Below are positions 1 to 64,000 of a stretch of DNA of 64,000 nt, piece by piece. Each line of letters opens with the position of its first letter. The first letter of the stretch is position 1. The notes below the pieces were generated by a model. The model was not told the DNA's origin. It did no database searches and worked only from the letters and a program-made list of their open reading frames with translations. The position numbers were made by a program, and so were the translations under genes. This DNA comes from Phycisphaerae bacterium RAS2 (lineage in GTDB: Bacteria; Planctomycetota; Phycisphaerae; UBA1845; UTPLA1): positions 1,240,001 to 1,304,000 of the forward strand of contig CP036352.1 of NCBI GenBank assembly GCA_007753915.1, in the 5' to 3' direction.

Positions 1-21
1 GGCGGCGACGACGTTGAACGC

Positions 22-79
22 GTAGGGTGGACACGGCCCACGACGTACGTCGCGCAATTCAAGGTGGGCAATGCCCGCC
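22..79. repeat. REP-like palindromic fragments at the left edge
   Basis: The first 90 bases carry no gene. They hold a degenerate copy of the GGTGGGCA/TGCCC(A/G)CC palindrome (63-79) and a related half-site beginning GTAGGGTGG (from about 24). The same core recurs at 7034-7096, 10669-10683 and 11393-11404, so this is probably one copy of a dispersed intergenic family. A small palindrome GACGTACGTC lies between the two parts. Confidence 0.5.
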
Positions 80-90
80 CAACGATTGCT

Positions 91-2163
91 CTACTCGTCC
101 TTCGGCAATTCGTAGTCGATCTTCATGTCCGGCGGCGCGCCGCCCGGGCCGGTCAGGTAATGCTCGAACCACTGCACCATGCGCAGGTTGTAATCGAGCC
201 GGGCCGCGGCTTTGCGGTTGCCGTGCTGCTCGCCGGGGTAGAAGACGAGCCGGACCGGCGCCTGATTAAGTGTCTTCAAATGTCGATATAACTCCATCGA
301 CTGGCTGGGATGCACGCGCGGGTCGTTCTTGCCTGCGAGGATCAGAATCGGCGTCCGCGCCTTCTTCACATGATACACCGGGCTGCGCTCGAGGAAGAAC
401 TGCCACTTGCCCTCGTCCCACAGGTGTGAACGCGTGTGAACGAGGTAGTCCTCATTCGGAATATCCGTCGTGCCCTTTTTCGAGATCGTGTTGCTGATGC
501 CGACGAACATGACGCTGGCGGCGAAGTGCTCGCTTTGGGCCGTCGCGCCCCAGGCCGACGCGTAACCGCCGTACGACCCGCCGGTGATGCCGACCTTCTT
601 CTCATCGGCCAGGCCCGAGTCGACGAAATGCTTCACGGCATCGACCAGATCGTCGAATTCGCGGCCGGCCTCATCGCCCTGACCCATCTTGCTGAAGACG
701 ACCCCGCGACCGGTGCTGCCGCGATAGTTGGGGTAGAAGACCGCGAACCCGCGCGCGGCCGCGACCTGCCCGGGGCGGGAGTAGTTGGTCATCCAGCCGT
801 TTGCCTCGTGCGCTTCGGGGCCGCCGTGGACATAAAGGATCAACGGTTGTTTGCCGTTCGGCGCGGCCTCTAGCGGACGGACGAGAATGCCTTGAATCTC
901 CAGGCCGTCGCGCGCCTTGTACGTGACCGCCTCCTGCGGGGCGAACTTCATGTCGGCGATCCACGGGTTGCTGTCGGTGAGGCGTTTCGGTGCGGCATCG
1001 CCGTGCTTCATCACGAAGACTTCGCCGGGGTGCGAGGCGTGATGGCCGATGAACGCGCCGATCCGGCCATCTTTGGATAGCGTGATGCTCGTCAGCACGG
1101 CCGACGCGCCGGGTGCGACAATCGTCTTCTGTTCGCTGCCGTCGGCCTTCACCTTGCCGAGCATGGCGTCGAGGCCGACATCGGCGACGTACATGACCGT
1201 GTCGGCATCCTGCCAGGCGATGCCGGAAACGTGTCCCTCAAAGTTCGGCAGGGCGTCCTTCAACTTTCCCGTTTCCAATTCGCCGACCAGCAGCCGCCCG
1301 GGCGATGGGTCATTCACGTCCTCGGCAGAGATCATCGCCAGCCGCCGGCCGTCCGGATTCCAGCGCACGTCGCCGAGCTTGCCGGGGTTTTCGAACTTCA
1401 CGACCACGTCGCCGCTCGATGCATCGAGCACGTGGACGCGGCGCTTCATGTATTCGTCGTCCACCAGCGGCGTCGGGGCCAACGCCACGGCCAGCCGGTC
1501 GCCGACCGGGCTCCACGATAGCTCGGAGGCCGAGCCGTCGATCTCAAACGATTTGGGCTTCGCCGCGCCCGGGCGCAGCTCCGCCGTCCAGACAAGCGTG
1601 GGGGTGAGGTCTTCCTCGACGACTTCGGCCTTGAAGCCTTTCTCCTCGAGGTCTTTCTTCTCCTTGGGCGCCTTGGGCTCGGCCAGAAACGCGACGCGTG
1701 TCTCATCCGGCGACAGGGCGTACGAGCCGATGGCGGTCTCGTGTTTCAACAGGCGCACGGCCTCGCCGCCGTCAATGGGAATGCGATAGAGCGATTTCTC
1801 CTTGTCCTTGTCGCGCTTGGCGAGGAAATAGAGCGACCGGCCGTTACGCGACCATTGCACGCTGTCAATATTGACCTCGCCGACGATGAAGGGACGCGGC
1901 GCGCTGTCGTCGATGCCGACGACGTGCAGCTCGGACCAGGCCCCGCCGTCGTCGAAATCCTTTTCATATGGATCGCGAGGCACCAGCAGGGTGTAGGCGA
2001 TGTGCGTTCCGTCGGGAGACATGACGGCGCTGGTAACGGTGCGCAGCTTTGCCACGTGCTGCGGCGTCCAGAGTTGATCGGCGGCGAAGGCGCTCGCCGC
2101 GGTCGTCAGGTAGACGCTGAAACAGGCCAGTGCAACGTGGCGACGAATGGATCGAGTCTTCAT
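91..2163 (-). CDS. S9 family prolyl oligopeptidase-type peptidase, exported
   Basis: This encodes a serine peptidase of the prolyl-oligopeptidase (S9, acylaminoacyl-peptidase-like) family, probably acting on short peptides in the periplasm. I place the start at the ATG at 2163 (690 aa) because it follows a GGAGG ribosome site and opens a signal peptide (MKTRSIRRHVALACF...ASAFA). The N-terminal two thirds are WD/TolB-like beta-propeller repeats (SPDGTHIAYT, SPDETRVAFL). The C-terminal alpha/beta hydrolase domain has the nucleophile elbow GGSYGGYA (Ser about residue 530), the acid in AGKNDPRVH and the catalytic His in PGEQHGN, so the triad is complete. A longer in-frame extension to 2370 exists but lacks the signal peptide logic and overlaps endonuclease V. 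The family is clear; the substrate is unknown. Confidence 0.92.
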   Translation of the reverse strand: MKTRSIRRHVALACFSVYLTTAASAFAADQLWTPQHVAKLRTVTSAVMSPDGTHIAYTLLVPRDPYEKDFDDGGAWSELHVVGIDDSAPRPFIVGEVNIDSVQWSRNGRSLYFLAKRDKDKEKSLYRIPIDGGEAVRLLKHETAIGSYALSPDETRVAFLAEPKAPKEKKDLEEKGFKAEVVEEDLTPTLVWTAELRPGAAKPKSFEIDGSASELSWSPVGDRLAVALAPTPLVDDEYMKRRVHVLDASSGDVVVKFENPGKLGDVRWNPDGRRLAMISAEDVNDPSPGRLLVGELETGKLKDALPNFEGHVSGIAWQDADTVMYVADVGLDAMLGKVKADGSEQKTIVAPGASAVLTSITLSKDGRIGAFIGHHASHPGEVFVMKHGDAAPKRLTDSNPWIADMKFAPQEAVTYKARDGLEIQGILVRPLEAAPNGKQPLILYVHGGPEAHEANGWMTNYSRPGQVAAARGFAVFYPNYRGSTGRGVVFSKMGQGDEAGREFDDLVDAVKHFVDSGLADEKKVGITGGSYGGYASAWGATAQSEHFAASVMFVGISNTISKKGTTDIPNEDYLVHTRSHLWDEGKWQFFLERSPVYHVKKARTPILILAGKNDPRVHPSQSMELYRHLKTLNQAPVRLVFYPGEQHGNRKAAARLDYNLRMVQWFEHYLTGPGGAPPDMKIDYELPKDE

Positions 2164-2230
2164 CGTTCCTCCAACGTGAATGTTCAATGGTGCTCCCGCT
2201 CCCGCGCGCCGCGAAGCGCCGCGGCGACAT

Positions 2231-2923
2231 TTAAGCGGATGCATCCCTGCGAAGTTGCGTGACGAGCTGGTGCGCCAGGCGGGTCGGCTCCGGCAGACGA
2301 TAGCCCGCAAGACATCGTAACACGATCCGCACCGCGTCCGCCAGTCGCACGAGATGCCCGACGCTGACATAGACCGGCTTTACGCCCGCGCGCGTCCGCA
2401 GCACCCGGCCGATGCGCTCATCATCGAGGTGAAGATCCGACGTGTTTCCCGGTGCGCCGCCCGGTTCGCGGTGCTCGCCGCAGAGCCGACTTTTCGCACA
2501 GCCAATAGTCGGCCGACCGAGCGAGAGTCCAAAATGTGACGCAATGCCGAGGCGGCGAGGATGCGCCCGGCCGTGGCCATCGAGGATAAACACATCGGGT
2601 GACGATCGGAGCCTGCGCGCCGCGGCCAGCAAGGCGGGGGCCTCGCGAAACGAAAGCAATCCCGGCACGTAGGGAAACGTTACCCGGCGACCGACGGATG
2701 CCGATTCGATCACTGCCCGCGCGCGAACGTCCCAGACGACCCACGCTGCAATGATCTGCGTGTTGCCCGCGACAAACGCGGCATCGCCCCCGGCGACGAG
2801 GCGAACGGATCGCAACGACACGGCGCGTTCGACGACGCGACCGGCCAGCGCGCGCTGCAACCGGACGGCCGCGGCGGGCGAGAGATTCCAGCGATGGCGG
2901 ATGGGTTGAAATGGGTTGTGCAA
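2231..2923 (-). CDS. nfi: Endonuclease V (deoxyinosine repair)
   Basis: Endonuclease V nicks DNA near deaminated adenine (inosine). The 230-aa product carries the family's metal-binding residues: Asp47 in GGDAAF, Glu94 in PGLLSFRE and Asp115 in LDGHGRAHPRR, followed by GIASHFG and KPVYVSVGH. I chose the TTG at 2923 because GAGG sits about 8 nt upstream and the length then matches the usual 220-230 aa. The reading frame is open further upstream to 3106, but that would run across the divergent gene at 2961. The gene lies 67 bases upstream of, and in the same direction as, the S9 peptidase, without an obvious functional link. Confidence 0.9.
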   Translation of the reverse strand: MHNPFQPIRHRWNLSPAAAVRLQRALAGRVVERAVSLRSVRLVAGGDAAFVAGNTQIIAAWVVWDVRARAVIESASVGRRVTFPYVPGLLSFREAPALLAAARRLRSSPDVFILDGHGRAHPRRLGIASHFGLSLGRPTIGCAKSRLCGEHREPGGAPGNTSDLHLDDERIGRVLRTRAGVKPVYVSVGHLVRLADAVRIVLRCLAGYRLPEPTRLAHQLVTQLRRDASA

Positions 2924-2948
2924 GGTCGATCCTCGGCTCCCGGTGCGA

Positions 2949-2960
2949 TAGAATACACCG
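2949..2960 (+). promoter_or_regulatory. -10-like box abutting the GTG start (leaderless candidate)
   Basis: TAGAAT at 2949-2954 is followed by six bases and then the GTG of the 958-aa gene. No Shine-Dalgarno is present. If this hexamer is the -10 box, transcription would begin at about the start codon. The -35 position has no good match. Confidence 0.45.
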
Positions 2961-5837
2961 GTGGCGATCAAGATTCGCTGGGGTTGGGCCGTCCTGTTTG
3001 CGGTGCCGGCGATGGCGTCAGGCCTTGCGGCGCGCGCCGAAGATTCCGCGTGGCTGCATGTCGACCTCACCCCGGCGCTGACCAACGAGTTGATCTCCAG
3101 CGCCATCCGCGACGAGGGCGCGACGGTGACGGCCGAGGCCGATCGCGTCTTCCTGACGATTCCGTTCCGTTACGAATTTGCCGCCGCGCCCCGCACGATG
3201 ACGCGCAGCGTGATGCGCGCGAAGGAGTTTCGCGGCGTTTGGGGGATTCGATTGCTGCCGGAGCCGCTTGGCCCGGTCGACCTCGCGCTGCTTGATCAGG
3301 ACCCGCTCTACGAACGGTGGGAGCTGAAGCCCGCCGCCGGTCGGCCGCAGGTCACGGTTCGCAATCAGTCCGGACCGCGCGGCGTGGAGGCGGACCCGCG
3401 CGGCCCGGGCGAACGTCGGCCGTCGCGCAGCATGACCATCCCGGCGAGCGGGATGGCTGCGTTTGTGGTTGAGATGACCAACGAATCCAGCCGGCTGACG
3501 ATCACGTGGGCCGAAGGCGGGGAGGAGACCCTCGACCTGACGGCGATTCGCAAGGCGCGCGAGCCGTTGCCTTCGCCGCCGATGGTCGAACCGGCCGGGG
3601 AACGCGGCGCATCGAACGGACCGCGCGGCGCGGTCGCGCCGATGTTGATGGATGTCTTGAATACGGTGAAGGACGGTTCGCCGGCGCACGCGGCGCTGGC
3701 GGTGCAGAGGTTGGCTCGTGCGCGACGTGAGTGGCCCGCACGGGTCGATCCGACTTTCTTGGCGGACCTCGACGGGCGCATGTTGGCGGCGGGCGCAGCG
3801 GCGCATCCGGGCGTGCGCGCGGCTGCATGGTCGTACTTCGCGGAACCGTTGGAAAGTATCGCTCCGGCGGACTGGATCGCCCCGGCCGCGCTGCAGCGCC
3901 TGGCGAAGGATGCGGCCTTGCAGAAGGCGTGGCTGGATAACGTCGAGCTTGGTCTGGGTCGGCGCGAGGGCGGTGTGTTCTGGATGGGTCTCGTCGGCGA
4001 GGAGCGATCGCGCCGTGGGCTGGCGTTGTTGATATGCTCAAATGTGCTGTCCGGGACGGACGCGGGAGCGATTGATGCGGCGAGTGACCTTATATTGTCA
4101 CTCGGACCGTGGCCTCTTGCGCACGACGCGACGCCCGTCGATGGGGAGGGTGCAGGTTCATCCGGCGTCGATCCAAACGATCCTCGCGCGGCGGACAAGC
4201 CCGTGGATCTTTCCCGGTTTTCGCCGGTTGCCTTGGAAGCGCTGGTGAAGCGGTTGCCCGCGATTCCCGACAGCCCGTGGGCGACGGACCTGGCGCGGCA
4301 ACTCGTGCCGCGCGCCCCGGGCAACCTGGCCGAAGCGCTGGCACGAGAACTGGAACGGCGAAAGGTCGCGTTGAGCGGGCCGGCTGACCCGCTTCTGACC
4401 GCTTGGGGGGCGCTTCCGACCGATGACCGGCGTCTTGCGCTGCTGGCGGCGCTGAATCGACTTTTCGTCGGCGAGTTGGTCTATTCGGAATCCTTTGCGC
4501 AACTCTGGCGCGATGCCATCAACTCGAATGGGTCACAGAAGGTGCGCGAGGCGGCCTCACGACTGCTGCTGCGCATCGCGGGCAGGGACCTCGCGCCGCG
4601 TGAGCCGAACCCTTTCCCGGTCATTGTGCTGCTGACTTCGCACGACCCGCTGGTGGATGCGCTGGGCGACGTGGTGAACACGTTGAGACCCGCCGAGGGC
4701 GCTGGGAGCGGCGACGCGGAACTGTGCCACGCCGCCGCGGAGCAATTGCTACGGCGCGGGCTTGCCGAACATGCCGCGCGACTCGTCGCGGCGTGCCCGC
4801 CGGGGGCCGAGCGCGCAACGCACGTCGAGGCGCTGCTGCAATTGAAGAACCCGCCGGCCGACACGCTTGCCGCGTTCGCTGGGTATCTCCTGAAACAGGA
4901 CACGAGCGACTGCGTGAAGCCCGCGCTGGAATACCTCTCGCGCCGGGCCGGGGCGGAGCCTTCCGAAGATCGTTGGAAATTGCTCGCTGCGCTGCGCGCC
5001 GGCGTTCATCCCGGAGAGCTGGACGCGCTCAGCCGCGAACTGAAGGGCGTGGAAGCGGTCGCCGCGCGGCGCTGGCTGCATGAGCTGGGGCACATGACGC
5101 CGCAGGACCGGCAGCGCCTGGCCGGGGCGACGGAACCGAAGCAGCGGCTGGAGCGCCTGAAGGAAATCGACTTGCGTCGAGGTACGGCGGTGGAGGGTCG
5201 CTACGGCGTGGTGGCCGTCGTCGAGACAGTGACGGCGCGCGAAAGGCCGGGTGATTCCAACTCCGGCGGCCCGGTGGTTGCGTGGAGCCTGCCGACGCGC
5301 TGGAAGATCGCGCTGCCGGCGATTGACCTTGAGCTCCCGGCCGATGTTCACGAAAAGCCCGACGCGCCGTACCGCGTGCTGCTGGGCAAGACGCCGCTGG
5401 GCGAAGGTCGCATCGCACAGCGACCGGGCGTGCTCGGTTCTCCCGCGACGTTCTCCATCGCCCTGACGGCCGCGCCGTGGGATGGCTGGGCCGCGTCAAG
5501 CGAGCTGATTCGCGGAACGGCCGCTGCACCCGATGGGGCCGCTGCGGAAGTCGGGCCGCTCTGGCTTGCTGCGCGTCCGGTGCTGGAGAAGCCGCTGGCC
5601 GGCACGATGACCATCGACGCCTCGCCGCTCCTGACGCGCGCGATCGCGCAGGACAAGTCGATCGGCCGTCGCGTGCCGCCGGCCCGCGTTCCGGAAAAGT
5701 TGCCGATCACACTGCGTTATGCGTCGTTCGGCAGCTTCTACGGCGCGGCGGAATGGCCCATCGAACTGCCGGAATCGATTCCGGATGGTTTCATCCGTCC
5801 GCGCGTCGTGATGATTGTGCTGGAGCGAATGGATTAG
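2961..5837 (+). CDS. Exported protein of unknown function, 958 aa
   Basis: I do not recognise this family. The protein starts at GTG with a short signal peptide (IRWGWAVLFAVPAMASGLAARA) and is predicted to be periplasmic or outer-surface. The first 180 residues look beta-rich. A long Ala/Leu-rich middle region (about 230-750) reads like stacked helical hairpins of HEAT/ARM type, with recurring phrases such as ALVKRLPAIPDSPWATDLARQLVPRAP. The last 200 residues are again beta-rich. No catalytic motif is visible. It is transcribed divergently from endonuclease V with only 37 bases between, and its GTG lacks a Shine-Dalgarno but follows a -10-like box. Confidence 0.75.
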   Translation: MAIKIRWGWAVLFAVPAMASGLAARAEDSAWLHVDLTPALTNELISSAIRDEGATVTAEADRVFLTIPFRYEFAAAPRTMTRSVMRAKEFRGVWGIRLLPEPLGPVDLALLDQDPLYERWELKPAAGRPQVTVRNQSGPRGVEADPRGPGERRPSRSMTIPASGMAAFVVEMTNESSRLTITWAEGGEETLDLTAIRKAREPLPSPPMVEPAGERGASNGPRGAVAPMLMDVLNTVKDGSPAHAALAVQRLARARREWPARVDPTFLADLDGRMLAAGAAAHPGVRAAAWSYFAEPLESIAPADWIAPAALQRLAKDAALQKAWLDNVELGLGRREGGVFWMGLVGEERSRRGLALLICSNVLSGTDAGAIDAASDLILSLGPWPLAHDATPVDGEGAGSSGVDPNDPRAADKPVDLSRFSPVALEALVKRLPAIPDSPWATDLARQLVPRAPGNLAEALARELERRKVALSGPADPLLTAWGALPTDDRRLALLAALNRLFVGELVYSESFAQLWRDAINSNGSQKVREAASRLLLRIAGRDLAPREPNPFPVIVLLTSHDPLVDALGDVVNTLRPAEGAGSGDAELCHAAAEQLLRRGLAEHAARLVAACPPGAERATHVEALLQLKNPPADTLAAFAGYLLKQDTSDCVKPALEYLSRRAGAEPSEDRWKLLAALRAGVHPGELDALSRELKGVEAVAARRWLHELGHMTPQDRQRLAGATEPKQRLERLKEIDLRRGTAVEGRYGVVAVVETVTARERPGDSNSGGPVVAWSLPTRWKIALPAIDLELPADVHEKPDAPYRVLLGKTPLGEGRIAQRPGVLGSPATFSIALTAAPWDGWAASSELIRGTAAAPDGAAAEVGPLWLAARPVLEKPLAGTMTIDASPLLTRAIAQDKSIGRRVPPARVPEKLPITLRYASFGSFYGAAEWPIELPESIPDGFIRPRVVMIVLERMD

Positions 5838-5840
5838 GGG

Positions 5841-5905
5841 CAGTGGTCAGTGGGCAGTTGTCGGAGGTCAGTGGCCAATGTTGAGTGGCCAGTGGTCCGT
5901 GTTTA
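5841..5905. repeat. CAGTGGTCAGTGG-type short tandem degenerate repeat
   Basis: Immediately after the stop of the 958-aa gene the sequence becomes a degenerate array of CAGTGG, TCAGTGG and GGCCAGTGG units, unlike the surrounding coding DNA. Such arrays sit in gaps after genes and have no coding potential. The rest of the gap to 5990 shows nothing recognisable. Confidence 0.6.
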
Positions 5906-5990
5906 GTAGGAACGCAGACAGGGTTCAACATCATTTAGCCGGCCATCTTGATGGCCGCGAGATTTCCGGCGCGGCCGACCAACGCCGCAA

Positions 5991-6317
5991 CTATGGCGCG
6001 GGGTCATAGCCGAATCCGCCCCACGGGTGACATCGCAGGATGCGGCGGATCGCCAGCACCACGCCGCGCCACGGACCATTGCGCCGGATTGCATCGAGCG
6101 CGTACTCGCTGCACGTCGGTTCGAATCGACAATGCCCCGGCAGCAGCGGGCGGATGGCGAACTGATACGCCCGAATCGTCAGCGCCAGCGCCCAGATCGT
6201 CACCGTATTGACCAGGAACACGAGCCGCCCCAGCGGCCGAGCGATCAGTCGCACGGTGCGCGCGAGCAGCGCGATCAGGCGATGCAGCGGCGGCGTTGCG
6301 TGCGCAGTCGGTCTCAT
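5991..6317 (-). CDS. yidD: Membrane protein insertion efficiency factor YidD
   Basis: YidD is a small membrane-associated protein that helps YidC insert inner-membrane proteins. The 108-aa product contains the family signature: a hydrophobic/amphipathic stretch ([20 protein letters not shown]), then [19 protein letters not shown] and the C-terminal [14 protein letters not shown]. The N-terminal 35 residues are a basic extension. Its ATG overlaps the end of trmB by 4 nt (6314-6317), so the two are translationally coupled. It is not in the usual rpmH-rnpA-yidD-yidC cluster here. Confidence 0.93.
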
Positions 6318-6922
6318 CGCTTCTTCACCGCCATGCGGTAGATCGGCCGCCCCTCGCGCTCGTACTTGATTTCGTAATTCGTTTCAACACGTTCGCCCAC
6401 CACGCCGAACGCCGGATCGTCAAAGTCGATCTCCGCGAACTGGGCCACGCCGCCCAGCACTGCGCGAATCTGCTCGTGGTATTCGGCGTGATCGGTCTGC
6501 ACAGCCAGCCGCCCGCCGGGGACCAGCGCCCGGGCCATGGCCGCGGCCGCGTCGGGCGTGAAGAGCCGCCGCTTGTGGTGGCGCTTCTTGGGCCAGGGGT
6601 CGGGGTGGTAGGCGTGAATCGCGGTGAGGCATTCCGGCGGCAGGCGGTGCATCACGAGAATCTTCGCATCGGTGCGGACCATCCGCGCGTTGGTCACGCC
6701 CCAGCGTGCCAGTCGATCGGCACAATGCTCGCAGAAAGCCCTGGCCCATTCGATGCCGAAAAAGTTGCGGTCGGGGTGGGTGCGGGCCATCCGCAGCAGA
6801 AACGCCCCCTTGCCGCACCCGATCTCCATCTCGACGGGCCGGTCGTTGCCGAAGATCGCGGCGAAATCGACGCGCTCCGCGACAAGCTCGGGCGAAAGCA
6901 AAATATCCTCCAGCGTCGGCAT
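6314..6922 (-). CDS. trmB: tRNA (guanine-N7-)-methyltransferase TrmB
   Basis: TrmB uses S-adenosylmethionine to methylate G46 in the variable loop of tRNA. The 202-aa protein shows the SAM-binding motif [15 protein letters not shown], the [10 protein letters not shown] motif, [17 protein letters not shown] (the diagnostic PDPWPKKRH block) and a C-terminal [12 protein letters not shown] chose the ATG at 6922 since translation there gives a normal N-terminus; the frame extends upstream only with non-homologous sequence. There is no Shine-Dalgarno, but TATAAT lies 6 nt before the ATG, suggesting a leaderless message. yidD follows with a 4-nt overlap. Confidence 0.95.
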
Positions 6923-6934
6923 CGGGGCATTATA
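6923..6934 (-). promoter_or_regulatory. -10 box TATAAT 6 nt before the trmB start (leaderless candidate)
   Basis: On the minus strand the sequence reads GATATAAT-GCCCCG-ATG, with the perfect -10 hexamer at 6934-6929 and the ATG at 6922. A transcript starting 7 nt after the hexamer would begin on the A of ATG. The -35 region is weak. Confidence 0.55.
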
Positions 6935-7033
6935 TCGCGCTGCGGGCGACAACGAACGTGAGTGCGCTTGGTTGCGCTGCCGCACTGCACGGCTCGGTTA
7001 GTCTTTTCCGTGAAAGCGATTGGTAGGCAGCGG

Positions 7034-7096
7034 GTAGGGTGGGCATCGCCCACCGATTGATTTCGAAATACGATTGGCGGGCGGTGCCCACCCTAC
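7034..7096. repeat. REP-like inverted repeat with 12-bp perfect arms
   Basis: GTAGGGTGGGCA (7034-7045) is repeated as its exact complement TGCCCACCCTAC (7085-7096), with further inner pairing between GCCCACC and GGCGGGC. It lies between trmB and the fliM stop. The same 12-mer occurs at 11393-11404. It is probably a mobile REP/MITE-like palindrome and could also act as a bidirectional terminator structure for fliM. Confidence 0.7.
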
Positions 7097-7117
7097 GATG
7101 CGGTGCGAACACGCCCC

Positions 7118-8119
7118 TCACACCGTCCCAATCTCTTCAATCTTCTTCGTGAGTCGAAACGCGCGGTTGCCTCGCAACTGGCCGAGTCGGCCGATGAACT
7201 TGTCCCGCCCTTCGACTTGCAGGCCCATTTCCTCGGTGACGAGCTTGTCGAGCCGGATCAGATCGCCCGGCGCGAGCGACATCAGATCTGACAGCGTGAT
7301 GCGCGTGTTGCCGAGGTAGGCGCGCAGGTTGATCTCCGCGCTGCGAAGCTTCTGCGTCACCGCGCGGCGATGTGCCGTGTTGACCGTCCCGCGGCTGTAG
7401 GCCAGCCAGCTTTGCGTCGCGAGCTTGCCGATGACCGGCTCGATGACGTTGAACGGGATGCAGATGCTCATCGTGCCGGCGCGGGCGCCGACCTTCAATT
7501 CGAAACCCACCACAACGACGACTTCATTCGGCGCGACGATCTGCACAAGATGCGGATTGCTCTCATGCCCGGCGATGTCGAACTTCACCTCGACCAGTTC
7601 GCTCCACGCGTCGGAGAGATTCTCCAGCGCGCGATCGAGAATGCGATTCACCAGCCGCTGCTCGATGATCGTCAATGGCCGCTGGGGGATGAAAATGTCT
7701 GAGTTGGTCCCGCCCAGCAGGCGGTCGATGATCGGGAAGACAATCAACGGGCTGATCTCAAGGCACATCTTGCCGGTGAGCGTCTCAGCCGACAGCAAGT
7801 TGAAACAAGTCGGGCTGGGAAGCGAATGGATGAATTCGCTGTAAGTAAGCTGCTCGGTCGTGGCGACGTGCGTCTCGACGATGGTCCGCAGGAAAGCCGA
7901 GAGCGACGCTCCGAAGCTGCGCGCGAAGGACTCGTGAATCGACTGCAAGGCCCGCATCTGCTCCTTGCTGACGCGCTCGGGGCGTTTGAAGTCGTATTCG
8001 GTGACCTCGCGGCCCTGACGGCGGCGGTCCCCGGCGAATTCGAAATCGTCGCCGTCGGTGTCGGTGGCGACGGCGTCGAGCAGCGCGTTGACTTCGTTTG
8101 GATCGAGGACTTCGGTCAT
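7118..8119 (-). CDS. fliM: Flagellar motor switch protein FliM
   Basis: FliM forms the switch ring of the flagellar C-ring, binds CheY-P and transmits the signal to FliG. The 333-aa product has the N-terminal CheY-binding peptide (LDPNEVNALLDAV), a CheC-like middle domain (about 55-240, including the FIHSLPSPT segment and LIVFPIIDRLLGG) and the C-terminal SpoA domain (about 250-330, with ITLSDLMSLAPGDLIRLDK). The ATG at 8119 follows AAGGAC. No other flagellar or chemotaxis gene is in the window, so it is an orphan here; the other flagellar genes must lie elsewhere. Confidence 0.95.
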   Translation of the reverse strand: MTEVLDPNEVNALLDAVATDTDGDDFEFAGDRRRQGREVTEYDFKRPERVSKEQMRALQSIHESFARSFGASLSAFLRTIVETHVATTEQLTYSEFIHSLPSPTCFNLLSAETLTGKMCLEISPLIVFPIIDRLLGGTNSDIFIPQRPLTIIEQRLVNRILDRALENLSDAWSELVEVKFDIAGHESNPHLVQIVAPNEVVVVVGFELKVGARAGTMSICIPFNVIEPVIGKLATQSWLAYSRGTVNTAHRRAVTQKLRSAEINLRAYLGNTRITLSDLMSLAPGDLIRLDKLVTEEMGLQVEGRDKFIGRLGQLRGNRAFRLTKKIEEIGTV

Positions 8120-8361
8120 GTCCTTGCAGCCCCCCGGGAAAGGCGGCGCAATTCCTGCGCCTGCAACGGGTTAAGCCTGCTCTCTTATCGGATGTCACCC
8201 GCGAGAATCTCTAGCGGCTTCGGCGTCGAATTGAGTCGCCGCCGATTTGCGGGAAAGGGGATCGGCGACGGGCAGGCCGGAAATAATCGCCCCGGTCCGG
8301 CACAATACCCCGACGGACACATCACGCCGGCCATTCCGGCGGACGCACAAGGAGCCTGACC

Positions 8362-9093
8362 ATGTTTCGAAACCATCATCACGCGGAAGTCAGCCCGACC
8401 ACGGTTGTGAATCGTCGAATGGGCCTTGGGGCCTCGCTCGTCTGGGGCCTGACGGGAATCATCGTGACCGCCATCGTCGCGGGCAGCGGGCTTGCGGTTT
8501 ATGCGCTGCGCGTCGTCGATCGACGGGCCGATGGCGCGGTTGGTCTCGTGTCGCAGGTGTTGGGCGAGCTGCCGGAATACCGCGCGGCGCTGCCGCCGGC
8601 GCTGGCCGATGCGATCGACGACGTTCGCCGGCCGGAGTATCGCAGTCAACTGGCAGTGACGACGAAGCTGCTGCCGCGCGACGGACGCAATTTGCAGGCG
8701 GCATCGGTCGAAGTGCGCAACAGCGGGGAGGAGCTCGTCTCGCTTTTGAGCATGCGCATCGTCGGGATGGACAGCGATGGTCAGGCGGTCGAAGAGCGCA
8801 CGACCTACGCGGCGACACCGATTCAGGTGGACGACGATTGGCGCGGGCCGTTGCTGCCGGGCGAGACGCGTCGATTCGTGGTGCGCTGGTGGGCGCATGG
8901 CAAGGTGTCGGACGTGACGCATGAGATCACCGATCTGCGCGTGTGGAAGGGTCCGGCCGACGCGGGCGCCGCGCCGGAATCGGACGATGATGATAAGGAC
9001 GAAGGCTCAACCGCTTACAAGTCGTATCGTTCGCAGATGCCGAAGAAGTCCGCGACGCGCGAGGTCGTAAGTCGGCGTGACAGCGATGATTAA
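8362..9093 (+). CDS. Single-pass membrane protein of unknown function, 243 aa
   Basis: I do not recognise a family. The ATG follows AAGGAGCC. A short cytoplasmic N-terminus is followed by one strong transmembrane segment at about residues 28-50 (VWGLTGIIVTAIVAGSGLAVYAL). The following 150 residues look beta-rich (SQLAVTTKLLPRDGRNLQAASVEVRN) and end in a very acidic, low-complexity tail (ESDDDDKDEG). It is probably anchored in the inner membrane with the bulk outside. The gap before it (8120-8361) shows nothing recognisable. It points the same way as the two following membrane-anchored genes and may be expressed with them. Confidence 0.7.
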   Translation: MFRNHHHAEVSPTTVVNRRMGLGASLVWGLTGIIVTAIVAGSGLAVYALRVVDRRADGAVGLVSQVLGELPEYRAALPPALADAIDDVRRPEYRSQLAVTTKLLPRDGRNLQAASVEVRNSGEELVSLLSMRIVGMDSDGQAVEERTTYAATPIQVDDDWRGPLLPGETRRFVVRWWAHGKVSDVTHEITDLRVWKGPADAGAAPESDDDDKDEGSTAYKSYRSQMPKKSATREVVSRRDSDD

Positions 9094-9241
9094 CCGCTTT
9101 GCTTGACCGGCGCGAATTCGACGCTTAGGCTCTTGGCGGGCTTTCGCCACCGTGAAACGCGGGGCCAAAGCCCGTTTGGCTTTATCTCGGCGCGTCGGGT
9201 CGCGCAGCCTTGCCTTGCCGGTGAAGGAATCTCCCACGTCG

Positions 9242-9844
9242 ATGCAGCATCGCGGACTTGCCAAGATTGATGTGCTGTTGATCGTGCTCGTTGTCATCGC
9301 GGGGCTGGTCTATTTGTCGCGACAGAGCATTTCAGTTGGTGGCGGCGGTGGGGCGGCGCAGCGCGAGGCGTGCCTGGCGAATCTGGCGATGATCGGCAAG
9401 GGGTTGTCGGCCTATCTGGACGCGAATGATCAACGGTGGCCATACGTCGCGAAGCTGCGGTCGCTGCCGATGCACAATCCGCCGTGGCCGATCTTGCCGG
9501 ATGCATTGAAAACGTACGTGGGCGACGGGGCGGGGGATGCGTTTCGCTGCCCGGCGGATCAGCGGACGCTATCGGAAGACAGCCCGCTGGTGAAACAGTT
9601 CGGCAGGCAGACCACGTGGCACGCAACCGAAGGATCGAGCTACGAATGGATCTGGGGCGAGGCGTACGGCGGCAAGCGCGTCGGCGAGGAGACGCTGACC
9701 AAGGCCAAGGGCTTCGGTCTGGGCCGAGCCGATCAGCCGATGCTGGCGGATTTTGAGGCGTTTCACACGGGTGACGACAAGGGGCCGTTTAACACGCTCA
9801 ACGCGGACCTGAAGCCGCGCACGGCGCGAGCGGCGAATCGATGA
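9242..9844 (+). CDS. Pseudopilin-like / DUF1559-type secreted protein
   Basis: The product (200 aa from the ATG at 9242) opens with RGLAKIDVLLIVLVVIAGLVYLS, which resembles a type IV prepilin leader: Gly, then a +5 acidic residue (Asp instead of the usual Glu), then a hydrophobic stem. After it comes ACLANLAMIGKGLSAYLDANDQRWPY, a pattern typical of the planctomycete prepilin-like DUF1559/H-X9-DG proteins, with CPADQRTL and a late MLADFEAFH. A GTG at 9152 would add 30 residues without support from a ribosome site. It is probably exported and membrane-anchored. The role is unknown. Confidence 0.65.
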   Translation: MQHRGLAKIDVLLIVLVVIAGLVYLSRQSISVGGGGGAAQREACLANLAMIGKGLSAYLDANDQRWPYVAKLRSLPMHNPPWPILPDALKTYVGDGAGDAFRCPADQRTLSEDSPLVKQFGRQTTWHATEGSSYEWIWGEAYGGKRVGEETLTKAKGFGLGRADQPMLADFEAFHTGDDKGPFNTLNADLKPRTARAANR

Positions 9845-9905
9845 TGTGTTCCGGTTGCGCCCGGCGCGACGGGATTATTGATACAAAAGTCGAGGTGATG
9901 GGCGT

Positions 9906-10556
9906 ATGATGACGCAGTTGGACAGTCAAACCGCGGGTCAGCCCGCGACGAATCTGGTGAAGCGGCACCGCACGTCAGCCGTCGTGGGGACGACGATTGG
10001 CGTGTTGCTGGTCGCATCGATCGTGACATACTTGTGGGCGGCGACGCCTGCACGGCCGAATGTGCAGACGGCCGGGCCGGCGGAGATGGTGACGTTTGTA
10101 AGTCACGAGCGCGGGTTGGCGGGGCTGCCGCAGATCGAGCAGGAGCAGTTCATCAAGAGCTGGCAGGGCCGGCTGGCGGCGGACGCGGGTTATCGTGATG
10201 CGATGCGTGAATCGTTGAAATCGCTAAGCGAAGAGGAACGCAAGTCGTTCGTCACGGCGATGATCCGCGTGATGAAACGTGCGTTCATCGACGACGCGAA
10301 GCGCTACGCGACGCTGTCGCAGCAGGAGCGGTTCAAGTTCGTGCGCGAGCGGTTGACCGAGTACGCGAGCCAGGCGCCGCTGCTGAAGGATCTCACGCGC
10401 GACACGGGCTTCAAGCGTGACCTGCCCGGCGGCCAGGACGAAGTGCGCCAGTGGCTGATGGAAAACACGACGGCCGAGGAACGAGCCATCGGCGAGCCGT
10501 ACGTCGAGGCCCTCAAGCACATCAGCGAGCAGGATCGCAAGCAGAAAAAGGATTAG
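9906..10556 (+). CDS. Single-pass membrane protein of unknown function, 216 aa
   Basis: This protein is not recognised. It begins at ATG (the second codon is also ATG) and has one transmembrane helix at about residues 26-46 (SAVVGTTIGVLLVASIVTYLWAA). The remainder is highly charged and helical, rich in Glu/Arg/Lys (LSEEERKSFVTAMIRVMKRAF, KHISEQDRKQKKD). It is likely an inner-membrane-anchored helical domain facing the periplasm. No catalytic residues stand out. A run of seven Ts preceded by a weak GGGC-AC-GCCC stem (about 10630-10652) follows the gene and could serve as a terminator. Confidence 0.65.
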   Translation: MMTQLDSQTAGQPATNLVKRHRTSAVVGTTIGVLLVASIVTYLWAATPARPNVQTAGPAEMVTFVSHERGLAGLPQIEQEQFIKSWQGRLAADAGYRDAMRESLKSLSEEERKSFVTAMIRVMKRAFIDDAKRYATLSQQERFKFVRERLTEYASQAPLLKDLTRDTGFKRDLPGGQDEVRQWLMENTTAEERAIGEPYVEALKHISEQDRKQKKD

Positions 10557-10668
10557 GTCGCGCCAAGGGATTGGATTGAGTTCGGCGCGCTCGTGCGTTG
10601 ATCGCCCCGCATTGGGCGATCCGTTGGATGGGCACGCCCCGCCTGTTTTTTTGCGCACGCGAGGGTTT

Positions 10669-10683
10669 GTGGGCAGTGCCCAC
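10669..10683. repeat. REP-like palindrome GTGGGCA-G-TGCCCAC
   Basis: This is a perfect 7-bp-arm palindrome in the gap between the 216-aa gene and the convergent antitoxin gene. Its core is the same as in the inverted repeat at 7034-7096. Confidence 0.55.
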
Positions 10684-10702
10684 CGTTTGCCGACTCGTTG
10701 TT

Positions 10703-11005
10703 TCAATTCAACGGTTCGACGGTCAATGTCAGATCGAGCGCCCTCGTCACTGCAAAAAGCGTTGAGAGACGCGGGTTGCCTCCGGGAGACAGTGCACGAT
10801 AGAGGCTTTCGCGTTCGACGCCGGCTTTCTTCGCGACTTTAGCAAATCCCTGCGCTCTGGCAATTTGGCGCAGGGCGATAAGCAGCACCTTGGGCTCGTC
10901 TGTGTCTTCCATCGCGGCCTTGAGATATTCCGCCGCGAAATCGGGATCTTCGCGAAGTTCGCGAATGATGGCCTCATCATGAGAAATGCTTGTTTTTCGC
11001 TTCAT
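10703..11005 (-). CDS. HigA-like antitoxin of a type II toxin-antitoxin pair
   Basis: The 100-aa product is a Xre-type helix-turn-helix antitoxin of the 'addiction module antidote protein' family (COG3636). Residues 1-25 (SISHDEAIIRELREDPDFAAEYLKAA) are the family's N-terminal signature, followed by LIALRQIARAQGFAKVAKKAGVERESLYRAL as the DNA-binding helices and a C-terminal PRLSTLFAVTRALDLTLTVEP. It would neutralise the toxin encoded just upstream and bind the pair's own promoter. The ATG at 11005 overlaps the toxin stop by 4 nt (ATGA), so the two are co-translated. The toxin-first order is typical of HigBA-like pairs. Confidence 0.9.
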   Translation of the reverse strand: MKRKTSISHDEAIIRELREDPDFAAEYLKAAMEDTDEPKVLLIALRQIARAQGFAKVAKKAGVERESLYRALSPGGNPRLSTLFAVTRALDLTLTVEPLN

Positions 11006-11325
11006 GATCGTGTCCTCTGCCTGAAATCTTCCAGAAAATCCTTGGCCTTCTTGATATCGCGAGACTGGCTTCGTTTGTCTCCGCCGCACAACAGGAGGAC
11101 CAACGTGGCTCCGATCATTGCATAATAGACACGGTAGCCAGGACCCCAGTCGATCCGTAATTCCCAGACTCCGCCGCCGACCTGTTTGCAATCGCCGAAA
11201 TTCCCCGTCTCCAGCCGGGCAATTCGGGCGACGACTTTGGCGCGAGCTCGCAGGTCACCCAAATCTGCGAGCCAATCGCCGATGACATCTCTGCCCGAAT
11301 GCGTGACGTACCGCCGAGTTTCCAT
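11002..11325 (-). CDS. HigB/RelE-like toxin (addiction module killer protein)
   Basis: The 107-aa product belongs to the RelE/ParE superfamily, Gp49-like 'addiction module killer' group (COG3657), predicted to be a ribosome-dependent mRNA interferase. Visible features are RARAKVVARIARLETGNFGDCKQVGGGVWELRIDWGPGYRVYYA, in which the WELRI and GYRVYY strands are diagnostic, and the C-terminal LLLCGGDKRSQSRDIKKAKDF. It is the first gene of a two-gene operon with the antitoxin (4-nt overlap) and has its own sigma-70-type promoter with an overlapping palindrome at 11336-11364. Confidence 0.9.
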   Translation of the reverse strand: METRRYVTHSGRDVIGDWLADLGDLRARAKVVARIARLETGNFGDCKQVGGGVWELRIDWGPGYRVYYAMIGATLVLLLCGGDKRSQSRDIKKAKDFLEDFRQRTRS

Positions 11326-11335
11326 GGCCCACTGG

Positions 11336-11364
11336 ATTGTAGCTTATAAGTTACATTCGGTCAA
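11336..11364 (-). promoter_or_regulatory. Toxin-antitoxin promoter with overlapping operator palindrome
   Basis: On the minus strand a -35 box TTGACC (11364-11359) and a -10 box TACAAT (11341-11336) are separated by exactly 17 bases. The spacer holds an 18-nt near-perfect palindrome, TGTAaCTTATAAGcTACA (11355-11338, one mismatched pair), that also covers half of the -10. This is the expected site for autorepression by the antitoxin or the complex. Transcription should begin near 11329, a few bases before the toxin ATG. Confidence 0.75.
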
Positions 11365-11392
11365 CCGAGCTCACTCGCGAATTGATCGGCGA

Positions 11393-11404
11393 TGCCCACC
11401 CTAC
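11393..11404. repeat. Half-copy of the TGCCCACCCTAC repeat
   Basis: The 12-mer is identical to the right arm of the palindrome at 7085-7096. It lies between the toxin promoter and the end of the lipoprotein hydrolase gene. No opposing arm is visible. Confidence 0.4.
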
Positions 11405-11451
11405 CGCGTACTTTCCAAATCGCGCGGGGGGATCGCACGCAATTCGTTGGA

Positions 11452-12375
11452 TTACGGCGAGGGATCGCTTGCCGCGACGCGGCCGAGGGAGCGCGGGAGT
11501 GCCGCATTGCCGTCATCGGCGAGAACCGGCGGGCCGCTCAACTCCGTGATCAGCGGCGCAAGATAAGCCTTCACAAAAGTCGGATGGGTCCAATCGGTGT
11601 GACCGCCGAAATGGCCGGCCCAGCGCATGTCGGCGCTGTAGGGCACCTGGTGCAGCTTGCGATAGAGGGCGGCGGCCTCGGTGGAGTCGTCTGCGGGCTT
11701 CTGGAAGCCGACCGCGCCGGCCGATTGGCCGTGCCGCCGGTCGATGGTGCCTGCGACGGTGGTGCCCGCCCGGAGAAAGACGGCGTCCAGCTCGGAGTAG
11801 TAATTGAAGATGCCGAAGGTGGTGCGGCGTAGCGCGCCGCGCAGATCGTAATGCGGACTGATGGCCGGCGCGAGCAAGACAACGGTTGATACCTGCGTCT
11901 GCTCCGGCAGGCGCTCGACTGCCATGATCGCCAGCCCGCCGCCGCCGGAATGGCCGACGACGTGCAGCGGGGCGTGCGGATGCTGCGAGCGATAGGAGAT
12001 GAGTCGATTGTTCAATCGCTGGGCGATGACCTTGTTGCGCTCGTAGTCGGCGAGGTTGATCAGCAGACCGCCGGGGATGGGCGTGCCCCACTCGAAGATC
12101 TCAATCCCGCATTCAACGCCGCCATCAGCCAGTCCGCGCGCGAGCGATTCGTTGAGGATGCTTCGACCCTCGATGCCGGGCAGGATGACCACGAGTCCTT
12201 TTTCCAGGCGCTCGGGTGTGCGCAGGTGATCGAGGCTGCAACCGGTTCCCAGCAGAAGTATTGCCAGCGCGGCGAGGCCCGCGGCGGTTTCGAGCGCGGC
12301 GCGAAGGGGTGAAACCGATGCGGCGCGGTGGCTGCGCCGGCCGGGCAGGTTGTGCGTAGCGGTCAGACCATCCAT
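11452..12375 (-). CDS. Alpha/beta-hydrolase-like exported protein (lipoprotein-like)
   Basis: The protein has an Arg-rich N-terminus, a hydrophobic segment ending in ILLLGTGC (an imperfect lipobox) and then a hydrolase-like fold. It shows an oxyanion-type strand VVILPGIEGRS, a nucleophile elbow VVGHSGGGGLA (GxSxG) and a late SELDAVFL that may supply the acid. A final His near FGGHTDW could complete the triad. I chose the ATG at 12375 (307 aa) because GGAG lies 9 nt upstream; the ATG at 12423 would add 16 residues. It starts just after the membrane-protein gene ends, so the two may share a transcript. The substrate is unknown. Confidence 0.75.
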   Translation of the reverse strand: MDGLTATHNLPGRRSHRAASVSPLRAALETAAGLAALAILLLGTGCSLDHLRTPERLEKGLVVILPGIEGRSILNESLARGLADGGVECGIEIFEWGTPIPGGLLINLADYERNKVIAQRLNNRLISYRSQHPHAPLHVVGHSGGGGLAIMAVERLPEQTQVSTVVLLAPAISPHYDLRGALRRTTFGIFNYYSELDAVFLRAGTTVAGTIDRRHGQSAGAVGFQKPADDSTEAAALYRKLHQVPYSADMRWAGHFGGHTDWTHPTFVKAYLAPLITELSGPPVLADDGNAALPRSLGRVAASDPSP

Positions 12376-12430
12376 GGGGAGGCTCTCCAAAGCCGTGCGG
12401 GCGAGCGCCGGCAGGGTAATCATCGGCGTT

Positions 12431-14389
12431 TCAGCGGGCTGGGGCTGTGCGATGCTGGGGCGACCGAGCCGAGAAGTTCAGGTGCATGAGCAGGACCCAC
12501 GCGAGCGAGGACTGAGCCGCCGCGACGACGGCACAGACCCAGACGGGGAGCTGCGGGAAGTTGCCGAACTTATTGAGCACCACCGCGGCAACCATGCTGG
12601 CCATCGTGCCGACGAGAACGAGGGCGATGCTTGCGTGGAGCCAGGTGACGAGCTTGCTGTTGGGGTGCAGAGCGAAAGCGCCGGCGACGGCTGCCGCGCC
12701 GAGAAAAATGATCCAAACCGTGTGCGCGTGATAGCGGGAGAGTTTGAACGCAGCGAGCCAGGCCGACCACGACTGGTGGGGGTTGCGAGGCCAGACCGAC
12801 CAGAGCAGGGCAACAGCGACGCCGAAGGCGAAGACCAGCAGCATGGCGACGGCCGAGCGATGGCGCGGATCGGCGATGAGCACGCGCAGGCCCGTGACGG
12901 CGACGATGCCGGCGATGACGGCGGTGAGCAGAATCCAGACAAATGGAGCAATTTCTCGGACGGCGCCCTGCTGGGAGAGCCGCACCTGGAGTGCTTCCTG
13001 CGCGGCGCGTTGCTCGGGCGTCAGGACCGGTCGACGGCGGCCGGCGAGCGATTGAGTCGTCGGGCTGGAGCCGAGGCGGTTCGAGCCTTCGGACGAGGCG
13101 TTGGGCGCGTGGAGGTCGGGCTGGGCCGAGGCGCGCGGGTCGGTGACGGGCAGGCCCATGTTGAAGAGCGGGCTGGCCTCGGCGCTGCGGCCCAGGGCGT
13201 CGTTTCCGGCGCGGACGAGCGACATCGTGCCGACCGAGTGTGACATGGCCAACCCCGCGGCCATGAGCGTCACGGCGTAGCCGAGGTTGAGCACGCCGAT
13301 GCCCAGCGCCATGTGCAGCAAGACAGCAGCGAGGCACGACAGTTCGAGGGCGATCATCCATCGCCACGGCTCGACGTTGCGCATGCTGATTTCTTCAATG
13401 GCGATCGGTGCGGACGCATCGGCCGATAGCTCGGGGAAGGTACGCAGCTCGGCGTAACCGGTTTTCACGCAATGGTAGGCGAGCGCGATCAGTACGAGGG
13501 CGTTGAGGAAATGCACCGTGCGCGCGCGATTCGCCACGATGCCGACGGCTGTCAGAATCAACACGACGGCCCAGGTGCACTCCTCGCCCCAGCGCGAGAG
13601 AAACTCCGACGCGGAGGGGAGAAACCGCGCCGCGAGCGTGTCCCATTGATACCAACTCTTCACCGTGCCCAGCGACGCGAGCGCAACCAGGGCGAATCCG
13701 AGGACGCTGCCGGCGGTCAGCGTTCGCCCGCGCCGGCCTGACTGCATCAGCGCTGCCAGCACCAGGCACGCAACGACGCCGGTGCGCCATGCGAAGCCCT
13801 CCGCAGTAGAGAGATTCGACAGCGCATGAGCGGCCTTCCCCTGCAGCAACGCGTCGACGGTGTAGGCCGCTCCCGCGAAGAGGGTGGCTGTGATGATCGA
13901 ATAAACGAATCGCGAGCGGAGCAGCTTTGCGCCGGTCAGCGCGAGAATCAGCGTGAGCACCCATCGGCCGGTTTCGCTCGCGTAGGCGTGGTTCAGAATC
14001 GCAGCGATGCCTTCTCCGCCAATCGGCGCGGAACCCTCGACCGCGAGCATGGCCGTGAGTTGCTTCCACCATTCGGCGATGCGCGGGGCAGGGCAGACGG
14101 CCAACCAGCCGGCGGCGACGACGACCGCCAAGCCGATCAAACCCGCGCTCCATCCGGGAGGAGCGGTGGCGGATTCATAGACCACGGATACCGACGACTT
14201 GGACCCTGCGCCGGGAGCGGAGTACGACGCGCCCTCCAGCGAAATGAGCGTCGGCCCGCGCTGGTCGGAGGAGTTCCCCGCTACGCCGTAGGTGGAGCGA
14301 GGCGGATTGACCGGAGCACCGGCTGCGGATCCGTTGATTGGCGCGCCGACGGATGCGGCGTCGTTCTTGCTAAGTGACAGGTCGGACAT
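12431..14389 (-). CDS. Polytopic membrane protein of unknown function, 652 aa
   Basis: I do not recognise a family. After about 85 residues of disordered, Gly/Ala/Ser-rich N-terminus come roughly eight transmembrane helices (about 90-385, for example GLIGLAVVVAAGWLAV and GYAVTLMAAGLAMS). A hydrophilic loop of about 80 residues follows (SAEASPLFNMGLPVTDPRA...RRRPVLTPEQRAAQEALQVRL), then five more helices (about 480-640). There are no transporter motifs, heme ligands or catalytic clusters that I can identify. The next gene downstream begins within 60 bases, suggesting an operon. Confidence 0.75.
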   Translation of the reverse strand: MSDLSLSKNDAASVGAPINGSAAGAPVNPPRSTYGVAGNSSDQRGPTLISLEGASYSAPGAGSKSSVSVVYESATAPPGWSAGLIGLAVVVAAGWLAVCPAPRIAEWWKQLTAMLAVEGSAPIGGEGIAAILNHAYASETGRWVLTLILALTGAKLLRSRFVYSIITATLFAGAAYTVDALLQGKAAHALSNLSTAEGFAWRTGVVACLVLAALMQSGRRGRTLTAGSVLGFALVALASLGTVKSWYQWDTLAARFLPSASEFLSRWGEECTWAVVLILTAVGIVANRARTVHFLNALVLIALAYHCVKTGYAELRTFPELSADASAPIAIEEISMRNVEPWRWMIALELSCLAAVLLHMALGIGVLNLGYAVTLMAAGLAMSHSVGTMSLVRAGNDALGRSAEASPLFNMGLPVTDPRASAQPDLHAPNASSEGSNRLGSSPTTQSLAGRRRPVLTPEQRAAQEALQVRLSQQGAVREIAPFVWILLTAVIAGIVAVTGLRVLIADPRHRSAVAMLLVFAFGVAVALLWSVWPRNPHQSWSAWLAAFKLSRYHAHTVWIIFLGAAAVAGAFALHPNSKLVTWLHASIALVLVGTMASMVAAVVLNKFGNFPQLPVWVCAVVAAAQSSLAWVLLMHLNFSARSPQHRTAPAR

Positions 14390-14516
14390 TCCAGGCTCCG
14401 CGCGGACGGACTCCCCATGGTATACGGGGGTCGGGAGAAATAATTTCGATATCGGCAGGACGGAGCCGCCGGCGGTGCGGCAAAAGCGGCCGGGGAGCCT
14501 CGCCGTCAGGGGGAAC

Positions 14517-15761
14517 CTAGTTTTCAGGCCAGTTACGCGGACCGAGGCTGGTGATGAAACCGGGTCCGGTGATCGGCCAATCGGCGAGGTACTGCTTCAC
14601 GCGTTGCGGGGTGACGGCGTCGATGGCGGCCAACCGCTCGGCGACGTCGCGCGGCCGGTCGAAGCTGTTCAGGTCGGAGGCGAGCTGCATGAGGCGGTAG
14701 TAGGGGGCCTCGGCCTCGCTGGCGAGGCCGGTCCGCGAGCGGTTCTTGACGCGCTGGACTTCGCCCTCGGTGACACCCTTTTCGGTCAGCCGAGCGATTT
14801 CACCGCGCATCGCGTCGACCATTTGTTGCACCTTGGCCGGTTCGCAGAAGCCCCAGATCATCATGAGGCCGTTGTCCCCATAGGCGAGCCGCCCGGCCGA
14901 GACGTGCGGTGCGATGCCGGCCTGGATGATGTTCCAGTAGAAGCGCGAGTTATGGCCGCCGAGGATGCTGGCGGCGACATCGGCGACTTCCTGCTCGGGG
15001 TGATTGGCCGGCGGGGCGGGGTAACACAGCGCAACGGCCTGCTGCTGAAATCGGTCGGTCTTCCGCACGACGACGCCGTCGGCGAGGCGCGGAGGTGGTG
15101 TGCGCGCCGGTCGGGCCGGGCCGCGCTGCCAGCCGCCGCAAAGTCGCTGCGCCGTGCCGATGACCTCGCGCGGATCGATCGCGCCGGCGACGAGCAGGAT
15201 CATGTTGGCCGAGTTGTACCGCGCCTGGAAATAGGCGTGCATCGCGTCGCGCGTCAGCGCGCCGACGGTTTCAGCCGTACCCAGCACGGGCCAGGCGAGT
15301 GAATGACCGGCGTAGATTCGCTCGTGCAGCAGTTCGTACACCTGCCGGTCAATCTGATCGTCCGACATGGCGATCTCTTCGAGGATGACTTTCTTCTCGG
15401 TGTCGAATTCGTCGGGCGGCAGAGCCGACTGCATCATGTCGGCGATCAGCTCGATCTGCTTCTCGAGATCGCCGGTGCGCACCCATCCAAAGTAAAATGT
15501 CTTTTCCTTGCTGGTGTAAGCGTTGTAGGTGCTGCCGAGGTTGTCGAAGTCGATGGTGATCTGTTGCCAGTTTCGCCGGTGCGTGCCTTTGAAGCACATG
15601 TGTTCGAGAAAATGCGACACGCCGGCCTGTTCCGGCGACTCATCGCGCGCGCCGGTGCGCACCAGGAAGCCCGCCGCGGCGCTTTGCACATGCGGCATCG
15701 GCTCCATCACGATCCGCAACCCGTTGTCCAGAACGTGCTCGACAAAACCGCTGCCGGTCAT
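14517..15761 (-). CDS. M16 family zinc peptidase, catalytically complete subunit
   Basis: This is a processing-peptidase-like (M16, PqqL/insulinase) zinc protease of 414 aa. The inverted zinc motif HxxEH is intact in VSHFLEHMCFKGT, and the second zinc-ligand region is ILEEIAMSDDQIDRQVYE. The C-terminal half carries the second domain with LAYGDNGLMMIWGF and RVKNRSRTG. The ATG at 15761 has AAGGAG 9 nt upstream and overlaps the stop of the upstream M16 paralogue by 4 nt (ATGA). The two adjacent genes probably encode the active and inactive halves of one heterodimeric protease, as with mitochondrial processing peptidase or bacterial two-gene M16B pairs. Confidence 0.93.
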   Translation of the reverse strand: MTGSGFVEHVLDNGLRIVMEPMPHVQSAAAGFLVRTGARDESPEQAGVSHFLEHMCFKGTHRRNWQQITIDFDNLGSTYNAYTSKEKTFYFGWVRTGDLEKQIELIADMMQSALPPDEFDTEKKVILEEIAMSDDQIDRQVYELLHERIYAGHSLAWPVLGTAETVGALTRDAMHAYFQARYNSANMILLVAGAIDPREVIGTAQRLCGGWQRGPARPARTPPPRLADGVVVRKTDRFQQQAVALCYPAPPANHPEQEVADVAASILGGHNSRFYWNIIQAGIAPHVSAGRLAYGDNGLMMIWGFCEPAKVQQMVDAMRGEIARLTEKGVTEGEVQRVKNRSRTGLASEAEAPYYRLMQLASDLNSFDRPRDVAERLAAIDAVTPQRVKQYLADWPITGPGFITSLGPRNWPEN

Positions 15762-17008
15762 GCGACGGCTCCTTCCAGCGGCCGCGTCCCCAGCGTCAGC
15801 ACGCAAAGCTTGTCGCGGCGGTTGTCCTTCAGATAGCGACGAACGTCGCTAATTGTCACGGCCTCGATTTTGCGGTTCTTCTCCTCGACGGGCATCGGTC
15901 GGCCGTAGTGAAACAGATCGCCGCTTAGTTCGCCGACGCGGGCGCGCGTGATGTCGCCGTGGGTCTGCGACTTGGCGATGATGCCCGTCTTGGCGCGGCG
16001 CAGCTCCTCTTCCGTGACGTCTTCGCCGAGGCGGTCCACCTCGCGCAGCAGCGTGCGAAACGTCTGGTCGCAGCGGGCGGGCGTCGTCGATGCGCCCATG
16101 AAGAGCATGCCGGCCTGGCGCGGGTGCTCGTCCCAGGCGTTGACCCAATACACCAGGCCCTGCTTCTCGCGCACTTCGACAAACAAGCGCGAGCTCATGC
16201 CGTCGCTCAACATGGCCAGCACCAGTTGCTCGACCGGCGCGTCGGCATGCGTCATGGACAGGCCGGGCCAGCAGATGAGCATGTGTTGCTGCTCAAGCTC
16301 CTTCATCTGATGGCGCACGCCGGGGGAGAACTCCAGCCGGCAGCCGTTGGCATTCGCCGCGGCGCCATCGCCGAAGCCGCCGAATAACTCATCGACCCGC
16401 CGAGCGAACCGGTCAACATCCACAGCGCCGCCGACGGCGATTTGCATGCGGCGCGCCGAGAAGTTGCGCTGCCAGTATTCGAGGAGGTCGTTGCGGCGAA
16501 TGGACTCGAGGCTTTCGGCGGTGCCAAGTTCGTGTCGCCCGAGGAGGGGGCCGTAGGCGTGCGGCGCGATGAGCCGCCGCGACAGCTCGCCGGGGTCATC
16601 CTCCAGGGCGGTGAGTTCCTGCTTGCCCAGCTCGACGGCGACGCGGCAGAACTCCTCGGGGAACGTCGGCCGGCGGAGCATCTCGGCGTGAAGCTCCAGC
16701 GCCTGCTCGATGTACTCCGGCAGGCAGGCGCAGCGAAAAATCGTCGACTCGCGGCCGACCCGCGACGACGCCTGCGCCCCGATGGCGTCGAACGCGTCGG
16801 TCATCTGCTGCGCCGTGTAGCGCTGCGTGCCCTTGTCGATCGTCTCTTCGAGCGTGCCGGCCAGGCCGAGCCGGTCGGCGGGTTCGTGAACCAGGCCCGC
16901 GAAAACGCGAAGGTCGTATGCGGCCGTGCGCCGGCCGGGCAGCGGCAGGGCCGCCAGTTCGACGCCGCAGTCCAGCGTCCGATGAACGTAAGTATCAGGC
17001 GTAGCCAT
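15758..17008 (-). CDS. M16 family peptidase-like protein lacking the zinc motif
   Basis: This 416-aa protein has the same two-domain M16 architecture as its neighbour (FAGLVHEPADRLGLAGTLEETIDKGTQRYTAQQMTDAFDAIG), but the HFLEH of the active partner is replaced by GTLEET. Both zinc-binding histidines are therefore missing and it should be catalytically dead. Such subunits normally bind and position substrate for the active partner. The C-terminal domain (LEQQHMLICWPGLSMTHAD, LSDGMSSRLFVEVREKQGLVYWV) is well conserved. The ATG at 17008 lacks a Shine-Dalgarno but has TATAAA 7 nt upstream, so the operon may start leaderless. The frame is open to 17152 without homology. Confidence 0.9.
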   Translation of the reverse strand: MATPDTYVHRTLDCGVELAALPLPGRRTAAYDLRVFAGLVHEPADRLGLAGTLEETIDKGTQRYTAQQMTDAFDAIGAQASSRVGRESTIFRCACLPEYIEQALELHAEMLRRPTFPEEFCRVAVELGKQELTALEDDPGELSRRLIAPHAYGPLLGRHELGTAESLESIRRNDLLEYWQRNFSARRMQIAVGGAVDVDRFARRVDELFGGFGDGAAANANGCRLEFSPGVRHQMKELEQQHMLICWPGLSMTHADAPVEQLVLAMLSDGMSSRLFVEVREKQGLVYWVNAWDEHPRQAGMLFMGASTTPARCDQTFRTLLREVDRLGEDVTEEELRRAKTGIIAKSQTHGDITRARVGELSGDLFHYGRPMPVEEKNRKIEAVTISDVRRYLKDNRRDKLCVLTLGTRPLEGAVA

Positions 17009-17021
17009 CGCCCGATTTATA
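17009..17021 (-). promoter_or_regulatory. -10-like TATAAA 7 nt before the M16 start (leaderless candidate)
   Basis: On the minus strand TATAAA (17021-17016) is followed by seven bases and the ATG. No ribosome site is present. A weak -35 candidate TGGCGA lies 17 bases upstream. Confidence 0.45.
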
Positions 17022-17034
17022 GCGGGGATGCGGG

Positions 17035-17358
17035 CTATTCGCCAGACGCGTCGTCGTCGGTTGCTTCGGCCGAGCCGGCTGGTGAAACCGACTGCCCGTT
17101 CCGCGGTCGAAAGAAGATGCCGACATGGCCGACGCGCGCGACAAACACGCACGGCACGCGCGAGGCGATTTCGTCGCCGGCGAGTTCGACTTCGGCCGCC
17201 TCGTCCATCGTCATGCGAATCTTGAGAAGCTCCACGTGGTCGAAGTGCCTTCGAATCGTCTCGATCACCGCATCATTGACGCCGGCCTTGCCGATGGTCA
17301 TGCGGTGTTTGAGATGATGGGCCTGCGATTTCAGTGATCGGCGCTGGGCCGGGTCCAT
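17035..17358 (-). CDS. yhbY: YhbY/CRS1-type RNA-binding protein
   Basis: The 107-aa protein is a CRM (CRS1-YhbY) domain RNA-binding protein, associated with 50S ribosome assembly in bacteria. The signature is visible from residue 6: RSLKSQAHHLKHRMTIGKAGVNDAVIETIRRHFDHVELLKIRM, with the GKAG motif in the middle, followed by GDEIASRVPCVFVARVGHVGIFFRP. A 20-residue acidic tail follows. I chose the ATG at 17358 because GAGGAA sits at a proper distance. It lies between the M16 pair and a lipoprotein on the same strand. Confidence 0.9.
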   Translation of the reverse strand: MDPAQRRSLKSQAHHLKHRMTIGKAGVNDAVIETIRRHFDHVELLKIRMTMDEAAEVELAGDEIASRVPCVFVARVGHVGIFFRPRNGQSVSPAGSAEATDDDASGE

Positions 17359-17430
17359 GCGTGTTCCTCGTGTTTCGATTGCTTTGAAGCAGGGCGGCGC
17401 GGCCATAAGTTCGCACGACGAATGCTTCGA

Positions 17431-18237
17431 TCAAGGGCGCTGCGGCTGCGCGGGCTCGGGCAGGGCCAGCGGCGCCGGCGCCTCCAGCGAGAAAGCGCCG
17501 GCCGGCAGCGTCGAGTCGGCCGACAACTCATGATAGTCGCACCCGGCGATGAGCCGCTGCCCGTCGACGCCGGACAGTTTCCACGCGCGAAGCAGGAACG
17601 AGTCCTGATCGATCCAGAGCGACAATTCGCGCTGTGACTTGCCAACACCCTCGGGCCGCGTCAGGACGTAGCAGGGGCGGCCCCCGGCCCACGCGGCGCC
17701 CTCGATGCGCCATCCCGGTCGGCCCAGCAGGCCCGACGGTTTTAGCGCATCCTCTCCTTCCACGAAAAGCTCGTCGACCAGCATCGGCAAACCGTCGGTC
17801 ATTAACAATACAGCGGTCTGTATCGGCGTGCGCGTGAACTGCCGATGGCGTGTGAACCGGCCTTCGCCGCCGCGATAGCTCCACCAGTCCCGCCCCAGCA
17901 CGATCACCGCGTCGTCGCCGATCTGAAGCTTGCACCGCCCGGGTCGATCGAGCATCCATGCGACGGGCACTACGCGCGGCGACGTCTTGTGATACGCGCT
18001 AAGCACGCCGGTCGCCGTGAGCGTGCGGGCACGCCCATAGGCCGCGGCGCAGCGGCGAAGCACCTCATCGGCCGTGACGGAATACGACACCAACCCCTCG
18101 TCGGGAGCGCGGCGATAAGGATCGACCGGTTCGTTGCAGGCTGTCGAAAGGATGAGCGCCGTCAGCGCCGCGAACCAGGTCGCGCGGCAAGGGCGCGGCG
18201 ACGGGATGCGATGGAATGAGGGAGGCGGCCGATTCAT
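17431..18237 (-). CDS. Lipoprotein of unknown function with LolA/RseB-like features
   Basis: The product (268 aa from the ATG at 18237) has a signal peptide ending in a lipobox (LILSTAC), so it is probably a lipoprotein. The body is beta-rich, with VLRRCAAAYGRARTLTATGVLSAYHK, VPVAWMLDRPGRCKLQIGDDAVIVLGRDWWSY and WIDQDSFLLRAWKL. This pattern of a substrate-cradle beta sheet reading out 'lose-a-helix, gain strands' resembles LolA/RseB/DUF2092 proteins, but I see no diagnostic motif. The C-terminus is Pro-rich. An upstream ATG at 18285 is possible; neither start has a clear ribosome site. Confidence 0.6.
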   Translation of the reverse strand: MNRPPPSFHRIPSPRPCRATWFAALTALILSTACNEPVDPYRRAPDEGLVSYSVTADEVLRRCAAAYGRARTLTATGVLSAYHKTSPRVVPVAWMLDRPGRCKLQIGDDAVIVLGRDWWSYRGGEGRFTRHRQFTRTPIQTAVLLMTDGLPMLVDELFVEGEDALKPSGLLGRPGWRIEGAAWAGGRPCYVLTRPEGVGKSQRELSLWIDQDSFLLRAWKLSGVDGQRLIAGCDYHELSADSTLPAGAFSLEAPAPLALPEPAQPQRP

Positions 18238-18446
18238 GCAGGTGCGATTCGCGTGCGTCCTGCACAAGCGTCCGAGGCCGTCCATGGGTTGTTGATCATC
18301 GTGAATGAAGCCGTCGGCGAAGGGTTCATGCTAACGTGAATCGTCTGAAGAGACAAATCGCCGCGGTCGCCGTGGAGCGCCGGCCGCGAACCGGCTACAC
18401 TCGCGCGGGGGCGGCGACAGGATCGCGATGGATTGGCGAGGGAGAC

Positions 18447-19007
18447 ATGGCCGGGTCCGTTGGATTATCGCGAGAGAAGTTTGAAGAGGTGGCGCGTCAG
18501 CTTCAGGAGCACGTGCGGGTGCGCTTCGAGGACGCGATCGTGCAGATCGGCGACGGGCTGCACTACCGCGGCACGAACGTTGTGATCACGTCAAAGGCCT
18601 TTACGGGTCAGTTGCCCGAGCAACGTTACGGACTCGTGCTGCGCACGATCCCCGAGGCGTTCTTCAAGAAATACCTGCGCGGGGGTGTGGTCTGGTTTGA
18701 ACTCGCGCCCGGCGAGAGCGGCAAGGACTACATGCGAATGCCGCGGTCGGAAGACGTCGCGGCGCAGTCAGCCGACGTGCTGGCGCGGATGAAAAAGTCG
18801 GGCGTCTTGAAGCAACTGGAAAAGGCTGTCGCCGAGGCAAAAGGGGCGTTGAGTGCCGCGCGGCTGGACCTGCCCCGTCAGTGCATGGAAGCAGCAAAGT
18901 GGAGTGCCGACGAAATGCAGGTGGGCACGCTCGTTTTGATCGGCCGCGGAGCGCTGTGCGATGCGGATTTGCCGCGAGTGATGTGCGCGATGGCGGATGA
19001 CGAGTGA
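18447..19007 (+). CDS. Conserved-looking protein of unknown function, 186 aa
   Basis: The ATG at 18447 follows GCGAGGGAGAC, a good ribosome site; the frame is open upstream to 18336 without support. The soluble product has no signal peptide or membrane helix. It starts with helices (SREKFEEVARQLQEHVRVRFED), then a short beta segment (AIVQIGDGLHYRGTNVVITSKAF) and several charged helices, with two Cys near the end. I could not assign a family. It is divergently placed from the lipoprotein gene. Confidence 0.65.
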   Translation: MAGSVGLSREKFEEVARQLQEHVRVRFEDAIVQIGDGLHYRGTNVVITSKAFTGQLPEQRYGLVLRTIPEAFFKKYLRGGVVWFELAPGESGKDYMRMPRSEDVAAQSADVLARMKKSGVLKQLEKAVAEAKGALSAARLDLPRQCMEAAKWSADEMQVGTLVLIGRGALCDADLPRVMCAMADDE

Positions 19008-19023
19008 CGCCGCGCTTCGGGGT

Positions 19024-19281
19024 TCAGATTCCGCCGCCGCCGCTGCCGTCCCCGGTTCCACCGGTCCCGCCGAGGTCCCCGCCGGAAATCAACAGCCGAA
19101 TCGGCAGCAGGGCGATGCCTTCCAGAACGCTGTAATACGTTGAAGGCAGCGCATTGGCGACGCTTGCAGCAGTGCGATTGAAGCCGGTCTGGCACCAGCC
19201 GACGCCTTGAAAGAGCGGCGCAGCGGCGATCAGGACGGAAACACGCCGGACAAATCGGGCGCGGCGGGGGGTTATCTTCAT
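19024..19281 (-). CDS. Small exported protein, paralogue-like to its neighbour
   Basis: The 85-aa product starts at an ATG preceded by GAGGTG. It has a signal-like N-terminus (RRVSVLIAAAPLFQGVGWCQTGFN) and ends in a Gly-rich tail (GGDLGGTGGTGDGSGGGG). Its layout, basic start, hydrophobic stretch, Cys-containing junction, then a segment of about 45 residues with 'SVLEGIALLPIRLL', parallels the protein encoded by the next gene. The two may be tandem members of one small secreted family. No function can be inferred. Confidence 0.6.
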   Translation of the reverse strand: MKITPRRARFVRRVSVLIAAAPLFQGVGWCQTGFNRTAASVANALPSTYYSVLEGIALLPIRLLISGGDLGGTGGTGDGSGGGGI

Positions 19282-19319
19282 GGGAGGTTCACCTCGTTGG
19301 GGCGATCGCGTCGCGCGGG

Positions 19320-19568
19320 TCACTGTGGGAAAAACGGCTGGCGATTTCCGCCCAGCAGAATCTGGATGACATCCGACGAGGGGAAGCTCGTCAGAAGCGT
19401 CTGCTGAACCGAGCCGACGACGACGCTGAACGTCGCGCTGGCGATCTGCTGGCCGATCAGGTTCGGTATCGTGCTCAAGTCGCAGGTGCCGGTTGTCTGG
19501 CACAACGGCAGCATGGCCGCTGCGACAAGTATCTTCTTCCGCCAGCGATAGAGTTTTATCTTCGTCAT
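19320..19568 (-). CDS. Small exported protein with a Cys-containing signal region
   Basis: The 82-aa product begins at an ATG with GGGGAGGT about 12 nt upstream. The N-terminus is basic (MTKIKLYRWRKKILVAAAMLPLC) and becomes a signal-like hydrophobic stretch ending at CQTTGTCDL, followed by a segment with IGQQIASATFSVVVGSVQQTLL. It lies 38 bases upstream of a similar small gene and both are AT-richer than most of the window. It is transcribed away from mutY. The function is unknown. Confidence 0.6.
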   Translation of the reverse strand: MTKIKLYRWRKKILVAAAMLPLCQTTGTCDLSTIPNLIGQQIASATFSVVVGSVQQTLLTSFPSSDVIQILLGGNRQPFFPQ

Positions 19569-19778
19569 GCTCGAACTACCTCCCCGGGCTGCGGCATTGC
19601 CCCGACGACGCTGCATCGGGTTGCCTGCGAGTGGATTCCACGGAACATTCGGCTCGCAACGCGAAATAGCATACCGACGCACGCCCGGTCCGGCAAACTG
19701 CGAGCCACACCGGGATTTCATCGGCGATTCATCGCCTAAAGCGTTAACAAGACTTAGGTTACGCAGGCAGCGTTGGGC

Positions 19779-19812
19779 TTGGTGCGGCCGCGCCGTTGGG
19801 TAGAATCGCCGC
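19779..19812 (+). promoter_or_regulatory. mutY promoter candidate, -10 box 6 nt before the ATG
   Basis: TTGGTG (19779-19784) and TAGAAT (19801-19806) are 16 bases apart, and the ATG follows six bases after the -10 box. No Shine-Dalgarno precedes the ATG, so a leaderless mRNA is predicted. Confidence 0.5.
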
Positions 19813-20928
19813 ATGGCGCGACGCCCACCTGGGAAACTCACAACCATCTCTCGACCTTTGTTGTCGTGGTACGGCAGGCATCGGCGCGACCTTCCCTGGC
19901 GGGGGACGAGTGATCCGTACGCCGTCTGGTTGAGCGAGATCATGCTCCAGCAGACGCAGGTCGCGACGGCCATTCCGTATTACGAGCGGTTTCTTCGGCG
20001 GTTTCCAACGGTGCGCGCCCTGGCGAAAGCATCGCCTGGAGACGTGCTCAAGCTCTGGGCGGGCCTGGGCTACTACTCCCGCGCCCGAAACCTGCATCGG
20101 GCTGCGCAAATCATCGCGAGTGAACTGAACGAGGAATTCCCGCGGACGGTGGACGGGCTCCTCGCCTTGCCGGGGATCGGGCGCTACACGGCTGGCGCGA
20201 TCGCGTCGATTGCATTTGGCGCACGGGCGGCGGTCGTGGACGGCAACGTGACGCGTGTGCTTGCGCGGCTGGTTGACCTTCGCGGCGACGTTGCAGAGCG
20301 ACAAACCCAGGAACAGATTTGGAGCCTTGCGGAGTCGCTGCTGCCGGATCGACGATGTGGCGATTTCAACCAGGCGTTGATGGAGCTGGGGGCGACGGTC
20401 TGCACGCCGGGTGCGACCGCGTTGTGCGGCGAGTGCCCGGTGGCGACGTTGTGTTCCGCGCGGCGGGCTGGGACCGTGGCGGATCGGCCGGTCAAGCGTC
20501 GGAAAACGAAAGTCCAGTGCGAGACGCATGTGGTCGCGGCGCTTCGGCGGGGCGGGCGTTACCTGTTCGTGCAAAGGCCGGACGAAGGTTTGTGGGGAGG
20601 GTTGTGGGAGCTGCCCAGCGCGGTAGCGAATGGGCGGTCCATCGAATCGGCGGCGCGGTCGCTGGTTCGTGAGGCCACGCCGGCGCGTGCGCGCGGGCGG
20701 AGATTCTGCGACCTTGAACACGTTCTCTCGCATCGGCGTATTCGCATGGTTGGGTATGAGTACGACGCGGCGATGGGCGCGGCGCGTGAGCGTCGTGGCT
20801 CGTGCCGATGGGTGGCGCTGCGCGATGCGGAGAAGTTGGGTTTGTCGCGTGCGATGCAACGGGTCGTGGCGGCGCTCATGCAACATGGCCGCAAGAAATC
20901 GCGGCCACGCCACCCGACGGAATCGTGA
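19813..20928 (+). CDS. mutY: A/G-specific adenine glycosylase MutY
   Basis: MutY removes adenine mispaired with 8-oxoguanine. The 371-aa product has the catalytic Glu42 in WLSEIMLQQTQV, the helix-hairpin-helix LLALPGIGRYTAGAIASIAFG followed by the conserved Asp in VVDGNV, and a four-Cys [4Fe-4S] cluster loop (CTPGATALCGECPVATLC). The C-terminal NUDIX-like domain (from about residue 230, GRYLFVQRPDEGLWGGLWELP) reads 8-oxoG. The length is normal. The start has no ribosome site but follows a -10-like box directly. The gene stands alone. Confidence 0.96.
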   Translation: MARRPPGKLTTISRPLLSWYGRHRRDLPWRGTSDPYAVWLSEIMLQQTQVATAIPYYERFLRRFPTVRALAKASPGDVLKLWAGLGYYSRARNLHRAAQIIASELNEEFPRTVDGLLALPGIGRYTAGAIASIAFGARAAVVDGNVTRVLARLVDLRGDVAERQTQEQIWSLAESLLPDRRCGDFNQALMELGATVCTPGATALCGECPVATLCSARRAGTVADRPVKRRKTKVQCETHVVAALRRGGRYLFVQRPDEGLWGGLWELPSAVANGRSIESAARSLVREATPARARGRRFCDLEHVLSHRRIRMVGYEYDAAMGAARERRGSCRWVALRDAEKLGLSRAMQRVVAALMQHGRKKSRPRHPTES

Positions 20929-21024
20929 TTCGAGCCTTTCGCGTCTGTGTGCGGGTGGATAGCTGTCCTGGACGCCGTCTCCGTTCGGCCGCAGCTCGAT
21001 TGCAGGCTCCGCACGCATGAGCGT

Positions 21025-21061
21025 TTGTGACGGTCCGGTTGCCTCGATATAGTGCGGCGGC
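21025..21061 (+). promoter_or_regulatory. murJ promoter candidate (ultrashort leader)
   Basis: TTGTGA (21025-21030), 17 bases, then TATAGT (21048-21053), then eight bases to the ATG at 21062. The start point would fall one or two bases before the ATG, and there is no Shine-Dalgarno. Confidence 0.55.
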
Positions 21062-22699
21062 ATGTCGACGGAGAATCGTTACCTCGGATCGGCCAAGCTT
21101 ATCGCCGCCTGCACGCTGCTCTCGCGTGTCACAGGTCTGGCACGCGATATCATCGTCAACCGCGCCTTCGGGCAAAGCTGGGTGCAGGACGCCTTCAACT
21201 ACGGCTTCCTCGTGCCCAACTTGTTTCGCCGATTGTTCGGCGAAGGGGCGCTCTCCGCTGTGTTCGTGCCCGTCTTCACCGAGACGCTGGACCAGCGGGG
21301 CCGACCGGCGGCGTGGCTGCTGCTGGGGCGTGTCGCGGGATTGATGACGCTCGCGCTCACGGTGCTGACTGTTTTGCTGGAGATCGTGGCGCTCGCGGTC
21401 TGGCAGTTCGCGCCGGGCGGGCCGATGCGCGCCCTGCAGGCCGGACTGACGGCCGTCATGCTCCCGTTCATGATCAGCGTCTGCCTGCTGGCACTCTTCG
21501 CGAGCATTCTGAATTGCATTCAGCACTTCACCGTCCCCTCGCTGCTGCCGATTGTGCTCAATCTGTTCATGATTGCCGGTGTCGAGGCAATCGGCCCGTT
21601 GCTGGGCGCTGCGCCCGAGCAGCGCGTCTACGGCGTCGCCATCTCCGTGCTGATCGCTGCCGTTGTGCAACTGGCGATCATCTTTCCCGTGTTGCGGCGA
21701 TTGGGCGTCACGTGGCGCTTCTCGCTGGACACGCACGACCCGGAGCTGCGCCGCATCCTGCGCAGCTTCGTGCCGATCGTGCTGGGGCAGGGGGTCCTGT
21801 TGCTTAGCGTGTACCTCGACGCGCAGATCTGCACGTTTCTGACGCGCGGGCCGGGCATGCCCGAATCGTTCTCATTGCTCGGTCGAACAATTGCCTATCC
21901 GCTGACGGACGGCGCGCTGTCAGCCATCAACAATGCCCAGCGGCTGTATCAGTTCCCGCTCGGCGTGCTGGCGATCTCGCTTGCGACCGCCGCTTTTCCG
22001 CTGTTCAGTCTCTACGCGAGCCGGCAGGATTATCCCGGTCTGCGCGCGACGCTGGGCCAGTCGATGCGCGTCGCCATTTTCGAGGGCCTGCCGTGCGGCG
22101 TGGCGCTGTTCATCCTCGCCGAGCCGATCATACGCCTGCTCTTTCAATACGGTCGCTACGACGCCGACGCGACGGCCCGCGCTGCCTACGCGCTGAAATG
22201 GTACGCCCTGGGGATGCCGGCCTATTGCTGCCAGCACATCGTCCTGCGAGGGTTTTACAGCCTGCGCGACACGCTGACGCCGATGTGGATCAGTTGCGCC
22301 TTGGTGGCGGTCAACTTCGTGCTCGTGTTGTCACTATTGTGGCACCCAGAGGTTCGCGAAGCGGCCTTTGGGCTTGGAACGTCGGTCTCGGCCACGCTTC
22401 ACGTCGCCATCTCGGTCTGGCTCCTGCGGCGAAAGATGCAGGGGCGCATCGGCGCGAGATTGTTGATCACTTCAACGATGCGAACGGCGCTGGGAGCGGC
22501 GGCCGCGGGCGCTACGGCGTGGGCCGTTGATCGGTGGGTGGCTGGCGTTGATCTGTCAGGCATGGGGCGGTTGGCTTCGCGGGGGGTGCAGGTGTTTGGG
22601 CCACTGGGTGCGGCGGTCGCGGCGTACCTGTTGGTGGCGGCTGTTCTGCGCATGGAGGAGCTTCGCCTTCTGTTGCCACGGCGGCGTCGTCCCGCGTGA
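21062..22699 (+). CDS. murJ: Lipid II flippase MurJ (MviN)
   Basis: MurJ flips the peptidoglycan precursor lipid II across the inner membrane. The 545-aa product is a polytopic MOP-superfamily protein with about 14 transmembrane helices. It carries the family signature near the N-terminus (LLSRVTGLARDIIVNRAFG, AFNYGFLVPNLFRRLFGEGALSAVFVPVF) and the conserved RLYQFPLGVLAISLATAAFP in the middle. That it encodes MurJ implies peptidoglycan synthesis in this organism, worth noting given the old debate about walls in planctomycetes. Confidence 0.96.
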   Translation: MSTENRYLGSAKLIAACTLLSRVTGLARDIIVNRAFGQSWVQDAFNYGFLVPNLFRRLFGEGALSAVFVPVFTETLDQRGRPAAWLLLGRVAGLMTLALTVLTVLLEIVALAVWQFAPGGPMRALQAGLTAVMLPFMISVCLLALFASILNCIQHFTVPSLLPIVLNLFMIAGVEAIGPLLGAAPEQRVYGVAISVLIAAVVQLAIIFPVLRRLGVTWRFSLDTHDPELRRILRSFVPIVLGQGVLLLSVYLDAQICTFLTRGPGMPESFSLLGRTIAYPLTDGALSAINNAQRLYQFPLGVLAISLATAAFPLFSLYASRQDYPGLRATLGQSMRVAIFEGLPCGVALFILAEPIIRLLFQYGRYDADATARAAYALKWYALGMPAYCCQHIVLRGFYSLRDTLTPMWISCALVAVNFVLVLSLLWHPEVREAAFGLGTSVSATLHVAISVWLLRRKMQGRIGARLLITSTMRTALGAAAAGATAWAVDRWVAGVDLSGMGRLASRGVQVFGPLGAAVAAYLLVAAVLRMEELRLLLPRRRRPA

Positions 22700-22705
22700 A
22701 TCCGG

Positions 22706-22711
22706 TATAAT
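22706..22711 (+). promoter_or_regulatory. Possible -10 box TATAAT upstream of pilT
   Basis: A perfect TATAAT lies 29 bases before the pilT GTG, just after the murJ stop. There is no recognisable -35 at the right distance, so this is a weak call. Confidence 0.35.
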
Positions 22712-22740
22712 CGCCGGGCACTGCCATTTGGAGCCAACCC

Positions 22741-23844
22741 GTGGAACTTGCCCAGCTCTTGAAGTTCGCCATCGACAACAACGCATCGGACCTGCACATC
22801 CAGGCCGGCTCGGCGCCGATGATGCGCATCAACGGCACGGCCCGGTTTGTTCAGGGCGCGACGCTCACCGATGCCCAGGTGCGCAATCTGCTGATGGAGA
22901 TTCTGCCCCCGTCACGCAAGCCTGATCTTGATCGAGATATCATTCAGGGAATCGATTTCTCGTATTCACACACCGATCTCGGCCGTTTTCGATGCAGCGC
23001 CTTTCAGCATCTCAACGGCTGCGGCGTGGTCCTGCGCGTCATCCAGGGAAAAATCCCATCGTTCGACGAGTTGAAACTTCCGGCCGTCATTCACGACATC
23101 GCACGCTCGCAGCGCGGCCTCACGCTGCTGACCGGCACAACCGGCAGCGGAAAAAGCACGACGCTGGCAAGCATGATCGACCTCGTCAACGACACCTATC
23201 GAAGCAAGATCGTCACCATTGAAGACCCGATTGAGTACGTGCACACCAACAAAAAGGCGATGGTCTCGCAGATCGAGCTTGGCACCGATACGCCGTCATT
23301 TGAACAGGCGCTGCGCCAGGCTTTGCGGCAGGACCCGGACGTGATCCTTGTCGGCGAATTGCGCGACGTGCAGACGTTGAAGATCGCTCTGCGCGCCGCC
23401 GACACGGGGCACCAGGTCTTCTCCACGCTGCACAGCTCCAACGCGGCGCAGACGATCGAGCGCATCATCGCCATGTTCCCGGCTGACGAGCATTCGATCC
23501 TGCTTTCGCAACTGGCGACGAACGTCGAGGCAATTATCTCGCAGCGGCTGGTCACGACGGCGTCGGGCGGGCGGCGGCCGGCGGTGGAAGTGCTCCGCGG
23601 CAGCGCCGTGACGGAGAAGTTCATCATCGAGCGGCGACTGGGGGAGCTGCTGACGTACATCGAGACGGGCGAGTCGGGCATGCAGAGCTTCGATCAGCAC
23701 CTGTTGAAGATGTATCAGGACCAGGACATCAGCGGCACCGAGGCCATGCGCTGGGCGACGAACCCCGAAATGATGGGCATGGCTCTGCGCGGCATCCGGC
23801 GCATCGGCAGCGGCGGCGAAGTCGTGATGCTTGAGAAAACGTAA
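22741..23844 (+). CDS. pilT: Type IV pilus retraction ATPase PilT
   Basis: PilT is the hexameric ATPase that depolymerises type IV pili. The 367-aa product has the PilT N-terminal PAS-like domain (ASDLHIQAGSAPMMRINGTARF), the Walker A loop GTTGSGKST at residues 132-140, an Asp box (IEDPIEYVH), the Walker B region RQDPDVILVGELRD and the His box TGHQVFSTLHSSNA. The canonical GEMRD of PilT is GELRD here, a conservative change. The GTG start follows GGAG about 8 nt upstream. No pilB, pilC or pilin gene is adjacent. Confidence 0.94.
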   Translation: MELAQLLKFAIDNNASDLHIQAGSAPMMRINGTARFVQGATLTDAQVRNLLMEILPPSRKPDLDRDIIQGIDFSYSHTDLGRFRCSAFQHLNGCGVVLRVIQGKIPSFDELKLPAVIHDIARSQRGLTLLTGTTGSGKSTTLASMIDLVNDTYRSKIVTIEDPIEYVHTNKKAMVSQIELGTDTPSFEQALRQALRQDPDVILVGELRDVQTLKIALRAADTGHQVFSTLHSSNAAQTIERIIAMFPADEHSILLSQLATNVEAIISQRLVTTASGGRRPAVEVLRGSAVTEKFIIERRLGELLTYIETGESGMQSFDQHLLKMYQDQDISGTEAMRWATNPEMMGMALRGIRRIGSGGEVVMLEKT

Positions 23845-23949
23845 CTGCCATTGGCCCGAGCTCACTGATCACTTGGGTGGTTGTCGCAAGCCCGAATGGG
23901 GATGGCATGGTCGCGGCGTCTAGCGGCTATGTTGCGGCGGCGGGCTCGC

Positions 23950-25932
23950 TCAATCCAGATGCATCCTCGCCCAGGTTTCTACCATCGCCATGCGCCAAAG
24001 CGGTGTCGCCGCGCTGTCATCGCCACGATCGAACCGCTCCATCAGTGCCTTCACTCCGATGGGCCGGAAGCACCCGCGGTTGAAAAAGCTGTCCGACGTG
24101 ACCGCATCCACCCACCAGTCGCGCAATGCCCCGCGCAGCCACGCCGCCTGCGGCGCGCCGTAGCCGATCTTGTCGCGGCGGGACAGAATCTCCTCGGGGA
24201 CGAGGCCGCGCATCGCGTCGCGCAGAACCGCCTTGCTGACGCCGTCGCGAATCTTCAACGCGGAAGGCAGTTGCATCGCCAATTCCAATACGCCGCGATC
24301 GAGAAAGGGCACGCGCGCTTCAATGGAATGTGCCATCGAACTGGCATCTTCGTAACGCAACAGGGCGGGCAGGCTCTCGCGCAGCAGGATGCGCGTCAGT
24401 TCGGCCTCCAGCGCGCCGCCGCCGGTCGTCGCCTCGCCGGACTCGTCCTGCCACCCCAGGGCCGAAGCCAGCGTGGGCGCCTCTTCGACGGAGAATAGCT
24501 CCGGTGCGAGCCAGTCCATCGTCGCGCGATCCCGTCGCAATCGCAGCGCGTCGCGCCAGTCGGGCGGCAACAGCGCCGCGGCGATGTGCTCGCGCAAACC
24601 GCCGTCGGCGAACAGTCCCCGCCGCGCGGCCCGGTATTCGCGCAGGAACGCCCCGATCCGGCCACGCCGAATCAGCGACGCAAGGAACGGCGGCACATGG
24701 CCGTGATACCCGCAGAACAGCTCATCGCCGCCCTGGCCGTCCAGAAGAACTTTGACGCCCGTCTGTTTGGCCAGCGCCATCACTTCCCATTGCAGGTACA
24801 TCGACGCCGAGCCGACGGGTTGCCCCTGGTGTCGGACGAACGGTTCCATCGCCGCCGCCAGGCGCTCCGCGCTCGGCTCAACCCGATGCCATTGCAGCGA
24901 TCCGGCGGCCCGGCCGGCGACCTCCGCGAAGCGCGTCTCGTCCAGCGCGTCGCCCGGCAGACAGGCCGTGAAGGCATGCTGCGACCATGCCCCGGGTGAT
25001 TCGCGGTTGCGGCGGCCCAGCAGCGCGACGATTGACGAGCTGTCGATGCCGCCGGAGAGGCACGTGCCGACGGGAACGTCGCCGACGAGATGAGAGCTGA
25101 CGGCCGACGCCAGCGCATCGTGCACGCGCTTCGGGGCATCGGGCAAATCGCGCGGCGAGAGGTCCAGTCGCCAGAAGCGGCGAAGGATGCCCGATGCGCT
25201 CGCGCCCTCGCGTCGCTGAAGATTCAACACGGCGTAACATCCCGGCGGAAAGGCGTGAATCCCCGCGAACAGGGTCTCCTGCTTGTGATCGACAAGCCCG
25301 CGAATGAGAAAATCGCGCAGGCCCGGCTCGCCGGCCTCGCGCGGCGCGCCCGGCAGCGTCAGCAACGCGGCAATCTCCGAGGCGAAGGCCAGACCTTTCT
25401 CAAATCGCGTGACATACAGCGGCTTGATGCCGAGCCGGTCACGCGCAAGCACCGCGTGGCCCTCGCGCCAGTCGAAGATCGCCGCGGCCCACATGCCCTC
25501 AAGGCGCTCAAAGCAGTCCACGCCCCAGGCACGGTATGCTGATAAAAAGACTTCCGTATCGCATCGCCCGCGAAACGCCATGCCCCGCGCCGTCAATTCC
25601 TCGCGCAGCGCCGCGTGGTTGTAGATTTCTCCATTGAAGGCCAGCCACACCGCCTCGTCGTCCGACGCCATCGGCTGATGCCCCGCCGGCGACAGGTCCA
25701 CGATGGCCAGCCGTCGCACGCCCAGCGCCGCCTGTCCGACGAGATACTCCCATTCGACAGCCCGCCCCGGCGGCCCCAGCGCCCGCGTCACGACCGGCCG
25801 CCCGCCCAGCCCGAACGCTGCCGCGCCGCCGTCGTCCGGCCCGCGATGATGCAGACGCTGCGTCATGGCCGTGACCCATTCCGCCGCGCGGGGGTCGAGT
25901 TCGTCGAGCATGACTCCGGCGATTCCGCACAT
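23950..25932 (-). CDS. asnB: Asparagine synthetase, glutamine-hydrolysing (AsnB-type)
   Basis: This class of enzyme transfers ammonia from glutamine to aspartate (or an analogous acceptor) using ATP. The 660-aa product has the nucleophile Cys2 (MCGIAGV), the class II amidotransferase domain with RRLAIVDLSPAGHQPM, AFNGEIYNH and GRCDTEVFL. The synthetase domain has the PPi loop LSGGIDSSSIVALL, LLDGQGGDELFCGYHGH and SMAHSIEARVPFLD. It lies next to glycosyltransferases on the same strand. In that setting such proteins often amidate a surface sugar or belong to exopolysaccharide/exosortase loci, so it may not be the housekeeping enzyme. Confidence 0.93.
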   Translation of the reverse strand: MCGIAGVMLDELDPRAAEWVTAMTQRLHHRGPDDGGAAAFGLGGRPVVTRALGPPGRAVEWEYLVGQAALGVRRLAIVDLSPAGHQPMASDDEAVWLAFNGEIYNHAALREELTARGMAFRGRCDTEVFLSAYRAWGVDCFERLEGMWAAAIFDWREGHAVLARDRLGIKPLYVTRFEKGLAFASEIAALLTLPGAPREAGEPGLRDFLIRGLVDHKQETLFAGIHAFPPGCYAVLNLQRREGASASGILRRFWRLDLSPRDLPDAPKRVHDALASAVSSHLVGDVPVGTCLSGGIDSSSIVALLGRRNRESPGAWSQHAFTACLPGDALDETRFAEVAGRAAGSLQWHRVEPSAERLAAAMEPFVRHQGQPVGSASMYLQWEVMALAKQTGVKVLLDGQGGDELFCGYHGHVPPFLASLIRRGRIGAFLREYRAARRGLFADGGLREHIAAALLPPDWRDALRLRRDRATMDWLAPELFSVEEAPTLASALGWQDESGEATTGGGALEAELTRILLRESLPALLRYEDASSMAHSIEARVPFLDRGVLELAMQLPSALKIRDGVSKAVLRDAMRGLVPEEILSRRDKIGYGAPQAAWLRGALRDWWVDAVTSDSFFNRGCFRPIGVKALMERFDRGDDSAATPLWRMAMVETWARMHLD

Positions 25933-25937
25933 AATCC

Positions 25938-27146
25938 CTACCGCAATGAATTCCCCGTTCGGCCGCCGGCCCGGACGGTTTCATAGAGACGAATATAGTC
26001 TTTCGCCACCCCGGCCCGCGAGAATCGCTCTCGCGCCCGCGTGCCGATCGCTCGCCAGTCCCATTGAGCGTAATCCACAGCGCAGCGTTGCAGCGCATCG
26101 GCCAGCGCCACCGCATTGCGGACGGACACCATCAACCCGTCGCCTTGGCCGACCAGCGCGGCGCAGCCCGGCACGTCGGTTGTAACCACCGGGCGCCCGC
26201 TCGCCAACGCCTAGCAAATGGCCAGCGGATAGTTCTCGCCGTAGCTGGGCAGCACGAGCGCATGGCTTGACCGCAGGATCGACGCGACTCCCGCCGAGTC
26301 CTGGTATCCGTGAAAGACCGACTCGGCGTCGAGCCGTGTCATCGCCGCGCGAAGTTCGCTCTCCATCGGCCCCGTTCCGACAAAATGCCACGCGAAGCGC
26401 GGCTCGGGCTGCTTCGCAAGAAGCTGCGCCGCAGCGATCAATTCCCGCAGTCCCTTCTCAACCGTCAGCCGGCCAACAAAAGCGACATGGAATTGCGCTT
26501 GCGCATTGCCCGCACGAGGAGCTTCCGGCGGCGGACCGGGCTGGAAAGCATCGGCCACGAGATTGCCCACGACACCGATCGGTCGCGTCACGCCGGCGAC
26601 CTGCATTTCGGTTTTCAAGTTCGCGCTGACTGCCACGACCTCGACGGCGCGGGACAGAGCGGAGAGCGTCATCTTCTCGGCACCCGATGGGCGCAGTAGC
26701 AGGGCGAACGGCCCGGTGTGCTCGGTGATCAGCACGCGCGACGCGAGCGCGCCGCCCAAATGCGTACAGGCCCATCCCGCAGGCAGCGCCGCCATCGCAT
26801 GCAAGACGTCGGGTGAACCGCATCGCTCGGCGTACGCGGACAACCCGATCTCCAGCCGCCGGCGATAGGCTCGCATGTGAATGCTCGGTCGACCGAGCGA
26901 TGTGTGCCGACCGCGCACGCGCACGACCGGAACACCATCAACCGCTTCCCACTCCACCCGCGTTCGCCATCGTGCAGATGTCTCGCGCCAAAAGCGCGCG
27001 CCGACCAGATCGGGCGTCACGACTCCGACCCGAACGCCGGCCTCGGCCATGGCCCGCGCGAAATCCGGGAAGAACACGCCGTGCAACGGCCGCTCCGGCG
27101 ACGGCCACCACGAAGGCACGATCACAACGTGTATTCCGTTGGCCAT
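25938..27146 (-). pseudogene. GT4 glycosyltransferase interrupted by an in-frame TAG
   Basis: A family 4 (GT-B) glycosyltransferase is split into two in-frame pieces by a stop at 26213-26211. The first piece has a GT4 N-domain (VVIVPSWWPSPERPLHGVFFPDFARAM, LITEHTGPF) and the C-domain opening (FHVAFVGRLTVEKGLRELI, SYGENYPLAIC). The second continues without a gap: ALASGRPVVTTDVPGCAALVGQGDG. The stop sits exactly where the second Glu of the EX7E motif (E-NYPLAIC-E) belongs, so a single GAG-to-TAG change explains it. It could be a recent nonsense mutation, a sequencing error or readthrough. The start at 27146 is uncertain. It may be coupled to asnB, whose ATG is 5 nt from its end. Confidence 0.85.
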
Positions 27147-27249
27147 AAACTCCACATCACGCTCGCGGGGCGGCATTTCTCCGGTTGGCCGGCGTTCACC
27201 GCGCGGTTTTCCACCATAACCGTAGACGCACGGCGAAACAAAAGCTTCA

Positions 27250-28545
27250 ATGTCGCCCATGACCGTGGCGGACGACCATCTCGCAACGAACCTCGCGCCG
27301 ATGCGACGGCTGTTGCTCGTCTCCTACTGGTATCCGCCGGCGATTGGCGCCGCGGCCGAGCGGATCGGCGCCTTCGCACGGTTTCTGCCCCGCCACGGTT
27401 GGAGCGTCGAGGTCTTGACCGCCCGCCGGACGACACCACCGCGCGACCTGCCGTCCGTAGCGGTGCATTCAGTGGACGATCCGCGTGGCGGGGGGATCGA
27501 ATCGTTTCCCGATTACGACCCGCGCCGTGTGAAGCGGCCGGGCCTCAAACGATTCCTCCGCGACTTTATTTTTCCCGACCGTTTTCGAGGCTGGATGCGC
27601 GCGGCGGAAGCATCGCATGCATGGCGGACGCCGTCGTCCCCAATTGACGCCGTGCTCGCGTCGTTTCCACCGGCCAGCGCGGCGTGGCTGGGGCTGCGGG
27701 TGCAACGCGCGAGCGGCGCGCCGTTTTTCCTCGACATGCGCGACACATGGTTCGGCCCGGGCGGCTACGAGCCGCTGTATTCCTTCGCGAAGAATCGCCA
27801 TAAGTCGCTTTACACGGAATGCATTCGCGCCGCGGCCGGAATCGTCGCCGTGTCGGACACCATGGCAGAAGACATCCTTCGTGAATTCGCCCTGCCGCCC
27901 GAGCGCGTAACCGTCATTCCAAATGGGTTCGACCCAGCGTTGCCGCCGATGCCGCCTCCGCCCGCGCCGCCGTCGGCGGATGGTGAGATGGTCCTCGCCC
28001 ATGTCGGAACGGTCATCGCGCGCAATCGGCCGGAGTTGTTCCTCGATTCGCTCCGCGCTTTGCCGCCGGATGTCGCGCGCAGCGTTCGCGTGCGGTTCGT
28101 CGGCAACCTTTCACGGGATTACCTCCGCGACATGGGGCTGGATCAACGCGTCGAAGCCACGGGCCTGTTGCCGTGCGAACAGGCGTGGAAGCAGATCGCC
28201 GGCGCTCATGCGTTGCTGCTGCTCACCGGGCGCGAGGCCGGACATTGGACCCCGCGCGCCAAGGTGTTTGAATACCTCGCGGCCCGTCGGCCGATCCTCT
28301 GCCTTGAAGAAGCGCCGGGCAGTTGTGATTATCGCCTGCTGTCGTCGATCGCGCCGGACCGTTCGTTTCGCGCGGGGCTGGGCGATTCAGCCGGTCTTGC
28401 TGCAGCCCTCAAGCAGGTTCGCGCGTTCTGCGAAGCCGGAGCCGGCGCCGACCTTGGCCCGCCCCCCGCGATGGAATCGCACAGTCGCGAGGTGCATGCG
28501 GCCCGACTCTCGGAGTTCCTTCGAGCACGGATGCCCACCCGGTAG
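27250..28545 (+). CDS. GT4 family glycosyltransferase
   Basis: This is a GT-B fold glycosyltransferase of family 4. The N-domain begins MRRLLLVSYWYPPAIGAAAERIGAFARFLPRHGWSVEVLTARR. The acceptor domain shows FFLDMRDTWFGPGG. The nucleotide-sugar domain contains VIPNGFDPAL, MVLAHVGTVIARNRPELFLDSL and LTGREAGHWTPRAKVFEYLAARRPILCL (a variant of the donor-binding EX7E region). The start is either 27250 or the internal ATG at 27301, neither with a strong ribosome site. It is divergent from the broken GT4 gene and forms the end of the asnB cluster. Confidence 0.85.
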   Translation: MSPMTVADDHLATNLAPMRRLLLVSYWYPPAIGAAAERIGAFARFLPRHGWSVEVLTARRTTPPRDLPSVAVHSVDDPRGGGIESFPDYDPRRVKRPGLKRFLRDFIFPDRFRGWMRAAEASHAWRTPSSPIDAVLASFPPASAAWLGLRVQRASGAPFFLDMRDTWFGPGGYEPLYSFAKNRHKSLYTECIRAAAGIVAVSDTMAEDILREFALPPERVTVIPNGFDPALPPMPPPPAPPSADGEMVLAHVGTVIARNRPELFLDSLRALPPDVARSVRVRFVGNLSRDYLRDMGLDQRVEATGLLPCEQAWKQIAGAHALLLLTGREAGHWTPRAKVFEYLAARRPILCLEEAPGSCDYRLLSSIAPDRSFRAGLGDSAGLAAALKQVRAFCEAGAGADLGPPPAMESHSREVHAARLSEFLRARMPTR

Positions 28546-28847
28546 CTCACGCAGGCGAGAATGCGGTGAACCCCATTTCCAACATTGATAGCGCGGATGC
28601 ACGGCAATGCAGGCCGCCCGGCCGCGTTCTTCAATCGGTTGGCTGCACGCAGAGCGCCGATACCGGAAAGAGCGCGATGAATCCGCCCGGCCGCACGCGG
28701 CTTGCGAGATTCGAGACCGCCGGCGCTTGAAATTCGACACGGCCGGCCGCACTATTCCCCGGTGAGGCGCGGTCGAACGAGCGAAACGGGTTTCGCTCGA
28801 AGTCTCTTGGACTGCCTGATGCCGACGACACGGAGGTAGACTCGGCT
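28546..28847. other. 302-base intergenic stretch, nothing recognised
   Basis: No open reading frame, RNA gene or strong hairpin was found here. A GGAGGT ribosome site ahead of the next gene lies at its right end. Confidence 0.5.
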
Positions 28848-30296
28848 TTGCCCCCCTCGCCCGTTCGCATTCCGCGATACTCGTTTCTCGCCATCGCGTT
28901 GCTGCTTGCGCTGCCGGCGGTGGCTCGCGCGCAGATGGGTTTGAATCAACCGGGCGGGACCAGTTCATCGTTCATTGAACGCCAGCGGTCACTCGAGCGG
29001 GAGAATCAGCGGAGGTATCAGGAAGCCCTTCCGCTCTCACAGAAGTTTCGCCTCGATTATGGCGGCTGGTTCAACTCGTACTTCTTCCTCTTTGACGACG
29101 GCTTCAACAGCAGCCGCACGCTCCGCCAGAACGAGCTGCGCGTCTGGACCTCGTTCACGGCCGACCGCGGCATTCACGAGGGTTACCTGCGCGTCCGCGC
29201 CACATACTTCGACTGGAACCACGGCGACTCGTTCACGCCGAATGAGGACGATCTCGATGGGCCGAACCTTGAGCGCGGCTGGTATCAGTTCGATGTCGCC
29301 AAGGCGCTGCGCCTCAACACGGAATCCAATGCGCCGTTTGAATTGAAGGTCAAGGTCGGCCGCGACCTCGTGTACATCGGCACCGGCTACGCCCTCGATG
29401 TCCCGCTGGATCACGTGCAGTTGCAGGGCGAATGGCTCGATTTTGAAACGACGCTGCTCTACGGCCGAATGCCCGCCAGCACCGAGAACATCGACCGCAG
29501 CCGTCCCGTGTCGGACCATTCCGACCGGCAGTTCTGGATCGTGCAGACGAAGTACAAGGGTTGGGACAAGCACGAGCCGTTTGCGTACGCAGCGTTTCAG
29601 GACGACGACACGCGCGAGGACCCGCCGAACTACCTTCAGAACTATCGGTACGACTCGCAGTACTACGGTTTCGGCTCGACCGGTCAGATTATTGACAACC
29701 TAAGATATCTGTCCGAGTGGGTCATCGAGCGCGGCGAGAGCTACGGCAACCGCCGGTTCATGTTCACCGACGAGATCAAGGCATGGGGCTTCGATCATCG
29801 GCTCGATTATTACTTCCGCCATCGCACCAAGCCCGTCGTCTCGGCCGAGTACATGTTCGCCAGCGGCGATTCCAACCGGCTGGGCAGTCCCACCAATGCC
29901 GTCGGCGGCAACCGCAACGACACCGTCGATCGCGGTTTCAACGGCTTCGGCTTCCGCGACACGGGTATCTCGTTCTCGCCGCGCAACTCCAACCTGCACG
30001 CCTGGCGGCTGGGCGGTTCGTTTCGCCCGCTGCCGACCATCGAGGCGACACGCGAGCTGGAACTCGGCACCGATTACTACCTCTACTACAAGCATCGATC
30101 CGTGGCCGCCGTCAGCGACGTACTCGCCGATCAGCAGAGCGGCTACCTCGGCTGGGAAATGGATTACTACGCGAACTGGCGTATTTGGAGCGACCTGGCG
30201 TGGACCGTGCGATTCGGCACGTTCTTCCCCGGCGATGCTTTTTCGGACCGCACCACTCGGACCTTTCTCCTGACGGGTATTACATGGTCCTTCTGA
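28848..30296 (+). CDS. Alginate-export-like outer-membrane beta-barrel protein
   Basis: The 482-aa product has a signal peptide (RYSFLAIALLLALPAVARAQ) and a beta-barrel of the alginate export (AlgE-like) type. Alternating aromatic strands run throughout (LDYGGWFNSYFFLFDDGFN, NELRVWTSFTADRGIHEGYLRVRATYFDWNHGD, LELGTDYYLYYKHRS), with an arginine-rich pore lining, and the chain ends in Phe (FLLTGITWSF), the usual barrel C-terminus. It would form a channel for a polyanionic polymer. The start is taken at TTG 28848, with GGAGGT upstream; the upstream ATG at 28819 runs into a stop. Its place beside glycosyltransferases fits polysaccharide export. Confidence 0.85.
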   Translation: MPPSPVRIPRYSFLAIALLLALPAVARAQMGLNQPGGTSSSFIERQRSLERENQRRYQEALPLSQKFRLDYGGWFNSYFFLFDDGFNSSRTLRQNELRVWTSFTADRGIHEGYLRVRATYFDWNHGDSFTPNEDDLDGPNLERGWYQFDVAKALRLNTESNAPFELKVKVGRDLVYIGTGYALDVPLDHVQLQGEWLDFETTLLYGRMPASTENIDRSRPVSDHSDRQFWIVQTKYKGWDKHEPFAYAAFQDDDTREDPPNYLQNYRYDSQYYGFGSTGQIIDNLRYLSEWVIERGESYGNRRFMFTDEIKAWGFDHRLDYYFRHRTKPVVSAEYMFASGDSNRLGSPTNAVGGNRNDTVDRGFNGFGFRDTGISFSPRNSNLHAWRLGGSFRPLPTIEATRELELGTDYYLYYKHRSVAAVSDVLADQQSGYLGWEMDYYANWRIWSDLAWTVRFGTFFPGDAFSDRTTRTFLLTGITWSF

Positions 30297-30307
30297 CGAA
30301 CATTTTC

Positions 30308-30979
30308 ATGCCGGCCGCTCGTTTGCGGTGTATAATTGGGCATCAACCGACCCTTCTGCGCATCCTCGGCTATTTCCTCGCGTTGACTCTGGGTACTGGA
30401 ATCCTCGGCTGCACCGGTCCGCGCACGTCCGCGCCGCCGGCGAACGCCGCCGAGTTGAGCGACGAGGGTTTTCATGCCTACCTGACGGAAGTGGACGTCG
30501 TCACCGTCGACGAGGCCTACCGCGCCATGCTGATCCTCGCGGATGGAGAAGACACCAGCGCGAACTTCGAAGAGCGGCGACAAAAACTGGAGGACCGCGG
30601 CATCGCCCGGGCCGCATGGAAACTTCAGCCGGAGAACGTGATCGACATTGGCTCGGTGGCCTTCATGGTCTGCCGAATCTGTCAGATCCACGGTGGCATC
30701 AACATGCGGCTGTTCGGCAGTTGGGGCTTGAGCGACCGGCGCTACGCGATGCGCGAGTTGATCTACCGCGAGATGCTGAGCGACACGGTGGACTACGATT
30801 ACATGAGCGGCTCGGCACTGGCCGCCCTGATGCGCAAGGCCGACGAAGTCATGGAGAAGAAGGGGCTGTATGAATCGCCCGGCGTGGAATTGAGCGACGA
30901 ACGCGATCGCGACGAGCAGGGCAACCTGATCGTGCCGCCGCCGGTAAAGCCGCCGAATCGGCCGAACCAGCCCCAATAG
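30308..30979 (+). CDS. Putative lipoprotein of unknown function with a CxxC motif
   Basis: The 223-aa product has a signal segment ending in a lipobox (LGTGILGC) and is predicted to be a lipoprotein. The mature part is helical and charged, with a conserved-looking FMVCRICQIHGGINMRLFGSWGLSDRRYAMREL, where the paired cysteines could bind metal or form a disulphide. The Pro-rich C-terminus (PPPVKPPNRPNQPQ) is disordered. An ATG at 30284 inside the barrel gene would allow coupled translation. It directly follows the barrel gene on the same strand, so it may be an accessory of that export channel. No family is recognised. Confidence 0.65.
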   Translation: MPAARLRCIIGHQPTLLRILGYFLALTLGTGILGCTGPRTSAPPANAAELSDEGFHAYLTEVDVVTVDEAYRAMLILADGEDTSANFEERRQKLEDRGIARAAWKLQPENVIDIGSVAFMVCRICQIHGGINMRLFGSWGLSDRRYAMRELIYREMLSDTVDYDYMSGSALAALMRKADEVMEKKGLYESPGVELSDERDRDEQGNLIVPPPVKPPNRPNQPQ

Positions 30980-31172
30980 ATGATGAGCCGTACCGCCCCG
31001 GGCCGATGAAAGCCGGGGGCGGATCGAGCGTAACCAGTTGAACAGCAAGAGGTAAGGCGAGCGCCATCGGCCCGGAAAAAAGGCGAAAAATCGCATTTGC
31101 CCGCCGGGGGTCTCGTAACGTATATCTTTATCTGGACTTCCTCGCGTCCCGTAGGGGGGAAAAGGTGTAGCC

Positions 31173-32222
31173 ATGCGTACTCGACGAATGCTGCCGACGG
31201 CAATGCTCGCGATGGCCTTCATGCCTTCGCCGCAGTCCACCTGGGCCGATACGCCCGCGTCCGGGCCTGCCGCGCCGGTCGTGAATCAGGGCGACGGCAC
31301 ACTTGTGTACGAAGCGGTGGAGGTACAAGGCAACGTCCGCGTCGCGCCGACCGGGACTGATCCAAAGGTGAGGGCCGGCTGGGACTCGCTCAAGACCGGC
31401 GACACCATTAAGGCGGGCCAGCAGATTTCCGTCGGTATCCGCAGCAAGGTGAAGCTCGTCGCGCGACCGGCCGATCCGCCGACCGTGCTGCTGTTCGATC
31501 GGCTGTCGCTTGTGAACATCTCGGAGCTGCAAATCAAGGACGGCGCCGCGCGCAGCCGCATTCAGTTGGCGCACGGTGCAGTCCGCGCCGGCGTCGCGGA
31601 GGGTTCGACGCGCAGCGACATGGAGATCGAAGCGCCCGTGGCCGTGCTGTCGAAGAAGGGCACGGACATTTTTCAGATCGAGTACGACGGCAACGGCCAG
31701 TATCGCATGTCCCTTTCCGAACAGGGCCGTGGTCTGATTCAGGCGATTCAGACGCAATCGACTTCGTTCGGCGGTCTGCAGAATTTCCGCTCGCGGTTCG
31801 TCACGCCGGGCCAGTTCATCACGCAGGCCCTGACCCGCGCCATCGATAACGTGCAGTTTGATCGCACGGTCAACGTCAACGATGTGTTCGGCCTCGGCGG
31901 GGCCGATCAATTGTTCGCCATGCTCAATGATCGCGGTCTGGGCATTATGCTCAATCCCGGCGGCAACTGGACCAACCTGCTCGGCAACAACAATCCGGCG
32001 ACCGGCACCGTCACGCCGACCGACCCCACCCAGCAGAACGACCAGTCGGTCCTTCAGCAGTTGAACAACACGTCCGGTCCGCGGCCCACGCCGGGTTTCA
32101 TCGGCGGTGACTTCGGCATCGGCCAGGGCCGCCTGCCGGGCATCGGTCGGGCGAGGAACTCCTTCTTCCGCGCGGCCATGAACGGCTCGAAGGGCCTGGG
32201 CCGCACGAACTTCAAACGCTGA
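31173..32222 (+). CDS. FecR-domain exported protein
   Basis: The 349-aa product starts with a signal peptide (MRTRRMLPTAMLAMAFMPSPQSTWA) and carries a FecR-type domain at about residues 45-190: VQGNVRVAPTGTDPKVRAGWDSLKTGDTIKAGQQISVGIRSKVKL, then LLFDRLSLVNISELQ and EIEAPVAVLSKKGTDIFQIEYD. Such domains are found in periplasmic surface-signalling and polymer-binding proteins. The C-terminus is low-complexity, Asn/Gln-rich and basic (NNNPATGTVTP, FKR). No ECF sigma factor is adjacent, so the classical FecIR role is not supported here. Confidence 0.8.
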   Translation: MRTRRMLPTAMLAMAFMPSPQSTWADTPASGPAAPVVNQGDGTLVYEAVEVQGNVRVAPTGTDPKVRAGWDSLKTGDTIKAGQQISVGIRSKVKLVARPADPPTVLLFDRLSLVNISELQIKDGAARSRIQLAHGAVRAGVAEGSTRSDMEIEAPVAVLSKKGTDIFQIEYDGNGQYRMSLSEQGRGLIQAIQTQSTSFGGLQNFRSRFVTPGQFITQALTRAIDNVQFDRTVNVNDVFGLGGADQLFAMLNDRGLGIMLNPGGNWTNLLGNNNPATGTVTPTDPTQQNDQSVLQQLNNTSGPRPTPGFIGGDFGIGQGRLPGIGRARNSFFRAAMNGSKGLGRTNFKR

Positions 32223-32382
32223 CAAATTGCTGGATTCTGCCGCGCGCCGGTCCGAGCCGCCGCAGTTCCGCCACAGCGGATCTTCGACATGCGGCGGAAC
32301 GTGCCGGGGGTGCCCACCGTGCTTCTACGGATTTGGTGCGTCGATTCGCGGATCCCCCGTGGCGGAGAGACACCCCACGGGC

Positions 32383-33114
32383 CTACGGCTCACGATTTTC
32401 CGGCGGCGGAAGGCCTTCGCGACGGATGTCCTTCCGCAGCTTGAACAATTCCTTGAACGCCCGAAGGATCACCTTCCAGTTCGCGCCGGTTTGCTGGCCG
32501 GCGGTGCGCGGGAAGTGATCGACGGCTGTCTCGGCGATGCGCAGGCCGCGGAACTTGGCCCGCGCCAGAAGCTCCGTGCTGATCAGCGCGCCGCGGCTTT
32601 TCAACTCGATCCGGTCGATCAGCGATTTGGGCAGCAGCTTGAACGCGCAGTCGATGTCCCGCACCTTCAACCCGAAAAGCGACCGCACGAGCACGCCCCA
32701 CCAGAACGCATTGCTCTTGCGAAAGAACGGATCGGCCCGTTTCGCGCGATAACCCACCGCGAAATCGCACCGATCCAGCAGGCCGATCAGCCGGTCCATC
32801 TGCATCATGTCGAACTGGCCGTCGCCGTCGGTGAAGAAGATCCACTCTTTCGTGGCCTCGCGCAGACCACGCGCCACGGCCCCGCCGTAACCAAGGTTGG
32901 GGTTGTTGTGCACGGCGCGGACGCGAGCGTTCTTCGCTGCAAGCTCGTCGGCGATATCGGCCGTGCGGTCGCGGCTGCCGTCGTTCACGATGATGACTTC
33001 GTAGTCCTCGGCATACGTCTGCGCGGCGGCGAGGGCGTTGGCTGTCGTGCGCGCGACGTTGGCTTCCTCGTTGTAGCACGGGAAGAAGATCGTGAGCGAA
33101 GGGAGCTTGGTCAT
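32383..33114 (-). CDS. GT2 family glycosyltransferase (dolichyl-phosphate mannosyltransferase-like)
   Basis: The 243-aa product is a GT-A fold family 2 glycosyltransferase: LPSLTIFFPCYNEEANVARTT, EVIIVNDGSRDRTADIADEL, then NPNLGYGGAVARGLREATKEWIFFTDGDGQFD with the DxD-type DGDG acceptor of the metal, and VRDIDCAFKLLPKSL. It is DPM1-like and probably transfers a hexose to a polyprenyl phosphate or to a glycan. There is no C-terminal membrane segment. It is followed on the same strand by hldE upstream (30 bases), suggesting co-transcription. Confidence 0.9.
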   Translation of the reverse strand: MTKLPSLTIFFPCYNEEANVARTTANALAAAQTYAEDYEVIIVNDGSRDRTADIADELAAKNARVRAVHNNPNLGYGGAVARGLREATKEWIFFTDGDGQFDMMQMDRLIGLLDRCDFAVGYRAKRADPFFRKSNAFWWGVLVRSLFGLKVRDIDCAFKLLPKSLIDRIELKSRGALISTELLARAKFRGLRIAETAVDHFPRTAGQQTGANWKVILRAFKELFKLRKDIRREGLPPPENREP

Positions 33115-33144
33115 TCCGTAGGGGGTTCCATTTCGCCTCGAGCG

Positions 33145-34704
33145 TCAGCGGCCTTGGCCGCTTCGCGCGCGGGCGATCAGATCGGTCGTGCTGCGGCCCT
33201 CGAGCAGCGGGACGAAAACCACGCGGCCTCCGTGTTTTTCGACAACATCCTGTCCGGCGACCGGCTTGCCCTTCCAGTCGGCCCCTTTGACCAGCACGTT
33301 GGGCACGATGGATTCAATCAAGTGCTGCGGCGTCGGTTCGTCGAAGATCACGATGTAATCGACGTCGGCCAGCGCCGCCAGCACCGTCGCACGGTCGGAC
33401 TGATTCACGATCGGGCGATCCGGCGCCTTTTCCAGTGACCGGACCGATGCGTCGGAGTTGAGGCCGATCACGAGGACATCGGCATGCTGCTTGGCTGCCG
33501 CAAACGTGGCGACGTGGCCGGGGTGCAGCAGATCGAAGCAGCCGTTGGTGAAGGCGATGGTCTCGCCGCGCGATCGGCGGCGCGCCAGCTCGGGTTTGAG
33601 TTGCTCAAGCGTGCGGACCTTACCGAGCTGGCGATGATGTTCGAGCAGAATTTCGCCGAGGATCTCGTCCCGCGTGATCGGCACGCAGCCGAACTTCTCG
33701 ACTTCCAGCCCGCCGGCGACGTTTGCGATGGCCACGGCCTCAAGCTGTGACGCCCCCGCGGCCAAAGCGACGGCCAGCGCCGCCAGGACTTCATCGCCCG
33801 CGCCGGTCACGTCGTACACGTCGCGCGCTCGCGTGGGAACATGCTGGAAAGAACCGTCGGGACCGATCAGTGCCGCGCCTTCGGCATCGAGCGTGACGCA
33901 GACCGATTCGGTGCAGCAGGCCTTGCGGATTGCCGCGGTGTGTTCGCGGACGGCATCAATCGTCCGCAATTGCAGCCCGGACGCCTTTTCGGTTTCGGTG
34001 CGGTTGGGCGTCATGAGCGTCGCGCCGGCGTAACGCGAGTAGTCGTGGATGCTGGCTGGGTCAATCAGCACGGGGATGCCGTGCTGTTTTGCCAGCGCAA
34101 TGGCGCGACGGGCGAGGTCGGCCGTGACGACGCCCTTGTTGTAATCCTCGATGCAAAGAACGTGACACCTGGCGAGATCGCGCTCGATCGCGGCAAATAG
34201 CTCGGCTGCCGCCGGCGTGCTCAAGGGCGCCGAGGATTCGTCATCGATGCGAATGAGCTGCTGGCGATGGCGATGCTGCGCGAGGCCCACGAGGCGTGTC
34301 TTGCGCGTCGTCGGCCGCGATGGATCTGCAATGAGTCCGGCGACCTGGGCGCCGACACCGGTCAGAAGCTCGCGCAGCCGGTCACCGTCGGAGTCGCTCC
34401 CGGTGACGCCGACGCACACCGCCTGGGCGCCCAGTGCTCGAATGTCCGCGACGACCGATCCGGCCCCGCCCAGTGCGTCCTCCTGTCGCACGACACGCAG
34501 AACAGGAACCGGGGCCTCGGGGCTGATCCGTTCGGCGTCGCCATAGAGATAGCGGTCGATCATGTAGTCGCCGAGGACCATGACCCGGGCGTCGGCGGAT
34601 TTTCCGAGGATTTCACAGAGCCGCTCCCATTGGACCGGTCCGGTTTGAGCGGCCGCCTGGGAGTGCTGGGATTCGTCAGCAACACGTTTCGGGGAGCTCG
34701 GCAT
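33145..34704 (-). CDS. hldE: Bifunctional heptose-7-phosphate kinase / ADP-heptose synthase HldE
   Basis: HldE carries two steps of ADP-heptose synthesis for LPS core. The N-terminal ribokinase-like domain (about 20-345) has MVLGDYMIDRYLYGDAERISPEAPVPVL and the active-site AGDEVLAALAVALAAG. The C-terminal nucleotidyltransferase domain (from about 370) has FTNGCFDLLHPGHVATFAAAKQHADVLVIGLNSDASVR and a final RSTTDLI. The 519-aa length is a little longer than the Escherichia coli enzyme because of an N-terminal extension. With waaA further on, it indicates a heptose- and KDO-containing outer membrane. Confidence 0.93.
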   Translation of the reverse strand: MPSSPKRVADESQHSQAAAQTGPVQWERLCEILGKSADARVMVLGDYMIDRYLYGDAERISPEAPVPVLRVVRQEDALGGAGSVVADIRALGAQAVCVGVTGSDSDGDRLRELLTGVGAQVAGLIADPSRPTTRKTRLVGLAQHRHRQQLIRIDDESSAPLSTPAAAELFAAIERDLARCHVLCIEDYNKGVVTADLARRAIALAKQHGIPVLIDPASIHDYSRYAGATLMTPNRTETEKASGLQLRTIDAVREHTAAIRKACCTESVCVTLDAEGAALIGPDGSFQHVPTRARDVYDVTGAGDEVLAALAVALAAGASQLEAVAIANVAGGLEVEKFGCVPITRDEILGEILLEHHRQLGKVRTLEQLKPELARRRSRGETIAFTNGCFDLLHPGHVATFAAAKQHADVLVIGLNSDASVRSLEKAPDRPIVNQSDRATVLAALADVDYIVIFDEPTPQHLIESIVPNVLVKGADWKGKPVAGQDVVEKHGGRVVFVPLLEGRSTTDLIARARSGQGR

Positions 34705-35075
34705 GGTGAAACAACACCGCGGGGAATGGCTAAGGGGATGAATGGGCGAATTGCGGCAAATCGTATCGGCTCAAGCAGTTGGGTTCAAGAAGGGGTAGCA
34801 TCGTGCGATCTCTGCGTGAGTGCGGAGGCGGTTGGTAGTGTTAAGGTTCGTTGTAGGAACAAGTTGCATTCGTTCAGGCGGGTTGCGAGTGGCACTGGAA
34901 AGGCTGGAAAATCGCGTTTACGATGCTGAAAATGGGAATTCGTCCGATAAACGCTCAAGGGCTGTGAATCGTCCGGCCGAGAAGAGATTATTGGAAGCGC
35001 AGAAATCACCGGTTCCGGTGCGCAGGACGTGCACCTCGGGCCGATTTCGGGTTCTTCAGGTCCAAGGATGGATTT
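34705..35075. other. 371-base intergenic stretch between divergent hldE and parA
   Basis: No gene or clear promoter pair was identified. There is a short imperfect direct repeat CTGGAAAGG/CTGGAAAA near 34895-34912, and the region is AT-richer than its surroundings. It must hold the start signals for both divergent genes. Confidence 0.4.
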
Positions 35076-36458
35076 ATGAGGATCATCGCCGTCGCCAACC
35101 AGAAGGGTGGCTGTGGAAAGACGACAATCATCATCAATCTCGGCGCGTGCCTGGCGCGCGAGGGATATCGCACGCTGGCGGTGGACCTGGACCCGCAGGG
35201 GCATTGCGCGCTGGGGCTGGCGGTGCCCGAGGAACAGATTGAGACAAGCGTAACTGATGCGCTGCTGCTGGAAGACGACCAGCCGCCGATGGAATTGAGC
35301 CGCATCACGTGGCAGATTTCCAGCAACTTCGATCTCGTGCCGTCCAAGACGGATCTGGCGACGCTGGAACAGCGGCTGGCGGGCGTGCCGAATCGCGAGC
35401 ACCGACTGCGGCGGCTGCTGGAGCCGGCGGCCGAAAAATATGATTTTGTATTGATCGACAGTCCGCCGACGGTCGGCTTCCTGACGCAGAGCGCCCTGCA
35501 CACCGCCGACGAGATCATCGTTCCGGTTGATACGGGTTATTTCTCCCTGCATGGGCTCTCCAAGCAGCTCGACACGATCCGGTCGATCCGCGCCGAAAGC
35601 GGCCGCAAGGTGGCGGTGCGCATCCTGGCGAACCTGTACGACGTGCGCACAAAGCTGGGCCGCGAGATTCTCGCCGAGCTTCGCAAGCGGCACGGCGACG
35701 CGATGTATACGAGCTTCATCAACTTCAACACCAAGCTGAAAGAGAGCACCAGCCTGGGCCAGCCGATCACGGAATACGACCCGGCCAGCGCGGGCTGCAA
35801 GGACTTTCAACGGCTGGCGAAAGAAGTCGGCTCGATGGGGGCGGGGCCGGCGTTCTCGCTCACGCAGCCAGCCATCGCAACCGCGGCGGTGGAGCGCATC
35901 GATGCGGCGCGCGCCGGTTCATCGCGGGAACTGGTCGCCGTCGGTGCGGGTGAAGATGAGGCGGATCGTCCGGTGTCGGCGAAGGTTCCGGGGGTTGCCG
36001 CGGCGGTTAGCGGAAAGAGTGGCAAGCCCGACGATGCGCTGCTGAAACGTGCCGAAGCGCTGGCAGCGGATGCCAATCGATTGCTGGCGACGTCGCAAAC
36101 GCTGCTGGGCCCGTCGCGCTCGAACGGCGGCAGCCGCGCTGCCGCGCCGACGCCCGCGGAAACGCAACGAAAAATCGACTTCATTTACGGGCCGCGCGCC
36201 GTGGAAGACGGCGTCATTTTCACGGTTCGCGCCGATCGCGCGTTGTCGGTGCGGTTGGCGGGTGATTTCAACGACTGGAACCCGGGGCGGACACCGCTCG
36301 TGCCGATGGCCGACGGCATGTTTCAGGTGAAACTCCCGCTCGCCCCGGGTCGCTATCGCTATCGGTATGTGATCGACGGCCGCTGGGTGAGCGACCCCGG
36401 CAACGCGCACATGGAGCGCAATCCGTACGGCGAGATGGATAGCGTGGTGATGGTGTGA
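35076..36458 (+). CDS. ParA-type ATPase fused to a CBM48/AMPK-beta glycogen-binding domain
   Basis: The first 250 residues are a ParA/MinD ATPase with the deviant Walker A loop QKGGCGKTT (residues 9-17), the switch region VDLDPQGHCALG and the Asp box FVLIDSPPTVGF, as used for partitioning DNA or large cargo. A linker of about 110 residues, Ala/Pro-rich, follows. Residues 365-460 are an early-set CBM48 (AMPK beta/isoamylase N-terminal) domain, with GVIFTV...ALSVRLAGDFNDWNPGRTPLVPM and APGRYRYRYVIDGRWVSDP. This pairing of a cargo-positioning ATPase with a glycogen-binding module is unusual. No parB or parS-like site is adjacent. Glycogen positioning is inference only. Confidence 0.88.
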   Translation: MRIIAVANQKGGCGKTTIIINLGACLAREGYRTLAVDLDPQGHCALGLAVPEEQIETSVTDALLLEDDQPPMELSRITWQISSNFDLVPSKTDLATLEQRLAGVPNREHRLRRLLEPAAEKYDFVLIDSPPTVGFLTQSALHTADEIIVPVDTGYFSLHGLSKQLDTIRSIRAESGRKVAVRILANLYDVRTKLGREILAELRKRHGDAMYTSFINFNTKLKESTSLGQPITEYDPASAGCKDFQRLAKEVGSMGAGPAFSLTQPAIATAAVERIDAARAGSSRELVAVGAGEDEADRPVSAKVPGVAAAVSGKSGKPDDALLKRAEALAADANRLLATSQTLLGPSRSNGGSRAAAPTPAETQRKIDFIYGPRAVEDGVIFTVRADRALSVRLAGDFNDWNPGRTPLVPMADGMFQVKLPLAPGRYRYRYVIDGRWVSDPGNAHMERNPYGEMDSVVMV

Positions 36459-36460
36459 GG

Positions 36461-36494
36461 GGAATTGCGTTTAGCGAATTGCGAATAGCGAAAT
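36461..36494. repeat. GAATTGCGAATAGCGAA-type dispersed repeat
   Basis: Units of GAATTGCG, AGCGAATTGCG and AATAGCGAA follow the stop codon of the ParA-CBM48 gene. Near-identical units follow paaC (40941-40966) and hppD (46465-46489). Confidence 0.6.
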
Positions 36495-36625
36495 AGGATG
36501 TCGGAATCAACGAGCTGCGACCGTCAGGGAGCGCCGGGCAACGCTTGTTATTCGAGCTGATTCTCAACTGTAATCATCATCACTGTAATCGAATACTGGG
36601 CGGCCTCAGTGTTCCCATTCCCCCG

Positions 36626-37477
36626 TCACCCATTCATCGCTCCAAGCTTTTGCTTGATCTCGTCCGAGACGCGCAGCACAGCGTAGCGGCTGTCGCCTTG
36701 TTCCCGGCCGAGGCGATAGACCGGAAGGCCGGCGCGGCGGCACTCATCGACGAATCGGCTGACGCCGTACTCGCTGCGCATCGACTCGAAGTCGTGCCAG
36801 AGGATGACACCACCGGGGCGGATCATGCGGAATGCATTGAGACTGTCCTGCCGGACAAATTTGTACGTGTGCGAGCCGTCGACGGTGACGAGGTCCATGG
36901 AGTCGAAGTAGGGGGTGAAATCGAACGATCCGCTGTCGCCGAGCAGTTGCGTGATGCGAGATTCCCAGTTGGTTCCCCGGAAGGCGATGCCCAGTTCCTT
37001 CCGGGCGAGTTCGATCAGGTGCAGATCGCTCACCCCGGCGGGGAGCGTCGCTTCAGGAGGCAGGTCGAGCGTGAAGATCTGCGTATCGGGCGGCGTGTTC
37101 ATGGCGAGCAGCGCCGTCGTGCGGCCCTGGCTCGTGCCGATCTCGAAGATGCGCTGCGGCTTGAGCATGGCCGCGATCTGCATCATGAGGAAGTTGTTCT
37201 CCATTGCGGCGAAGAGGCCGTTCTCGCCGAGGCGAAGCGTGACGGGTTGCGACGTGCCGAGCAATTCCCACGGCGTGATGGAAGGCACGCGCAGCCGCGC
37301 GTGGCCGCGATAGAGTCGAACCGTGTCGGCGATGAAGATGGGGAGTCGTCGCGGGTTTCGCAGCGCAAGCAGGAAGGCAAGCGGCGACAAGGCGGGCAAG
37401 CCCTGAATAAGGTCGCGAATGACGTGGTGGAGCGCGGGCACGGTCGGCAGAAGACTCCCGTTTTGGCGGCAACGCAT
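36626..37477 (-). CDS. Class I SAM-dependent methyltransferase
   Basis: The 283-aa product has a Rossmann-like SAM-binding fold of the Methyltransf_24 type. Motif I is IFEIGTSQGRTTALLA, followed by IFTLDLPPEA, then GSFDFTPYFDSMDLVTVDGSHTYKFVRQDSLNAFRMIRPGGVILWHDFE. This layout with an Asp-Gly-Ser-His and a WHDF motif is seen in cephalosporin/rhamnosyl O-methyltransferase (CmcI-like) families acting on sugars or small molecules. The first 85 residues are Leu/Arg-rich with some hydrophobicity. In the context of the surrounding sugar genes it may methylate a glycan. The substrate is unknown. Confidence 0.85.
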   Translation of the reverse strand: MRCRQNGSLLPTVPALHHVIRDLIQGLPALSPLAFLLALRNPRRLPIFIADTVRLYRGHARLRVPSITPWELLGTSQPVTLRLGENGLFAAMENNFLMMQIAAMLKPQRIFEIGTSQGRTTALLAMNTPPDTQIFTLDLPPEATLPAGVSDLHLIELARKELGIAFRGTNWESRITQLLGDSGSFDFTPYFDSMDLVTVDGSHTYKFVRQDSLNAFRMIRPGGVILWHDFESMRSEYGVSRFVDECRRAGLPVYRLGREQGDSRYAVLRVSDEIKQKLGAMNG

Positions 37478-37611
37478 GTGCCGTTCGGCGCTGTGGCGGC
37501 ATCAGGGCCCGCCAACGAGCCCTGCACAATCGATGTTATCACGAGCAGAATAATCGGATTGTTGAAACGGGGGAATTGAGGCAGGCTCAACGAATCCCCA
37601 TGGCGCAAGCC

Positions 37612-37663
37612 TTGACGTTAGTGGTTGAAAGTATTATACTTATGGTTGCAACAAGCGCTTGTT
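37612..37663 (+). promoter_or_regulatory. Promoter and TetR operator for the paa regulator
   Basis: TTGACG (37612-37617) and TATACT (37635-37640) are separated by 17 bases, a near-consensus sigma-70 promoter. The 14-nt perfect palindrome AACAAGCGCTTGTT (37650-37663) covers the expected start point, 84 bases upstream of the TetR gene. The site matches the typical operator shape of TetR-family repressors, so autoregulation is likely. Since paaA starts 46 bases after the TetR stop, the operon may be read from this same promoter. Confidence 0.8.
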
Positions 37664-37747
37664 AGGTTTGGTGTGGTCCGGATATGATTCCTCGTAGGTT
37701 GTCGGGCGGCCTATTGGGAGGATGGCTGAAGGAGCCGGGAGCGCGCG

Positions 37748-38332
37748 ATGTCGGTAGCCGTTGACCGCAAGATTGAGATTCATCGCGCGGCGTGCCGGCT
37801 GTTTCGCGAGAAGGGTTTCGCGGGGACGAGCGTTCGCGAAATCGCCGAGCAGGTCGGAATATTAGGCGGTAGTCTTTATTCGCACATTGCCGGCAAGGAT
37901 GATCTGCTTTGGGAGATCCTGGCGGCATCGGCCGACCGATTCTTCGCGGCGCTGCAGCCGATCGTTGCGGCGGATCGCGGAACGATGCAGAAGCTTCGCG
38001 CGGCAATCGTCGCGCACGTCGGCGTGATCACGGGCGATCTGGACGCCGCGGCGGTTTATACGTTTGAGTGGCGGCACCTTCCGGAGGATCGTCGGGCGGC
38101 CTTCACGGCGCGGCGCGATGACTACGAGCGATTGTTTCGCGGGCTGGTCGAGCAAGCGATGCGCGAGCGGTTCATCGGTGCGAGCAGCGCCGCCAGCGCG
38201 ACGCTGTTCATCCTGTCGGCGCTGAACTGGGTGTCGGTGTGGTACCGGCCGGACGGGCCGATGAGCGGCGAGGATGTCGGCACGATGCTGGCGGATTATC
38301 TGTTTGAAGGGTTGAAACGCCGGACGGCGTAA
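37748..38332 (+). CDS. TetR family transcriptional regulator, likely of the paa operon
   Basis: The 194-aa product has a TetR N-terminal helix-turn-helix ([40 protein letters not shown], about 20-58) and a ligand-binding C-terminal domain. It sits directly upstream of paaA and is followed by it after 46 bases, so it probably regulates phenylacetate catabolism and senses a CoA thioester, as PaaR proteins do. The palindrome at 37650-37663 is the probable binding site. The ATG follows GGGAG. Confidence 0.9.
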
Positions 38333-38343
38333 ATGGCCAAGGA

Positions 38344-38361
38344 GGTCCGCACAAGCGGACC
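38344..38361 (+). promoter_or_regulatory. Intercistronic hairpin ahead of paaA
   Basis: GGTCCGC-ACAA-GCGGACC forms a 7-bp stem with a 4-base loop between the TetR stop and paaA. There is no T-run after it, so it is not a classic terminator. It could be a processing or attenuation element that sets different levels of regulator and enzyme. Confidence 0.45.
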
Positions 38362-38378
38362 CAATGCAGGAGTGCGTC

Positions 38379-39392
38379 ATGGTGAGACTGGCGGACAACA
38401 CAGCGGGCTGGGGCGACAAGCCGGGCGACCCGGGATACGAGGATCGCTTGGCGAAGTTTGAGGCCCGTGTCGCGCGGGGCGACAAGGTCGAGCCGGGCGA
38501 CTGGATGCCCAATGACTATCGCCAGCAGCTGATCCGGCTGATTCACGTGCACGCCAACAGCGAGATTTGCGGTGCGCTGCCCGAGGGCACGTGGATTCCG
38601 CACGCGCCGACGTTCAAGCGCAAGCTCGCCCTGTGCGCGAAGGTGCAGGATGAGGTCGGCCACGGGCAACTGCTCTATCGCGCCGCCGAGACGCTGGGCA
38701 AGCCGCGTGAGGAGATGATTGACGAACTCATCAGTGGCAAGGCGAAATACTCAAACGTCTTTCACTATCCCGCCGAGACCTGGGCCGATGTCTGCGTGAT
38801 TGCCTGGCTGATCGATGCGGCGGCAATCGTCAATCAGAAGATGATGGCCGACGGGTCGTATGGGCCGTACGGCCGGGCGCTGCGGCGGATTTGCTACGAA
38901 GAAGCGTTTCACCTGACGCACGGGTACGACATGTGCATCTCGATGGCGACGGGGACGAAGCTCCAGCGCGAGATGCTGCAGGACGCCGTGAATCGCTGGT
39001 GGAAGCCGATCATGATGTTTCACGGGCCGGCGGACAAGGAAAGCACGCACACCGCGCAGCTGATGAAATGGAAGATCAAACTTAAGACAAACGACGAACA
39101 GCGGCAGGAGTTTCTGCGGAAGTACCTGCCGAAGATGTTCAACCTCGGGCTGACCGTGCCGGCCGAGTGGGAACTGCGATTCGACGAGAAGAGCCGCACG
39201 TGGCTGTACAACGAGCCGGATTGGGAAGAATTCAAAACCGTGGTGCGCGGCAACGGGCCGGTCAGCTCGCAGCGATTGGAGACGCGGCGCTTGTCTCACG
39301 AGCACGGTCGCTGGGTGCGCGAGGCGCTGACGGCGGCAGCGGCCGGGAAGCGTGCGCCGCTACCACCGACGGCCGTGGGGGCGGCGAGCTGA
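38379..39392 (+). CDS. paaA: Phenylacetyl-CoA epoxidase subunit PaaA (catalytic)
   Basis: PaaA is the di-iron catalytic subunit of the ring-epoxidising multicomponent oxygenase acting on phenylacetyl-CoA. The 337-aa product has the ferritin-like helices with iron ligands in [16 protein letters not shown] and [16 protein letters not shown], plus [17 protein letters not shown] near the C-terminus. I chose the ATG at 38379 since CAGGAG lies 6 nt upstream; the ATG at 38364 would add 5 residues. It is the first enzyme gene of paaA-B-(bamE-like)-C-D. The ring-cleavage steps (paaG, paaZ, paaK) are not in the window. Confidence 0.95.
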
Positions 39393-39695
39393 ATGATGGA
39401 TTCGCAATGGAAAATCTTCGAGGTCTTTCACCAATCGGCGCGCGGCGAGCCGCACGTGCACGTCGGATCAGTCCACGCGCCGGACGGCGACACGGCGCTG
39501 ATGCTGGCGAAGGAGCAGTTCGGCCGGCGGCAGGCCTGCGTGAATATCTGGGTCGTTGCGGCGAGTGCCATTGTTGCGACATCGTATGATGACGCAGACA
39601 TGTTCGAACACGCGACCGACAAGAGCTATCGCGAAGCGTTTGGTTACGAGACGACGAAGCGGGCGAAGTTGGCGGGCGACGCGGAGGAGATTTAG
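39393..39695 (+). CDS. paaB: Phenylacetyl-CoA epoxidase subunit PaaB
   Basis: PaaB is a small structural subunit of the phenylacetyl-CoA epoxidase complex. The 100-aa product shows the PaaB pattern: WKIFEVFHQSARGEPHVHVGSVHAPDGDTALMLAKEQFGRRQACVNIWVVAASAIVATSYDD with the VWV-like core and ATDKSYREAFGYE. Its first ATG follows the paaA stop immediately (TGAATG), so it is translationally coupled. A second ATG at 39396 is also possible. Confidence 0.94.
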   Translation: MMDSQWKIFEVFHQSARGEPHVHVGSVHAPDGDTALMLAKEQFGRRQACVNIWVVAASAIVATSYDDADMFEHATDKSYREAFGYETTKRAKLAGDAEEI

Positions 39696-40055
39696 TTGAC
39701 AGCCCCCACCAAGAAAAGTCATGGCATTCGCGCGATCGCAATCATCATCGTAGGACTTGGTCTGGGTACTTTCTTCGTGGGATCCGTGAAGGAAGAGTGG
39801 CGTGCGCCGACGAGGTCGCAATGGGAGAAGGTTAAGGCCGGAGACGACGAGTTGGCAGTGCGAAACATATTAGGTGAACCGGTGCATTCGTATGAGCGTG
39901 TCACCGCGCCCGCGGACTACTACGTTTCAGGTTACGGCCGAAAGATCCGTCCAATTAGCGGGAAGGTTTTGATTTATCTCAAGACCGATTTGATCCTGTA
40001 CGTCTATCTTGATCAAAGCGGGCGAGTCGAAGAAACATTTGTTGCAGGGAGTTGA
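39696..40055 (+). CDS. BamE/SmpA-like small membrane-anchored protein inside the paa operon
   Basis: The product is 119 aa from a TTG that directly follows the paaB stop, overlapping the ribosome site of paaC. It has one N-terminal membrane segment or uncleaved signal (IRAIAIIIVGLGLGTFFVGSV) and a domain resembling BamE/SmpA: WEKVKAGDDELAVRNILGEPVHSYERV followed by beta strands (KVLIYLKTDLILYVYLDQSGRVEETF). BamE-like domains normally have a role in envelope assembly and have no known place in phenylacetate catabolism. The gene is AT-richer than its neighbours, which hints at insertion into the operon. Confidence 0.7.
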   Translation: MTAPTKKSHGIRAIAIIIVGLGLGTFFVGSVKEEWRAPTRSQWEKVKAGDDELAVRNILGEPVHSYERVTAPADYYVSGYGRKIRPISGKVLIYLKTDLILYVYLDQSGRVEETFVAGS

Positions 40056-40063
40056 GAAATCGC

Positions 40064-40921
40064 ATGGCTACCACGACGCAGCCGACACAGATGACCGGCG
40101 CAACGAATGGCGCGGTTATCGATCTGGTCTACCGCCTCGGCGACGACTGCCTCATCATCGGCCATCGCAATTCCGAATGGACGGGGCTGGGGCCGATCCT
40201 GGAGGAGGACATCGCGTTTTCGTCGATGGCGCAGGATCAGATGGGCCATGCGCAGGCGCTGTATTCGTTGCTGCACACGCTGGGCGAGCCGGAGCCGGAT
40301 CATCTGGCATTTCTGCGCGAAGCGAAGGACTTTCGATGCTGCCGGTTTGTGGCGTTGGAGCCGTTTGGCGAGGCGGGCAGCGGCGCATCGGAGGATTTGC
40401 GGAACAACCCGGATCGTGACAAATTGCTGACGCAAGGTGATTGGTCGTTGTCGCTGATTCGCCAGTTTCTGTTCGCCGAGGCGTGGGCGATTCGCCTCGC
40501 GGCGCTGTCGGAGAGTTCATTTGAGCCGCTGGCGGAAATGGCGCGAAAGTTTCGCGGCGAGGTCAAGTATCACACGATGCACGGTCGCATCTGGATTGAG
40601 CGACTGGGCCGGGCTGATGCCGACGCGCGGCAGCGCGTGCAAGCAGCGATCCATTTGCTGTGGCCCGCGGCGCTGGGCATGTTCGAACCGACAACGCACG
40701 ATGCGGGCCTCGCGCGAGCGGGCGTCTGCCCAAGTGAAGCGGAGGCATGCCGGAAATGGCAGACGGATGTCACGGGGCTGCTCGCGGAAGCGGGATTCAC
40801 CTGGCCGCGCGATGCGAAGCCGGTGGTCGGCGGTCGCGCGGGGAATCATGGACCGGAGCTGGCGCGCCTGCTGGCGTCGATGCAGAAGGTATATCGCCTC
40901 GCGCCGGGGGCGACGTGGTGA
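40064..40921 (+). CDS. paaC: Phenylacetyl-CoA epoxidase subunit PaaC
   Basis: PaaC is the structural ferritin-like partner of PaaA, lacking functional iron ligands. The 285-aa product shows the PaaC signatures: VYRLGDDCLIIGHRNSEWTGLGPILEEDIAFSSMAQDQMGHAQALY, RQFLFAEAWAIRLAAL and RKFRGEVKYHTMHGRIWIERLG. I chose the ATG at 40064; the TTG at 40052 would add 4 residues. The intervening BamE-like gene separates it from paaB, whereas paaC normally directly follows. Confidence 0.94.
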   Translation: MATTTQPTQMTGATNGAVIDLVYRLGDDCLIIGHRNSEWTGLGPILEEDIAFSSMAQDQMGHAQALYSLLHTLGEPEPDHLAFLREAKDFRCCRFVALEPFGEAGSGASEDLRNNPDRDKLLTQGDWSLSLIRQFLFAEAWAIRLAALSESSFEPLAEMARKFRGEVKYHTMHGRIWIERLGRADADARQRVQAAIHLLWPAALGMFEPTTHDAGLARAGVCPSEAEACRKWQTDVTGLLAEAGFTWPRDAKPVVGGRAGNHGPELARLLASMQKVYRLAPGATW

Positions 40922-40940
40922 GGGTGCAGAGGAATGTCTC

Positions 40941-41065
40941 GAATTGCGAATTGCGAAGAGCGAAAGCTGGCGCATCGATCAGGTTCCCTCGGACTGCGAC
41001 GATTGACACGTTTAGCTTAGCGACCAGCGTCGACGCCCGCGTTTTCTGCATTCTCAATTCTTCAT
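40941..41065. repeat. GAATTGCGAATTGCG repeats between paaC and paaD
   Basis: The 175-base gap between paaC and paaD holds GAATTGCGAATTGCGAAGAGCG (40941-40966) and, near 41045-41065, TTCTGCATTCTCAATTCTTC, whose complement resembles the same dispersed unit. This places a repeat family inside an operon. No coding sequence or terminator was seen. Confidence 0.5.
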
Positions 41066-41096
41066 TCCACACTTCGGTATTCGCGGAGTGATCGCC

Positions 41097-41603
41097 ATGT
41101 CCGACGCACCGACAACCAACGAGCGGCTCGAATCCGTCTGGCGCGCCCTCGCGACGGTCAGCGATCCGGAAATACCGCCGCTCTCGGTCGTCGATCTCGG
41201 CGTGATTCCCGACGTGTTCATGGACGGCCGGACGGTTGTCGTGCAGATGACGCCGACGTTCGCGGGCTGCCCTGCGCTGGACGTGATGCGCAAGAACATC
41301 GCCGAGGCCGTCGGCCTGGCGGGCTTCGACGAGGTGCGTGTGGACGTGGTGTACGACCCGCCGTGGACGAGCGACCGAATCAGCGAGGCGGGCCGGGGGA
41401 AGCTCAAGGCGTTCGGCCTCGCGCCGCCGGGGAAGAACTGCGGCGGCGGCCGCGTGACGATGGAGTCGCTTTCACAGGCGGCGTGCCCGTTCTGCGATTC
41501 GCGCGACACGACGATGGAGTCGATGTTCGGGCCGACGCTGTGCCGGGCGATTCACTACTGCAACGCGTGCCGGCAGTCGTTTGAGCAGTTCAAGCCGGTG
41601 TAG
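41097..41603 (+). CDS. paaD: Phenylacetate catabolism protein PaaD (MIP18/SufT-like)
   Basis: PaaD assists assembly or Fe-S maturation of the epoxidase. The 168-aa product has the MIP18-like domain (ATVSDPEIPPLSVVDLGVIPDVF, with MTPTFAGCPALDVMRKNIAEAV) and the C-terminal zinc-binding cysteines CPFCDSRDTTM...CRAIHYCNACRQSF. The ATG at 41097 has GGAG about 10 nt upstream. The usual next gene paaE (the ferredoxin/flavin reductase) is absent; the following genes are DinB-like and unrelated. Confidence 0.94.
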   Translation: MSDAPTTNERLESVWRALATVSDPEIPPLSVVDLGVIPDVFMDGRTVVVQMTPTFAGCPALDVMRKNIAEAVGLAGFDEVRVDVVYDPPWTSDRISEAGRGKLKAFGLAPPGKNCGGGRVTMESLSQAACPFCDSRDTTMESMFGPTLCRAIHYCNACRQSFEQFKPV

Positions 41604-41669
41604 GCTTCGCGCGAACTTCGCCGCGAATCAATCGTAATACAGATCTGTGCGATCCTGAAGGAATTCGCC

Positions 41670-42191
41670 ATGCCCCATTTCTACGAATCCATCCCCGAAG
41701 CCGTGCGGAGCATGACGGATCAACAGGCTGTCGAGGCGTACGCGCAGGGTGCGGAGATGCCGGCGCGGGCGATTGTCGGGTTGACTGATTCGCAGCTGGA
41801 CGCGCTGCCGATCCCCGGCACGTGGAGCATTCGACAGATCGTCGTACACCTGATGGACTCCGATCTGATCGCCGCATATCGCATGAAGCGGATCATCGCG
41901 GAGGATCGGCCTCGGCTGGACGTGTGGGACGAGAATGCTTTCGTGCCAAAGCTGCGGTACGAGCGGCAATCCGCGAGCCGGGCGGCGGAGTTGTTTCGCG
42001 TGAACCGGCTTGTCATGGCGGACATCCTGCGCGGGTTGCCGGTTGACGCATTCGCGCGTGTGGCGCTGCATCCGGAGGTGGGCGAGTTGCCGCTGGGGGT
42101 GCTGCTGCGGCTGTATGTGCATCACGTGCATCATCATCTGGCGTTCATTGAGAAAAAGCGGAACCTCGTGGGAGCAGGCTCGATCACATGA
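41670..42191 (+). CDS. DinB-family metal-dependent protein
   Basis: The 173-aa product is a DinB_2 (YfiT/DUF664-like) four-helix protein. The likely metal-binding His residues are in RQIVVHLMDSD and in VHHVHHHLAFIEK near the C-terminus. Such proteins are putative thiol transferases or metal-dependent hydrolases; the substrate is not known. Its stop overlaps the ATG of the next gene by 4 nt (42188-42191), showing they are coupled. The ATG follows GAAGGA. Confidence 0.85.
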   Translation: MPHFYESIPEAVRSMTDQQAVEAYAQGAEMPARAIVGLTDSQLDALPIPGTWSIRQIVVHLMDSDLIAAYRMKRIIAEDRPRLDVWDENAFVPKLRYERQSASRAAELFRVNRLVMADILRGLPVDAFARVALHPEVGELPLGVLLRLYVHHVHHHLAFIEKKRNLVGAGSIT

Positions 42192-42526
42192 ACTACTATC
42201 ACATCTGGTGCAATCTGAAGGACTCGCACAAGGACCTTGAGTTCGCCGAGCATCTTCGCGGCTATCTCGGCCAACTCGAAAAACTCGGCAAGATCGCGGG
42301 CTACTCACTGGCTCGCCGAAAGCTGGGATTCGGTCCAAGCGAACTGGGCGAGTTTCACGTGGTGATTCAGGTGCGCGATCTGGCGCAGCTTGACGGGGCG
42401 TTTGACGCGATTGCACCGCGCAGCGGAGAGATCGAGCAACTGCACGCGCGGGTTTATTCCGCGGTGACGGATTTCCGCTCGGCGCTCTACCGCGATTTTC
42501 CCGATCCGGGGCGCGTTGGTGACTAG
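42188..42526 (+). CDS. DUF6614-like protein
   Basis: The 112-aa product matches the pattern I associate with DUF6614: MNYYHIWCNLKDSHKDLEFAEHLRGYLG, KIAGYSLARRKLGFGPSELGEFHVVIQVRDLAQLDGAFDAIAPRSG and ALYRDFPDP at the C-terminus. It has the shape of a ferredoxin-like/monooxygenase dimer fold. The function is unknown. It is co-translated with the DinB gene through ATGA overlap. Confidence 0.7.
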   Translation: MNYYHIWCNLKDSHKDLEFAEHLRGYLGQLEKLGKIAGYSLARRKLGFGPSELGEFHVVIQVRDLAQLDGAFDAIAPRSGEIEQLHARVYSAVTDFRSALYRDFPDPGRVGD

Positions 42527-42611
42527 GGACCGGCCCGGCGCGTCACGCGCGAGTGCGCTGGGTGACATTGAGAAAACCCACGTGCCAATCGGATTCCGTT
42601 AACGATGTGCA

Positions 42612-45107
42612 TCACAGACCTTGAACAACGAGTCTCGCCGCCGTGAGCAGCATCGCCAGCAGAATGACCGCGGGTAACAGCAGCTTCGTCAACATGCCAG
42701 AAAAGACGACGATCAAGGCAAGTATCATTCCGATGCCGTTCAGCGGCGCGAGTTTGCGTTTGATGCTTTCGGGCGAAAGGGCGCGAATGACGCCAAAGCC
42801 ATCGAGTGGAGGCACGGGCAACAGATTGAATCCCGCCAGCATGACATTCACGAGAATAAATGCTTTGCAAACCGCAATGACCCATTCCCACGGCGCGACG
42901 GCGCCGTCCATCAAATAGATCCTTGCGAAGTCAAAGGGCGATTCGATCCCGATGACAACAGAGTCTGAATGCGCGATTTTGAATAAGCTAAGCGTTATGA
43001 TGAGGACGTTGGCTGCCACGAATGCGAGGAGCAGATTGAGCGATACGCCGGCGAGCGTGATACCCAAATGGCCGGCGCGGGGCTTGCGAAGCAAATGAGG
43101 GAGGAACGGGACCGGCTTGGCCCATCCGATCACGGAGTTTCCCGGGAGCAAGAACATGGCCAGAGGAACAATCAGGCTGCCGAGTGGATCGAAATGGCGA
43201 ATGGGATTCAAGCTGAACCGGCCGAGATTTCGTGCAGTTGGGTCGCCGCACCAGAAGGCGGCCACGGCATGACCGACTTCGTGAAGGGCAATCGAGACAA
43301 TCAGCGCGAAAAAGAAAAGCGAAATCTGCTCCCATGAAAAGGAGATTCGACGATCGGGCGGGCCAAGTGTGTTCGCATGCTCGTCTAATTCATCGTTTAT
43401 GACGCTCTCCGCCGGTGCGCTGGAGGCCGCCGTTTCGGTTTCGGGAGCATCGGCACTCACGGCGTCGTCTGCAAATTCCGATGCGTCAAAATGGTTGTAT
43501 TCTTCCTCCCATCGCGCGTCACGATACTCCCACGCTTCTTTATCGATCCGGTTGCTGATCGTCGTTGCTGCGGTTTGGGTGATGGCGATCAAGGCCGTGC
43601 CGGTTGAAAAGATCGCCATCATCAGGCCGACGGCTCCGACGCGGCGGTCATACTGAAGTGGCTGCTTTTTCACGAGCAGCATGATCGACAGCGCCCCGAG
43701 TGCGAAGGCAGGCAGCGCTCCAAATACCGGAAACATGGCGGGAACAGCCAACACCCAGGCCGCGACCGCAATGCCGCTTGCCACGGGGGAATGTGGCTCG
43801 CCGGCGGCAGATTCTTGGAGCAGGACGGTAGACTTGTCCGACACTTCCACGTTTTCAGCCCAGTTTTGAATGGCCTGCAACGTGTCGGAGTTGATCGGTA
43901 TGCGACCCTCCGGATGGACGTACCCCGCGCTGGGCGTCAGGCGGCGGATTCTTTCCAGGATTGCATCTGCGTGTTCGTGTTCACCGAGCGCGCGGTGCAG
44001 CTCCGCACGGGTCGACCACTCGCCAACAAGCGTCAATCGTGCCGCAGGCAGGTCGTTCAAGGCCTCCATCCCTTGCAGTGCCTCACGATAACGTCTTGCA
44101 GCTTTCAGAATGCAAGCTTCTCCCTCGATGCAAATGCGGACCAGCCGAAGATCATCCGGGTACGCGTGCGAAATCTGGCGAAGCTGCTCCAATGACCGCG
44201 CAACTCCTTCTTCGTCTTCGTTGAGTGCTGCGACGACACCGTCTAGTCTTGAGCGAATCGATGCAGTGTAGGTGTGCCCGGTGTCAAAGGAAGCGACGAA
44301 TTGCCATAGCTTGTCGATAAGGGACCGGTCTTGCTTTTTGAGCGCGCATTGGAGTGCCGATTCCGCGATGGCGAGCAGTGCAAGCGTTTTCTCGCTCTCT
44401 TTGACTTTGTCCACTGCGAGTTGACTGCTGATGCCCGCTGACGTGGGCTTTGATTTGGCGATTTCAGTCAGGCTGCCGGAGTTCAGGAGTCGTTCGACAG
44501 CGAGGCACATAAGCTCGTCGTATCCTGCGGTGTCCAGAGCCGAGAGCTTTCCGACCAGTCCCAGGAGCGACTCGGGGCCATGGTCCTCACCAAGCTTCTC
44601 TGTTAGTAGATTAATGGACTCCTGAATCTTCCCATGTTGTATCAACCGGATGAGTCTCGAGTCCGCACCCTCCGCGGCGGTTCCAGCGTGAATGTCATGC
44701 GCCTCGCTCGGTCTGCTACCCAGCAATGCCTCGGCTGACGGGTAGGATCGCAGATGGTCCAGCGTTCGGGCAACGGCCACCTTGACGGCAGGCGCGCGGG
44801 CAATCTTCTTCGCCTGAAGTGCCCATGCAACAGCCTGGTCAATTTGTCCCATGGCTAGATGCAACAGCGCAATGTTCGTTTCAATCTTGCCGGAGTTTAA
44901 CTTTCGCTCAAGGATCTCAAGCGGGTTGAGGGATTTCTGTGTGATGAGGAGAAGGTCGACAGCCTTGCGAAGGTCCCCCGCGGCATTCGCAAGATTTACT
45001 CGGCGGCGCAGGCGAATCGAATGCCCGCTCAAGGCGAACGTCACGACAAGGAATGAAATGAAAGCAATGATGGACCAGTCGGTCTCGCCCTGTGTGGCCA
45101 AGTACAT
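42612..45107 (-). CDS. M50 site-2 protease with a long helical-repeat N-terminal region
   Basis: The 831-aa product carries a C-terminal intramembrane zinc metalloprotease of the M50/S2P type: IALHEVGHAVAAFWCGDP (HEVGH at residues 609-613), several hydrophobic helices and the second metal motif FNLLPVPPLDGF. One N-terminal transmembrane helix (IIAFISFLVVTFALSG) is followed by about 400 residues of helical pairs resembling TPR repeats (AVDLLLITQKSLNPLEILERKL, LLHLAMGQIDQAVAWALQAKK). Two further membrane segments lie around 455-510. The ATG follows AAGGAGG. The gene is AT-richer than its neighbours and its long cytoplasmic module is unusual for this family. Confidence 0.85.
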   Translation of the reverse strand: MYLATQGETDWSIIAFISFLVVTFALSGHSIRLRRRVNLANAAGDLRKAVDLLLITQKSLNPLEILERKLNSGKIETNIALLHLAMGQIDQAVAWALQAKKIARAPAVKVAVARTLDHLRSYPSAEALLGSRPSEAHDIHAGTAAEGADSRLIRLIQHGKIQESINLLTEKLGEDHGPESLLGLVGKLSALDTAGYDELMCLAVERLLNSGSLTEIAKSKPTSAGISSQLAVDKVKESEKTLALLAIAESALQCALKKQDRSLIDKLWQFVASFDTGHTYTASIRSRLDGVVAALNEDEEGVARSLEQLRQISHAYPDDLRLVRICIEGEACILKAARRYREALQGMEALNDLPAARLTLVGEWSTRAELHRALGEHEHADAILERIRRLTPSAGYVHPEGRIPINSDTLQAIQNWAENVEVSDKSTVLLQESAAGEPHSPVASGIAVAAWVLAVPAMFPVFGALPAFALGALSIMLLVKKQPLQYDRRVGAVGLMMAIFSTGTALIAITQTAATTISNRIDKEAWEYRDARWEEEYNHFDASEFADDAVSADAPETETAASSAPAESVINDELDEHANTLGPPDRRISFSWEQISLFFFALIVSIALHEVGHAVAAFWCGDPTARNLGRFSLNPIRHFDPLGSLIVPLAMFLLPGNSVIGWAKPVPFLPHLLRKPRAGHLGITLAGVSLNLLLAFVAANVLIITLSLFKIAHSDSVVIGIESPFDFARIYLMDGAVAPWEWVIAVCKAFILVNVMLAGFNLLPVPPLDGFGVIRALSPESIKRKLAPLNGIGMILALIVVFSGMLTKLLLPAVILLAMLLTAARLVVQGL

Positions 45108-45279
45108 GCCGAGCCTCCTTTCCCTTCAGTAGCTGCCCTGCATCGTATCGCAAGGTTGCAAATAGTCTAACAACCGCTCAACGCATGTGGGGAGCCAACC
45201 GCACAACTGGGCGGCTGCTTGGGAATAAGTTCGAACATCGTGCCGAGGCGCAGGGGCTGCGAGTTGTTCAGGTGGAGGT

Positions 45280-45285
45280 TATACT
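45280..45285 (+). promoter_or_regulatory. Possible -10 box for hppD
   Basis: TATACT lies 31 bases before the hppD ATG, leaving a short leader with an AGGAG ribosome site. No clear -35 box is seen, so confidence is low. Confidence 0.35.
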
Positions 45286-45315
45286 TAAGTAAGGCCATTG
45301 ACAGGAGCGCCGCCC

Positions 45316-46464
45316 ATGACCCCGCCCGCAACCGCCGCGAAATCGCAGAACACCACCGCATCCGCAGCCGGCAAGGCGGAGGACTTTCTTCCGCTGTTGG
45401 GCATCGACCACGTCGAGTTGTACGTGGGCAATGCCTACCAGGCCGCGCACTTTTATCGCCTGATGTTCGGCTTTGACATCGTCGCGTACCGCGGGCTGGA
45501 GACGGGCGACAAGCACTGCGCGAGTTATGTCCTTGAACAGGGCAAGGTGCGACTGGTGCTGACGACGGCGCTGGGGCCGGACCATGAAGTGTCGCGGCAC
45601 TGCCAGTTGCACGGCGACGGCGTGAAATTGATCGCGCTGGCGGTGGACGATGTGGATCGATCGATCGCGGCAGTGAAACAGCGCGGGGCGACAGTCATCA
45701 CCCCGCCGACGACGAGAGAAGATGCCGGCGGCACATGGCGCTTCGCGGCGATTCGCACGTACGGCGAAACCTTGCACGGGTTCGTCGATCGCAAGGCGTA
45801 CAAAGGCGCGTTCGCGCCGGGCTATGTGAAGTACGACGCACCGAAGGCCGACGCCGTGGGCCTCGCGGCGATTGATCACATGGTGGGCAACGTCGAACTC
45901 GGCGCGATGAACCACTGGGTGGATTTTTATGCGAAGGTGATGGGCTTTGAACAGCTTTGCCATTTCTCCGACGACGACATCAGCACCGAGTACAGCGCGC
46001 TGATGAGCAAAGTCGTGCAGAACGGTTCGGGCAAGATCAAGTTCCCGATCAACGAGCCGGCCGAGGGCAAGAAGAAAAGCCAGATCGAGGAGTATCTCGA
46101 TTTTTATCGCGGCCCCGGCGTGCAGCACATCGCGATGAATACGGGCGACATCGTCACCACGGTGCGCAAGCTGCGTGAACGCGGTGTGCAGTTTCTCCGC
46201 GTGCCGGATACGTACTACGAAACCCTTCCGCAGCGCGTCGGGCAGATTGCCGAGGACTACAAGGTGCTGAAGGAACTCGGCATCCTTGTGGACCGCGACG
46301 AGGACGGCTACCTCTTGCAAATCTTTACGCGGCCGGTTGAAGATCGGCCGACGTTGTTCTTCGAGATCATCGAGCGTCACGGCTCGCGCGGCTTCGGTGT
46401 GGGGAACTTCAAGGCGCTGTTCGTGAGCATCGAAGAGGAGCAACGACGGCGCGGGACGTTGTAA
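45316..46464 (+). CDS. hppD: 4-hydroxyphenylpyruvate dioxygenase
   Basis: HppD converts 4-hydroxyphenylpyruvate to homogentisate in tyrosine catabolism, using Fe(II). The 382-aa product has two vicinal-oxygen-chelate halves: LLGIDHVELYVGNAYQAAHFYRLMFGFD and AIDHMVGNVELGAMNHWVDFYAKVMGF. The iron ligands are the His of AIDH, the His of GVQHIAM and the Glu of LFFEIIER. The C-terminus (GFGVGNFKALFVSIEEEQ) is typical. I chose the ATG at 45316 with AGGAG upstream. It fits with the paa genes as part of aromatic amino acid breakdown. Confidence 0.97.
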   Translation: MTPPATAAKSQNTTASAAGKAEDFLPLLGIDHVELYVGNAYQAAHFYRLMFGFDIVAYRGLETGDKHCASYVLEQGKVRLVLTTALGPDHEVSRHCQLHGDGVKLIALAVDDVDRSIAAVKQRGATVITPPTTREDAGGTWRFAAIRTYGETLHGFVDRKAYKGAFAPGYVKYDAPKADAVGLAAIDHMVGNVELGAMNHWVDFYAKVMGFEQLCHFSDDDISTEYSALMSKVVQNGSGKIKFPINEPAEGKKKSQIEEYLDFYRGPGVQHIAMNTGDIVTTVRKLRERGVQFLRVPDTYYETLPQRVGQIAEDYKVLKELGILVDRDEDGYLLQIFTRPVEDRPTLFFEIIERHGSRGFGVGNFKALFVSIEEEQRRRGTL

Positions 46465-46489
46465 GAATTGCGAATTACGAATAGCGAAC
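46465..46489. repeat. GAATTGCGAATTACGAATAGCG repeat after hppD
   Basis: This is a third copy of the AATTGCGAAT-type unit, beginning right after the hppD stop. See 36461 and 40941. Confidence 0.55.
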
Positions 46490-46507
46490 AGTTTGTCCTG
46501 TGTACAC

Positions 46508-46639
46508 CCTCTCTCTTCAAGAGAGAGCAGGGGTAAGGGTGAACGCCTGTGACTTGCCGGCCGGCTTAACGGTGTTCGCGCGTCGAGTCCGTAGCCCCGA
46601 CGTTGTTGGCATTGTGATTGTCGGGTCTGCTGACCCGAC
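46508..46639. repeat. Two dispersed-type hairpins upstream of the TraB-like gene
   Basis: CTCTCTCTT-C-AAGAGAGAG (46508-46526) and GTCGGGTC-TGCT-GACCCGAC (46620-46639) are perfect inverted repeats. Both resemble short dispersed hairpin elements rather than regulatory sites of the gene they precede. The second lies just 10 bases before the predicted start codon at 46650. Confidence 0.55.
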
Positions 46640-46649
46640 CTACTTCGAG

Positions 46650-47537
46650 ATGGCCATTCGAGCAGTCTTGGTTTCCTGGATTGCAGCATTCGCGGTTGCA
46701 GGTTGCGCGCGGGATGGCGCCGAACCGCCGTTGATGTCTTACGCCGATTATCCGCAAGCAGTGCATCTGGTGCCTTACGTTTTGAGCCATGAGCGCGCGG
46801 GATCGCGCGGGGCGTTGCTCTATTACGGATCGCGGCATACGTATGATCCGGCCGATCCGCAGGTGGCGGAGATTCAATCGCTTTGGGAGTCATTTCGCCC
46901 GACGCTGGCGTTGAACGAGGGCGGTTCGCCGCCGGCCGCGACGTCGGTGGCAGCGGCGATGAAATTCGGCGAGGCGGGCCTTGTCCGTTATCTCGCGCAG
47001 CGCGACGGAGTGCCGGTTGAGAGTCTGGAGCCGTCGGTGCAGATCGAGTTCGGCCGGGCGCTGAATGCGGGGTATTCACCGACAACTGTCAAAGTCTTCT
47101 GGGCGATGCGATTTTACGTTTCGTATCGCCGCGCCAATCCGGGCGCGTCCGCCGAGGAGTTCATGGCCCGCGCATTGAATCAGAACACCGGCCACTCGGT
47201 TCTGGACGGCCCGCCGACGGATTTGTCGGATTTTGCCCGCGCCTACGCAGCACTCTTTCCGGAGTTTCCCGATTGGAAATCGATGCCGGACGAGTACCTT
47301 GACCCCGCCTCGTCGGCAACGGTATTGAATCTCATTTCGTGCGAGGTCAGCATCGCGCGTGACGAGCACATGGTGAGGCTGATCGCGGACGCGGTGCAGC
47401 GCGGCGAGCGCGTCTTCGCGGTTGTCGGTGCGAGCCATGTCGTCATACAAGAATCGAAGCTCGCCTGGCGGCTGTCGGGGCTCTCAATTCGACCAGCCGA
47501 TGCACGGTTTCCACGAGCGAAGAAGACAGTTCCTTGA
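46650..47537 (+). CDS. TraB/GumN-like lipoprotein
   Basis: The product (295 aa) has a lipobox (VSWIAAFAVAGC) and the hallmarks of the TraB/PrgY/GumN (TIKI-like) fold: an early RGALLYYGSRHTYDPADPQ, a LALNEGGSP segment and a late VFAVVGASHVVIQESKL. These three conserved regions form the putative metal-dependent protease site in TIKI relatives. The ATG at 46650 has no strong ribosome site. The open frame extends to 46500 through repeat DNA, which argues against the longer form. Confidence 0.7.
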   Translation: MAIRAVLVSWIAAFAVAGCARDGAEPPLMSYADYPQAVHLVPYVLSHERAGSRGALLYYGSRHTYDPADPQVAEIQSLWESFRPTLALNEGGSPPAATSVAAAMKFGEAGLVRYLAQRDGVPVESLEPSVQIEFGRALNAGYSPTTVKVFWAMRFYVSYRRANPGASAEEFMARALNQNTGHSVLDGPPTDLSDFARAYAALFPEFPDWKSMPDEYLDPASSATVLNLISCEVSIARDEHMVRLIADAVQRGERVFAVVGASHVVIQESKLAWRLSGLSIRPADARFPRAKKTVP

Positions 47538-47838
47538 ACACCGGCCCGGTTGGGCAGCGGGAGTTGAAACGCCTTCAATGCCGCGGCTCGACGAGAATTT
47601 CACGGCAAAGTCTTCCAACCCTTTTTGATACTCGATTCGTCTTCTTTCGGAGGAGTCGAATCAGGCCCGAACGGAGCGAGTAGGGAATTCTCCCTAATTG
47701 CGTGAGAAATCGCCCGATTTGGCTGAAATTCGGCGGCTCTCGGTGGCTGCCGAGCTTGGAAAACGGCGAATTGGCGAGTCCGAACGAGTACAATGGTTAC
47801 GTCTACATGTCTTGGACGGGAGTGAGGAGACGGGGAAC
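47538..47838. other. 301-base intergenic stretch
   Basis: No gene is visible. There is a weak hairpin TAGGGA-ATTC-TCCCTA at 47682-47697, and a GAGGAG ribosome site at the right end for the next gene. Confidence 0.4.
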
Positions 47839-49929
47839 ATGTCAAGATTAGCTCTAATCACAGCGGCGGCACTGACAGCATTAATGACCGGGTTGGCCCA
47901 CGCAGAAATCGGCCCACCCGCGCCGCTGCCGAAGGATTGCTACAAAGAACCACTGCCGATCAACGTGCCCGCTCAAACCGGCGGCGCGGAACTGGGCGGC
48001 GGTTCGCCGATAGGAACCAACTACAACCTGACGCCGGCCGAGAGTCCGAACGGCCCGGCGAATGGCTGCTTCCCGATCTTCAACCCCGGCCTTCCCGGCG
48101 CGCCGGACGATGTCGTGACGTTTGACGGCATCCCCGAGCAGATTCGCACGCTGGTCAATGGGGCCGTGCCGCAGGTGGTAGAGCAGGAGATGGTCATCGG
48201 CCCGAACGAGACGCACCTGACGATTCAGTTGAGCACGCCGCCGGGGACGCAGTTGTTTCCCGGCGGGCAGTTCGGGCCGGGCATGGTGCCGCTGACCGAT
48301 GCGTGTGTCCTGCTGGGCAACGCGTTGCCGCTGAACTTCAACGGGCCGAAAGTCGTTACAAATGCAACGATTGTCTTCCGTCAGAACGCGACGCCGGTTG
48401 CCGGGCCGTTCGACGTCACGTCGATGTTCAGCACACCCTGGAACGGCACGTTCGCCATGGAGTTGCCGGGTGCGGCAGGCTCGCCGATCAACGTGGTCCT
48501 GCTGGATATCTTCATTCTGTTTCCGGAGTGCTTCGAGGACGAGGATTGCGATGACGGCAACCCATGCACGATCGATGAGTGCATTAATTTTGTCTGCGTG
48601 AACACGCCGGTGGCGGACCCCTGCTGCGGCATCAACTGCGACGACGGCAATCCCTGCACGACCGACACGTGCGCCGACGGGCTCTGCATCAATGAGCCGA
48701 TCGTGTGCAACGATTTCGACTGCTGCACGATCGACGAGTGCGTGGCGGGGGCCTGCGTGTATACGCATGTCAAGAACGCAATCCCAACGCAGCACGCCGC
48801 GCGGCGCGCGTTTCACAAGGCGCACGCGCCGTGCCTCGCGCTGGGCGGCGGAAGTTGCAACGGCGGGGGCGGCGGCCCGCCGATCACCGTACCGGCGCTG
48901 GACGACGCATGGACCACGCACGACGGCTGCGACACGGGCACCAGTTGGCGCATCGGCCTTGATGCAGGCGATCCGCCGATTCCAGCGGGCTTCTTTGACC
49001 CCGGCTCGGAGCCGTTTACCGGAACGATCACCTTCCAGGGTGTGCCGCTGGGTGACCCGAACTTCGGCAATGCCGACACGATCGTGCGTCGATCGTCTGA
49101 CCCATTCGATCGCGATGACCTGCCGGGGCCGGACGAGGTGACCGTCGAGCTGGAACTGGTGCAATTGCAGCTTGTCAGTTGCGAACCGATTACGGTCATC
49201 ATCGACGGCCAGCCCACGCAATGGGATGTGACCGCAACCATCTCGGACTGTTCGCCGCCGGCGGGCACGCTGACAGCGGTGAAATCAAATTGCAACGGCG
49301 GAACGTATTCATACGCCCTCAATGTGCAACAGAAGGCGACGTTCACGAAAGTCGGCGACCCCGGAACGATTCGGGTGTTCGACACGGGCTGCCTGCCGTC
49401 GCCGTTTGACTACGACGCGCTGGAATGGCCCGACCCGACGCCGTGGTTCCACGACATCGATCCGAACCTGCCGCTGGCGCTGAATCGGTCGTCAACATTC
49501 CACACCGGCGTGCCGGCCGTATCGGCCTCGACGGTCTGCGGTGATTTCGACCTCGACAACGACAACGACGTGGACGACTTCAAGGCATTCCTGCAGTCCT
49601 ACGGGCACGTTGCGTTCGAGCCGGAGTACCTGCCATACACGGATTACGACGGCGACGCCGACACGGATGAAGACGATTATCGCGAATGGCTCAAGTGCCG
49701 CCGCTGCCACGTGGCTGACCCGACGGCCAAGCCGCCGGTGCCGCTGCCGCTGGGCGACCTGACGGTGGATGGCAGCGTGATTGGCGATGACCTGGCCGGG
49801 TTTGTGGACTGCCTGCTGCTGGGAAATCCACCGGCCGGCGTTTGCACGCGAGCCGACATCGATCAGAACGGCATGGTGAACGAGCGCGACATCGCCGGAA
49901 TGGTGCTGATTCTGATGGAGGTGAATTAA
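47839..49929 (+). CDS. Secreted Cys-rich protein with dockerin-like C-terminal repeats
   Basis: The 696-aa product has a signal peptide (ALITAAALTALMTGLAHA) and is probably secreted. Residues about 235-310 are Cys-rich tandem units of the DDGNPCTIDECINFVC type, like those in myxobacterial and planctomycete surface proteins. The C-terminal 130 residues hold dockerin-like calcium-binding motifs: GDFDLDNDNDVDDFKAFLQSYG, DYDGDADTDEDDYREWL, GDLTVDGSVIGDDLAGFVDC and ADIDQNGMVNERDIAGM. Dockerin-like tails may mediate sorting or protein-protein binding. The ATG at 47839 follows GAGGAG. A strong terminator closes it. Confidence 0.85.
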   Translation: MSRLALITAAALTALMTGLAHAEIGPPAPLPKDCYKEPLPINVPAQTGGAELGGGSPIGTNYNLTPAESPNGPANGCFPIFNPGLPGAPDDVVTFDGIPEQIRTLVNGAVPQVVEQEMVIGPNETHLTIQLSTPPGTQLFPGGQFGPGMVPLTDACVLLGNALPLNFNGPKVVTNATIVFRQNATPVAGPFDVTSMFSTPWNGTFAMELPGAAGSPINVVLLDIFILFPECFEDEDCDDGNPCTIDECINFVCVNTPVADPCCGINCDDGNPCTTDTCADGLCINEPIVCNDFDCCTIDECVAGACVYTHVKNAIPTQHAARRAFHKAHAPCLALGGGSCNGGGGGPPITVPALDDAWTTHDGCDTGTSWRIGLDAGDPPIPAGFFDPGSEPFTGTITFQGVPLGDPNFGNADTIVRRSSDPFDRDDLPGPDEVTVELELVQLQLVSCEPITVIIDGQPTQWDVTATISDCSPPAGTLTAVKSNCNGGTYSYALNVQQKATFTKVGDPGTIRVFDTGCLPSPFDYDALEWPDPTPWFHDIDPNLPLALNRSSTFHTGVPAVSASTVCGDFDLDNDNDVDDFKAFLQSYGHVAFEPEYLPYTDYDGDADTDEDDYREWLKCRRCHVADPTAKPPVPLPLGDLTVDGSVIGDDLAGFVDCLLLGNPPAGVCTRADIDQNGMVNERDIAGMVLILMEVN

Positions 49930-49972
49930 GTTTCGACAGCGGCATGGGTTCAAGGACTCTGGCGCGGATGTT

Positions 49973-50005
49973 AAAGCCCCAGGCATTTTGCCTGGGGCTT
50001 TTTTT
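49973..50005 (+). terminator. Strong intrinsic terminator
   Basis: AAAGCCCCAGGC (49973-49984) pairs with GCCTGGGGCTTT (49990-50001) around a five-base loop, and is followed by a run of Ts. It ends the Cys-rich protein's transcript and isolates gyrA. Confidence 0.93.
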
Positions 50006-50126
50006 GTGCACAACATTCCTATACGTGGCGTTGGTTGGAGTTCCGGCCGCCGCGATGGGGGGCGACGGCGCGGCCGATTTCCCTTAATATCTCCGGCTCT
50101 AGGATGTTCGACAAAAGAGAGACCCC

Positions 50127-52751
<2,625 letters not shown>

Positions 52752-52779
52752 CCAGTGCAGGAACCGTGAGTGAGAAGCC

Positions 52780-53607
52780 ATGTCCAGGGCGCTCACCGTT
52801 GCCGCTCGCGTGTTGAGGCCGTGGGGCCCCCGGCTCATTGATCTCGTCGTTCCCAGGACGTGTTGCGCGTGCGGCATTCCGCTGGGGCATGCCGGCGAAG
52901 ACTGGTGCGCGGCGTGCGCGACGAACCTGTCAGCGCTGCTCGAACGCGACTATTGTCAACAATGCGGAGAGCCGGCGGGCGCGTACCTGCTTCGCGCGGG
53001 CGTCTGCACGGCCTGCACGCAGCGCAAGTCCTCGCTGCGGTTCACGCGCTTCGCGCGAGTCGGTCGGTATCGCGGTCCGTTGCGCGCGCTGGTGTTGCGG
53101 TTCAAGCGGCAATTCTCGCTGGATCAATTGCTCGGTGGATTGCTTGCCGACGCGGTGCGCGGCGTGTTTGACCCACAGCAGGTTGATGTCTGGATCCCGG
53201 TGCCATCCCATTGGCGACGGCGGCTGCAGCTTGGCTGTTGGCCGACGCGCCTGCTGGCCGAGTCCATGGCGGCGCGCGTAGGCGGCGCGGTGTGGCCGGT
53301 GCTTCGCACGACGCGATACATCCGCCCGTTTCACGCGCGGCGGTTGTCAGCAATGGAGAAGGCGAAAGAGATTCGCGGTGCGTTCGCGGTTCGTCGCAGG
53401 CTGGACTTGCGCGGGTTGAACGTCGGGCTGGTGGACGACGTGATGACCACGGGTGCGACGCTGGCGGAAGCCCGGCGCACGGTGCGTGCCGCCGGCGCGA
53501 AGCACGTTTATGCGGCGGTCCTCGCTCGCGCGGGCGGCTTCCCCGAGCCGTTTGCAAGCGTTGACGCGACGCCGCAAAGCCCCTACACTCCGTCGACAGA
53601 CGCATGA
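52780..53607 (+). CDS. comF: ComF family protein (phosphoribosyltransferase fold)
   Basis: ComF-like proteins have a phosphoribosyltransferase fold and support DNA uptake in competent bacteria, though in many lineages the function is unclear. The 275-aa product starts with zinc-binding cysteines (CCACGIP, CAACATN, CQQCGEPAG, CTACTQRK), then VDVWIPVPSHWRRRLQLGCWPTRLLAESMAARV and the PRPP-binding loop VGLVDDVMTTGATLAEARRTV. It follows gyrA by 28 bases and may be read from the same transcript. The C-terminus has a short extension. Confidence 0.92.
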   Translation: MSRALTVAARVLRPWGPRLIDLVVPRTCCACGIPLGHAGEDWCAACATNLSALLERDYCQQCGEPAGAYLLRAGVCTACTQRKSSLRFTRFARVGRYRGPLRALVLRFKRQFSLDQLLGGLLADAVRGVFDPQQVDVWIPVPSHWRRRLQLGCWPTRLLAESMAARVGGAVWPVLRTTRYIRPFHARRLSAMEKAKEIRGAFAVRRRLDLRGLNVGLVDDVMTTGATLAEARRTVRAAGAKHVYAAVLARAGGFPEPFASVDATPQSPYTPSTDA

Positions 53608-53726
53608 CCTCCGTAAGTCTTGACGCAATCGCGGGTTACCCATCGCGCCCGGTGGCAAGAGGCGCTTAGAATGGGCTGGCGTTTGTTTGGATGGAGCGTC
53701 TGCGATCATTCGGGAGAGAGCTTCCC

Positions 53727-54053
53727 ATGCAAGTGACGGTGAGCGCGCGGCACATGGAGGTCAGCCAGAAACTTCGGGAGTACGCCGAGGAAAAAGCGCA
53801 GAAGTTTCCACATTTCTACGACCGCGTGCTGAGCGCGGAGATCGTGTTTGACGTGGAAGGCATCCGCCATCGCTGCGACATCATCGTGCGCGGCGACCAC
53901 CATACCACATTTGTCGCGAAGGAAGAGCACGAGAACCCCTACGCGGCGTTTGATGCGGCCGAGAAGGACCTCGAGCGCCAGTTGAATCGGCACAAGGAGC
54001 GCCATCGCAATCGAAAGCATCCCGGCATGGATGGATCGCCGGGCGGCGCGTGA
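53727..54053 (+). CDS. hpf: Ribosome hibernation-promoting factor, short form
   Basis: HPF binds the decoding centre and silences ribosomes in stationary phase. The 108-aa product covers only the N-terminal Y-fold domain (MQVTVSARHMEVSQKLREYAEEKAQKFPHFYDRVLSAEIVFD), with the basic helix region DLERQLNRHKERHRN. The long form's dimerisation tail is absent, so it should act like short HPF and need a partner for 100S formation. The first ATG at 53727 follows GGGAGAGAG. It precedes ptsN, ptsH and ptsI, similar to the rpoN-hpf-ptsN-ptsO operons in proteobacteria, but rpoN is not seen here. Confidence 0.9.
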   Translation: MQVTVSARHMEVSQKLREYAEEKAQKFPHFYDRVLSAEIVFDVEGIRHRCDIIVRGDHHTTFVAKEEHENPYAAFDAAEKDLERQLNRHKERHRNRKHPGMDGSPGGA

Positions 54054-54103
54054 CAGGTCTCGATCGCGCACCGTTGCGGCGCGATCGACAGGGGCAAACT
54101 CGT

Positions 54104-54574
54104 ATGAAACTGCTGGACTTCGTGGTCAAGGGGGCGATAACGGCCAATCTCGAATCGACCGATCGAAACGGCGTCATCCGCGAGCTGGTCGGCCTGCTGG
54201 TCAAGTCGGGTTCGATCGCCGAGGAGCACGCCGAGACTCTCATCCGATCGGTCATCGCGCGGGAGAATCAGGGCAGCACGGGTTTCGGTAAGGGCGTGGC
54301 CGTGCCGCATGTGAAGCACGACTCCATTCCGCGGATCATGGCGGCCGTCGGGCGCAGCGCGGCGGGGATTGATTTTTCGGCGCTGGATCGGGCGCCGGTT
54401 TATACGGTTGTCCTGTTGTGTTCGCCGGGTTCGAATCCCGAAGGCCATTTGCAGGCAATGGAGAACATTTTCAAACACCTGAACCGGGATAACTTCCGCC
54501 GTTTCCTGCGGCAATCTGAAACCACCGATGCGATTCTCGATCTGTTTGACGAAGCGGATCAGTCCGCGGGTTGA
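54104..54574 (+). CDS. ptsN: PTS EIIA component (PtsN/fructose-type)
   Basis: The 156-aa product is a PTS EIIA domain of the nitrogen/fructose type (PTSNtr). The phosphoryl-accepting His lies in GFGKGVAVPHVKHDSIPR and the domain includes LLVKSGSIAEEHAETLIRSVIARE and VVLLCSPGSNPEGHLQAMENIFKHL. I chose the ATG at 54104 with CAGGGG upstream; a GTG at 54050 would overlap hpf by 4 nt. It would accept phosphate from HPr (two genes on) and signal metabolic state rather than carry sugar, since no EIIB/EIIC is visible. Confidence 0.92.
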   Translation: MKLLDFVVKGAITANLESTDRNGVIRELVGLLVKSGSIAEEHAETLIRSVIARENQGSTGFGKGVAVPHVKHDSIPRIMAAVGRSAAGIDFSALDRAPVYTVVLLCSPGSNPEGHLQAMENIFKHLNRDNFRRFLRQSETTDAILDLFDEADQSAG

Positions 54575-54656
54575 TTAAGTTCGACCGGCGGATGACGGTG
54601 AAACACGCGAGTGAGCTTCGACCCGGCCCGGATGCCGGCTCGATTGGGCAAAGGCG

Positions 54657-54941
54657 ATGCCGGATGACCTGGAACAGGCGCAGCGGGAAGTCGTCATCAC
54701 CAACCGCCAGGGTCTTCATGCTCGCCCGGTGATGAAGTTCGTCGATCTGGCGATGCAATATCCATGCGAAGTAAGTGTCATCAATGGTCAGCAGCGGGCC
54801 GACGGCAAAAGCCCGATGGAAATGATGCTGCTTGTCGGGGTTCCCGGCACGCGGCTGACCCTGCACGCGCGCGGCGAACGGGCGGCAGCCGCCCTCGAAG
54901 CGCTGGCCCAGCTCATCGATTCGAAGTTCGGCGAAGACTGA
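54657..54941 (+). CDS. ptsH: Phosphocarrier protein HPr (NPr-like)
   Basis: HPr passes phosphate from enzyme I to EIIA. The 94-aa product has the active His21 in NRQGLHARPV and a regulatory-type serine (Ser52) in DGKSPMEMMLLVG, equivalent to the Ser46 that HPr kinase phosphorylates in Firmicutes. It is between ptsN and ptsI in a probable operon. No hprK is seen in the window. Confidence 0.95.
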   Translation: MPDDLEQAQREVVITNRQGLHARPVMKFVDLAMQYPCEVSVINGQQRADGKSPMEMMLLVGVPGTRLTLHARGERAAAALEALAQLIDSKFGED

Positions 54942-54987
54942 CCGCGTATTTGCGGCGGGTGGTTTGCGTCGCGGATGGAGGCGCCCC

Positions 54988-56727
54988 ATGCCTCTGAAGC
55001 GCGGCATCGGCATTTCCAGCGGCGTGGTCATCGGCGAGGCGGTCGTCCTCGACACGAACGAAACGCGCATGCCCAAGCGCGTCATCACACCTGAACAGGT
55101 GCAGGGTGAGCTTGCGCTGCTGGAGCGTGTGTTCGAATCGGCCAAGTCCGAAGTCGCTTCGGAGCGCGTGCAATTCTCCGCGCGGGCCGGCGCCGAGCTG
55201 GCGGACATCTTCGGCTTCCACGAGGGCTGGCTAAGCGACTCCAAGCCTCGCAAGGAGATCGCCGCGCTGATCTCCGAGAAACTGTACAGCGCCGCGTACG
55301 CCATCAGCATCTTCATGCGGCGCTATCGCCGGCGTTTCCAGGAAATGGCCAGCCCGTTTCTTCAGGAGCGCGCGCGCGACATCCTCGACATCGAGCGCCG
55401 CTTGATTCGCCATGCGACCGGCGAGGTTCACCAGGAATTGTCCGCCGGGGGCGACCCCAAGATCGTCATCGCGCACGATCTCACTCCATCGCAGATTGTG
55501 ATGTTGGAAAAGTCCGGGCGATTGCTGGGCCTGGCGACCGACGCCGGCGGCGCGACTTCGCACACGGCGATCATCGCGGCGGGCCTCGGGATTCCCGCGG
55601 TAGTCGGCCTGGAAGACATCACGGCCAACGTGTCCGGCGGCGACATTGTCGTGATCGACGGCCTGCACGGCGTCGTCATCATCAACCCCGATGAAGCGCA
55701 GCGAAAAGAGTACACGGCGACGGCGGCGCATCTGAACGAAGTGCGCGCCTCGTTGGACCAGCTTCGCGATCTGCCGGCCGAGACGAAGGACGGCGTGCGT
55801 GTCGAGCTAATGGGGAACATCGAGTTTCCGTCGGAGGTCGAGGGCTGCATCGCCAAGGGCGCCATGGGCATCGGGCTGTTTCGCACCGAGTTTCTGTTTC
55901 TTCAACAGGCCACGTCGCCGGACGAAGAGGAGCAGTATCAGGCGTATCGTGCGGCGCTCGAGGCAGTGGGAGATCGCCCGCTGGTCATTCGCACGCTTGA
56001 CCTGGGCGGCGACAAGATCCATCCCGGCGGCGGGTGGGAAGCCGAGCGCAACCCGTTCCTGGGCCTGCGCTCGATTCGATACAGTTTGCAACATCTGCCG
56101 TTGTTCCGTCCGCAGCTTCGGGCGATTGTGCGAGCTAGCGCGCACGGCGACGTGCGCATCATGTTTCCGCTGATCTCGCGCATCATGGAGCTGCGCCAGG
56201 CGAAGTACGTGTTGAATCTCGTGATGGAGGAGCTGGAAGACGAGGGCTACGAATTCAAGAGCACCATTCCGATCGGGGTCATGGTCGAGACGCCCGCGGC
56301 GGCGATCTGTGCCAGAGAACTGGCACACGAGACGGATTTCATGAGCATCGGCACCAACGACCTGATCCAGTACACCCTCGCCGTGGACCGCACCAACGAA
56401 CGCGTGTCGCAGTTGTTCACCCCGGCCGATCCGTCGATCATTCGGCTGATCCGGTCGGTGGTGCGGCATGGCCGGCGGGGCGGTTCGTCGGTGAGCATGT
56501 GCGGCGAGATGGCGGGCGACCCGATGTTTGCTATCCTTCTGGTGGGGCTGGGGTTGCGCTCGTTCTCGATGGCGGCAGGGAACATCCCGCGCGTGAAAAA
56601 GGTCATCCGAGCGATCACCCTGGCCGATGCGGAAAGGGTTCGCCGCCGGGTGATGGGTTTCGAGACCGAGCGCGAGGTGCTAAACTACCTGCGTGACGAG
56701 ACCCGCAAGGTTTGGGAAGAGTTCTAA
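54988..56727 (+). CDS. ptsI: PEP-protein phosphotransferase (enzyme I)
   Basis: Enzyme I takes phosphate from phosphoenolpyruvate to phosphorylate HPr. The 579-aa product has the HPr-binding N-domain (about 20-140), the phospho-His domain with the active His in TDAGGATSHTAIIAAGLGIPAVVG, and the PEP-binding barrel with GIGLFRTEFLF, FLSLGTNDLIQY-like (FMSIGTNDLIQYTLAVDR) and the catalytic Cys in VSMCGEMAGDP. The ATG at 54988 has GGAGG 7 nt upstream. It lacks the GAF domain of PtsP, so it is the general enzyme I form rather than PtsP. Confidence 0.95.
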   Translation: MPLKRGIGISSGVVIGEAVVLDTNETRMPKRVITPEQVQGELALLERVFESAKSEVASERVQFSARAGAELADIFGFHEGWLSDSKPRKEIAALISEKLYSAAYAISIFMRRYRRRFQEMASPFLQERARDILDIERRLIRHATGEVHQELSAGGDPKIVIAHDLTPSQIVMLEKSGRLLGLATDAGGATSHTAIIAAGLGIPAVVGLEDITANVSGGDIVVIDGLHGVVIINPDEAQRKEYTATAAHLNEVRASLDQLRDLPAETKDGVRVELMGNIEFPSEVEGCIAKGAMGIGLFRTEFLFLQQATSPDEEEQYQAYRAALEAVGDRPLVIRTLDLGGDKIHPGGGWEAERNPFLGLRSIRYSLQHLPLFRPQLRAIVRASAHGDVRIMFPLISRIMELRQAKYVLNLVMEELEDEGYEFKSTIPIGVMVETPAAAICARELAHETDFMSIGTNDLIQYTLAVDRTNERVSQLFTPADPSIIRLIRSVVRHGRRGGSSVSMCGEMAGDPMFAILLVGLGLRSFSMAAGNIPRVKKVIRAITLADAERVRRRVMGFETEREVLNYLRDETRKVWEEF

Positions 56728-56816
56728 CCGGCGGGTCTGACAGAGCGAATGCGGCCGCGGGGGCAGGTGGCGGAAGGGCATGGTGTGCGACAGTTGTCGC
56801 GCGTGCCTTCCCGCGA

Positions 56817-56835
56817 CTTGCCGAGAGTCGGCAAG
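56817..56835 (+). other. Hairpin CTTGCCGA-GAG-TCGGCAAG after ptsI
   Basis: This is an 8-bp perfect stem with a 3-base loop, 89 bases after the ptsI stop. There is no T-run. It lies within an open frame upstream of the DUF2344 gene but probably marks non-coding leader DNA. Confidence 0.4.
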
Positions 56836-56920
56836 CAAAGAAACGAGTTCCCGGGTCGGCGCGGTGTACGCGTCGCAAGGCCGGGATAAGCTCTGGAGAC
56901 ACGAAGGATCGCAAGCGATC

Positions 56921-57565
56921 TTGCACAAGCGTTTGGCGATTCGGTACGCGGTTGAAGGTGATCTGCGGTTCATTTCCCACCACGATACGCTTCGGCTGTT
57001 TGAACGGGCGCTGGCCCGTGCGGAGATTCCGGTTCGATTTTCGGCCGGCTTCAACCCGCGCGCGAGGCTGTCCATCGCATTGCCGAGGCCGGTGGGTGTC
57101 GCATCCACGGATGAATTGCTGTTGATCGAACTGGATCAGGACCTGCCGCCCGAAACGGCGCAGGACCGCCTGGCGGCGCAGATGCCGGCAGGCATGACGA
57201 TTCGATCCGTGCAATCGGTAGAAAGCGGCGATCGGCCGCGGCCGTGTGAAGCGACCTATGAACTGGCGCCGCCCCTCGACGGATGGACCGACTTATCGAC
57301 AGAAGTCGATAAGTTCCTGGCGCAGCCCAGTTGCTCCATCCAGCGCGTCAAGCCCGGCGCTCCCCGCGCAAAAACCGTGGACGTTCGCCCATTCATCGTT
57401 TCGATGGAGGCAGATCCGGGTTCTTTGCGCTGGACGCAATCGGTCGGGCAGGAAGGCAGCGTTCGCATCGGCGAGCTGCTGACCGCGCTGGGGCTGGATC
57501 CGTCGCAGCACCTGCATCGCGTGCGACGCATCGCCGTCCGTTATGACGGACTGCCGTCCGACTAG
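56921..57565 (+). CDS. DUF2344 / TIGR03936 radical-SAM-linked protein
   Basis: The product (214 aa from the TTG at 56921) belongs to DUF2344, usually found fused or next to a radical SAM protein and beside RNase E/G. The diagnostic start is RLAIRYAVEGDLRFISHHDTLRLFERALARAEIPVRFSAGFNPRARLSIALPRPVG. The role is unknown. The frame is open to the ATG at 56780, with a GGAAGG site, but this part contains a hairpin and no homology, so I prefer the TTG. RNase E/G follows 72 bases downstream, the usual order. Confidence 0.8.
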   Translation: MHKRLAIRYAVEGDLRFISHHDTLRLFERALARAEIPVRFSAGFNPRARLSIALPRPVGVASTDELLLIELDQDLPPETAQDRLAAQMPAGMTIRSVQSVESGDRPRPCEATYELAPPLDGWTDLSTEVDKFLAQPSCSIQRVKPGAPRAKTVDVRPFIVSMEADPGSLRWTQSVGQEGSVRIGELLTALGLDPSQHLHRVRRIAVRYDGLPSD

Positions 57566-57637
57566 ACCGACCCGTTCGCTTCTGCAAAATCGCGATTAGG
57601 TTGACGATCCCCGTCTCCGGGAAAGGTTGTTATTGAA

Positions 57638-60484
57638 GTGAGTTCATCAGGAAAGCGCGCTTCCGGCAAGCCCGGCAGCGCCCGCAAGGAAGGCCGCACG
57701 CGCACCGGTGCGCCGCGCCGCCGAACCAGTAAGACAGACAAATCCACAGAAGATCAGGCTCCGATCGACACGCCGGTGATCGAGTCGCCGCCCGTTGTAG
57801 ACGCGCTGCCCGCCGAACCACCGCGCGCAGCGCCGCCGGCGCGGTCACACGGTTCCGGCTTTGCATCGGGCTTTGCCGACGGAATTTTCGATCCCAACGA
57901 GGGCGGGTCGGCCGGTTCCGCGGTCAGCTTCGAAGACGTATCGGATGAGTTGATCGCGATCGACGAAACGACGGTGAAAGTGGTGTCGCCCGGTGCGACG
58001 GCCCCGATGCATCCGTCAGGCACCTTCCAGCGCGATGTGCGAAGTGATTCGCCTCAACGTCCGTCGGCGGAGCATCGCCCGGCACGGCCAGCCGGCGCGC
58101 CGGGATCGACCGCGCGATCGCCGGGATTCCGCGCCGATCCGGGCTTTGCCGTTGGGTTTGACGAAGAGCTGGTGGCCCAGGCCGTTTCAGCGACCCCTGC
58201 GCCGGAAACAGACGATCGCATCGAATCGCCCGCGTTGGATGATTCGGAAGCAGAAGACACCCCGGCCGACACGGGCGGAGACTCGGCAGAGCGTTCCCAG
58301 GATGGTCAGGATGAGCAGCGTCGTGGTCGACGTCGGCGAGGTCGCCGTGGCGGACGCGGCCGGCGTCGTGGGCGTGATCGGGAGGAAACGGCGGACGAGC
58401 CCTCGGCAGAAGCCGTCGACAGGCCTTTGCCGGAACCGGCCGAAGCCGAACAGCGCGACGCGGACCCCGATTCGGTGGAGAGCGAGGTCGACGAAATCGC
58501 GGACGAAGATACGATGCGCGCGATGGCGGGGCCGGTGGCGCTGCCGGGTGTGACGCGCGAGGCTGATTTGCAGGAGGCGGCATCGCCCCGTCGACGCGGC
58601 CGCCGCCCGACCCCCGAGGACGAGGTGGAAGTCCCTCCGGCCGACACCGACGAGCCGCCCGCCAACCGCGAAATGCTAATCAACGGAAGCGATCCCGACG
58701 AATGTCGCATTGCGATTCTTCGCGAGGGCCGGCTGGATGAGCTGTACATCGAGCGGGCGACGCAGGTCAGCAACGTGATGAACATCTACAAGGGCCGGGT
58801 GACGAACGTGGAGCCGTCGATCCAGGCGGCGTTCATTGACTTCGGCCTGCCGACGCACGGGTTTCTGCACATCAGCGACCTGCACCCGCGCTATTTTCCG
58901 GAGAGCAAGGGCGAGCCGGAGCTGGTCGGCCGCAAGACGCCGCGCCGCGCCCGACCGCCGATTCAAAACTGCCTTCGCCGCGGCCAGGAAGTAATCGTTC
59001 AGGTCATCAAGGAAGGCATCGGGACCAAGGGGCCGACGCTGTCGACGTACATTTCGCTGCCCGGCCGATTCCTCGTGATGATGCCGGGGATGGATCAGCA
59101 CGGCGTTTCGCGCAAGGTGGAGGACCCCGAAGCCCGTCGCAAGACGCGCGAAGTGCTGAACCAACTGACGCTGCCGAAGGACATGGGATTCATCGTGCGC
59201 ACGGCGGGCGTGGGCAGGACGCAGCGCGACCTGCAACGCGACTTGAATTACCTCGTGCGCCTTTGGAACCAGGTGGCCCAGCGCACGCGCGACGAACCGG
59301 CGCCGGCCGAGCTGTACAAAGAGAGCGACCTGGTCATTCGCACGATTCGCGACGTGTACGACGCCAGCTTGAAGCGGATCATCGTGGACAATCCGCGCGT
59401 GGCCGAGCGCGTGCGCGAGTTTCTCGCGATCGCCAGCCCACAGGCCGAGGACGCGGTCGCGGAGTATGACGGGCCCGAACCGCTGTTTCACCGGTTCGGG
59501 ATCGAGGCGGAGATCGACAAGCTGCACTCGCGTGCGGTGCCGCTGCCCTGCGGCGGGTCGCTGGTCATTGAATCCACCGAGGCGCTGGTCGCAATCGACG
59601 TGAACTCCGGTCGGTTCCGGGTCCATGAGAATGCCGAAGAGACGGCGTATCGCGTGAACCTGGAGGCGGCCGATGAAATCGCGCGGCAGCTGCGACTGCG
59701 CGACTTGGGCGGCCTGATCATCTGCGATTTCATTGACATGATGCAGGAAAAGCACCGTCGCGCGGTGGAGCGGCGGCTGGCCGAAGCGCTGCGAAGTCAC
59801 AAGGAGCGCGCCAAACTGCTTCGCATCTCGCGGTTCGGAATCCTCGAGATGACGCGCCAGCGTCAGCGGCCGTCGTTCGCGAAAAACACGTTCGCCGAGT
59901 GCCCCCGTTGCAGCGGGAGCGGCCGCGTGAAGACGACCGAGTCGGTCTGCCTGGATGTGATGCGGCAGATTCGCATGGCCAGTCAGCGCGAGGGCGTTGC
60001 AAGCATCGACGTGAGTGTCAGCCTGCCCGTCGCGACGGAACTGTTGAATCGCAAGCGGCACGCGCTGACGGATCTGGAGCGCGAGGGTGGATTGGCGATT
60101 CGCATTCACGCCGAGGCCGGATTCACCGTTGATGAGGTGCGTCTTGCCTGCATAGATCGGCGCGGGCGCGATGTGCCGATGGGGGCGGGCGCGGCGCCGG
60201 CGACGATGCGTCCCGTTTCGAGAGCGGCACCTGTGGCACGGCCTCCTGCGATTCCTGCCGCTCCCGGCGAGCGGCCCAGCGGGTCTCGAGGTCGGCGCGG
60301 CAGTCGTGGAGGTCGCGGGCGGCGCGGTCGCGGCGGACAAAAAGCCGCTAACGCGGAAGCGGCCGACGGGTCTTCTGAATCGGGCCGAGCCGAAGGCGAA
60401 GCCGCCGCGCGGCCTGCGTCCACGAGCCGCGGAACGCGTGACCGGTCGACGGGCCGAAAGAGCGGGCCACCGAGAAGCCGATAA
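57638..60484 (+). CDS. rng: Ribonuclease E/G with long disordered N-terminus
   Basis: RNase E/G cleaves single-stranded RNA at AU-rich sites during mRNA turnover and rRNA processing. The 948-aa product starts at GTG. About 340 residues of low-complexity, acidic/basic, Pro/Arg-rich sequence precede the catalytic core, including GRRRRGRRGGRGRRRGRDRE. The core begins with IAILREGRLDELYIER and the S1 domain (NIYKGRVTNVEPSIQAAFIDFG). Catalytic Asp residues are in ALVAIDVNSG (about 652) and LIICDFIDM, and a zinc-link CPRCSGSGRV lies near 755. The RGG-rich tail may bind RNA. Placing the disordered region before, not after, the core is the reverse of E. coli RNase E. Confidence 0.93.
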   Translation: MSSSGKRASGKPGSARKEGRTRTGAPRRRTSKTDKSTEDQAPIDTPVIESPPVVDALPAEPPRAAPPARSHGSGFASGFADGIFDPNEGGSAGSAVSFEDVSDELIAIDETTVKVVSPGATAPMHPSGTFQRDVRSDSPQRPSAEHRPARPAGAPGSTARSPGFRADPGFAVGFDEELVAQAVSATPAPETDDRIESPALDDSEAEDTPADTGGDSAERSQDGQDEQRRGRRRRGRRGGRGRRRGRDREETADEPSAEAVDRPLPEPAEAEQRDADPDSVESEVDEIADEDTMRAMAGPVALPGVTREADLQEAASPRRRGRRPTPEDEVEVPPADTDEPPANREMLINGSDPDECRIAILREGRLDELYIERATQVSNVMNIYKGRVTNVEPSIQAAFIDFGLPTHGFLHISDLHPRYFPESKGEPELVGRKTPRRARPPIQNCLRRGQEVIVQVIKEGIGTKGPTLSTYISLPGRFLVMMPGMDQHGVSRKVEDPEARRKTREVLNQLTLPKDMGFIVRTAGVGRTQRDLQRDLNYLVRLWNQVAQRTRDEPAPAELYKESDLVIRTIRDVYDASLKRIIVDNPRVAERVREFLAIASPQAEDAVAEYDGPEPLFHRFGIEAEIDKLHSRAVPLPCGGSLVIESTEALVAIDVNSGRFRVHENAEETAYRVNLEAADEIARQLRLRDLGGLIICDFIDMMQEKHRRAVERRLAEALRSHKERAKLLRISRFGILEMTRQRQRPSFAKNTFAECPRCSGSGRVKTTESVCLDVMRQIRMASQREGVASIDVSVSLPVATELLNRKRHALTDLEREGGLAIRIHAEAGFTVDEVRLACIDRRGRDVPMGAGAAPATMRPVSRAAPVARPPAIPAAPGERPSGSRGRRGSRGGRGRRGRGGQKAANAEAADGSSESGRAEGEAAARPASTSRGTRDRSTGRKSGPPRSR

Positions 60485-60527
60485 GGATAAGACCAAGCTA
60501 AGGATGATGATGAAGGATCATCGAAAC

Positions 60528-61004
60528 ATGGAGTACGGCGCGCGGTTCGCGGGTCGAAGGACAGTGCGCCTTTTCCGCGCGTTACTTATTTTGCTGCCTG
60601 CGGTTTCGTGTCTGACCGGTTGCGGACCGACGTGGTTGATCGAGCCGCGCGCCGCAGAGCGGATCGCGCAGGATGAGAGCAAGCCGCTTCTGCTGTACTT
60701 CAAAGCGTGGGATTCCTCGCAGCATCGCAACATGGTACTTGAGGTGTTTAATAATCCGGCCGTCAAGTCGGAATTGGTCGACACGGTCAACGTCGAGCTG
60801 GAGTTCGCGTTCTTCCCGGAATACTGCAAGCGGTACAACGTTCAGCGGCCGCAGGTATGCGTCATGTGCACGCCCGACGGTCGCCGCGTGGACACGCCCT
60901 TGTATGTGAACCCCGTCCCAGCCCCGGAGCATTTCCTGACCTGGCTGAAGCGCGCGAAGGAAGAGGCCAAGCCGTCGACCGCCAGCAGTTCACCGGCGAA
61001 GTGA
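60528..61004 (+). CDS. Thioredoxin-like lipoprotein
   Basis: The 158-aa product has a lipobox (LPAVSCLTGC) and looks like a thioredoxin fold of the DUF255/YyaL type: RIAQDESKPLLLYFKAWDSSQHRNMVLEVFNNPAVKSELVDTVNVELE, then YCKRYNVQRPQVCVMCTPDGRRVD. The usual CxxC active site near the N-terminal helix is missing (WDSSQHRNM stands there), so it is not a standard disulphide oxidoreductase. The cysteines of VCVMC lie later. The ATG at 60528 has AAGGA 10 nt upstream; ATGs at 60504-60510 are also possible. It follows RNase E/G by about 45 bases. Confidence 0.75.
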   Translation: MEYGARFAGRRTVRLFRALLILLPAVSCLTGCGPTWLIEPRAAERIAQDESKPLLLYFKAWDSSQHRNMVLEVFNNPAVKSELVDTVNVELEFAFFPEYCKRYNVQRPQVCVMCTPDGRRVDTPLYVNPVPAPEHFLTWLKRAKEEAKPSTASSSPAK

Positions 61005-61150
61005 CGCCGCACGGATTCGAGTGATCGCTCTCTGATTTCACCCCTGCAAATGTGAGGGACCAGCCTGCGAGTGCAGTGAAATCCCGCCTTCGCGGGAATG
61101 ACGTCAATTGGGCGCTCGCCGTTTGTCGCGACAAGTGTATGAGAATCAGT

Positions 61151-62605
61151 CTAGCGGCGCGCGGGTGCGGTGCGCAGTTCGTGGACGGATGGCGGCGCGT
61201 TCGGGACGGTTTGTTCCAGTGTTCGCGCGAGCAAGTCCACGGTTTTTCGAGTCGCACCGGTGTTGCGCCGCACGATGTCTTGTGCTCGCGCTCCCATGGC
61301 GCCGGCGGCGTCCGGTGAGGAGAGGAGTTTCATCAGCACGGCGGAAAGGCTGGCGGCGGCGGTCAGGCGATCGCTCACTGGAGGAGTGACCTGCACGGCG
61401 GCCTCATCGGCGAGCAGTAACCCGGCCACTTCCGAGAAGTTCTCGACATGCGGGCCGAAACACATCGGCTTGCCCAGGCCGGCCACTTCCATCAGGTCCG
61501 ACCCGCCCAGCGGCACGAGCGAGCGTCCGACAAAGACGACTGTCGCCAGCGCATAGAACTTGCGAAGCTCGCCCATCGTGTCGCCGAGACAGACGCGCGG
61601 CGCGTTTCCGATTGTCGGCGAGGGTGCTCCGTCCCGGCAGGCGCTGCGGCGAATGCACGAAAAGCCGCGCGATTCAATGAGCCGGGCGACTTCATCGAAT
61701 CGCTCCGGCTTGCGAGGAATGATCGCCAGTTGCAGCGTCGGATGCTTCGCCGCGAGCGACTCAAACGCATCGAGTACAATTGCCTCTTCGTCCGGGCCGG
61801 TCGATCCGGCGACGACAAGCGGCGCGGCCCGGTCAATTCCCATTGCAGCGGCCAGTTCCGCGTCGCCCGCCACCGAATTGCCCACAACGGCCGTGTCATA
61901 TTTCATGCTTCCGATGGAATGCACGCGGTCGCCGGGTACGCCCAATTCGCGGAATCGCGCCGCGTATGTGTCATCCTGTGCGGCGACCCAGGCAATTTGC
62001 GAGAACATCCGCCGCGCCAGGCCGCGCACCACGGGCAGCCGGAATCGTCGCATCGATTTTTCCGCCGTGACCCGCCCATTGGCCACGCACACCGGAACTC
62101 CGATTGACGCTGCGAGATCGATCAGGTTCGGCCAGACTTCCAGTTCCATCAGCACGATGGCGGCTGGTCGGACGCGCGCCAGCGTGCGGCGCACCGCGAA
62201 GGAGAAATCCAGCGGATAGCGGAACACGGGCCTGTCGGGATAGAGACGCTGGGCGGCCGCGTAGCCCGTGTCGGTCGTGGCCGAAATGGCGACGACGCAG
62301 TCGGGAAAGCGGGATTCGATCTCGCTCACCAGCGCGCGCGTCGCGTTGACCTCTCCCAAGGACACCGCGTGGACCCAGATGCAGCGCGACCGACCGACGC
62401 GCCAGGGGATGCCGCCCAAGCGCTGCCGCCAGCCGCGGCGGTTCTTCTTGAGGACGATCATCTGATAAAGCAGAAAGGGCAGGTAGAGCGCGGCGGCCAG
62501 AAAATAGACAAGATTAATAATGAGCGCGCGCAGCGTTAGCGGCGGGCGCGCCGCTCGCTCGCCCCGCGCCAGCAGGCCCGTGGTCAGTCCTTCTTCAGGC
62601 AGCAC
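61151..62605 (-). CDS. waaA: 3-deoxy-D-manno-octulosonic acid transferase (WaaA/KdtA)
   Basis: WaaA attaches KDO residues to lipid A precursor. The protein has the family's N-terminal membrane anchor ([23 protein letters not shown]), then [40 protein letters not shown] and [16 protein letters not shown], and a GT-B C-domain with [44 protein letters not shown] and [34 protein letters not shown]. No ATG precedes the anchor. Starts possible are the GTG at 62605 (484 aa, given here) or a CTG at 62587 overlapping the stop of the SEC-C gene. The start is therefore uncertain; the identity is not. Confidence 0.92.
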
Positions 62606-62793
62606 TGCTTGTATTTCTTGCCGCTTCCGCAGGGGCAGGGGTCGTTGCGGCCCGGATCCGCCTTCGGATTCTTGATGGGTTCGACGGGCGGCGGCAGCGG
62701 CGCTTCGTCTTCGCCGGGCAGACCCTTGCGCGCCTGCTCCTTGGCCTCGCGCTGGCGCTCGTAGTGTCGATTGAAGCGATCGTCTTTGCTCAC
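62584..62793 (-). CDS. Small SEC-C zinc-motif protein
   Basis: The 69-aa product carries a C-terminal SEC-C motif ([21 protein letters not shown]), the zinc-binding tail also present in SecA that contacts SecB or the ribosome. The remainder is charged and helical ([22 protein letters not shown]). The GTG at 62793 follows AAGGAAAGGG. It overlaps the start of waaA. Such stand-alone SEC-C proteins have no assigned role. Confidence 0.8.
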
Positions 62794-62997
62794 GGCGGAC
62801 GCCCTTTCCTTGTGAAATTCCGAGCATAGCTTAACGCCGGGCCCATGGCCGACAAGCGCGGCGATGAACCCCCGCGGCGGTCCGTTCGGAATACGACTGG
62901 ATGCCGTTACACTTTGGAGCCGCATCGGCAATCGCGCGCACGTTGGAGTGGATCGCGCTTAATTTGCTCGCGGCGCTTGGGAGAAGGCGACTTCGGG

Positions 62998-64000
62998 ATG
63001 CGACAGGTTGACCTGACACGACGAAAACGCGTACCGGTTCTGTTGGAGATGGTCCGCTCAATCAAAGACGCGCGCGATCCTCGGGCTGTCATGGAGCTGT
63101 TTATTCGAGTCGTGCAACAGGCCTATGAGCCTGCGTGCTACCTGGCGCTGTCCACGACCGGGCTTGATACCGGCGCATACCGCATTGCCCGCTGGCGCAC
63201 GGCCGACGGCGTCGAGCACGCTCCGCAGGCCGACCTCGGCCATGCGGCGCTCGCGCAACCGATTCGTCGCGGCGGTCTGCTCGCGGGGTTGACCGCGAGC
63301 GATTCGCCGACGTTGCTGCATGATTTCTCTGCGCCGAATGATCCCGTGTTCGGCGATCGGTTGGCGGGGTATCAGTGCGTCGCGGCCGTGCCGGTTTTCG
63401 AGGCCGACGATTCGCTCGACTGGGTCGTGCTGTTTCACGAGTCTTCGCGCGGGTTCAACGAGGACGACGTGGAGGCGCTCATGGCGCTGGCGAATCTGAC
63501 GAGCGCCGCGGTGAACTTTGCGCACCTGCATCAACGTGCTGAACAGGCGTCGCAGCGCGTCCATCGTGAGGTGGACATGATCGCCGAGATCCAGAAAGTG
63601 CTGCTGCCGCGGACGCCGCCTGCTGTGCCGGGCCTGTCGCTGGCGATGAGTTACAAGTCGTTCGACCGCGCGGGCGGCGATTATTTTGATGTGTTTGAAG
63701 TTCGTCGGCTGCCCGGCGCGAGCCCGGATGATGCGCGGTGGCTGATTCTGATCGCGGATTCGGCGGGACACGGCCCGGCGGCTGCGGTGATGATGACCGT
63801 GATCAACGCCGTCTTGTTCACCTATCCGCATGCGCCGGCGTCGCCCGGCGCGGTGCTGTCTTACCTGAATCATCATTTGCACGAGCGGCACCAGGCGGCG
63901 TCGATGGTGACGGCGATTCTCGGTTTCTATGAGCCCCAGACCGGGAGATTGGTCTATGCCAACGCGGGGCACAATCCGCCGTTGATTCGCAGGCCCGGTC
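62998..64000 (+). CDS. GAF-domain SpoIIE/RsbU-type protein phosphatase (partial)
   Basis: The gene runs off the right edge. The ATG at 62998 follows GGGAGAAGG. Residues about 15-185 look like a GAF domain (LLEMVRSIKDARDPRAVMELFIRVVQQAYEP, FEDRLAGYQC-like VFGDRLAGYQCVAAVPVFE). A linker coiled coil follows (HLHQRAEQASQRVHREVDMIAEIQKVLLP), then a PP2C-like SpoIIE domain: SYKSFDRAGGDYFDVFE with the metal-binding GGDYFD, LILIADSAGHGPAAAVMM and YANAGHNPPLI. RsbU-type phosphatases typically reset anti-sigma antagonist proteins in partner-switching pathways. The C-terminal part is missing. Confidence 0.9.
   Translation, partial: MRQVDLTRRKRVPVLLEMVRSIKDARDPRAVMELFIRVVQQAYEPACYLALSTTGLDTGAYRIARWRTADGVEHAPQADLGHAALAQPIRRGGLLAGLTASDSPTLLHDFSAPNDPVFGDRLAGYQCVAAVPVFEADDSLDWVVLFHESSRGFNEDDVEALMALANLTSAAVNFAHLHQRAEQASQRVHREVDMIAEIQKVLLPRTPPAVPGLSLAMSYKSFDRAGGDYFDVFEVRRLPGASPDDARWLILIADSAGHGPAAAVMMTVINAVLFTYPHAPASPGAVLSYLNHHLHERHQAASMVTAILGFYEPQTGRLVYANAGHNPPLIRRPG

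Follow-up and report, generated by a model that had tools for sequence, protein, structure and literature searches.

The ParA-CBM48 fusion gene and its surroundings

The DNA analysed here (the window) is a 64,000 bp stretch of the genome of Phycisphaerae bacterium RAS2, which consists of a single contig of 4.32 Mb. At positions 35076–36458 on the forward strand lies a gene, delimited by its translation and by its orthologues, with an uninterrupted reading frame of 460 aa plus stop and the N-terminus MRIIAVANQKGGCGKTT. Its product has, in order, a Soj/ParA-type ATPase domain (residues 1–251; 35076–35828), a disordered linker with a helix conserved in the orthologue alignment (residues 320–343; 36033–36104), and a domain of the CBM48/AMPK-beta glycogen-binding type (residues 371–460; 36186–36455). 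An AlphaFold2 model, generated with 25 orthologues in the alignment, is well ordered throughout the ATPase and has pLDDT values of 95–97 in the CBM; confidence is low at residues 284–317 and 345–354, and between these lies the helix at 320–343, in which A333 and L336 are nearly invariant among the 25 orthologues. Both halves of the protein are genuine, as Pfam, matches to AMPK-beta, AlphaFold2 and Foldseek all agree. A scan for sigma-70 promoters and terminators gave no signal above chance, and a role in anti-phage defence was rejected, there being no meaningful PADLOC match.

The upstream neighbour, transcribed divergently and noted for context only, is hldE (heptose-7-P kinase/heptose-1-P adenylyltransferase; 33145–34704, reverse strand). 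Downstream are a methyltransferase-like gene on the opposite strand, a TetR regulator gene and an operon for a phenylacetate oxygenase, and no parB adjoins the fusion gene, as the original prediction had stated. We note that the TetR regulator and phenylacetyl-CoA oxygenase operon (37748–41603, forward strand), with PaaA/PaaC-like genes at 38364–39392 and 40052–40921 and a PaaD-like gene at 41088–41603, recur beside the fused ParA gene in several f1 members. A glycosyltransferase gene followed by one for an alginate-export-type outer-membrane protein (27250–30296, forward strand) suggests that a surface polysaccharide locus is present about 5 kb upstream. In families f1 and f6 the divergent gene upstream is hldE, which is also found near the fused gene at two more distant loci (L068 and L081); at other loci its place is taken by LpxK, Maf, a glycosyltransferase or a Polysacc_synt_2 enzyme. 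Alpha-glucan genes are not among the conserved neighbours of the fused ParA, the recurrent ones including LPS and surface-glycan genes.

The ATPase domain

The Pfam profile AAA_31 matches residues 1–177 with an E-value of 3.2e-48, above its curated cut-off, and phmmer aligns the ATPase domain with the ParA/Soj structures 8ray and 1wcv at E-values of 1e-45 to 1e-41. Soj/ParA structures are also the top Foldseek matches, with 32–39% identity in the alignments. The ParA-type ATPase originally proposed for residues 1–250, with an intact deviant Walker A motif KGGCGKTT (residues 10–17; 35103–35126), is borne out by AAA_31 and by the translation, and KGGCGKT (K10 to T16), D37, D39-P40-Q41 and D128-x-P130-P131 are invariant in 25 orthologues. 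The protein misses the cut-offs of TIGR03371 (BcsQ; 96.6 versus 157.85 bits) and NF041546 (ParA family partition ATPase; 107.9 versus 180 bits).

Two surface arginines are essential for DNA binding by Soj (PMC7229837). The region of the fusion protein that aligns with these DNA-contact residues is encoded by 35646–35735. Soj R189, which together with R218 we take to be the essential pair, is matched by R191, which is invariant among the orthologues, and R218 by K220, which is nearly so; the B. subtilis Soj sequence used in this comparison was checked for its length, 253 aa, and for Arg at both position 189 and position 218. With R191 kept and the second Soj arginine replaced by Lys, nucleoid binding by the fused ParA is predicted as likely.

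The glycogen-binding-type domain

Two Pfam profiles match the C-terminus, AMPK1_CBM at residues 391–458 (E = 3.5e-9; 37.2 bits, cut-off 26.8) and CBM_48 at residues 372–451 (E = 3.9e-8; 34.0 bits, cut-off 22.4), and the C-terminal 96 residues by themselves match AMPK-beta glycogen-binding domains of known structure, as well as a GH13 pullulanase, with E-values of about 1e-6 to 1e-7. Profile comparison, on which the original prediction had staked its assignment of residues 365–460 to CBM48/AMPK-beta, thus confirms the domain, although its start is nearer to residue 372.

W100, K126 and W133 of AMPK-beta1 align with W401, R430 and W437 of the fusion protein, and N150 pairs with D455 when the same alignment register is extended; we take these four AMPK-beta1 residues to be the ones that contact glucan. 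Among 91 distinct CBM sequences W401 and R430 are present in all 91 and W437 in 90, and position 455 is Asn in 80 and Asp in nine. Mean column identity is 62%, and the glucan-contact columns are among the most conserved. The substitutions of Lys by Arg and, in the window copy, of Asn by Asp are conservative changes at AMPK-beta contact positions. Such conservation is the pattern expected of an alpha-glucan site, albeit one in which some of the columns may also be structural, and because the AMPK-beta contact residues are conserved, an alpha-glucan is a likely ligand.

Distribution and ancestry of the fusion

The fusion is found in a second genome of the window genus (94% identity), in several members of the window family (65–67%) and, at full length, across most Phycisphaerae families (about 42–50%). 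The two-domain architecture is therefore conserved in other planctomycetes, where the original prediction had suggested looking for it, and close relatives, in which its loss had been anticipated as a possible sign of misassembly, retain it. In families f4, f17, f19 and f27 and in most of f11 the matches are weaker ones to ordinary ParA proteins only, and the fused gene is apparently missing from them. Candidate fusions in four further genomes (G307, G396, G490 and G372) proved to be plain ParA proteins with no CBM.

Outside the Phycisphaerae, fused ParA proteins were found in a single MAG each of the Methylomirabilota (L084) and the Auribacterota (L085) and in another planctomycete lineage (L150), the phylum labels of L084 and L085 possibly stemming from binning error because their contigs are short. 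Confinement of the fusion to the window genus is ruled out by its class-wide presence and by these three other lineages. A branch supported at 100/99 in a tree built from 53 ParA domains has all 33 fused domains on the same side, and the fused clade takes in the Methylomirabilota, the Auribacterota and the second planctomycete lineage. This topology fits a single fusion event followed by descent and some transfer. The fused proteins make up a ParA subfamily that is real, old and class-wide, and whose members carry a domain of the glucan-binding type.

A co-oriented downstream gene in relatives

When the neighbourhoods of fused ParA genes were clustered, an undescribed gene family encoding proteins of roughly 400–870 aa was found directly downstream on the same strand. 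The original prediction had proposed a search for conserved neighbours and had missed this gene, which, using a shared N-terminal motif as guide, we recognised at 40 of the 70 loci with room to judge; all 40 copies are on the same strand as the fused ParA, 32 are within 120 bp of it, and 20 overlap it or lie within 20 bp. Unannotated examples, each on the strand of its fused ParA, are at L083:9201–10727, L059:9521–10969, L084:2440–3114 and L150:3109–4095, and the gene accompanies the fused ParA in the Methylomirabilota and Auribacterota as well as in L150. Twenty-nine of the 30 loci that lack it, all but L056, appear to fall in the window's own order (f1, f5, f6 and f8), an assignment made partly by tree and identity. 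The gene is absent from the window's family, from f6 and f8, and from most f5 loci. Neither a scan downstream of the window gene nor a search of the window genome with a profile of the partner family recovered it; relocation within that genome was rejected, as the profile finds only the genuine FlhG (L006), which adjoins FlhF, begins DQASRLR and retains KGGVGKT. The window protein is an orphan ParA.

The partner proteins match nothing of note in Pfam or NCBIfam, and nothing among the ParB families of these databases, including the CTP-binding and HTH domains; their likeness to ParB lies in the N-terminal motif alone. This motif, L/I-x-x-I/L-A/S-x-L-F/Y-L-S/T (LxxIAxLFLS), usually has an Arg or Lys in the few residues before it. 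The partners of L084 and L150 begin LGRGLQDVSHLFLTG and LGRGIEDFIGAFVSP, respectively; in both the helix opens with LGRG, close to LGRGL, which we take to be the start of ParB proteins. In an AlphaFold2 model of one partner the motif forms a helix; a disordered segment follows, then a MinD-like domain and, at the C-terminus, an alpha/beta domain. By structure comparison the middle domain resembles FlhG (Z = 12.8–12.9; rmsd 3.6–3.7 over 170–176 residues), and the C-terminal domain has a single match, the nuclease 2vld (Z = 8.7 over 101 residues). Because the comparison reached this domain only once, its nuclease-like fold is no more than suggestive. The FlhG-like domain is devoid of a P-loop in all 40 partners, the two GGKT strings that occur being in a C-terminal hairpin, and a simple PD-(D/E)xK pattern is found in no partner.

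Partners of A/D ATPases are known to stimulate ATPase activity through a positively charged, disordered N-terminus (PMC10241942). With this precedent, and given the LGRG start in L084 and L150, we infer that the downstream gene encodes a candidate ATPase-activating partner of the fused ParA.

Alpha-glucan enzymes

At the thresholds used, profiles for GlgA (TIGR02095, GT5), GlgB (TIGR01515) and GT3 glycogen synthase gave no match in the window genome, in which neither a known glycogen synthase nor a GH13 branching enzyme was detected; a canonical glycogen pathway was rejected on these profiles. The genome does encode an alpha-glucan phosphorylase of the TIGR02094, DUF3417 type, and an enzyme of GH13 type that contains CBM48-like repeats and, as read by eye, a likely signal peptide. 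The alpha-glucan enzymes of the Phycisphaerae are an unusual mix: TIGR02095 reaches an E-value of 1e-40 in only three of 248 genomes, phosphorylase is common (113 of 150 genomes), and GT3 synthase is present in some.

A GT4 glycosyltransferase gene adjoins a GH57 gene at L167:6837–9424 (contig C1 of the window genome, about 3838836–3841423), and the same arrangement is present in G005 (L168). GT4 genes clustered with GH57 genes in some archaea have been reviewed as possible but unproven glycogen-synthesis genes (PMC11046441), and the pair is here a candidate for non-canonical alpha-glucan synthesis. With the phosphorylase, it could mean that some alpha-glucan is made or used in the window genome. 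We also note a stand-alone CBM48 protein of 102 aa (L005:1465–1773; C1 about 1141397) that is 43% identical to the fusion CBM over the matched part.

Phosphorylase is present in 70 of 84 genomes with a fused ParA and in 43 of 49 without, and there is thus no association, as counted by hand from the genomes listed and with presence of the fused ParA defined as a match to the window protein better than 1e-50. The placement of glycogen granules, raised in the original prediction, is favoured insofar as the CBM keeps its glucan-contact residues, but not by the enzymes, there being no GlgA, GlgB or GT3 synthase and no link to phosphorylase. Glycogen granules are no more than a plausible cargo.

Possible roles of the fused ParA

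The reading we prefer, although held at somewhat less than even confidence, is that the protein is a Soj-type ParA of which an alpha-glucan-binding module has become a permanent part, and that its ATPase is triggered by the partner, with the result that material bound to glucan is either dispersed over the nucleoid or kept on it. An ATP-bound dimer would sit on the nucleoid, with the CBM48 domain tethering an alpha-glucan, whether a polymer, an oligomer or a glucan-bound enzyme complex. The N-terminal peptide of the partner, like that of ParB or McdB, would trigger ATP hydrolysis and release, and glucan-bound material would thereby be distributed across the nucleoid or retained there. Since the dedicated partner is missing from the window's family, either another protein would supply the trigger there or the fused ParA would work as a slower tether. 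In favour of this reading are the intact ATPase site, most of the Soj DNA-contact positions, the CBM48 site, the single clade and the co-oriented partner; against it are the lack of canonical glycogen enzymes, a phosphorylase that does not track the fusion, the absence of alpha-glucan genes from the conserved neighbours and the recurrence of LPS and surface-glycan genes among them, the families that lack the partner, and the Lys in place of the second Soj Arg.

Alternatively, the CBM48 domain could be a sensor, as in AMPK, with alpha-glucan or maltodextrin reporting the carbon or energy state and gating a ParA cycle that controls an envelope or surface-polysaccharide process. This has an appreciable minority chance of being correct. 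The CBM is closest to AMPK-beta; alpha-glucan phosphorylase, GT4 and GH57 are present without a clear granule pathway; and BcsQ, a ParA relative that acts in cellulose secretion, is a sub-threshold match. The recurrence of HldE, LpxK, glycosyltransferases and the Polysacc_synt_2 enzyme as neighbours lends support to gating of an envelope process, although these genes are mostly divergent and vary between families, so that the linkage is loose, and no envelope protein is either fused or co-operonic.

A reading that we find rather doubtful makes the CBM48-like domain a protein-binding module of the E-set type, or a binder of some other glycan, in a system that positions protein cargo via the partner. 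Such a role would suit both the retention of the domain in genomes with no detected canonical glycogen synthesis and the scaffold-like appearance of a partner with two degenerate enzyme-like domains, but the Trp, Lys/Arg and Asn of the glucan contact occupy some of the best-conserved columns in the 91 sequences. That the fused protein is a chromosome-partition ParA with an ornamental domain is improbable: its closest solved structures are indeed chromosomal Soj/ParA proteins, but a second ParA of the same genome (L002) groups with the unfused ParAs, parB is not among the adjoining genes, no ParB domain is detectable in the conserved partner, and the fused gene is apparently missing from whole Phycisphaerae families. 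That assembly joined two unrelated genes, or that they were read as one by chance, can be dismissed, since full-length orthologues occur in dozens of independent genomes and form one clade.

Returning to the preferred reading of a nucleoid-bound, glucan-tethering ParA, we consider that the fused ParA and its partner probably make up a system of two genes whose ligand is an alpha-glucan, and hold the function proposed for the subfamily with no more than moderate confidence. More tentatively, it may be a dedicated bacterial alpha-glucan positioning system, in which a nucleoid-binding ParA holds intracellular glucan, or a glucan-bound enzyme body, by its CBM48 domain and is driven by a partner that combines a ParB-like activating helix with dead FlhG-like and dead nuclease-like domains.

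ParA/MinD ATPases position DNA, carboxysomes, chemoreceptors and flagella. In the open literature searched, which takes in few subscription papers or preprints, no ParA bearing a CBM48 or glycogen-binding domain is described, in keeping with the original view that the architecture has no characterised example, and neither is a glucan cargo or a glucan-gated ParA. A class-wide ParA with a built-in CBM would add a storage polysaccharide to the cargoes that are actively placed, or would tie carbon reserves to the organisation of the nucleoid or envelope. The system is testable, as the N-terminal 30 residues of the partner predict a defined biochemical activity.

Comparison with known systems

The fused ParA shares with the Soj/ParA chromosome-partition ATPases (8ray, 1wcv, 2bek and 8jmj) the entire ATPase domain, the deviant Walker A motif and the R189 equivalent, but differs in its added linker helix and CBM48 domain, in having no adjoining ParB, in the Lys at the second DNA-contact Arg, and in forming a separate clade. 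With BcsQ it shares a ParA-type ATPase and a polysaccharide theme, although BcsQ has no CBM and no bcs genes were identified among the genes examined around the fusion gene. The CBM is of the same CBM48 family as the AMPK-beta glycogen-binding domain (1z0n, 2f15 and 4yef), with both Trp residues, the basic residue and the Asn/Asp in common, but is attached to a bacterial ParA rather than to a kinase subunit and has Arg at the K126 position. The partner has in its middle domain the fold of FlhG/FleN with a helix ahead of it, although it has no P-loop, carries LxxIAxLFLS in place of the DQAxxLR of FlhG, and has an extra C-terminal nuclease-like fold. McdA/McdB, ParC, PpfA and other cargo-positioning A/D ATPases have in common with it the ParA-type ATPase and, in relatives of the window protein, a candidate partner with a basic N-terminal peptide; the match to McdA spans only residues 1–172 (E about 1e-13). 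Unlike these systems, the fused ParA carries its ligand-binding domain on the ATPase itself.
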